In this document: piece after piece, positions 1 to 28,928 of the stretch | Layout of the letters: each line of letters opens with the position of its first letter | Position numbering within the stretch: position 1 is the stretch's first letter | Origin: a virus | Strand: one strand, 5' to 3' | IMG/VR virus record: IMGVR_UViG_3300042888_000560 | Coordinates: 1 to 28,928 of that record | Length of the DNA stretch: 28,928 nucleotides | Translations under genes and position numbers: made by a program | The notes under the pieces: model-generated | Database searches by the model: none | What the model was told of the DNA's origin: nothing | Seen by the model: the letters and a program-made list of their open reading frames with translations, nothing else

Positions 1-488
1 GTATAAGAGAGATTGGTGGAACAGGAAGCTATTTGACTTTCACTGCCACAAGAACTTTATGGGCTACTGGAGACGGATTCCTGAATAGTGCGGGAATAAA
101 TCTATATAAAGACGGGCATGTGTTGATTGAATCATCTAATGGAATAGATGGATGTGGGTTTAATATACATGATTCAGGAACATTCTACTCTTCTGGCTTT
201 AGTCAAGATGGTATACAATATGGTGCTGATTATTCGCCAAGCTATACTGATAGGTCTTTAGTTGATAAAGGATATATTGATACAAGACTTGCTGGTCTTA
301 CTGGTTCAGGTGGAGCAACGCCTTCATTGGCACAAGTTCTTACAACTGGTAATCTAGCATCTACTGATATAGATATGAACCAGAATCAAATCCAAAATGT
401 GTCTGTCATAGACGCAGATGGGAATGTTGGGATTCACACTATAAATATGATAAACGCGTCATTGCTTACCTTGATGTATAACACATAG
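1..488 (+). CDS. Tail fibre protein, C-terminal part (5' end outside window)
   Basis: The reading frame is open from base 3 with no ATG before it, so the gene begins outside the window. A TTG at 33 is only an internal codon. The visible part is about 161 residues. It contains the stretch DRSLVDKGYIDTRL followed by a Gly/Ser linker and TPSLAQVLTTGNLAS, wording typical of the C-terminal shaft or tip of tail fibres in Bacteroidota phages, where a 'VDKxYVD' segment precedes a trimerising or attachment region. The position just after the tail-tip genes (taking the genome as circular or continuing) and before other virion-surface proteins agrees with a receptor-binding role. The family call rests on this local resemblance; the N-terminus that would attach it to the tail is not visible. 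Confidence 0.6.
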   Translation, partial: IREIGGTGSYLTFTATRTLWATGDGFLNSAGINLYKDGHVLIESSNGIDGCGFNIHDSGTFYSSGFSQDGIQYGADYSPSYTDRSLVDKGYIDTRLAGLTGSGGATPSLAQVLTTGNLASTDIDMNQNQIQNVSVIDADGNVGIHTINMINASLLTLMYNT

Positions 489-537
489 GGAAAGCAAAAA
501 ATAATATATAACATATAAAATAAAAAAAAAATAAAAT

Positions 538-963
538 ATGGCTTCAACACTAAACTTTACAAGCGTTCCTTTCACAAAACTAACGCAGTTCACAGCAACA
601 GATGCTTCTACACACAAAGATATTCTACCAGCTGACGCAATATATCATAGAAGAGTATATGGAATAACCGTATGGACTGACGAGACTGCGGCAAAAGATG
701 TTGCTTTACATCTTTCTGATGGAACTACTACTTGGGAAATCACAACTATTGCTATTCCTTTGGGTTCTGGTAATACGAATGCGGTTGTTCCAGTAGACTT
801 GTTCGCTTCTACACAAGTATCGCCTTACATCAAGAATAGAGATGCTTCAGGATCTCCATATCTTCATATTCCAGCAACTTGGTCTTTAAGAATCGCATAC
901 AACGCAACTATGACTGCTGCTAAGCTAGCACACTATACCGTAATCGGAGAGATATACCAATAA
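538..963 (+). CDS. Small putative virion protein (141 aa)
   Basis: A 141-residue protein with no signal peptide or membrane segment. It is rich in Thr, Ser and Ala, with alternating hydrophobic stretches (for example RRVYGITVWTDE and DVALHLSDGTTTWEITTIAIP), which suggests a beta-sandwich. No catalytic motif is seen. The start is the ATG after a very A-rich leader with no Shine-Dalgarno, as for the neighbouring genes. It stands between a tail fibre and a LamG-like protein, so a fibre-associated or decoration protein is likely, but the function is not recognised. Confidence 0.6.
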   Translation: MASTLNFTSVPFTKLTQFTATDASTHKDILPADAIYHRRVYGITVWTDETAAKDVALHLSDGTTTWEITTIAIPLGSGNTNAVVPVDLFASTQVSPYIKNRDASGSPYLHIPATWSLRIAYNATMTAAKLAHYTVIGEIYQ

Positions 964-971
964 AATAAAAT

Positions 972-1997
972 ATGAATAACGGACTACAACAAGGGCTTAT
1001 ATTAGGTATGTCATCTGGCCCAAAGGATGGATTGAAGCAAGGTCTTCAATCTGGCTATACTATGACTAACAGATTAAACTCTTTGAGCCCTATATCTGTA
1101 ATCGAACCAAAGCTAAAGCCTGTCTTTTATATAAACGCAGACAATGTAGCATTGACTTCAGGTTCTGTCAACATCGCGTATAATCTAATAAATGATACAC
1201 CAGGCCAGTTTTGGCCTAAGATAGAGAATATATTCAACCAGACCGCAGGAACTACATATAGACCACCTCTTGTTGTAAACGGGTTTAATGGTAGGAACTA
1301 TATGAACTTTGCGGATACCGGCAACAGATACTTGTCTTCTGCCATAACTCCTGCGTCTGTTTATATGTACGCCTCTACTACACCTGCCGTCAGTGCTTTT
1401 GGAATGACCTATATGTTCGTCATAAAAAGATTGAAAGGTGCTACAAGAACTATATTGGATGCTCGAGATTCATCTACGCTAGCTACGACGAACGACCTTC
1501 TTTTAGAAGTAGATACGAATGGTAGAATAACTTTTGACTATAAAGGAGGGAACTCTGGAGGTGCGACATCATTCACAGGAACAGCAGGTGTCAATCTACT
1601 AAATGATTGGTCTATACTTACGGTAAAATGTCAGCTTAGAGAAGATGGAGGGAATCTTCCACAGGATAGCGATACACCTGGTGGAAGCCCAGCGACAAAG
1701 AGATTCCTTAGACCCATTGACGCAAGGATCGGATCATCATCTCCATTGGATGTTTTTGTAAATGGTATAGAACAACAAAAGACTATAACTACAAACACAT
1801 TTACGAACGCAGATTGGTATAACGATGGTTCATTCAGAATGTTAGATAGAGATATATGGATTGGTAATAAAGGTTCTGTGTTCGCAACATCTGGATCACA
1901 TATAGCAGCAGCACTAATGATTCCTGCTTATATCAGCAACGCATACCAACAAAGGCTTGAGAACTACTTTAGGAACTACTACTCTTTCCCATTTTAA
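972..1997 (+). CDS. Putative LamG/concanavalin-like tail-associated protein
   Basis: A 341-residue protein starting 8 nt after the previous stop. The N-terminus repeats GLQQGL, DGLKQGLQSG, a low-complexity Gly/Gln segment often seen at the head of phage appendage proteins. From about residue 48 the sequence looks like a concanavalin-A/LamG jelly roll: a 'FYINADN' opening, 'RPPLVVNGFNGRNYMNF' (the ligand or query sheet often seen in such domains), long beta-rich middle, 'DIWIGNKG', and the closing 'AYQQRLENYFRNYY' that matches the usual end of this domain in virion proteins. Such domains bind carbohydrate, so it may contact host surface glycans. The assignment is by pattern only. Confidence 0.55.
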   Translation: MNNGLQQGLILGMSSGPKDGLKQGLQSGYTMTNRLNSLSPISVIEPKLKPVFYINADNVALTSGSVNIAYNLINDTPGQFWPKIENIFNQTAGTTYRPPLVVNGFNGRNYMNFADTGNRYLSSAITPASVYMYASTTPAVSAFGMTYMFVIKRLKGATRTILDARDSSTLATTNDLLLEVDTNGRITFDYKGGNSGGATSFTGTAGVNLLNDWSILTVKCQLREDGGNLPQDSDTPGGSPATKRFLRPIDARIGSSSPLDVFVNGIEQQKTITTNTFTNADWYNDGSFRMLDRDIWIGNKGSVFATSGSHIAAALMIPAYISNAYQQRLENYFRNYYSFPF

Positions 1998-2012
1998 AAA
2001 AATATTAAAAAT

Positions 2013-2162
2013 ATGTATATACTAAAGACAGAATATATTGGAACAATAATGGAGATAATCAGAGATGATATGAGAATCGTTTTTGATACCAATATAGAAC
2101 CAGAAGATAGATACCAACACTTCTATGAAGTAGGATTCGAATGGGCTTTCGATAAAATATAA
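2013..2162 (+). CDS. Small hypothetical protein (49 aa)
   Basis: A short open frame that fills the gap between the LamG-like and C1q-like genes, 15 nt after one stop and 8 nt before the next ATG. It starts with ATG after an A-rich leader like its neighbours and encodes MYILKTEYIG at the N-terminus and GFEWAFDKI at the C-terminus; many residues are charged. The tight fit between flanking genes on the same strand is the main reason to believe it. No function is recognised. Confidence 0.5.
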   Translation: MYILKTEYIGTIMEIIRDDMRIVFDTNIEPEDRYQHFYEVGFEWAFDKI

Positions 2163-2170
2163 AAAAGACA

Positions 2171-2773
2171 ATGGCGATACTGATAAACGACAACGGATAT
2201 AAATATGTTCTAAACTGGAACCCTTCTACTAGCAATCTTGAACTTCTTAAATATGGTCTTACAACTTTTGACTATGTCTCTGGAGAATATCTAAAGACTT
2301 TACTAGAGACTTTAGTCATAGGTGGTTCTTCTTTTGGAACTCCTATCTACGGATCTTGGTATGATGATGCCAATCAGACTACCACAACAGGTACTACTAC
2401 TGCTATGTACTGCGGGCACGGAAGTGGTAATGGAATAACAAAGGTAGACAACACTAAGTTCCAAGTCAGTGTAGCAGGAACATACAACATTCAGTTTTCA
2501 GTTCAGCTAGACCAGTCAACAGGTTCAGGAGAACATATCTTTATATGGTTCAGAAAGAATGGTGTAGATATTCCTTGGTCTGCTTCAGAAGTTGCTATAC
2601 AGGGTTCATTGGCAGAGAGTATACCATCTTGGAACTTCATCGCGGATCTTGTTGTTGGAGACTATCTACAAATAATGTATAAAGTGTCTAGTTCAAACGT
2701 ATATCTAAAAGCAGTACCAGCCAACACCATTCCTGGGATTCCTTCTGTAATCATAACAATGAATAAACTATAA
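2171..2773 (+). CDS. C1q/TNF-like jelly-roll virion protein
   Basis: A 200-residue protein. The C-terminal two thirds, from about residue 55, read like a C1q/TNF jelly roll: 'GSWYDD', 'VDNTKFQVSVAGTYNIQFSVQLDQS' (the characteristic 'f.v...G.Y.i.fs.ql' strand pair), 'FIWFRKNGVDIPWS' (the 'w.rkNG..i..s' strand), 'VGDYLQIMYKVSSSNVYLKAVPA' and a closing 'PSVIITMNKL'. Such domains occur on phage fibres and decoration proteins and often form trimers. The N-terminal 50 residues are probably the attachment part. It ends the appendage cluster; a phage-type promoter motif begins at the last base of its stop codon. Confidence 0.65.
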   Translation: MAILINDNGYKYVLNWNPSTSNLELLKYGLTTFDYVSGEYLKTLLETLVIGGSSFGTPIYGSWYDDANQTTTTGTTTAMYCGHGSGNGITKVDNTKFQVSVAGTYNIQFSVQLDQSTGSGEHIFIWFRKNGVDIPWSASEVAIQGSLAESIPSWNFIADLVVGDYLQIMYKVSSSNVYLKAVPANTIPGIPSVIITMNKL

Positions 2774-2805
2774 AAACAATATTGCCTTTAAATATATTTT
2801 CCATA
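2774..2805 (+). promoter_or_regulatory. Phage-type late promoter motif (HAD/tape measure unit)
   Basis: AAAC at 2774-2777, 15 nt, then TATATTT at 2793-2799; CATA follows at 2802, two bases nearer than in most other copies. The same AAAC-N15-TATATTT arrangement stands before six other genes in the window. The transcript would have a leader of about 10-15 nt before the ATG at 2819. Confidence 0.6.
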
Positions 2806-2818
2806 AAAGATATACATC

Positions 2819-3340
2819 ATGCCGATTCGAAGCTGTCAGATAAACAACAATCCTGGATATAAATGGGGAAGTACTGGAAAGTGCTATGACTACAAGCCTG
2901 GAGATGAATCTAGCAAGCAAGAGGCTAGGAAAAGAGCCATCGCTCAAGGAATCGCCATTGGAGATTTTGAAGCAATCGCCATTCAAGTTGCTTTATTCAA
3001 AGGAACATACAAGTTCGTAGAGGTTGAAGAAGAACTAGCAGGTGGAATCGGATTCGACTTTGATGGAGTTCTTTCTACATTAAGAGGTCAATCTATGGCT
3101 AGACAATCATCCGCGACTATATACATCATCACAGCAAGAAGCAAGACTGGTTCTGGATATTATGGAACCGCAGAAGTATATAAAGTAGCAGACAAGTTGA
3201 ATATTCCACATTCGAATATATTCTTTACTGGTTCTAACCAAGCAAAGATAGTAAAAGTAAAAGAGCTTGGCTTGACTACTTTCTACGATAATAATCCAGA
3301 TGTTGTCAGAAGACTACCTGGTATAGGAAAATCATTCTAA
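2819..3340 (+). CDS. HAD-superfamily hydrolase-like protein with N-terminal GKCY segment
   Basis: A 173-residue protein in two parts. Residues 1-46 contain 'MPIRSCQINNNPGYKWGSTG', then 'KCYDYKPGDESSKQEARKRA', a Cys-containing segment met in phage head-region proteins, often near maturation proteases. Residues 76-173 carry the full set of HAD motifs: motif I DFDGV (nucleophile D80, acid D82), motif II ITARS (T105), a Lys-rich motif III around K143-K147, and motif IV YDNNPD (D157, D161). A phosphatase-type activity, or a degenerate structural use, is therefore likely. The substrate is unknown. It is the first gene after a late promoter motif and lies 18 nt before the tape measure gene, so it is expressed with virion genes. 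Confidence 0.7.
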   Translation: MPIRSCQINNNPGYKWGSTGKCYDYKPGDESSKQEARKRAIAQGIAIGDFEAIAIQVALFKGTYKFVEVEEELAGGIGFDFDGVLSTLRGQSMARQSSATIYIITARSKTGSGYYGTAEVYKVADKLNIPHSNIFFTGSNQAKIVKVKELGLTTFYDNNPDVVRRLPGIGKSF

Positions 3341-3358
3341 CAAAAATATAAAATAGAT

Positions 3359-6300
3359 ATGGCAGATCAGAATATAAACATAAAACTTCTAATCGACGCA
3401 GCGGAGTCTGCGAAAACGGTTCAAGAGACAAAGAAAGCACTAAGAGACTTAAAGACTGCGGCACTTCAAGTAGAAGAAGGCTCTCAGGCATTCCAATCCA
3501 TAACGACGGCCGCAGGTCAACTACAGGATAAAATCGGAGACCTTGGTGCGACTACTAAATATTTAGGAGATGACTTGAAGAACCTTAAAGGATTCACAAG
3601 CATTGCCTCTGGTATAGCTGGAGCATTCGCGGCAGCACAAGGAGCCGCTGCTTTATTCGGCGGACAAAACAAACAACTTGAAGCAAGTTTATTAAAAGTT
3701 CAATCTGCGATGTCTATACTTCAAGGGATTCAAGCAGTAGGAGAAGTTCTACAAAAAGAAAGTGCCGCTTCTTTATTTATTCAAAATGGATTAAGAAAAA
3801 CTACTATAGCACTGGCAGGTGAAGAAGCCATTGCTAAGGCTGGTGTTGCTGTTGCTAATGGAACTGCTACAATCACACAGAGAGCTTTAAATGCCGCAAT
3901 GACTGCTAACCCTGTGATGGCACTTGTTGCTGTCTTAGTAGTCGCTACAACGGCTTTAATGGCATTTAGTTCAAGTCAGAAAGAAGTTAGTGAAAGTCAA
4001 AAGGCTTTAAATGATAGTATATCAAAATCAAGAGCGGATCTTGAAGTAGAACTTAGAACATTCAACAGCCAAATAGAAGCATTAAAGCAACTAAAAACTG
4101 GTAGTGAGGAAAGAGCAATCGCAATCAAAAAGATAAACGACCAATATGGTACTACTTTGAAGAACCTTACTGACGAGACCGCATTCTTAAAGCAAGTAAA
4201 TATAGCACAAGCAGACTATGTAGTTGGTGCTAAAAACAGAATACTATCTAAGATAAACGAATCAAAGATAGAAGCTTTATTATTATTGGCACAACAACAA
4301 AGAGAATCTGGTGGTAGAATCCAAAGAATCAGAGATGAGATTGCTGATATCAAAAGAAAGAACTACTTCAATGAAGAGTTTAGAAGAGCCGATCTATCAC
4401 ATTGGAAACAACAACTTGAAGATGAAGCAGCAACAAATGATGCGATTGCTAAAGGATATGAAGCTAGAGCTGACAAGATTCTAAATATAAACGCGAATCT
4501 AAACACAAAAGAGACGGCTCAACAAAAAGCAGCAAGGGAAAAAGAGGCAGCAGATGCTTTAAAGGCGGAACAAGATAAAGCAAAATCAATCGCTGATTCT
4601 AAGACCAAAACGAATAATAGTAAAGTAAAGCAGGAGGCAGACTATCTTAAAAAACTAAAAGAGCTAAACGAAGAATATCAAAGAGCTCTTGACGAACTTG
4701 TTGTAGAGACCAACGACAATATTGCCCTACAACAAGAACTTTTACTAAACTCTTCTGGAGAAAGCGAAGCTAATGCTGTGGCACTACTAAGACTTGATAC
4801 TGAATCTCAAATAACCGAAGAGATTAGAAAACAAGAGACAGAACTACAAAAACTTGTAGATATCAAGGTAAAGGAGACAGAAGCTTCTACTGGCAAAGCT
4901 ATGACCGATGTCGAAAAAGCGACATTGAAAACAAAGATACAATCAGGTGCTGAATATCAAGCATATTTAAAAAGTAGTAATCTTGTAGTTCAAGCAATAA
5001 CAACGCAAGGAGAACAATCAATCTACGATATACAAAAAGACTGGGCTGAAAGAAGAAGAAAGCTTTTAGAAGAGACTACTAAAAGAGTTCTTGCGACAGA
5101 CGAGTATAAAAGATTCATTGATTTTCTAAACAACGCGAGACAAATGGAAATGAAGCTTTCCGAATATCAAAAGACTTTTGGTAAAGATGCGGTAGAAATA
5201 TTGAAATCTGATAAAGATATTCAAGATAGCAATAAATCTTATAGAGAAGGTCTTGAAGAGACAATCAAAACAGAAGAAGCTTTATTGGCGAGTAAACAAA
5301 GAAATGTTGACGAACAAAAAAGACTAAACAAAGAGCTTGTTGAAGGCGGAATGATAACACAACAAGATGTTGATAGAGCCATTGCGGAGATTGAAGCTGA
5401 AAATATAAAAAGTAAGAAAAAGATTGCTGACGCAAAGGAGTTCCTGAAAGAAGATCCACAACAGACAAAAATAGAAGCCAAAGGAGAAGGATTTTTTATT
5501 CAAGAGACTATCCCACAAAGTGCTGTTGAAGACCTTGAGAAGTACTATCAAAAATATAAAGGTAATGTTGAAGGCTTATTCGATCTTAGTAGAAAGTCAA
5601 ACTTAGACCAACTTGGTGCTAATCAAAAAAGCATTGAGATTCTTGCCGCACTATATGGAGAAAAATATAATATAATAAAGAAAGGTGAAGAAGATATAAA
5701 CAAATCTCTTGAAGGTAGTGGAATCAAGTTCGGTATAGACCCAAAAGAAGGTCAGGTTGGATTGGATGCCCTAATCGACCTGACAAAGAAAGAGAGTAAG
5801 GTTTTGACAGAAGCACAAAAAGAAAGAGTTCTTATTCTTCTTGGGGATAAAGATGGTCTAAATAAATCTTTGGCCGACAACTTCGCAAAGGTATCAGAAG
5901 AAGAACAAAAATATTTTGAAAAGGCTACTTTTGAAAACTACTCTAACCAACAAAAAAGACTTGCTGACAATAAAGCAGCTTATGCTACTGGCGAGATTAG
6001 TAAAAGGGAGTTCAGAAAAGAAGAAGAGAAGATAGACGAAGACTTCAACAAAGAAGAAGCAAATATAAAACAGAATCACGAGGAGAACCTTCTTGCGATT
6101 GGAGTTGTATATGGTGAAAAGACACAAGAATCTATAGTAGAGTTCGGGAAAGGTAGAAAAACTGAAAAGCAAAGACAAGCAGATGAAGAGATAGCTATCG
6201 AACAAAAGAAGAATGACTATCTGATTGCTGCGGCACAATCTCTATACAACACTTTAAGAAGTTTTGCTGATGCTACTATGGCTGAAAATATCAGCAGGAT

Positions 6301-6976
6301 AGAAGATGAAAGAGACGCAAGGCTATCTGATATAGACGCGGAACTTCTTGACTATGATAACAGAGACAAGCAGATAACTGCGGCAGAACAAGCAAAGATA
6401 GATGAAAGAAAAGTACTAGAAGAAAAAAAGATAGCTTTACAGGTAGAGTATGACAAAAAAGTAAGAGATGAAAAGATAAAGCAGTTCAACATAGATAAAG
6501 GAATGGATATCATACAGATTGGTATAAACACTGCTGTTGCCGTATCGAGAGCTTTAATCAAGGAAAAGTTTATGATTCCTTACATCATCACGGCAGGAGC
6601 CGCTGAAGCATTCTTTGTAGCAGCTCAACAGCCTAACTTTGCTGATGGTGGATTAGTTGTAGGGCCAGGTGGGCCAAAAGACGACAAGATCAAAGCGAAC
6701 CTTTCTAATGGAGAAGTAGTAATCAATGCGAAGTCTTCTAAGAAGTATGCCAAGATTTTGGATACTATCAACCAAGCTGGTGGCGGAAAGCCAATCCCAT
6801 TCAGAGATGGTGGAATGGCATCTGTTCCAGTATCTACTCCTTCTTATGATATGGAAGAGTTCAAGTCATTGGTTCTTGATATCATAAACAGACCTATCGA
6901 GACATATGTAAAAGAAAGTACGATAACTAACGCACAAAAGAGCCAAGCAGAACAGAACAGAAGAACATCTTTCTAA
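3359..6976 (+). CDS. Tail tape measure protein
   Basis: At 1205 residues this is the longest protein in the window. It is dominated by long charged helices rich in Glu, Lys, Gln and Ala, as expected for a protein that spans the tail lumen and sets tail length. Hydrophobic segments lie at about residues 80-102 (GIAGAFAAAQGAAALFGG) and 184-203 (PVMALVAVLVVATTALMAF), which could enter the host membrane at ejection. The C-terminal part has the typical signature 'FADGGLVVGPGGPKDDKIKA' followed by NLSNGEVVINAKSSKKY. Its tail chaperone pair is not adjacent, as is usual, but about 15 kb away at 21735-22501. A second oddity is that the gene sits directly upstream of the head genes. Confidence 0.9.
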   Translation: MADQNINIKLLIDAAESAKTVQETKKALRDLKTAALQVEEGSQAFQSITTAAGQLQDKIGDLGATTKYLGDDLKNLKGFTSIASGIAGAFAAAQGAAALFGGQNKQLEASLLKVQSAMSILQGIQAVGEVLQKESAASLFIQNGLRKTTIALAGEEAIAKAGVAVANGTATITQRALNAAMTANPVMALVAVLVVATTALMAFSSSQKEVSESQKALNDSISKSRADLEVELRTFNSQIEALKQLKTGSEERAIAIKKINDQYGTTLKNLTDETAFLKQVNIAQADYVVGAKNRILSKINESKIEALLLLAQQQRESGGRIQRIRDEIADIKRKNYFNEEFRRADLSHWKQQLEDEAATNDAIAKGYEARADKILNINANLNTKETAQQKAAREKEAADALKAEQDKAKSIADSKTKTNNSKVKQEADYLKKLKELNEEYQRALDELVVETNDNIALQQELLLNSSGESEANAVALLRLDTESQITEEIRKQETELQKLVDIKVKETEASTGKAMTDVEKATLKTKIQSGAEYQAYLKSSNLVVQAITTQGEQSIYDIQKDWAERRRKLLEETTKRVLATDEYKRFIDFLNNARQMEMKLSEYQKTFGKDAVEILKSDKDIQDSNKSYREGLEETIKTEEALLASKQRNVDEQKRLNKELVEGGMITQQDVDRAIAEIEAENIKSKKKIADAKEFLKEDPQQTKIEAKGEGFFIQETIPQSAVEDLEKYYQKYKGNVEGLFDLSRKSNLDQLGANQKSIEILAALYGEKYNIIKKGEEDINKSLEGSGIKFGIDPKEGQVGLDALIDLTKKESKVLTEAQKERVLILLGDKDGLNKSLADNFAKVSEEEQKYFEKATFENYSNQQKRLADNKAAYATGEISKREFRKEEEKIDEDFNKEEANIKQNHEENLLAIGVVYGEKTQESIVEFGKGRKTEKQRQADEEIAIEQKKNDYLIAAAQSLYNTLRSFADATMAENISRIEDERDARLSDIDAELLDYDNRDKQITAAEQAKIDERKVLEEKKIALQVEYDKKVRDEKIKQFNIDKGMDIIQIGINTAVAVSRALIKEKFMIPYIITAGAAEAFFVAAQQPNFADGGLVVGPGGPKDDKIKANLSNGEVVINAKSSKKYAKILDTINQAGGGKPIPFRDGGMASVPVSTPSYDMEEFKSLVLDIINRPIETYVKESTITNAQKSQAEQNRRTSF

Positions 6977-6980
6977 AAAA

Positions 6981-7014
6981 GCACAGAAAGACGAAAAAAT
7001 ATATTTTTCTCATA
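6981..7014 (+). promoter_or_regulatory. Phage-type late promoter motif (protease unit)
   Basis: GCAC at 6981-6984 preceded by a run of A, then 15 nt, TATATTT at 7000-7006, 4 nt and CATA at 7011-7014. CATA touches the ATG at 7015. If transcription starts at or near CATA the message is leaderless. Confidence 0.6.
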
Positions 7015-8094
7015 ATGGAAAAAAAGTTGCCAACATACAAGATTGTAGTCAATGAAGACGACAACGAGACAGGAGTCTACGGAATATCTTTAGTAGATTC
7101 TCCAGCTATCGAAGTAGACTGGATCAAGCTATCTAAAGAGCTTGAAGACATATTATTCTCTGCTAACAAAGACAAGCAGATGCTTTTTGGCCCTTTGTTG
7201 ATACCAGACAAGCTTATATTAAGAAGAGCTTCTAATGGAGACCTTTACAATATTGTTTTCGACAAAGAGACTATACAGACAATCGCTGACAAGTACAACG
7301 AAAACGGAGACAACAAAGCATTCAACTTTCAACATTCTGAAAAGTCTGTAGACGCAGTTCTTTTACAGAACTGGATAACAGGAAGCAATGATAAATCCCA
7401 AGACTACGGATTTTCTTTACCAGAAGGAACTTGGTTCGCTGGTGTAAAAGTAAAAGACGAATCATTTTGGATGAACGATGTAAAATCAGAAAAGGTAAAA
7501 GGATTCTCTATCGAGATCAAAGCCGAGACTGAACTAATAAAAATGACTTCCGAAATGGAAGATAAAAATAAAAACATAATACTTATGGAATACAAAACAA
7601 AAGACGGCCTAACACTAACTTGGGAAGGCGAAGGTGCCGTTGGAACAGAAGTGTTTTTGATATTGGAAGATGGAACTAAGGTTGCTGCTGATAACGGAAC
7701 ATACGAACTAGAAGACGGAACTAAGATTGTTGTTGCTGAAGGAAAAGTTGCTGAAATAATCGCAGCAGAAGAGTCTGTAGAAGAAGAAGAGATGGCTGAA
7801 GGAGATGTTCCTGCTGCTGCTCCTGTTGCTGAAGTTGACTATGTTGCTATCATCGATGAACTAAGAGGCGTAATCGCTGACCTTTCTTCAAGAGTAGACG
7901 CATTGGAAAATGTAGAACCTGCTGTCGAAGAAGAGACTGCTTTGTCAAAAGTAAAAGAGCTTGAAGAAAAACTTTCTGTTCTTTCTGAAAAAGCTGGTGC
8001 TTCAAGCATCAAAATCAAAACTGATCTTGAAATCAAAAGAGAAGAAAACGAAACTTATATCTTAAACAGATTAAACTCATTAAGAAGATATTAA
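7015..8094 (+). CDS. Prohead serine protease of XkdF type with C-terminal scaffold-like region
   Basis: A 359-residue protein. Residues 58-170 match the XkdF-like putative phage serine protease pattern: 'GPLLIPDKLILRR', 'NIVFDKETIQTIADKY', 'FNFQHS' with candidate catalytic His107, 'LLQNWITGS', 'LPEGTWFAGVKVKDESFW', and 'VKGFSIE' with candidate nucleophile Ser165. After residue 180 the protein becomes acidic and then carries a predicted coiled coil ('VKELEEKLSVLSEKAG'), ending in a basic tail. This resembles a protease fused to the scaffold that shapes the procapsid and is then cut away. It directly precedes the capsid gene, which supports this. The protein would act inside the assembling head in the host cytoplasm. 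Confidence 0.85.
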   Translation: MEKKLPTYKIVVNEDDNETGVYGISLVDSPAIEVDWIKLSKELEDILFSANKDKQMLFGPLLIPDKLILRRASNGDLYNIVFDKETIQTIADKYNENGDNKAFNFQHSEKSVDAVLLQNWITGSNDKSQDYGFSLPEGTWFAGVKVKDESFWMNDVKSEKVKGFSIEIKAETELIKMTSEMEDKNKNIILMEYKTKDGLTLTWEGEGAVGTEVFLILEDGTKVAADNGTYELEDGTKIVVAEGKVAEIIAAEESVEEEEMAEGDVPAAAPVAEVDYVAIIDELRGVIADLSSRVDALENVEPAVEEETALSKVKELEEKLSVLSEKAGASSIKIKTDLEIKREENETYILNRLNSLRRY

Positions 8095-8104
8095 GCTAAA
8101 AAAA

Positions 8105-8138
8105 GCACAAAAAAACAGCTATATATATTTATAGCATA
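8105..8138 (+). promoter_or_regulatory. Phage-type late promoter motif (major capsid gene)
   Basis: GCAC at 8105-8108 preceded by a run of A, then 15 nt, TATATTT at 8124-8130, 4 nt and CATA at 8135-8138. It resembles the copy at 6981 in its upstream half as well. The leader to the ATG at 8157 is about 20 nt and A-rich. Confidence 0.65.
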
Positions 8139-8156
8139 AAAAACAAAAATATAAAA

Positions 8157-9074
8157 ATGAAAAACGATTTTAAACTATCTTTCACAGATAACACGACTTT
8201 CTACGGAAAAGACGCAGAAGGATTCTATGCGAATGCGCTTTTAACTGGATCATCAAAAAGCCTTTTTACATTGGTGGCTAATGTAAAATCAAAAATCAAG
8301 TTAGCACAACTGAATATTGGCAACATACTTCAATCTGCTGATTGTACTTTTTCTAACACAGGAGAAGGAACTTTAGCTCAAAAATCTTTCGAGGTTGAAC
8401 CAATCAAAATCAACTTGTCTTATTGTAAAAGAACTTTCGAGACTAACTACCTTTCTCAAATCTTGAGACCAGGGTCTAACAACAACGAAGTAATGCCAGC
8501 ATCTGTTGAAGCATTCTTGTTGACTGAAGTATCTAACAAAGTATCTGCTGATTTAGAGCAGTTAGTATGGAAAGGGAATCTAGGATCTACGGCTTCTTAC
8601 CCATTGCCATTAGCTGACGGATTAGAAAAACAACTTTTAGCTGACACAGCTGTAATCGATGTTGCTTCTACTACATTGTCTGCTTCTAACATCATCGCAC
8701 AAATCTCTTTAGTATACAATGCTATCCCAGCACAAATATTAGACGAGGCTGTAATCATGCTTGGTTCTGCTGCTTATAGATTCTACAGACAAGCATTAGC
8801 TGCTGCGTCTGCTGAAGCTTACTACATCCAAGACCATTCTGAACTTTCTTTCTTAGGAGTAAAAGTAATCGAAGCAAAAGGAATGAGCGCTAACAGAATG
8901 GTAGCTGGTAGATTGTCTAACTTCTTATTATTGACTGACTTAATGTCTGATTTTGAAGCAGTTAGGATTTTACCACAATCTGAGATCACGGGCGAGCCAA
9001 CCGTTAGAATGACGGCAGAGTTCAAGTTCGCGGTAGGGTATGTATACGGTTCTGAAATCGTGTTCTACAACTAA
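8157..9074 (+). CDS. Major capsid protein
   Basis: A 305-residue protein directly after the protease/scaffold gene, with its own promoter motif and a strong terminator 15 nt downstream: the layout of a highly expressed capsid gene. The sequence has the pattern of capsid proteins of Bacteroidota phages: an N-terminal arm, 'TFSNTGEGTLAQKSFEVEPIKINLSYCKRTFETNYL', a central helical part, and a C-terminal 'FLGVKVIEAKGM...ANRMVAGRLSNFLLLTDLMSDFEAVRIL' domain ending with 'KFAVGYVYGSEIVFYN'. The HK97 fold is inferred from family knowledge. It would form the icosahedral shell, the protease cutting its arm or the scaffold. Confidence 0.85.
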   Translation: MKNDFKLSFTDNTTFYGKDAEGFYANALLTGSSKSLFTLVANVKSKIKLAQLNIGNILQSADCTFSNTGEGTLAQKSFEVEPIKINLSYCKRTFETNYLSQILRPGSNNNEVMPASVEAFLLTEVSNKVSADLEQLVWKGNLGSTASYPLPLADGLEKQLLADTAVIDVASTTLSASNIIAQISLVYNAIPAQILDEAVIMLGSAAYRFYRQALAAASAEAYYIQDHSELSFLGVKVIEAKGMSANRMVAGRLSNFLLLTDLMSDFEAVRILPQSEITGEPTVRMTAEFKFAVGYVYGSEIVFYN

Positions 9075-9088
9075 GATAAACAAAACTA

Positions 9089-9115
9089 AAAAAGAGGGTC
9101 TCTGATCCTCTTTTT
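9089..9115 (+). terminator. Rho-independent terminator after the capsid gene
   Basis: AAAAAGAGG (9089-9097) pairs with CCTCTTTTT (9107-9115), with a 9-nt loop and a U tract. It lies between the capsid and tail tube genes, so the tail tube gene probably depends on read-through and would be made in smaller amounts than capsid. Confidence 0.85.
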
Positions 9116-9138
9116 ATTAAAAAAATAAAATAAATAAA

Positions 9139-9681
9139 ATGGCTATATGTAATGCTTTAACCGCAGGATTGTCTAAATCATGCGAAACGAACTCAGGAGG
9201 TATAAATAAAATCTTCATAACTGATTATGACAATGTTGCTTATGTAATCGGTGCTGCTACTTCTCCACAAGTAGGGAACTGGGTAGACGGAATCACAATG
9301 GCTGGTTCTACTAAGTTCTACGAGTTCCAAACTAACAAGAACGTATGTTCTTTCCAAGAGACCGTAGCAATCGATATGGTTGCGGGAACTACTTTCTTCA
9401 ACCAAGTAATCACATTGGTACTTTCAAGAAGAGAGACTACTAAAAGAACAGCAATCGAGCAACTTGTCGCAGGACAAAAACAACTTATGATTGTTGTACT
9501 TGATTCTAATGGAAACTACTGGTTGTCAGGTGCTTCTGAAGGAACATATGTATCAGCAATCGATGGTTCTACTGGAACTGCCAAAGCTGATGCTAATGGA
9601 TACACTATCACATTTACTGCGATGGAACCTTTACAAGCTTGGGGTGTAGATCCAACTATCGTATCTGCGATTGTTGCTTAA
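9139..9681 (+). CDS. Major tail tube protein (probable)
   Basis: A 180-residue protein. It shows the pattern of tail tube proteins in Bacteroidota and marine phages: 'GGINKIFITDYDN' near the N-terminus, 'FYEFQTNKNVCSFQETVAID', 'GTTFFNQVITLVLSRRETTKR', 'LVAGQKQLMIVVLDSNGNYWLSGASEGTYVSA', and 'ADANGYTITFTAMEPLQAW' at the C-terminus. These are the strands and the 'G...G....dG..GYT.t..g.E' ending typical of the tube fold. Subunits would stack into hexameric rings around the tape measure protein. No promoter of the late type stands before it; it follows the capsid terminator and has its own terminator. Confidence 0.75.
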   Translation: MAICNALTAGLSKSCETNSGGINKIFITDYDNVAYVIGAATSPQVGNWVDGITMAGSTKFYEFQTNKNVCSFQETVAIDMVAGTTFFNQVITLVLSRRETTKRTAIEQLVAGQKQLMIVVLDSNGNYWLSGASEGTYVSAIDGSTGTAKADANGYTITFTAMEPLQAWGVDPTIVSAIVA

Positions 9682-9697
9682 TCTAATCTAATCTAAT
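9679..9697 (+). repeat. Short tandem repeat TAATC x3.8
   Basis: Three copies of TAATC and a partial fourth begin in the stop codon of the tail tube gene. No function is evident. Confidence 0.7.
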
Positions 9698-9710
9698 ATG
9701 TGTATAAAAG

Positions 9711-9738
9711 AAGACTGCTTTATGAGCGGTCTTTTTTT
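9711..9738 (+). terminator. Rho-independent terminator after the tail tube gene
   Basis: AAGACTGC (9711-9718) pairs with GCGGTCTT (9726-9733) through one G-U pair, with a 7-nt loop and a seven-T tract (9732-9738). The next promoter motif starts nine bases further on. Confidence 0.85.
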
Positions 9739-9746
9739 GTCTAAAA

Positions 9747-9780
9747 AAACGAAAAGACTACCAGATATATTTATTGTATA
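9747..9780 (+). promoter_or_regulatory. Phage-type late promoter motif (portal to holin operon)
   Basis: AAAC at 9747-9750, 15 nt, TATATTT at 9766-9772, 4 nt and TATA (CATA in other copies) at 9777-9780. It lies directly after a terminator and before a chain of overlapping genes, so it probably drives portal, connector, minor head protein and holin as one unit. Confidence 0.65.
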
Positions 9781-9795
9781 AAATAAAAAAAAGAT

Positions 9796-10953
9796 ATGAA
9801 GATTTTCGGATATCAAATAAATAAACAAAACCCATCTGTCGCAGAGCCTGAGACTATCAGCTATACTCCAGATGGTGTAGAAGGATTTTCTCTTTCACAA
9901 TGGACTGACCTGCCAAGAATAAAAGAAGATAGGAATAAAGAATGGGTAAACTATGGAGCAGACAATCTGTATCCAGAATATCTTAAAGATATGTTTAATA
10001 GTTCTCCTACACACCAAGCAATCGTAAAGACAAAAGCACAGATGATGGCTGGAGACGGATACGATGTCAAATGGGATCACTTGACAGAACAAGAAAAAAT
10101 AAATGCTTTGAAGATAATCGACGATGTAATGCGTGATATCAATGATACGACTCTTGACTTCCAACTATATGGAGCATTCATATATGAAGTAATATGGTCT
10201 CTTGACTTTTCAAGAGTAGTAGAGGTAAACAGATTAGACCCTGCTAACATCAGAAGCGGAAAGTTCGAAGAAGGAGCTGTTGAAGAGTACTACTACTCTA
10301 GAGATTGGGCTACACATAGACCAGAAGTAGTTGTCATTCCAACATTAGACCCTAAGAACAAGCAAGACCATAGACAGATTCTTTATGTACCAGTACAAAT
10401 GGTATCTAACGAATATTATGGAGAACCAGCATATCAAGCATCTATGGATTGGATAACTTTAGAATCACAGACTGGTCTTTACTATAAATCTTTGATAGAG
10501 AATGGATTCAATCCTTCTGTAATCATAAAGTTTTTCAGAAAACCAGGTTCATTGGAAGAAAGAAGTTCTATCGTAAATGGTCTTAAAAGATCCTTCGGCG
10601 GTGTGAAGAATAGCGGCAAAGCAGTCGTGCTTTTTTCGGATGGCAAAGAGTTAGCTCCTGAGATAATGCCAATCGATGTTGCGTCTGTAGACAAGCAGTT
10701 TACGGTAATCGCAGACCAGATAACTGAGAAGATACTTACTGGAGCTCGTATAACTACACCAGAACTTTTCGGTATCGCTATACCAGGTCAACTTGGAACA
10801 GGAGACTTTGGAATCAAAGTACAGGCATTCGAAAGATTCGTGGTTAGACCAGACCAGATAGTTCTTGAAAAGACTATAAACAACATATTGAGAATGAATA
10901 GCATAGATGTGAAGTTTTCATTCAACAGACTTAAAATAAATCCTACAGCATAA
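9796..10953 (+). CDS. Portal protein
   Basis: A 385-residue protein with typical portal features: an N-terminal 'EWVNYGADNLYPEYLKDMFNSSPTHQAIVKTKAQMMAGDGY' segment (the portal wing entry in Bacteroidota phages), the 'DVMRDINDTTLDFQLYGAFIYEVIW' helix and 'RLDPANIRSG', and a C-terminal helical part with 'RITTPELFGIAIPGQLGTGDFG' and 'FERFVVRPDQIVLEKTINNIL'. The portal forms the dodecameric ring at one vertex through which DNA enters and to which the terminase and connector bind. It overlaps the next gene by one base (TAATG). It is unusual that the portal lies downstream of capsid and tail tube and 8.5 kb from the terminase. Confidence 0.85.
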   Translation: MKIFGYQINKQNPSVAEPETISYTPDGVEGFSLSQWTDLPRIKEDRNKEWVNYGADNLYPEYLKDMFNSSPTHQAIVKTKAQMMAGDGYDVKWDHLTEQEKINALKIIDDVMRDINDTTLDFQLYGAFIYEVIWSLDFSRVVEVNRLDPANIRSGKFEEGAVEEYYYSRDWATHRPEVVVIPTLDPKNKQDHRQILYVPVQMVSNEYYGEPAYQASMDWITLESQTGLYYKSLIENGFNPSVIIKFFRKPGSLEERSSIVNGLKRSFGGVKNSGKAVVLFSDGKELAPEIMPIDVASVDKQFTVIADQITEKILTGARITTPELFGIAIPGQLGTGDFGIKVQAFERFVVRPDQIVLEKTINNILRMNSIDVKFSFNRLKINPTA

Positions 10954-11516
10954 TGACGACATATCCTTGGATCAACCAGAACTACCTGAAGACTCAGACT
11001 CCTCTAAACAACAACATCGATATGCTTGAGCTTGTATCTCATATCGAGACAGCACAGCTTTTGTATACTAGAGAGATTCTTGGAGAGCTTCTATACAACG
11101 ACCTTAACACAAAGATTCAATCGAACTCTTTGAATGCTAAGGAGACTTCTCTTGTAGATTTTTTAAAGCAAGGAATCGCTAACAGAGCAACAGAGCTTGC
11201 TATACCATTTTTAGCAATCAAGCTAAGGAACAAAGGAAGTGTTAGGCTACAAGACGAGATGGCACAACCTTCTACATTAGAAGAGATGAAGTATCTAAGA
11301 CACGAACTTAAGAATAGAGCAGAAGCATTCGAAGAGATGGCTAAGAACTATCTAAACAGATGGTCTGCCGACTTTCCTTTATGGCTAAACACTACAGATA
11401 TGACAATATATCCTAACTTCGATTCAGCTTTCGACTCTGACATCTACCTTGATAATCCTTGTATCGATTGTGATAGAAGAATCAGCTATGGAAAAAATCA
11501 AAATCCAAACCCATGA
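10953..11516 (+). CDS. Head-tail connector (adaptor-like) protein
   Basis: A 187-residue, mostly helical protein whose ATG overlaps the portal stop codon. The segments 'ETAQLLYTREILGELLYNDL', 'LVDFLKQGIANRATELAIPFLAIKLRNKGSVR' and 'YLRHELKNRAEAFEEMAKNYLNRW' follow the helix pattern of gp6-like adaptors in Bacteroidota phages (the DUF6712-like group). Such proteins form a ring under the portal and prepare the tail joint. The position right after the portal supports this. The C-terminus is Cys/Asp-rich (NPCIDCDRR) and may be flexible. Confidence 0.65.
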   Translation: MTTYPWINQNYLKTQTPLNNNIDMLELVSHIETAQLLYTREILGELLYNDLNTKIQSNSLNAKETSLVDFLKQGIANRATELAIPFLAIKLRNKGSVRLQDEMAQPSTLEEMKYLRHELKNRAEAFEEMAKNYLNRWSADFPLWLNTTDMTIYPNFDSAFDSDIYLDNPCIDCDRRISYGKNQNPNP

Positions 11517-11908
11517 TAATATTAAAAGAAGGAATAAACACACCCGTCTTTACTTTCAATGAAAGCATATCTACGGCTTTTACCGAACCATATTTTCTTT
11601 GGAAGATAGTCAATGCTTTGACACAAGAAGAGATTTTATTCACGAACAACATAGAGATGAGCGCAAATCCTAACAGATTCAACGCTTTTTCTATAGAGAT
11701 ATTGACAGCAGCGACTGCTTCTGAAGACCTTAATCATTCTATACTTGCCTTTACTGCTTCAGGACTTGGTTCTTATGGATATGATGGCCTATCTCAATGG
11801 AGCTATGACGCATACTTGTGTCAAGGCCCTATGCCGGAGACTGGAACCGTAGATTTTCCAGCAGTATACTCTCACGTAGAGAGCGGAAGAATGATAATGA
11901 CTTTCTAA
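11513..11908 (+). CDS. Small virion protein of the head-tail joint region (131 aa)
   Basis: The start overlaps the stop of the connector gene by four bases (ATGA), which indicates translational coupling. The protein is beta-rich: 'TEPYFLWKIVNALTQEEILFTNNIEMS', 'RFNAFSIEI', 'GLGSYGYDGLSQWSYDAYLCQG' and a final 'VESGRMIMTF'. The Gly/Tyr-rich middle and the 'E.GR' ending are seen in small structural proteins next to connectors. It could be a head-closure or stopper protein, but no specific family motif is clear. Confidence 0.6.
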   Translation: MIILKEGINTPVFTFNESISTAFTEPYFLWKIVNALTQEEILFTNNIEMSANPNRFNAFSIEILTAATASEDLNHSILAFTASGLGSYGYDGLSQWSYDAYLCQGPMPETGTVDFPAVYSHVESGRMIMTF

Positions 11909-12411
11909 TGTGTATACCTAATATAGATATAATAAAAAGCTCTTTAAAGAAAGAAGTAAAGCAGATAGAACTCGAGCGTCAGATAAAACTGATAAACGAG
12001 TTAGGCGAACCTGCTAGAAAGTTCAGGATTATAGACGAGATGCCAATGACTCCAGAGATGATTAGAGAGTTCGATCTTGCTATAAAGACCGGAGTTCCTG
12101 GAAGACCACCAAAAGGAAGAGAGATTAAAAGACCTACATTAGGAGACAAGTACGAAGTTAGATGGAGATATGACCTCAGAGCTGGAATAGATGGCCCAAA
12201 GAAGCTACCTGATGGAAGAACTCGACCTTTTTGTACTCTTATATTAGACGCAGATAGATACTACTCCAGAGAAGACATAAACACTATGTCTAACGGATTC
12301 AACCTATCTCCTTTTGAATATGCCGGTGGGTTCTACACCAATCCAGATACTGGAGAGACTACTCCATATTGTCGTCATGAATGGCTAATGATATTCGTAG
12401 AGAAAAAATAA
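11908..12411 (+). CDS. Minor head protein with SPP1 gp7-like C-terminal motif
   Basis: The start chosen is the ATG at 11908, which overlaps the preceding stop by one base; an upstream ATG at 11818 in the same frame lies inside the previous gene and is unlikely. The product has 167 residues. The C-terminal half reads 'RWRYDLRAGIDGPKKLPDGR' then 'TRPFCTLILDADRYYSREDI', 'FNLSPFEYAGGFYTNPDTGE' and 'TTPYCRHEW', the Cys/His-containing signature found at the end of phage head morphogenesis proteins of the SPP1 gp7 / Mu gpF kind. Here it stands on a short N-terminal helix instead of the full-length minor head protein, so it is a reduced version. It probably sits inside the head near the portal. Confidence 0.7.
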   Translation: MCIPNIDIIKSSLKKEVKQIELERQIKLINELGEPARKFRIIDEMPMTPEMIREFDLAIKTGVPGRPPKGREIKRPTLGDKYEVRWRYDLRAGIDGPKKLPDGRTRPFCTLILDADRYYSREDINTMSNGFNLSPFEYAGGFYTNPDTGETTPYCRHEWLMIFVEKK

Positions 12412-12420
12412 AAGACGACA

Positions 12421-12849
12421 ATGAACTTCATAAAGAACTTGATACTTACTATAACTACATTTTTAGCACCTATACAAGGATTGCTTCTAATGCTTATTCT
12501 AATGATAGCAATCGACACTTTGATGGCAATATATGTCTCTGTAAAGATGAATGGCTGGAAGTCGTTTAGAAGCGCGATGCTTAGAAAAGGAATGACATCT
12601 AAAGTGTTCCTATATCTTGGTACGGTAATGTTGGCCTTTATGGCAGACAAGTTCATTATGGGAGGATCCGCGTTCGGAATCGCGAATCTTCTATCTAAAG
12701 GTCTAGCATCTATATGGATATATTCCGAAGTAAAGTCTATGGATGAAAACTCTATGAAGCTTGGCAACAGGTCTTTCTTTGTAGTGTCTAAAGAGTTCTT
12801 CAAAAAAATGACCGGCTACAAAGAAGAAGCGAAAAAGCTTATAGAGTAG
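12421..12849 (+). CDS. Holin (phage_holin_4 type)
   Basis: A 142-residue membrane protein. Hydrophobic segments lie at about residues 7-40 (LILTITTFLAPIQGLLLMLI, MIAIDTLMAIYVSV), 60-78 (KVFLYLGTVMLAFMADKFI) and 84-102. The pattern 'IDTLMAIYVSVK', then 'SFRSAMLRKGMTSKVFLYLG' and the late 'SIWIYSEVKSMDEN' is that of the phage holin 4 family, including the 'E.kSi.EN' element. It would form lesions in the inner membrane at the end of infection. It closes the head operon. No endolysin is recognisable next to it or elsewhere in the window. Confidence 0.85.
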   Translation: MNFIKNLILTITTFLAPIQGLLLMLILMIAIDTLMAIYVSVKMNGWKSFRSAMLRKGMTSKVFLYLGTVMLAFMADKFIMGGSAFGIANLLSKGLASIWIYSEVKSMDENSMKLGNRSFFVVSKEFFKKMTGYKEEAKKLIE

Positions 12850-12853
12850 CAGC

Positions 12854-12881
12854 AGAGAACCGACTTTCCAATATATACTAT
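12854..12881 (+). promoter_or_regulatory. Second-class promoter-like motif AGAGAAC...TATATACT
   Basis: AGAGAAC at 12854-12860 and TATATACT at 12872-12879, two bases before the ATG at 12882. The same pair stands before the sigma-like gene at 20663, also two bases before its ATG. It could be a promoter giving a leaderless message or a translation signal. Confidence 0.4.
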
Positions 12882-13526
12882 ATGAAGAAAGGGGAAAACG
12901 CATATACAGATGAAGCAATATTGGAAAGAGCCGCGACACACGAGTCATTGGCAGCTCTAAGAAAGATTAGCTTCTCGTTCTACCAGCTGATACGAAGAAG
13001 AGGTCTGTTGGCAGAAGCAAGACATAGGTTTAATGTAGCGGCCGTAGAGAGATACTTGGCTATCAAGATAGAGAAAGAGAAGGAAGAGGCAGTCAAAGTC
13101 TCTAAGGGAGAGCCAATCGAGCCAAAGAAGAAGAGAGGTAGAGGCCCAGGAAAGAACAACAAGCCAAAGCCAGTCAAAGTTCCAAAGTCAACAGGTAGGA
13201 AGTCTGATACGTCATCATCGACGAACCTCTATAGAGCAGTGTTCGAAGGAGATGTGAAGATATGTGGTAGGTGCTTCATACACAATACTTGGACTTCTCG
13301 TTCGAACATATGTAGAAAGTGCTTGAAGTTCTACAACAACAAGCAGCTTAGGGGCCAGAATCACGCTCCGTGGAATGTGAAGCAGGAATATTGTAATAGC
13401 ATCATCAAGCACTATGAGAAAGAGTTCCATATTGGAATCCGAACAGACGAGAAGACACAGAAGTATCTATCAATGGTCGGATACGAGTTCATCTTCCAGG
13501 AGCCATATGAAGACTTCTGGAAGTAG
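12882..13526 (+). CDS. Zinc-finger / AT-hook-like DNA-binding protein
   Basis: A 214-residue basic protein. Residues 8-50 (YTDEAILERAATHESLAALR, ...FYQLIRRRGLLAEARHRF) resemble the small helical module that accompanies endonucleases in phages ('..e.i...a..y.sr.e.rk.....y..lrrrGll.e...h'). Residues 82-101 are strongly basic with an AT-hook-like core (KKRGRGPGKNN). Residues 128-147 hold a CxxC...CxxC zinc ribbon (C128, C131, C144, C147), followed by 'KFYNNKQLRGQN'. No catalytic nuclease motif is evident, so it may be a DNA-binding regulator or a degenerate homing-type endonuclease. Its base composition appears less AT-rich than that of its neighbours. It converges on the minus-strand gene at 13841. 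Confidence 0.6.
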   Translation: MKKGENAYTDEAILERAATHESLAALRKISFSFYQLIRRRGLLAEARHRFNVAAVERYLAIKIEKEKEEAVKVSKGEPIEPKKKRGRGPGKNNKPKPVKVPKSTGRKSDTSSSTNLYRAVFEGDVKICGRCFIHNTWTSRSNICRKCLKFYNNKQLRGQNHAPWNVKQEYCNSIIKHYEKEFHIGIRTDEKTQKYLSMVGYEFIFQEPYEDFWK

Positions 13527-13538
13527 AAACTTGTAGGT

Positions 13539-13841
13539 TTAGTAGAATGTTGGGTAAAGCTTTCTCGCGATAGCTTCCGATTGTTTTTGATACTCCAAAC
13601 AACCAGGGAAATATTCCTCTATGTCAGCACCAGATAGATAGATACTACTAATGTTGTCTTTGATTCTTTCGTCAACATGTCTAATGTTGGTTCTTTCGCC
13701 TTCTAGTAGAAGCGTTGATATTGCTTCAACAATCTGTTCGGAGTAGATGTTGTGATAGTATCCTGGCTCTAATGGTGCTTTGACTGGTCTGAATGGTCTT
13801 CCTTTCATAGAACCATTTTGACTGATGTGCGTTGCTTTCAT
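13539..13841 (-). CDS. Hypothetical protein (100 aa)
   Basis: The ATG at 13841 overlaps the stop of the upstream gene (ATGA), so it is probably translated by coupling to it. The protein begins MKATHISQNGSMKGRPFRPV, with a Pro/Gly-rich first part and a more helical second part (SEQIVEAISTLLLEGERTNI). The first four residues (MKAT) are shared with the product of the gene starting at 14428. No membrane segment or known motif is seen and the function is not recognised. Confidence 0.6.
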   Translation of the reverse strand: MKATHISQNGSMKGRPFRPVKAPLEPGYYHNIYSEQIVEAISTLLLEGERTNIRHVDERIKDNISSIYLSGADIEEYFPGCLEYQKQSEAIARKLYPTFY

Positions 13842-14089
13842 ATTCCTAGTTCTTTCAGTTTTTGGTCTCTAATAACTTGTTGTACGCTAAAGTAATAACC
13901 GATTGGTTCGCAGCTTATGAATACACATGTTGTATCATCGTCTTCTTTCTCTGCTCTTACCTCTACGACTTTATAGGTCTCTTTATTATAGTGTAGTGTT
14001 TGCCCTACTTCAAGTAGCATATCCCATTGTTTTTCGTGGATATGTTCTTCACCTTCTACTGGCAGGTAATAATAATATTCTGTTGTCAT
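13838..14089 (-). CDS. Hypothetical protein with C-terminal KLKELGI (83 aa)
   Basis: The start is set at 14089 (MTTEYYYYLP) rather than at the upstream ATG at 14119, because the sequence before 14089 is a copy of the leader found before the gene starting at 14428. The protein has the look of a small beta barrel: 'VGQTLHYNKETYKVVEVRAEKEDDDT' then 'TCVFISCEPI'. It ends in RDQKLKELGI, a tail shared with three otherwise unrelated small proteins in this window. The stop codon overlaps the next ATG. Function unknown. Confidence 0.65.
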   Translation of the reverse strand: MTTEYYYYLPVEGEEHIHEKQWDMLLEVGQTLHYNKETYKVVEVRAEKEDDDTTCVFISCEPIGYYFSVQQVIRDQKLKELGI

Positions 14090-14141
14090 ATTGTTTTCTT
14101 TGTTTATTGTATGTATCAAGTTCCAAAAGTTGTTTTTGGAA
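14090..14141 (-). promoter_or_regulatory. Leader with hairpin, copy 1 of a duplicated control region
   Basis: Reading toward the gene, a perfect 8-bp inverted repeat (TTCCAAAA / TTTTGGAA, 14121-14141, 5-nt spacer) is followed after 6 nt by the 14-nt sequence ACATACAATAAACA and then the ATG. The same arrangement occurs at 14429-14479. It may be an operator and promoter (TACAAT could be a -10 box) or a structured leader. Confidence 0.55.
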
Positions 14142-14162
14142 AGAGTGGATTGTTTAAACCAT

Positions 14163-14177
14163 ATGTGGCATGTTTTG
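14163..14177 (-). repeat. CAAAACATGCCACAT repeat, copy 1
   Basis: A 15-nt sequence identical to that at 14567-14581, lying upstream of leader copy 1 on the sense strand of the minus genes. The core CATGCCACAT recurs at 25586 on the plus strand. Confidence 0.6.
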
Positions 14178-14179
14178 GA

Positions 14180-14197
14180 ATCCTAACATGTTAGGAT
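14180..14197. promoter_or_regulatory. Perfect 18-bp palindrome ATCCTAACATGTTAGGAT
   Basis: The dyad covers the last codons and stop of the gene 14183-14428 and lies upstream of leader copy 1. There is no U tract beside it, so it fits a dimer-bound operator or an RNA 3'-end hairpin better than a standard terminator. Confidence 0.5.
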
Positions 14198-14428
14198 CTT
14201 GTTGATCTTTCTATCTCTAATCTCTTGTTGTATCGTTGTCTGAAGTTGCTTTGTGATTCCGTTTAGATCGCATACCAAATCCTTTGCTATAGAGTCTATC
14301 TTCTCAAGTTGTGTATCTGTGTATAGATGTAATCCTAATCCCCAATATTTTCCCTTACCTGGTCTTCCGATGTAGCTTGCGAGCATTCTCGGTACGGTGT
14401 TCTTTGTGATTCTCAATGTTGCTTTCAT
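14183..14428 (-). CDS. Hypothetical protein (81 aa)
   Basis: A small basic protein beginning MKATLRITKNTVPRMLASYI, with 'GRPGKGKYWGLGLHLYTDTQ' in the middle and a helical C-terminal half ('LEKIDSIAKDLVCDLNGITKQ', then 'LQTTIQQEIRDRKINKILTC' in part). The ATG follows a leader duplicated from the neighbouring gene. It is basic enough to bind nucleic acid, but no family is recognised. It is transcribed away from the large non-coding segment. Confidence 0.6.
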   Translation of the reverse strand: MKATLRITKNTVPRMLASYIGRPGKGKYWGLGLHLYTDTQLEKIDSIAKDLVCDLNGITKQLQTTIQQEIRDRKINKILTC

Positions 14429-14479
14429 ATTGTCTTTGCTTGTTTATTGTATGTGTTGTCTTCTAAAAGTTGTTTAGAA
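14429..14479 (-). promoter_or_regulatory. Leader with hairpin, copy 2 of a duplicated control region
   Basis: TTCTAAA (14461-14467) pairs with TTTAGAA (14473-14479). Compared with copy 1 a C-G pair has become T-A on both arms, so the pairing is kept while the sequence changes. The same 14-nt block ACATACAATAAACA (complement of 14441-14454) follows at the same 6-nt distance. Confidence 0.55.
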
Positions 14480-14487
14480 CGCGCACC

Positions 14488-15122
14488 GAGGCTAGGGCTC
14501 GGCTCCTACATTCAGACATGTGGTGGTAATCCAAAAATATTATTATTAGTAATATAGTATATCATGATGTGGCATGTTTTGACAAAGATAAAAAAAACTT
14601 TCGAATAAAACAATAGGGGAGAAGAAGAATATAATATATACAATAAAGAGGTTCCTCCACAGGTACTGGCTCCTCGTTCTACCAAAGAATCAAAACAATA
14701 CCTTCTATGAGAAAGATAGTTCGAACTATCATCATAGTAAATCAAAACCACAGGTTGAAAGACATTCATATAAGGGCCGCAATCCTTATATGAATGGTGG
14801 TCGAGAAAAGTAGATAGAATGGAAAGGCAACCAATCTCGCTCTGTGCTACCTCACAACGAGTCCTTCATAGCAGAAATGCTTTAAGCCTGACCTCACCAA
14901 ATGAAATATGTCTCTTAACAATGAAAGAACATATCTGGAGGATCACAAGATTTAGCAAGGCTTGTGGGGTGCTATCTGCTAGGAAGAAAGAGTAATCTTC
15001 TTCAAATCTTTCATTAGTTTTCTCTTCTTAGAGATTCTTAATATGAAGGATAAAGGACTTGCTATATCTAATAACTAACCTAACAATATTATATCATAAA
15101 CTTAAAGTCGCCGAGCCGCCTC
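14488..15122 (+). ncRNA. Candidate large structured RNA closed by a long-range helix
   Basis: No convincing gene lies between 14428 and 15182. The segment is framed by a long-range helix: GAGGC + GGCTCGGC (14488-14503, with a TAG bulge) pairs with GCCGAGCCGCCTC (15110-15122), 13 bp. Inside are a perfect 12-bp hairpin (14764-14775 with 14784-14795) within a 5-bp stem (14747-14751 with 14797-14801); a two-part hairpin (14705-14710 with 14732-14737, inner 14715-14720 with 14725-14730); AGCA-GAAA-TGCT, a GNRA-type tetraloop on the plus strand (14870-14881); a stem 14906-14916 with 14925-14934; and longer pairings 14891-14897 with 14964-14970 and 14869-14875 with 14975-14981. The last competes with the small GNRA hairpin. 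Size and layout recall the large ornate phage RNAs such as GOLLD and ROOL. The plus strand is preferred only because of the GAAA loop. No promoter or terminator was identified. Confidence 0.55.
14567..14581 (-). repeat. CAAAACATGCCACAT repeat, copy 2
   Basis: Identical to 14163-14177 over 15 nt. The overlapping 16-nt block 14561-14576 is the exact reverse complement of 25586-25601. Confidence 0.6.
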
Positions 15123-15181
15123 CAGCGAGCGTGTCTAAACAAATAATGAATCTACAATATAATAAATATAAACAAAACACA

Positions 15182-15493
15182 ATGGAATATAGAACAAAAA
15201 ACAGACAAGTCAGAGAACTTGTTCGCTCAATCGAGCCAGATATTATCGAATGGATTGTCGATAAATACGACCTAGACAATGATAATGTCAAATCAGTAGA
15301 ATATGTCTTAGAGACACATCAAGCTTACGAATATCTTATAGAGGTAGAGGTAGAACTAAAAGAAGCAGTAGTAATGAGCTTCGGCGAATCTGAATATTAT
15401 GACATAAGATATAGCTTCGTGGTTGGTTCGGATCTTCTTAAAGAAGTTCAAGGATATAAAAGAGATAAAAAGCTAACAGAACTAGGAATATGA
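15182..15493 (+). CDS. Hypothetical protein with C-terminal KLTELGI (103 aa)
   Basis: The ATG at 15182 is chosen because it follows an A-rich leader; the frame is open further upstream (to 15059), but that part runs through the structured non-coding segment. The protein is acidic and mixed helix/strand: 'VRELVRSIEPDIIEWIVDKY' then 'AYEYLIEVEVELKEAVVMSF'. It ends in KRDKKLTELGI, the tail shared by three other small proteins here. Its stop overlaps the next start (ATGATG), so the two genes are coupled. Function unknown. Confidence 0.6.
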   Translation: MEYRTKNRQVRELVRSIEPDIIEWIVDKYDLDNDNVKSVEYVLETHQAYEYLIEVEVELKEAVVMSFGESEYYDIRYSFVVGSDLLKEVQGYKRDKKLTELGI

Positions 15494-15852
15494 TGGAAAA
15501 AGAGCTTCTAATAGATGGAACTGGATTATTATTCATACGAACATCAACAGACTTAGATTTTAGGATACAAAGTATACAAAGAGATACTGGAATATCAAAA
15601 TATAGAATATTCCTAAAAGAAAAGCTAAATAATAAATCTAACACAAATAAAAGATATGAAGTAGAAGAACATTTAAAAATAAAATATAACGCAGAGATAT
15701 ATAAAGATATGAAGTCTGAGATAGTAAAAATCTGGAACACGGATAAAGATAGATATGTTGTGGCGACTTTAAGCGGAGAACTCTTTGAGATGCTTGATGG
15801 TACACATTTTGACTACTATCATAAAAGGAATATGTTTAAAGAACTAGTATAA
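15490..15852 (+). CDS. Hypothetical protein (120 aa)
   Basis: Translation could start at 15490 or 15493, both overlapping the stop of the previous gene. The protein is charged and mixed: 'MEKELLIDGTGLLFIRTSTD' then 'LDFRIQSIQRDTGISKYRIF' and a C-terminal 'RYVVATLSGELFEMLDGTHF'. The 'RDTGISKYRI' part could be a small helical turn of a DNA-binding or recognition domain, but this is weak. It ends four bases before a bidirectional terminator, so it closes this short operon. Confidence 0.6.
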   Translation: MMEKELLIDGTGLLFIRTSTDLDFRIQSIQRDTGISKYRIFLKEKLNNKSNTNKRYEVEEHLKIKYNAEIYKDMKSEIVKIWNTDKDRYVVATLSGELFEMLDGTHFDYYHKRNMFKELV

Positions 15853-15855
15853 AAT

Positions 15856-15888
15856 AAAAAAGCATTCAAGTAGATTGAATGCTTTTTT
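15856..15888. terminator. Bidirectional rho-independent terminator
   Basis: A perfect 14-bp stem: AAAAAAGCATTCAA (15856-15869) with TTGAATGCTTTTTT (15875-15888), 5-nt loop. A run at one end and T run at the other make it work on both strands, between the convergent genes ending at 15852 and 15894. Confidence 0.9.
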
Positions 15889-15893
15889 TATTT

Positions 15894-16403
15894 TTATTTT
15901 CTCTTTTTCTTTTTAGGAATCATATTCGAACCACCATTCGCAGCCTTTGGAGCAAACCATACTTCTGCTATGACGTGATCCCACGCACCAGGAATATAGT
16001 CAAAGTGTATCGATACACTATCTACTGCTCTTTGACCTTCTGATGTCAAGAAAAAACCCATATCATTATTGTGGTTGTCTTCTGTTCTAAGCTCTTCTGG
16101 TATCGTAAAGACATGAAGACGAACCTTTCTAACTCCACCTTTACCAATCTCTTTGTCGATTGCTTTATACTCTGTATAGTTTTGGTCGTATAGAACTCTT
16201 CCTGCTGCCAAAAACACATCCTCTGTATCATAAGCCGTAATGATACCAAGCTGTCTATATACGCTATATGAAGTCTTTTTGACTCCGTCTGTTCTATCGT
16301 CTTTCAAAAACTCTTTGAAGCCTGCTGTCAAGTCTTGGAATCTATCAACAGAGAATCCTAACTCTGGGTGTGTCTGTGGTGCTAATGTCGTGTAGTTTTT
16401 CAT
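15894..16403 (-). CDS. Hypothetical protein with basic C-terminal tail (169 aa)
   Basis: A 169-residue soluble protein. It begins MKNYTTLAPQTHPELGFSVD and ends in a lysine-rich tail (PKKKKRK). The centre has alternating strands ('VRKVRLHVFTIPEEL', 'DSVSIHFDYIPGAWDHVIAE'). No known domain is recognised; the tail could bind nucleic acid. It has its own host-type promoter and a 3' terminator, so it is a single-gene unit, and its leader is almost identical to that of the gene upstream. This suggests co-regulated early expression. Confidence 0.65.
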   Translation of the reverse strand: MKNYTTLAPQTHPELGFSVDRFQDLTAGFKEFLKDDRTDGVKKTSYSVYRQLGIITAYDTEDVFLAAGRVLYDQNYTEYKAIDKEIGKGGVRKVRLHVFTIPEELRTEDNHNNDMGFFLTSEGQRAVDSVSIHFDYIPGAWDHVIAEVWFAPKAANGGSNMIPKKKKRK

Positions 16404-16426
16404 AATGTCTTTCTTTTAGTGTTTAA

Positions 16427-16457
16427 CAAATATACGGAACTTATATAGATTTACCAA
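16427..16457 (-). promoter_or_regulatory. Host-type (Bacteroidota) promoter TTG-N20-TATATTTG
   Basis: On the minus strand TTG (16457-16455) is followed after 20 nt by TATATTTG (16434-16427), matching the TAnnTTTG -7 and TTG -33 elements of Bacteroidota. It overlaps the end of the upstream gene and leads to the ATG at 16403. Confidence 0.7.
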
Positions 16458-16767
16458 CTTTTTTCAAAGATTTTAGAATATCATTGAAAACTTGATATTC
16501 ATCATACGAATATCCGAACGCTGGTAAAATAACTTCTCTCCATACCAACATCGCAAAGCTTGTAGTAAAGCACTCAAGCTCTTCATTCCAGATATCCGAA
16601 TCATTCATATAATCATCGTCAAGATTCAAAACTTTTTTCTCTTTTAAGTCTTTTACCATAGAGATAACATGATCTGTATCTACTAAATATCTTTGAGCTA
16701 TATCTCTTACGGTGCTAAACTTAGCAAACTCTTCTCTAAACTTTTCTTCGTTGAATGCGTTTTTCAT
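16441..16767 (-). CDS. Hypothetical protein, possible helix-turn-helix (108 aa)
   Basis: A 108-residue acidic protein. Residues 17-47 (FSTVRDIAQRYLVDTDHVIS, then MVKDLKEKKVL) look like a helix-turn-helix with a following helix, as in small winged-helix regulators; this is a pattern reading and not certain. The C-terminal part is 'DEYQVFNDILKSLKKVGKSI'. It has its own host-type promoter. It could regulate early genes, but direct evidence is lacking. Confidence 0.6.
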   Translation of the reverse strand: MKNAFNEEKFREEFAKFSTVRDIAQRYLVDTDHVISMVKDLKEKKVLNLDDDYMNDSDIWNEELECFTTSFAMLVWREVILPAFGYSYDEYQVFNDILKSLKKVGKSI

Positions 16768-16790
16768 AATGTTTTTCTTTTAGTGTTTAA

Positions 16791-16821
16791 CAAATATAGT
16801 GTTTATATTCCATATAAACAA
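16791..16821 (-). promoter_or_regulatory. Host-type (Bacteroidota) promoter TTG-N20-TATATTTG
   Basis: TTG (16821-16819), 20 nt, TATATTTG (16798-16791) on the minus strand: same spacing as the copy at 16427. The 34 nt from the start codon through the -7 element (16765-16798) differ from 16401-16434 at one base only. Confidence 0.7.
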
Positions 16822-16840
16822 CTTCAGTACGGATCTTTTT

Positions 16841-17131
16841 CTAATATTCCTCTTCTCCGTAAAAATAATCATAGATATTTATTCCATAATCATCTTCGAT
16901 TCCAGATATCTCTTCTTCACAAGATATTCTTAAAGCACCTTCGATACCTGCGATATACAAAACAAGAGTCATTTTACAATCTTCTACATCATAGTCGTCT
17001 ACTTCAACTTCATATTCACCTTCTTCTGTCTCTTCGAACAAATCGCAATCTGATACAGAATCATATTCATTGTAGATAACACCATCAAGCTCGCGAGCCA
17101 TTGTCAAGTCGTTTTTAATAAAGATTTTCAT
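16841..17131 (-). CDS. Very acidic small protein (96 aa)
   Basis: About a third of the 96 residues are Asp or Glu, with few basic residues, for example 'DCDLFEETEEGEYEVEVDDY' and a final 'YGEEEY'. Small, very acidic early phage proteins often mimic DNA and block host nucleases or polymerase, but composition alone does not prove this. The middle has a hydrophobic strand (KMTLVLYIAGIEGALRI), so it is folded and not just a tail. It has a TATATTTG box upstream and is the first of three minus-strand single-gene units. Confidence 0.6.
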   Translation of the reverse strand: MKIFIKNDLTMARELDGVIYNEYDSVSDCDLFEETEEGEYEVEVDDYDVEDCKMTLVLYIAGIEGALRISCEEEISGIEDDYGINIYDYFYGEEEY

Positions 17132-17169
17132 AGTTTTTAGTTTTTAAAGTTCGTATCTCTTTTGTCTTA

Positions 17170-17177
17170 CAAATATA
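17170..17177 (-). promoter_or_regulatory. TATATTTG -7 element of the acidic protein gene
   Basis: TATATTTG on the minus strand, 38 nt before the ATG at 17131, in the context TTCCGTATATTTG that is also present at the 16427 promoter. No TTG stands 20 nt upstream (CTT instead), so it is weaker than the other two. Confidence 0.5.
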
Positions 17178-17217
17178 CGGAATCTTTTTCGACTATAAAG
17201 AATCCATAGTATGAAAA

Positions 17218-17243
17218 AGACGTTTTTTTTTATGAATATATAA
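17218..17243 (+). promoter_or_regulatory. Weak copy of the late promoter motif (nuclease gene)
   Basis: AGAC at 17218-17221, 15 nt, TATATAA at 17237-17243. Spacing equals that of the seven better copies but both boxes deviate. It diverges from the TATATTTG box at 17170. Confidence 0.35.
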
Positions 17244-17261
17244 AAGAAAAGTAAAAAAATA

Positions 17262-17834
17262 ATGGAAAATGAAAACGGAACAAATCTAAGAGGCGAAGAA
17301 CTAGAACAATGGTTTAAAGAAAGATTGAAAGAAGGTGCTTGGGGAGAAAAGCAAGTTGCTAAGCATCTAATCGAAAAAGGATGGAAAATCACAGAGATAT
17401 CAGAAGGAAAGTTCAAAGAGTGGGATATCAAAGCTACTATCAAAGACCAAGAAAAGACATTCGAAGTAAAAGCGAACTACTATGAATATAAAAAGTTTAG
17501 ACATCCAATGGTAGTAATAGAGACAGAATCGAACGGAGTTCTTTCTGGCCTTTCGACAACTACAGCAGACTACTATATTCTTTACTATCCTTTTGAAGAC
17601 TTCTTCTTCATAGAAAGAACAGAAGACATCAAAGCGATGATAGCAAGCGGTAAATATGAAAAAGTAAAAGGTGGTAGAAAAGATATGGCTACGATGTACC
17701 AGATACCAAGAGACCACTTCGTAAACAAAAGACCTTTGAAGTTTATGGATCATTTAGACACAGATACAAAACAACAAGAATGGTTCGACTGGTACTGCTA
17801 CAAATATATCAACAACGGCTTTAACTTACTATAA
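17262..17834 (+). CDS. PD-(D/E)XK nuclease-like protein
   Basis: A 190-residue protein. The N-terminal half has the arrangement of a PD-(D/E)XK nuclease: a helix with 'WGEKQVAKHLIEKGW' (Glu29), then 'FKEWDIKATI' (Asp55) and 'KTFEVKAN' (Glu68-x-Lys70), the core motif of restriction-type and resolvase-type enzymes. It would cut or nick DNA, for example in recombination, or degrade host DNA. The C-terminal part ('DYYILYYPFEDFFFIERTED', then '...NKRPLKFMDHLDTDT') may recognise the substrate. It lies alone between divergent promoters and a small gene. Confidence 0.65.
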   Translation: MENENGTNLRGEELEQWFKERLKEGAWGEKQVAKHLIEKGWKITEISEGKFKEWDIKATIKDQEKTFEVKANYYEYKKFRHPMVVIETESNGVLSGLSTTTADYYILYYPFEDFFFIERTEDIKAMIASGKYEKVKGGRKDMATMYQIPRDHFVNKRPLKFMDHLDTDTKQQEWFDWYCYKYINNGFNLL

Positions 17835-17853
17835 AAAAAATAATATAATAAAT

Positions 17854-18156
17854 ATGAATATAGATTGGAATGACATAGAAACATCACAAGAAGAACTTGA
17901 CGAGTTCAACAGATACTACGAATATGTAGAATCGCTGATAGCAGAAAGAGAAGGGCTTATATATGGAAAGTTCGGAGAATGCTTTGAATATACCTTTTGT
18001 AATAGAAAGAATGGAATGAACTTTGTATCATACTACAAAGCAGGAACAAAAGGAAAAAGAAAAAAAAGCCAGATTAAAGAGATTGAGGTAGATCCTTTTA
18101 ATAACTGGAAGATAAAAGAAAGAAGAAGTAAACTTTTAAAAGAGTTAGGAATATAA
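17854..18156 (+). CDS. Hypothetical protein with C-terminal KLLKELGI (100 aa)
   Basis: The gene starts 19 nt after the nuclease-like gene, so it is probably co-transcribed. The N-terminus is acidic (MNIDWNDIETSQEELDEFNR), the middle has 'FGECFEYTFCNRKNGMNFVS', and there is a basic patch (KGKRKKSQIK). It ends in RRSKLLKELGI, the tail shared with the products ending at 13838, 15493 and 19459. Unlike those, its stop codon does not overlap another start. A strong terminator follows. No function is recognised. Confidence 0.6.
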   Translation: MNIDWNDIETSQEELDEFNRYYEYVESLIAEREGLIYGKFGECFEYTFCNRKNGMNFVSYYKAGTKGKRKKSQIKEIEVDPFNNWKIKERRSKLLKELGI

Positions 18157-18187
18157 TATATAATATTTATTCATTGCGTCAACGAAG

Positions 18188-18220
18188 AAAACCTGTTAGA
18201 AAAACTCTAACAGGTTTTTT
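18188..18220 (+). terminator. Rho-independent terminator overlapping a promoter
   Basis: AAAACCTGTTAGA (18188-18200) pairs with TCTAACAGGTTTT (18206-18218), 13 bp, loop AAAAC, followed by Ts. The AAAC box of the next promoter is the loop of this hairpin. Confidence 0.9.
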
Positions 18221-18235
18221 TATATTTATATCATA
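18202..18235 (+). promoter_or_regulatory. Phage-type late promoter motif (terminase unit)
   Basis: AAAC at 18202-18205, 15 nt, TATATTT at 18221-18227, 4 nt, CATA at 18232-18235. It is nested in the terminator 18188-18220 and would drive the UVR-like, terminase and following genes. Confidence 0.65.
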
Positions 18236-18253
18236 GAAAAGATCCGAACACAA

Positions 18254-18538
18254 ATGAAGATAGAACCTATAATGACTGGTCTCGAAGAATATTTTCTCGA
18301 TTCCACTAGAGAGCTCGCAGAAGCGATACTTAAAGAAGAATATGAACTGGCATCGTTCCTAAGAGACGATATGGAAGAAAAGATACTCGAGATAGGAGAG
18401 ATGCTTCTGAAGAAGAAGATGACTAAGCTTGATCTCGAGACTCTTGTCTGGGCCCTTTCAAAAAGAAGAGACGAGTACTTCGACGAATGGGAAGAACTCT
18501 TCGATTTTCCGAAAGAGCAAAGGAAGAGAGCAATATAA
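18254..18538 (+). CDS. Small protein with UVR-like motif (94 aa)
   Basis: A helical, charged protein. Residues 20-44 (LAEAILKEEYELASFLRDDM, then EEKI) resemble the UVR motif, a helical hairpin in UvrB, UvrC and ClpC-type proteins that mediates protein contacts ('..A...e.yE.Aa.lRD.i..l'). The rest is 'MTKLDLETLVWALSKRRDEY' and a basic end. It is the first gene after a late promoter motif and stands before the terminase genes, so it may serve packaging or assembly; its role is not known. Confidence 0.6.
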   Translation: MKIEPIMTGLEEYFLDSTRELAEAILKEEYELASFLRDDMEEKILEIGEMLLKKKMTKLDLETLVWALSKRRDEYFDEWEELFDFPKEQRKRAI

Positions 18539-18543
18539 TATAT

Positions 18544-18558
18544 AGTATATGATATACT
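18544..18558. promoter_or_regulatory. 15-bp dyad AGTATATGATATACT upstream of terS
   Basis: A perfect inverted repeat of 7 bp about a central G, in the 66-nt gap before the small terminase gene. It could be an operator or packaging-related site; in AT-rich DNA it could also be chance. Confidence 0.3.
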
Positions 18559-18604
18559 TTATTCGAGAGGCATTCTTGGCTATAAAAAAACAATAATAAA
18601 CAAA

Positions 18605-18988
18605 ATGAATGAAAACAGAAATCCTAAGAAGACAAAGGAATCACAAGCAAGATTCCTTAAAGCATTCAAGGAGTGCTTATTCAACATATCAAAAGCTTGT
18701 GATGTATCTAAGGTAGATAGAATGACATACTATCTTTGGATGAAGACAGACCCTGATTTTGAAGAAATGGTAAAGAACGCAGAAGAAGAACAGATAGACT
18801 TCGTAGAAAGTGCTTTGATTAAAAGAATAAAAGAAGGTTCAGATAGTTCTATCCAGTTCTATCTAAAGACAAAAGGGAAAAGAAAAGGATGGGGAGAGAA
18901 CCTCGACATAACCACTGGCGGCGAAAAGATAACCGTAATCAGATTGGTAGAAAAAAAGAAAGATGATGATGATAAAAGTACGCATTAA
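18605..18988 (+). CDS. terS: Terminase small subunit
   Basis: A 127-residue protein. It has the helix-turn-helix and following region typical of small terminase subunits of the phBC6A51 kind: 'RFLKAFKECLFNISKACDVS' then 'KVDRMTYYLWMKTDPDFEEM' and 'QIDFVESALIKRIKEGSDSS', with 'IQFYLKTKGKRKGWGE' near the end. Such proteins bind the pac or cos site and hand the DNA to the large subunit. The gene lies shortly before the large subunit with two small genes between. The charged C-terminal tail (KKKDDDDK) is unusual but harmless. The start follows an A-rich leader without Shine-Dalgarno. Confidence 0.85.
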   Translation: MNENRNPKKTKESQARFLKAFKECLFNISKACDVSKVDRMTYYLWMKTDPDFEEMVKNAEEEQIDFVESALIKRIKEGSDSSIQFYLKTKGKRKGWGENLDITTGGEKITVIRLVEKKKDDDDKSTH

Positions 18989-19202
18989 AGAAGAGTATAA
19001 AGGAAGAATGATATATGTTGGAGGAAATACATATGACTTTAACCTAATGACACAAGAACAACTTTCCATTATATGGAACGAACAACCTCGATTCAGACCA
19101 TTCTTAGAAGAAGTGGTACATTTAGAAGATGATACTATACTTACTCCTTCAGAGTTCGACGAAGCGATAAAGAAAACCATAAAATCAAAGAGAAGAAAGT
19201 AA
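18969..19202 (+). CDS. Hypothetical protein (77 aa)
   Basis: Three successive in-frame ATGs (18963, 18966, 18969) lie within the end of terS; the last is listed, the first would add two Met. The N-terminus 'MIKVRIKEEYKGRMIYVGGN' followed by 'TYDFNLMTQEQLSIIWNEQP' is of the type seen in small phage proteins that pack a beta strand pair against a helix. The C-terminus is very basic (KKTIKSKRRK). It is one of two small genes between the terminase subunits. Function unknown. Confidence 0.65.
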   Translation: MIKVRIKEEYKGRMIYVGGNTYDFNLMTQEQLSIIWNEQPRFRPFLEEVVHLEDDTILTPSEFDEAIKKTIKSKRRK

Positions 19203-19459
19203 TGGATTTTAGATCTAACCCTGAATGGGAGACTCGCAATCCAGAACTGGATAAACTGCTACAGCAAGGATTTTCCTATCAACATTCTTGGCACCAGACT
19301 GCCAAAAGAACAGGGTATGTAGAATATATCCTTTTCTTAAATGGTGTTGAAGTACTTAGATGGGAATCTGAGATGGGAATGTGTAATGATATGGTTGCCA
19401 TAATCAAAAAATATATCTCTGATAAAAGAGAACAAAAACTGAATGAGCTTGGAATCTGA
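19202..19459 (+). CDS. Hypothetical protein with C-terminal KLNELGI (85 aa)
   Basis: The ATG overlaps the stop of the previous gene by one base, and its own stop overlaps the ATG of the large terminase gene (TGATG), so the four terminase-region genes are chained by coupling. The protein contains 'FSYQHSWHQTAKRTGYVEYI' and 'LFLNGVEVLRWESEMGM' and ends in KREQKLNELGI, the tail shared by three other small proteins in the window. Function unknown. Confidence 0.65.
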   Translation: MDFRSNPEWETRNPELDKLLQQGFSYQHSWHQTAKRTGYVEYILFLNGVEVLRWESEMGMCNDMVAIIKKYISDKREQKLNELGI

Positions 19460-20628
19460 TGGAACTCCAAATAGAACATACTAGTGTCTTTACAAAGAAC
19501 TATGAATGCCTTAATGACGAGTCGATCCGATTCATAGTAAATCAAGGGTCGACTCGTTCATCTAAGACATATTCTCTTTGTCAGTTGATGATAGTATATT
19601 GCCTAAACAATCCAGGCAAGCTTGTCAGCATCGTTAGAAAGTCATTCCCTTCTCTTAGAAGTACCGTAATGAGAGATATGATAGATATTATGACTGAGCT
19701 AAAGATATACTCTGAGAAGCAGCATAACAAGACAGAAAACATATATGTCTTCGACAATGGTTCCAAGTTAGAGTTCTTTTCATTAGATGATTCGCAAAAA
19801 GTCAGAGGTAGAAAGAGAGATATTCTATGGGCCAACGAAAGCAACGAGCTATCATTCGAAGAGTTCAATCAACTAAACTTCAGAACATCTGAGAAGCTTT
19901 TCTTTGATTTTAATCCATCGGATTCAGACCACTGGCTTTATGAGCTTATGGATAAAGACAATGCTATAAAGATACATTCTACATACAAAGACAACTCGTT
20001 CCTATCGAAAGACCTTGTCAAAGAGATTGAAGAGTTGATAAAGGTAGACCAAGACTACTACAACATATATGCTTTAGGTCTTCCAAGTAAATCGAACCAT
20101 GTGATATATTCACACCAGAAGACATTCGAAGAATCTCCTATACCACAAGATACAATATGGGGATTAGACTTTGGATATCAACACCCTACTGCTTTAATCA
20201 GATGCGACTTCGTAGAGAACCACGTCTATGTCAAAGAAGCAATCTATGAATCCTATCTAACAACATTAGAACTTATTGAAAGAATGGGAATGTTAGGAAT
20301 ATCTAAAAGAGATACGATAGTAGCAGACTACGCGAGACCAGAGATAATCGAAGAGATTAGAAGAGCTGGATACAATATACACAATGCTATAAAGAATGTC
20401 AAAGAAGGGATTGACGCAGTCAAATCCATTGGTCTAAGCTATCATCAAGACTCTAATAATGTTGCCAGAGAGTTCAGGAACTATAAATGGAAAGTCATAA
20501 ACGAAAAGCTACAAGACGAACCTGTAAAGCTCCACGATGACGCGATGGATGCGATTAGGTATGCTATACTTTACAAAAAGAAAATGGGTGGTTCAGCCGG
20601 TGAGATTTATGATTTTGGATACTTGTAA
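19459..20628 (+). CDS. terL: Terminase large subunit
   Basis: A 389-residue packaging motor of the PBSX-type terminase group. The ATPase domain has the modified Walker A 'QGSTRSSKT' (residues 29-37) and Walker B 'DILWANE' with catalytic Glu127. The nuclease domain has 'WGLDFGYQHPTALIR' (Asp237), 'IVADYARPEIIEEIRRAGY' (Asp290) and the C-terminal 'HDDAMDAIRYAI' (Asp360/361/364). The length is slightly under the usual 400-450. It pumps DNA into the procapsid at the portal and cuts the concatemer. In most related phages the portal follows directly; here a sigma-like gene and the tail genes follow instead. Confidence 0.95.
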   Translation: MELQIEHTSVFTKNYECLNDESIRFIVNQGSTRSSKTYSLCQLMIVYCLNNPGKLVSIVRKSFPSLRSTVMRDMIDIMTELKIYSEKQHNKTENIYVFDNGSKLEFFSLDDSQKVRGRKRDILWANESNELSFEEFNQLNFRTSEKLFFDFNPSDSDHWLYELMDKDNAIKIHSTYKDNSFLSKDLVKEIEELIKVDQDYYNIYALGLPSKSNHVIYSHQKTFEESPIPQDTIWGLDFGYQHPTALIRCDFVENHVYVKEAIYESYLTTLELIERMGMLGISKRDTIVADYARPEIIEEIRRAGYNIHNAIKNVKEGIDAVKSIGLSYHQDSNNVAREFRNYKWKVINEKLQDEPVKLHDDAMDAIRYAILYKKKMGGSAGEIYDFGYL

Positions 20629-20633
20629 ATCCA

Positions 20634-20662
20634 AGAGAACTCGTTTTTTTAATATATACTTA
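20634..20662 (+). promoter_or_regulatory. Second-class promoter-like motif AGAGAAC...TATATACT
   Basis: AGAGAAC at 20634-20640 and TATATACT at 20653-20660, two bases before the ATG at 20663. Counterpart of 12854-12881, with one base more between the boxes. Confidence 0.4.
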
Positions 20663-21256
20663 ATGACACAAAAAGAATATAAAAAAGTAATCGATGCTTT
20701 CTTGACAAAAAGATATTCATATCTATGTGAATGTGCGTCGAACATAACCTGGACGAAGAATGTAGACCCTTCTGAACTTGTATCAGAACTCGCCATATTC
20801 CTTTACGAAAACAAGACAAAGCTTGAACCCTATATGGATGGCAAGATGCTCGAAGGATTCTCTGTTAGCTGGTTGAAGATACAGGGTAGGCACAAGACAA
20901 GCCCTTTCAACAGAAAACATCTCTATCAAGGAGACAAAATGACAGATCAAATCCCAGACTCTTCGGAACCACCAATCATAGAATCAGAAGACCCATACAT
21001 AGCAGACCTAAGAGGAATCTATACAGACGAACAAATCGACAACATATTAAAGATACACGACATATACCCAACACTACACCCATCACATCAGATACTTTTC
21101 AAGGCTTACTTTATGGAAGACCTTACATACGACAAGATAAAAGACAAATATACTTTCTACAAAGTCGTGAATGGAAAACAGATAAACTACAAATCAAAAT
21201 ATTCTATCTATAAAATGATGACAGACCTAAAAAAAGAGATAAAGAAAAAGCTATGA
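20663..21256 (+). CDS. Sigma-factor-like protein (candidate late regulator)
   Basis: The ATG at 20663 is chosen, since the frame upstream runs back through terL. The 197-residue product has the outline of a small ECF-like sigma factor: residues 35-75 (DPSELVSELAIFLYENKTKL, ... FSVSWLKIQGRHKTS) resemble region 2, and residues 120-195 resemble region 4 ('LHPSHQILFKAYFMEDLTYD', 'KIKDKYTF', then 'SKYSIYKMMTDLKKEIKKKL' as the recognition helix part). It would bind host RNA polymerase and could direct it to the AAAC-N15-TATATTT motifs found before the virion genes. The match is weak enough that a regulator with only a sigma-like HTH is possible. Confidence 0.6.
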   Translation: MTQKEYKKVIDAFLTKRYSYLCECASNITWTKNVDPSELVSELAIFLYENKTKLEPYMDGKMLEGFSVSWLKIQGRHKTSPFNRKHLYQGDKMTDQIPDSSEPPIIESEDPYIADLRGIYTDEQIDNILKIHDIYPTLHPSHQILFKAYFMEDLTYDKIKDKYTFYKVVNGKQINYKSKYSIYKMMTDLKKEIKKKL

Positions 21257-21513
21257 TATACGACATCGCATTCTGGGCCAGCATCGGATGGCTACTTCAG
21301 GTAGCAGAACCTGTTCTACACATAAAGAGATTCTTTGGATTCAAAGCAGAAGAATATGACAATCCAGAATATAAACCCAAAAGAATGATACACAGACTTA
21401 TATATTGTACTACTTGTCTAACATTCTGGGCTGTGTTGATATGTACTTGGAATATACAAATGGCATGCCTCGCATCGGTGGTAGCGACCATTATAGAAAA
21501 AATAACAAAATGA
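21253..21513 (+). CDS. Small membrane protein with CxxC (86 aa)
   Basis: The start overlaps the stop of the sigma-like gene by four bases (ATGA). Two hydrophobic segments are seen, residues 3-20 (YDIAFWASIGWLLQVAEP) and 55-79 (LTFWAVLICTWNIQMACLAS). Between them is a basic loop and 'YCTTCLTFW', a Cys-pair-then-aromatic pattern found in small phage membrane proteins of the DUF1360 kind. It probably lies in the inner membrane. A spanin or lysis role cannot be excluded, but the sequence does not show it. Confidence 0.6.
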   Translation: MIYDIAFWASIGWLLQVAEPVLHIKRFFGFKAEEYDNPEYKPKRMIHRLIYCTTCLTFWAVLICTWNIQMACLASVVATIIEKITK

Positions 21514-21514
21514 T

Positions 21515-21712
21515 ATGAAAGAGAACCACGAAAAACTAAAAGGATTGATGGCAGAACTTGAAGGTAAAGACTTCATAAACACAGAGCAATGTACTCTTAT
21601 GTTTAATCTAAATAACATCATATTCCCAGACTTGAAAGAGTTTACTCCATCTTGCGGAGCTTGTAGAGAAAGAGTCTATAATAGACTGAAAGCGTACGCG
21701 AAAAACATATAA
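21515..21712 (+). CDS. Hypothetical protein with CxxC (65 aa)
   Basis: Begins two bases after the previous stop. The first half is helical (MKENHEKLKGLMAELEGKDF); the second ends with 'SCGACRERVYNRLKAYAKNI'. A CxxC followed by a helix of this type recurs in small proteins encoded near the terminase in Bacteroidota phages; two Cys are not enough for a full zinc site in one chain. Function unknown. Confidence 0.6.
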   Translation: MKENHEKLKGLMAELEGKDFINTEQCTLMFNLNNIIFPDLKEFTPSCGACRERVYNRLKAYAKNI

Positions 21713-21734
21713 CGAAAAAAATATATTTATAGAA
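21703..21734 (+). promoter_or_regulatory. Phage-type late promoter motif (tail chaperone unit)
   Basis: AAAC at 21703-21706 (inside the end of the preceding gene), 15 nt, TATATTT at 21722-21728, only six bases before the ATG at 21735. CATA is absent here. Transcription from it would give a leaderless message. Confidence 0.6.
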
Positions 21735-22355
21735 ATGAAAAACAAAGAAAAATCCTGGAATGACATAACGCTTAAAATGGCGTTGGAACTGATACAGATT
21801 CAAGCAGATGATGATCTTGACTTGATAGTACAGAGGCTTTCTATATTGAAAGATGTAGACCCTGCCGAAGTAGAGAAGATGACATTCGATGAGATTAAAG
21901 AAGAGTACGCTCATTGGAACTTTGTAGGAACTCTTCCAGTTCAAAGGAATGATATAACATTCAAGCATGAAGGTAAAAGATATGGAAGAACCAACTTTGG
22001 AAAGCTAAGCTTGGCACAGATGGTAGATATAGAAGAGTTCTATGCTGCTGGATTCCTAAACAACGTACATAACATATTGGCAGTTCTATATCTTCCTACA
22101 AAGAAGTATAATATATTCACAAAGAAGTATGAACTAGAATCTTACGAGTTCGATATCGCGACAGCAGAATCTTTTAAGAATGTATCTTTTGATTTTGTTT
22201 ATGGTAATCTTCTTTTTTTTTGGACTATCGCGAGAATCTATACAAGCAATATGAAGGATTATTTAATAAAGAAGAACAAGGAGAAGATGTTGGAGATAGC
22301 ACAGATGCTGGGGCTGGCAGACCATCCGGATTTACAGAGTCTCAGCAGGCCTTAG
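21735..22355 (+). CDS. Tail assembly chaperone, short form (gpG-like)
   Basis: A 206-residue protein in the normal frame. It begins MKNKEKSWNDITLKMALELI and carries helical segments, as in gpG-type chaperones that coat the tape measure protein before tube assembly. At 22213-22221 it passes a run of nine T after CTTC, read as CTT CTT TTT TTT TGG. There a -1 shift would give the longer form described in the next entry. Translation that does not shift continues for 44 codons (WTIARIYTSNMKDYLIKKNK...) to the stop at 22355. It is the first gene of the tail operon, after a late promoter motif. Confidence 0.8.
   Translation: MKNKEKSWNDITLKMALELIQIQADDDLDLIVQRLSILKDVDPAEVEKMTFDEIKEEYAHWNFVGTLPVQRNDITFKHEGKRYGRTNFGKLSLAQMVDIEEFYAAGFLNNVHNILAVLYLPTKKYNIFTKKYELESYEFDIATAESFKNVSFDFVYGNLLFFWTIARIYTSNMKDYLIKKNKEKMLEIAQMLGLADHPDLQSLSRP
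22213..22221 (+). other. Slippery site for -1 programmed frameshift
   Basis: T TTT TTT in register (22214-22220) within a nine-T run. A -1 frame stop (TAA, 22205-22207) lies 6 nt before the run and no ATG follows in that frame before the conserved part, so the downstream frame is best reached by slipping here. Confidence 0.75.
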
Positions 22356-22501
22356 ACGAAGAAAAGCAGTCTAAATGGAACTGGATCGGAATCATCTATA
22401 GATTGTGTAGTGGAGATATAACAAAAACAGAGGCAGTAGTAGCAAAGCCTTTTACAGAATGCCTTGTATGGATGAGCTACGAAAAAGAAACTAATAAATA
22501 A
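22220..22501 (+). CDS. Tail assembly chaperone, frameshift extension (gpGT-like T part)
   Basis: This -1 frame overlaps the short form. It has no ATG start; a TTG at 22220 is possible but the slippery site explains it better. Slipping on the T run joins 162 residues of the normal frame (21735-22220) to 93 residues read here, 255 in all. The T part runs from a charged linker (YRENLYKQYEGLFNKEEQGE) to a conserved-looking end, 'KWNWIGIIYRLCSGDITKTE', 'AVVAKPFTECLVWMSYEKE', of the type that contacts tube and tape measure in lambda gpGT. The G/GT ratio usually matters for tail assembly. The tape measure gene is not next to it. Confidence 0.75.
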   Translation: MDYRENLYKQYEGLFNKEEQGEDVGDSTDAGAGRPSGFTESQQALDEEKQSKWNWIGIIYRLCSGDITKTEAVVAKPFTECLVWMSYEKETNK

Positions 22502-22513
22502 AAAACAAAAGAT

Positions 22514-22939
22514 ATGACGTATAACCAGATACTTACAAGATTAGAACAGATTCAGATAGATAATCCTTTCTTGAATCGATTCGGAGCAGGAGACATCACA
22601 CAGATGGATGCTATAGCACCAGAAAGCATTCTCTATCCTTTTATGTGGGTAGTTCCACAGAATATGGAGGTAGGCGACCATACTATATCATACAACTTTA
22701 GAATATTGATATTCGACCAAGACTCTACTGACGATTCACATCAAAGAGAGATTCTTTCGGATACTTTACAAGAGTGTCAAGATGTGATTAGAGAACTAAG
22801 AGATATAATGGATGATGTAGAGGTAGAGACACCTATACAATGTCTTCCATTTACGGAAAGATTCGTCGACTATGTCGCTGGATGGTACTTCGATATAAAA
22901 ATAACTGCGACAGGGCCTTCGTCTTGCGACCCATATTGA
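22514..22939 (+). CDS. Tail terminator-like protein
   Basis: A 141-residue protein with the layout of tail terminator proteins: an N-terminal helix (YNQILTRLEQIQIDNPFLNR), 'YPFMWVVPQNMEVGDHTISY' and 'NFRILIFDQDSTD', then a long helix (REILSDTLQECQDVIRELRD) and final strands 'VDYVAGWYFDIKITATGPSS'. Such proteins cap the tail tube and set where it joins the head. The start is the ATG at 22514 after an A-rich gap of 12 nt. The assignment is by pattern and position between chaperone and gp10-like gene. Confidence 0.6.
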   Translation: MTYNQILTRLEQIQIDNPFLNRFGAGDITQMDAIAPESILYPFMWVVPQNMEVGDHTISYNFRILIFDQDSTDDSHQREILSDTLQECQDVIRELRDIMDDVEVETPIQCLPFTERFVDYVAGWYFDIKITATGPSSCDPY

Positions 22940-22940
22940 T

Positions 22941-23411
22941 ATGTCAGAACAAAGACTTTTAGAAGACCTAACAGGAATCGCTGTAGGAATAGTAAAGCAG
23001 ATGAAGAACATCATCAAGTTGAATGGCGCGTTCGCGACTGGCAATCTGTATAACTCTGTCAAGTACAAAGTATACAAAGACAAGTCTGAGAAGTTCCATT
23101 TAGATGTTGACTATGTCTACTATGGCCTTTGGATAGATATGGGTAGAAAGCCAGGTAAACAACCACCATTGAAAGATATTCAAGACTGGTGTAGAATCAA
23201 AGGCATTCCTCAAGAAGCAGCATTCCCAATCGCTAGAAAGATAGGAAAGTTCGGATTCAAAGGAATAAACTTTACAAAGCCATTCGAAGACGACCAAGCA
23301 GTAGTTGCCAAAATAATGAAAGAGATGGGTAAAGACTTCGCAGAAGACTATGCGGATCAGATACTTAGAGATGTCAAATATTTTGATAAATCATATAGAA
23401 CAAAAAAATAA
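22941..23411 (+). CDS. HK97 gp10-like neck/tail completion protein
   Basis: A 156-residue protein. The pattern 'FATGNLYNSVKYKVYKDKSE', 'VDYVYYGLWIDMGRKPGKQP', 'LKDIQDWCRIKGIPQEAAFP' then 'IARKIGKFGFKGINFTKPF' is that of the HK97 gp10-like family as found in Bacteroidota phages: a 'tGnL..Si.y.v' strand, an exposed 'y..yvd.GRkPGk.PP' loop and the 'aarki...Gikgtnf' ending. These proteins complete the neck between connector and tail terminator. It starts one base after the previous stop, so the two are coupled. Confidence 0.75.
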   Translation: MSEQRLLEDLTGIAVGIVKQMKNIIKLNGAFATGNLYNSVKYKVYKDKSEKFHLDVDYVYYGLWIDMGRKPGKQPPLKDIQDWCRIKGIPQEAAFPIARKIGKFGFKGINFTKPFEDDQAVVAKIMKEMGKDFAEDYADQILRDVKYFDKSYRTKK

Positions 23412-23420
23412 AATATAGAT

Positions 23421-25583
23421 ATGCCAGTACAAATATTAAGCAGACCATATTCCACAATAACACCAAAGCTTCTTCCTGTATATAATGGAGCTGCTTTCGT
23501 TCTTGACTCTAACCTAAAGAGCAGGCCGAACTTTAGATATATCGCGGAGATATTCGTAGACAATCAAAAAGTATCAGAGCTAAGACATCATCCAGACATA
23601 TCTCACGACAACAAAGGAGTCTTTGAAGTAGGAAGGATATTAGAGAACTTCATATCATATGATATAGAAGTACAATCTACTGCCGGAACATACAATGGTG
23701 AAAAGACTAACAGAACCTTTTCTGTAGACTTTGGAGAAGAATATTCTGGAGCAAACCCTATCAGCAAGATGTCTCCTATAGGTAGTAATGTCAGAGTATA
23801 TACTACAGACACCGCTGCGTTCGCGACTTGGCAGGCTGGTTCATACATATTTATAGAAGGATGTAATGTCAACTCTTTGAATGGATGGGCTAAGATAGAA
23901 TCTACTGCTTCTTCTTCTGCTTTAGTATCTGGATTGACTTGGCCTTCAGGAGTAGCACCTGACTTCTCTAATACTTTCTACTATCAAGGATATTCAAGTT
24001 CAGGATTGGCAACTGCTTGGTCGTATACTACAATCAATGGAGTTCTACATCCTGTTCTACATCTAAAGAATGGAAATCTAACAGGAACAGCAGGGATTGA
24101 TAGAGTAAAACTTTATGTTGGAAGTAATGTCATAGTAAAGCAGACTGGTACTGGCGCACCAAAAATAGCAAGCTACGAATCTGTAGAATGGAAAGTTCTT
24201 TCTAAAAGTCTTACAAGTGTTGGTGGTGTATATGGTGTGAAGATAGTCTTTAGTGCTCCTTATGGTGGAGTAATGCCAAATGGTATAGTTGGTTCTGTAA
24301 TATCAAGAGATAATATCGTCATTAAAAAACAGACTACTACTTCTGGAGATAGTGCTTATGTCTTCAATGGTGCTTTACAATATCAAGAATATCTTGATTG
24401 GAACCCAATATCTTGGATACCAGGGCACACATCAAGAAAGTTCCTATCTACAAGACCAGATTCACAAAAGAATATCAATGTATGTGCTAACGAACATTGG
24501 GTTCTTTCTACTTTTGGAAGAAAGCAAATGTCTACAGCCGACGCGAACAGCACATATCTTCAAGTAGAGACTTGGAGCACTACTCTTCCACATATTGGAA
24601 CTGGCCCATTGACAACAGCAACTATACCTGGTATCTCAGGAACTTTGTTTTGGAGAATATTGGTTCCGACTGCTTCTGTAGGTAGTAAATATAAAGAAGG
24701 AGATTATGTATCTATAACATCTCCATTGAATGGAACACAAACCGTTCAAGTTGCCTACAAGCTTGCTTCCGGGCCCAACACATATATTTATATAAACTAC
24801 ACTGGAGCATTGATTCCACAGAATGGTACTATAGAAAGAAAGATTGCTGTAATATATCATTTAGAAGCTTTAAAAGATACTAACACGATACTTCCTTGTG
24901 GCCCTGCGAACTTCAAGTTGAATGGAGCATATCCAGAGTTCATAGATTTAAGTTGCTATAAATATTTTGTCAGATCTGTTAGGAACAATCTACCAGGAAT
25001 ATATACTCCTTGGAACTGGAACAGATATCCAGTATCAGAGACTTGGACTTTCAACATCTCTTGTGATTGTGTATCGAAGACTAAGTACAAGCTTATGTGG
25101 TTGAATCCAATGGGTGGATGGGACTTCTATACATTCGACCTAGCGAGCAATAAATCTTTGGTAATAGAAAAGTCTAACTATCAAAAGAAGCTTAAAGAGG
25201 TAAAGTCTAACAATGTATATAGATACAATCAAGGTGATAGAGGAACTACAGCTTATGACACGAAGTCAAGACTGAACTATATCGTGAGATCCAACTTCTT
25301 GACACAAGAGAAGATAGAATGGCTTTCTTGGATATATGAATCTCCAGAAGTATATTGGATAGACGAGACGAATAACAAGCTTCATCCTATCAACTTGACT
25401 TCTACAGATGTTGATGTTCCTAACAAGCAGAATGCTGGGGAGGCAGGTCATCTTTACATATATACTATAGAGTTCAAGACTGCTTATGACAGAACTATAC
25501 AGAAAGGTGGAGATGTTCTCTACACCGCGACAAGCAATACTTTCGGTCAATGGGTACAGACATATCCATCAGCTTGGTACTAA
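23421..25583 (+). CDS. Large distal tail / tail-tip protein (720 aa)
   Basis: A 720-residue beta-rich protein. The N-terminus 'MPVQILSRPYSTITPKLLPV' followed by 'YNGAAFVLDSNLKSRPNFRY' and 'VFEVGRILENFISYDI' is the opening of large tail proteins in Bacteroidota phages that take the distal tail or hub position. The middle has repeated beta elements; the C-terminus ends with 'NTFGQWVQTYPSAWY'. A segment around residues 540-560 (SCDCVSKTKYKLMWLNPMGG) holds close cysteines and a 'WLNPMGGWDFYTFD' strand that is also typical of this group. It lies just after the neck genes and before the 1078-residue tail protein. No enzymatic motif is visible. Confidence 0.65.
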   Translation: MPVQILSRPYSTITPKLLPVYNGAAFVLDSNLKSRPNFRYIAEIFVDNQKVSELRHHPDISHDNKGVFEVGRILENFISYDIEVQSTAGTYNGEKTNRTFSVDFGEEYSGANPISKMSPIGSNVRVYTTDTAAFATWQAGSYIFIEGCNVNSLNGWAKIESTASSSALVSGLTWPSGVAPDFSNTFYYQGYSSSGLATAWSYTTINGVLHPVLHLKNGNLTGTAGIDRVKLYVGSNVIVKQTGTGAPKIASYESVEWKVLSKSLTSVGGVYGVKIVFSAPYGGVMPNGIVGSVISRDNIVIKKQTTTSGDSAYVFNGALQYQEYLDWNPISWIPGHTSRKFLSTRPDSQKNINVCANEHWVLSTFGRKQMSTADANSTYLQVETWSTTLPHIGTGPLTTATIPGISGTLFWRILVPTASVGSKYKEGDYVSITSPLNGTQTVQVAYKLASGPNTYIYINYTGALIPQNGTIERKIAVIYHLEALKDTNTILPCGPANFKLNGAYPEFIDLSCYKYFVRSVRNNLPGIYTPWNWNRYPVSETWTFNISCDCVSKTKYKLMWLNPMGGWDFYTFDLASNKSLVIEKSNYQKKLKEVKSNNVYRYNQGDRGTTAYDTKSRLNYIVRSNFLTQEKIEWLSWIYESPEVYWIDETNNKLHPINLTSTDVDVPNKQNAGEAGHLYIYTIEFKTAYDRTIQKGGDVLYTATSNTFGQWVQTYPSAWY

Positions 25584-25585
25584 AT

Positions 25586-25601
25586 CATGCCACATCATGA
25601 T
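25586..25601 (+). repeat. CATGCCACAT repeat, plus-strand copy
   Basis: Sixteen bases identical to the reverse complement of 14561-14576, lying 26 nt before the ATG at 25628. As with the other copies it is upstream of a gene on that gene's sense strand. Confidence 0.5.
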
Positions 25602-25627
25602 AATAACTTAAAATAAATAATATAAAA

Positions 25628-28600
25628 ATGGATATAGCTATAAATGTTAGGAATCAATCAGGAACTATAAACGGAGTTCTTGATATTGGAGAAGCAGACT
25701 TGAATGTAATATATCAGCTTTCTGATATAACAGAACCACAAAAGAGAAAAGCGAACTATGTTAGAAAGTTTACCATTCCTGGTACTAAAAACAATAACCA
25801 GATATTCAATGGTATATCGGAACAAGGATATTCGGTTCATATTTTCAATCCCAACAAAAAGCTAGACGCTCAAGTAATCTTTGATGGCAACATTATGTTC
25901 GAAGGAGCTCTTCAGCTAAACAAGATTCTAAAAGACAACGACAATCAAAAGATAGGATACGAGATAACAATCTACGGATCCTTGGCAGACTTCTTCAATG
26001 ATATAAAAGACGCCAATCTTTCTGAGATAGACTTCTCTGAATATAATCACAATATGATTAGAGAAAACATAATGGCTTCTTGGGCTCTTAAAGTTCCATA
26101 TTATATACAGAATGTCGGGCCACAACCACCTTCTCCTTTTACAGGAGCAGGATATACATTAAAAAGTATGGATGGGTATATATATAAAAACGGAATAAAG
26201 AGACCATTCGAGCTTGGAGAAGGATACGTATATCCTTTCATAAATAAAGGTCAGACATCTATGAACCTTGGTACTTCTACATTAGACTGGACTCCAGCTA
26301 TGTATGTCAGAACTATAATGAGAAAGATATTCGAAAAATGGGGCTGGACTTGGAAGTCTAAGTTCTTTGACTCTGAGACTTTTAGAAAGCTAATCATTCC
26401 TTATGGAAAAGAAAAGATAACAACAGACTTCTTTGCCAGTCTATCACAGACAAGCAAAACAGAGACCAACTCGCAGTTCATCGCGAACATAGGAGCACCT
26501 GCCAATCCTGGAATCCTTTTAGACACTAAGTTCCCTACGGCGGCAGATACTACTAGAAACCTACAGATAAAGTTTACGAACGACTCTGAAGCACCAGGAA
26601 CAGACCCAGGAAATCTATACAACACCACTACTGGATGCTTTGTACCGGAACAGACATTCAAATATTCATTGTTCGCCAATGTGATACTGAATCTACAGAT
26701 AGTTCCACAATCTAATGTAAAGATATATTATCAAGGAAATAATATATCCGCGACGGTTAGGCTATGTGATATAACTGATTGGAATCCAACTGGATCCGCT
26801 CAGTCGGGTAGTGTGATAACTAAAGGAACAGGAACTATAACAGACCTTGCTTCTACATCATATACTTTCCCATTGAATAAAAAGGAGTTTACTTTCGAGC
26901 AGATGATTCCGAAAACTATCTTCGTAAAATATGAAGGAACCTTGACAGCAAATAGAAAGTATGCGGTTCTTGTAAACTGGGATCTTCCATCTTCAAGTTT
27001 TCAATCTGCGTTCTTTGATATTGGTGCGGGAAAAGATATAGGAGGAAAAGTAAAGCTTTTCGCTTCTGCTGGTGTTCCATCTCCAAGTCAGACAGATAGT
27101 TCGAGATTCTACTCTACTATAACACAAGATTCTGTAGAGTATAATCAAACCGTAAATATGAATAAAATATTGGATAGTTCTATAAAGGTATCAGACTTCA
27201 TTGTATCTATCAACAATCTTTTCAACCTATATTGGAAGCCATCTACTAATAACCCTAAGCAGTTTATTATAGAACCAAGAGATACATTCTACAACGATGC
27301 CTACATTCAGGATTGGACTGACAAGATAGACCATTCAGAACCGATAACGATAGAACCTCTATACGAACTGACTGCCAATAAATATATTTTCGAATATAAA
27401 GAAGACGCCGACTACCTAAATGATGACTATCAACTAAACTTTGGAGAACCACACGGATCAAAAAGATTAGAAGTCGCGAATGACTTTATTGATAGAGAAG
27501 AGAAGATATCGCCGAACTTCTCTCCTAGCCCTATGTTCCAGTTCGCAGGCACAGAGATAATCTCTCCTGGGTTCATAAAGAAGGATGGTTCGAAGTATGC
27601 TATCACGGCAGTAAAGTCAAGAATCCTTTTCTATGGTGGAATGGTTCCAACAAAACTTAAAGATGTAAACACTCTAATATCTTTTAGTCAGACAGGTGCC
27701 AACAACAAGTTCGTTGTGGTAGACCAAGACAGAGCTTTTCTTTATATGGATAGATATCCATATTGCGGGCACTACGACCATCCTATGAAGCCAACAGAAT
27801 CATTGGAGTATGGAGCATCTAAGAAAACATATTATATGGCAAAATATCTTGACGCTCAAATAACCAACAACAATCTTTTCAACAAATATTGGAGAAGACA
27901 CTTTTTAGAGACTACAGATCCAGACGGGCATCTTTTCTCAGCGACCGCGATATTGACTTCTATGGATATAGCACAGCTTGACCTTACAGGAATAATCGAA
28001 GTAAACTTCGTAAAGTATAGAATCAACAAGATAGTCTATAATCCAATAACATATATCGCAGAGATAGAACTTGTAAAGAAGCTTGATACAGGTGTCTTCA
28101 TTCCTACTTCGGTAGTATGGGGAGATGTTGGTGGATGGGCTCCTAACCCTGGTACTCCAGGTGGTTGGGATGGGCCAATCGGTGGTGGATATCCAGGAAT
28201 ATACAAAGGATGGCTTGGTAGAGAATATATAAATAGTGGTTGGGACTTGGTAAACAGCTCGACATCATATAAAAACGCAGACTGGTTCTTTCCAAATCCT
28301 TCGATTGGTGGCAACACTTCTTGGTCTCAAGCAGTATCTACTCCGAAAGCATATGGAGCAGCATCATTCAGAATAAACAAAAGTAGCTCTCAGGTTCCTG
28401 TACCTTCTCTTTCAGCAAGAAGAGATACTTGGTCTGACTTTGTTCCAGAAGCAACATACACTTTGTATGATTCCACTACTTCTAATATATATTATAGACA
28501 ACAAAATCAAGTGGTTCAAGGAGAAAATAATATTATAGCTGCTGGTGTCTTAGAGGTTGCTGTTAGAGGAAGTTCAAACACTATCGCTCAAGGAGCAAGA

Positions 28601-28864
28601 AAGATAAATATAGTTGGAGATAGGAACACGATAATGCCTGGTGTAGAAAATGTCAGCATTGTAGGTAGCGGTCATACTATAGAAGAAAGTAATGTATCTA
28701 TCATTCAAGGTGTGAAGATGGTAAATGGAGTAGTATCTACTGCTAAGATTCCTTTGATATCAGGAAATGATGTAGTTGGTGGTAGACTAATATCAGGAGG
28801 TGTGGATAATGTCTTGATTGGTTCTGGTATAACGGCAGCTCCTCGTTCATCAAGACTATATTAA
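25628..28864 (+). CDS. Large tail-tip / baseplate-type protein with C-terminal 16-residue repeats (1078 aa)
   Basis: A 1078-residue virion protein. The N-terminus 'LDIGEADLNVIYQLSDITEP' then 'QKRKANYVRKFTIPGTKNNN' is the standard opening of a family of large tail proteins in Bacteroidota phages. The middle has alternating beta segments and Trp/Tyr-rich parts ('EKWGWTWKSKFFDSETFRKL'). Around residues 835-865 is a Gly/Pro/Trp-rich linker (GGWAPNPGTPGGWDGPIGGG). Residues 965-1012 form three units of 16 residues (GxxNxIxxGxxxxxIV) and a worn fourth, as in a beta-solenoid or trimeric stalk. The last residues are SSRLY. It may join the distal tail to the fibres. A late promoter motif begins right after it. 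Confidence 0.7.
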   Translation: MDIAINVRNQSGTINGVLDIGEADLNVIYQLSDITEPQKRKANYVRKFTIPGTKNNNQIFNGISEQGYSVHIFNPNKKLDAQVIFDGNIMFEGALQLNKILKDNDNQKIGYEITIYGSLADFFNDIKDANLSEIDFSEYNHNMIRENIMASWALKVPYYIQNVGPQPPSPFTGAGYTLKSMDGYIYKNGIKRPFELGEGYVYPFINKGQTSMNLGTSTLDWTPAMYVRTIMRKIFEKWGWTWKSKFFDSETFRKLIIPYGKEKITTDFFASLSQTSKTETNSQFIANIGAPANPGILLDTKFPTAADTTRNLQIKFTNDSEAPGTDPGNLYNTTTGCFVPEQTFKYSLFANVILNLQIVPQSNVKIYYQGNNISATVRLCDITDWNPTGSAQSGSVITKGTGTITDLASTSYTFPLNKKEFTFEQMIPKTIFVKYEGTLTANRKYAVLVNWDLPSSSFQSAFFDIGAGKDIGGKVKLFASAGVPSPSQTDSSRFYSTITQDSVEYNQTVNMNKILDSSIKVSDFIVSINNLFNLYWKPSTNNPKQFIIEPRDTFYNDAYIQDWTDKIDHSEPITIEPLYELTANKYIFEYKEDADYLNDDYQLNFGEPHGSKRLEVANDFIDREEKISPNFSPSPMFQFAGTEIISPGFIKKDGSKYAITAVKSRILFYGGMVPTKLKDVNTLISFSQTGANNKFVVVDQDRAFLYMDRYPYCGHYDHPMKPTESLEYGASKKTYYMAKYLDAQITNNNLFNKYWRRHFLETTDPDGHLFSATAILTSMDIAQLDLTGIIEVNFVKYRINKIVYNPITYIAEIELVKKLDTGVFIPTSVVWGDVGGWAPNPGTPGGWDGPIGGGYPGIYKGWLGREYINSGWDLVNSSTSYKNADWFFPNPSIGGNTSWSQAVSTPKAYGAASFRINKSSSQVPVPSLSARRDTWSDFVPEATYTLYDSTTSNIYYRQQNQVVQGENNIIAAGVLEVAVRGSSNTIAQGARKINIVGDRNTIMPGVENVSIVGSGHTIEESNVSIIQGVKMVNGVVSTAKIPLISGNDVVGGRLISGGVDNVLIGSGITAAPRSSRLY

Positions 28865-28898
28865 AAACATAATGACACAAAGATATATTTATATCATA
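28865..28898 (+). promoter_or_regulatory. Phage-type late promoter motif (gene starting at 28920)
   Basis: AAAC at 28865-28868, 15 nt, TATATTT at 28884-28890, 4 nt, CATA at 28895-28898. It follows the stop of the large tail gene without a gap. Confidence 0.65.
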
Positions 28899-28919
28899 TA
28901 AAAAGAAGATAAATAAAAT

Positions 28920-28928
28920 ATGAGCTGC
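28920..28928 (+). CDS. Start of a further gene (only three codons visible)
   Basis: ATG AGC TGC at the window end, preceded by an A-rich leader and a good promoter motif. By position it should be a tail fibre or appendage gene, perhaps the one whose C-terminus is seen at 1-488; joining the window ends directly would, however, give a stop after four codons. Confidence 0.4.

Follow-up and report, generated by a model that had tools for sequence, protein, structure and literature searches.

The segment 14488-15122 of this phage probably holds a large, uncatalogued, non-coding structured RNA, a candidate for a new family. We regard it as probably a working RNA because related viruses keep its fold while the sequence changes. 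The window analyzed here is the complete IMG/VR record IMGVR_UViG_3300042888_000560, which comprises 28,928 bases. The original prediction was of a new large phage RNA of 635 nt, closed by a 13-bp helix between two distant arms; an uncatalogued, structured and covarying RNA was indeed recovered, but its conserved core measures ~430 nt, and the arms lie outside it (Table 1).

Table 1. Position, strand and support of the features in and around the RNA core.
Feature	Position	Strand	Support
Structured RNA, conserved core, ~430 nt	14645-15078	+	Homologues; RNAalifold z -9.4; 21 double-compensatory pairs
Promoter-like motif GAATATAATATATACAATA, directly 5' of the core	14625-14644	+	Recurrence; putative promoter
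P2 with inner P2a	14661-14703	+	One compensatory pair, UA to CG
Two-step hairpin P3/P3a	14705-14737	+	In consensus fold; P3 invariant
P4/P4a, outer stem around a 14-bp hairpin; conserved 11-nt bulge that begins with AGGUU	14742-14806	+	P4a with three compensatory pairs
Possible pseudoknot between the bulge AGGUU (14752-14756) and the (A/U)ACCU loop (14848-14852)	14752-14852	+	
P5, long-range helix closing the 3' domain (14808-14817 with 14972-14981)	14808-14981	+	Double change in 4/10 pairs
P6a/P6b hairpin with ACCU loop	14836-14861	+	Three compensatory pairs
P6c hairpin with GNRA tetraloop	14870-14881	+	Double change in 3/4 stem pairs
P8 hairpin, its GUAA (GNRA) loop conserved	14983-15003	+	One compensatory pair
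5' arm, terminator-like hairpin module TAGAACGCGC-CCGAG..CTCGG	14475-14510	+	Same module in L088 and L100; related in L024
3' arm, same hairpin module as an inverted copy	15105-15142	-	Closest relative L024 12340-12372, after tail-gene stop codon

The window carries genes of a tailed phage, namely those for a terminase (19459-20628), a portal-like protein (9796-10953), a tape-measure-like protein (3359-6976), a head protein (8157-9074) and a protease-like protein (7015-8094). Since the closest terminase relatives among named phages belong to Parabacteroides and Bacteroides phages (~33-34% identity), the host is likely a member of the Bacteroidota.

Homologues of the segment were sought by blastn in a set of 91 loci, which had been retrieved through the terminase and head proteins. 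L017 and L018 matched it at 78.5% over 228 nt and 73% over 109 nt, and scanning for a DNA motif also yielded L100 (91% over 577 nt; 93% over 438 nt for the core alone) as well as L097, which is 99% identical to L017. Because L017, L018 and L097 are near-identical, the distinct homologous sequences number three: the window, L100 and this group. Four core motif probes each found these same contigs, their remaining matches being unrelated and due to chance; L088 stops just past the 5' flank and arm, and L019 retains a 48-nt edge of the segment. The homologue of the gene at 12882, which lies beside the RNA, is only ~25% identical between the window and L017, as against ~78% over 228 nt for the RNA itself. 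A genome pattern scan gave 13 matches whose surroundings did not resemble the core, a blastn search of phage and plasmid records gave no real match to the segment, and a covariance model (R1) run against 71 sources, 16 viral records and ~700 bacterial genomes returned the known copies as its only strong full-length matches. The weak R1 matches in genomes scored 20-31 bits, one of them spanning the long hairpin only. As originally proposed, the region appears to be non-coding: none of the reading frames stays open throughout the core in all three homologues, and a protein-coding reading was rejected on that ground. An 85-aa minus-strand ORF (14512-14769) was also dismissed as a gene, its frame being broken in L017 and L018.

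The alignment of the core comprises 468 columns from the three distinct sequences, which have 19 helices in common. The RNAalifold consensus of the + strand reaches -95.3 kcal/mol against -45.8±5.3 in column shuffles. Double compensatory changes occur in 21 of the 129 pairs of the + structure, the added pseudoknot included, compared with 8.3±2.2 in shuffles and 0-4 in slid controls, although these shuffle statistics rest on three sequences and are a guide rather than proof. Paired cells amount to 94.3%, falling to 40-46% when partners are slid. Covariation in homologues, suggested with the original prediction as a check, was thus found, and related phages appear to keep a non-coding, covarying secondary structure of the core; the signal is limited because the distinct sequences are only three. 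The best-supported helices are P5, with four double changes, P4a, P6 and P6c, with three apiece, and P6a/P6b, which have three between them. The invariant helices, P3, outer P4 and most of the pseudoknot, are consistent with the fold but carry no covariation signal, and support is weak for P1 and for parts of P7 and P9. The P6c loop stays GNRA while its stem varies, reading GAAA in the window and GCAA in L017. A pseudoknot between the AGGUU bulge and the ACCU loop is possible within the core; the complementarity is nearly invariant, with 4 bp in the window and 5 bp in the other two homologues. The stems named in the original prediction are all present where it placed them, and its internal elements (14705-14737, 14764-14795 within a further stem, 14870-14881 and the bulged 14906-14934) all recur in the consensus fold of the three homologues.

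The promoter-like motif, with TATAATATATA at 14630, stands upstream of the core and downstream of the 5' arm. Related motifs are found where + strand genes start near 18152 and 18534 and also in L100, L017, L028 and L085; in L017 the motif lies ~100 nt upstream of the core. The stretch 14518-14645 shares ~70% identity with the sequence that precedes a protein gene in L028 and L035. From the sequence we infer a transcript start near 14645, and likewise the transcript ends.

The pairing between the arms was reproduced to the letter, with GAGGC at 14488-14492, TAG, GGCTCGGC at 14496-14503 and GCCGAGCCGCCTC at 15110-15122. In the window the flank-to-flank duplex has a predicted energy of -58.8 kcal/mol, matched by 0/300 dinucleotide shuffles. 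Pairing of the flanks also exceeds shuffles in L100 and L030; in L017 it does not, the flank duplex (-22.3) there being weaker than most shuffles. Each arm examined is also able to form a hairpin of its own. In L100 the TAGAACGC-hairpin module is present in both orientations, each copy behind the stop codon of a convergent gene. L024 has a similar module behind a tail-gene stop codon, and L030 has one behind a minus-strand gene. Other hairpins follow the homologue of the 12882 gene in L085 and L035 and a convergent gene in L017, and a GTGGTGGG-like stretch is found downstream of the hairpin in L100, L088, L024, L035 and L085. We conclude that the 13-bp arms are probably inverted copies of a terminator-like module and not the two ends of one RNA. 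The simplest reading is that the module is a putative terminator used in both directions, the neighboring genes of the window having since been exchanged; the arms may nevertheless contribute to the RNA. Two further stretches were noted in relatives. In L085, a very stable hairpin (16204-16277, -33.8 kcal/mol) stands directly behind the stop codon of the 12882 homologue. In L030, a close relative (terminase 80%), the long stretch between similar arms (170-640) lacks a credible gene, is unrelated in sequence to the window RNA, has only mildly unusual fold scores and matches no Rfam family.

A single 635-nt RNA with both ends joined by the arms, as first proposed, is unlikely. The complementarity in the window speaks for it, as does that in L100, which is perfect over 32 nt despite different arm sequences; the L100-type arm sequence was found in L100 and L088 only, and the latter contig ends just past the 5' arm. 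However, the L017 group has the RNA without the arm pairing, the arms of L030 surround unrelated content that includes a protein gene, and a related module stands alone behind a stop codon in L024; in L035 and L085 the 12882 homologue is followed by other hairpins. The promoter-like motif moreover separates the 5' arm from the core, and homology to the upstream regions of protein genes reaches 14645. The same perfect 32-bp inverted repeat of L100, together with sporadic presence and differing gene neighbors, could suggest a mobile DNA cassette of MITE-like type, bounded by terminal inverted repeats, but this is highly improbable: the flanks of the L017 copy are unpaired, so that inverted repeats are not on all copies, the window has a single copy, visual inspection of the window and L100 showed no flanking target duplication, and the conserved part folds with compensatory changes.

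The functional RNA would lie on the + strand. A minus-strand product is distinctly unlikely, even though minus folds are good (z -5.9 for the full segment in the window; consensus -89.7 kcal/mol, z -7.5 against column shuffles) and the G-U/A-C evidence on helices predicted for both strands is neutral (4 vs 4). The + strand is favored by the GNRA loops, the consensus z, the orientation of the promoter-like motif and the single-sequence z, which is better on + in all three homologues (+/-: -3.4/-2.8, -3.7/-2.2 and -3.6/-3.0). A long cis-acting leader controlling the genes at 15146/15182-15852 would fit the position of the RNA just upstream of + strand genes in the window, but we hold it to be very unlikely, as the next downstream gene is convergent in L100 and L017, two of the three homologues, and the RNA is therefore not a leader of that gene there. 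The neighboring genes also differ among the homologues, which together with their convergence on the RNA argues for a free-standing accessory RNA. In close relatives the slot after the 12882 homologue is taken by a 396-aa gene (L085) or a 343-aa gene (L028, L035), so the RNA itself behaves as an accessory gene. As the structural genes are reversed in L100, we considered whether recombination at the arms had inverted the RNA; this was rejected, since the orientation of the RNA relative to the 12882 homologue is kept. As to the proteins of the slot, the 396-aa family (L085 16498-17688, L012, L023) has no Pfam match, has motifs that look vaguely polymerase-like by eye and gave no usable structure prediction (pLDDT 38.7); the 343-aa family is found at L028 2580-3611 and in L035.

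The reading that we favor, and consider reasonably likely, is thus of a free-standing, trans-acting structured non-coding RNA of ~430 nt, encoded as an accessory gene on the + strand, for which a role as scaffold or decoy is likeliest. It would probably be transcribed from its own phage promoter at ~14625-14645 and fold into two domains, a 5' one formed by P2-P4 and a 3' one that P5 closes, followed by the hairpins P8/P9; the bulge-loop pseudoknot may link the two domains. Terminator-like hairpins would insulate this accessory gene in a variable genome slot, their inverted copies giving the appearance of a closing helix. As our best guess, such a scaffold or decoy would bind, in the course of infection, a protein of either the host or the phage.

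Several other features recur in these phages. Many small, otherwise different proteins share a C-terminal motif, ~R(D/R)xxLxxLG(I/L)-stop, possibly a tag or interaction motif; it is found in the window (13838-14119(-), 15146-15493(+), 17854-18156(+), 19202-19459(+)), in L017 (1363-1602, 2999-3202, 3199-3489), in L030 (1221-1466, 5124-5360), in L085 (18549-18944) and in L028 (4925-5233). The intergenic motif TATCATGATGTGGCATGTTTT occurs in the window at 14560-14580(+) and 25582-25602(-), the copies being 95% alike, and in L006, L013 and L017-L019; it lies in either orientation near gene starts and is a possible regulatory site. A 40-nt direct repeat (98%; 16395-16434 and 16759-16798) at the start of two minus-strand genes is likely a shared promoter or leader, and similar stretches are present in several relatives.

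In agreement with the statement that no named family could be assigned, Rfam covariance models matched no family to the segment beyond chance-level snoRNA and miRNA hits, and those of GOLLD, ROOL and OLE gave no match at the gathering score or at E up to 10; membership in these three was rejected accordingly. GOLLD and ROOL are large phage-borne RNAs that form cages and have unknown function; both are often near tRNA islands, many GOLLD RNAs exceed 800 nt, and the solved ROOL example has 659 nt and an elaborate, pseudoknotted fold (PMC12286853). The suggested likeness to them holds in kind only. The RNA described here is, like GOLLD, large and phage-borne and, like ROOL, non-coding with an elaborate fold, but at ~430 nt it is smaller than either, and ARAGORN found no tRNA in the 28,928 bases of the window. 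OLE, too, spans hundreds of nucleotides with extensive structure, but is ~600 nt long and occurs mostly in Bacillota that are Gram-positive extremophiles or anaerobes (PMC12054373). By analogy, the RNA might represent a compact new class of phage RNA machine, assembling, like GOLLD and ROOL, into an RNA-only or RNA-protein complex in the infected cell and occupying the slot of a sister-phage protein gene, which we judge quite unlikely.

In summary, the observation is real, and the RNA, apparently new, is a candidate for a family of its own. The correction of its closing helix carries a warning that inverted terminator-like modules can mimic the ends of a large RNA. Catalogued large structured phage RNAs are few and their functions open. 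A new compact family would be an object for structural work, and its homologues in several environmental phage contigs may offer a handle on why phages invest in large RNAs.
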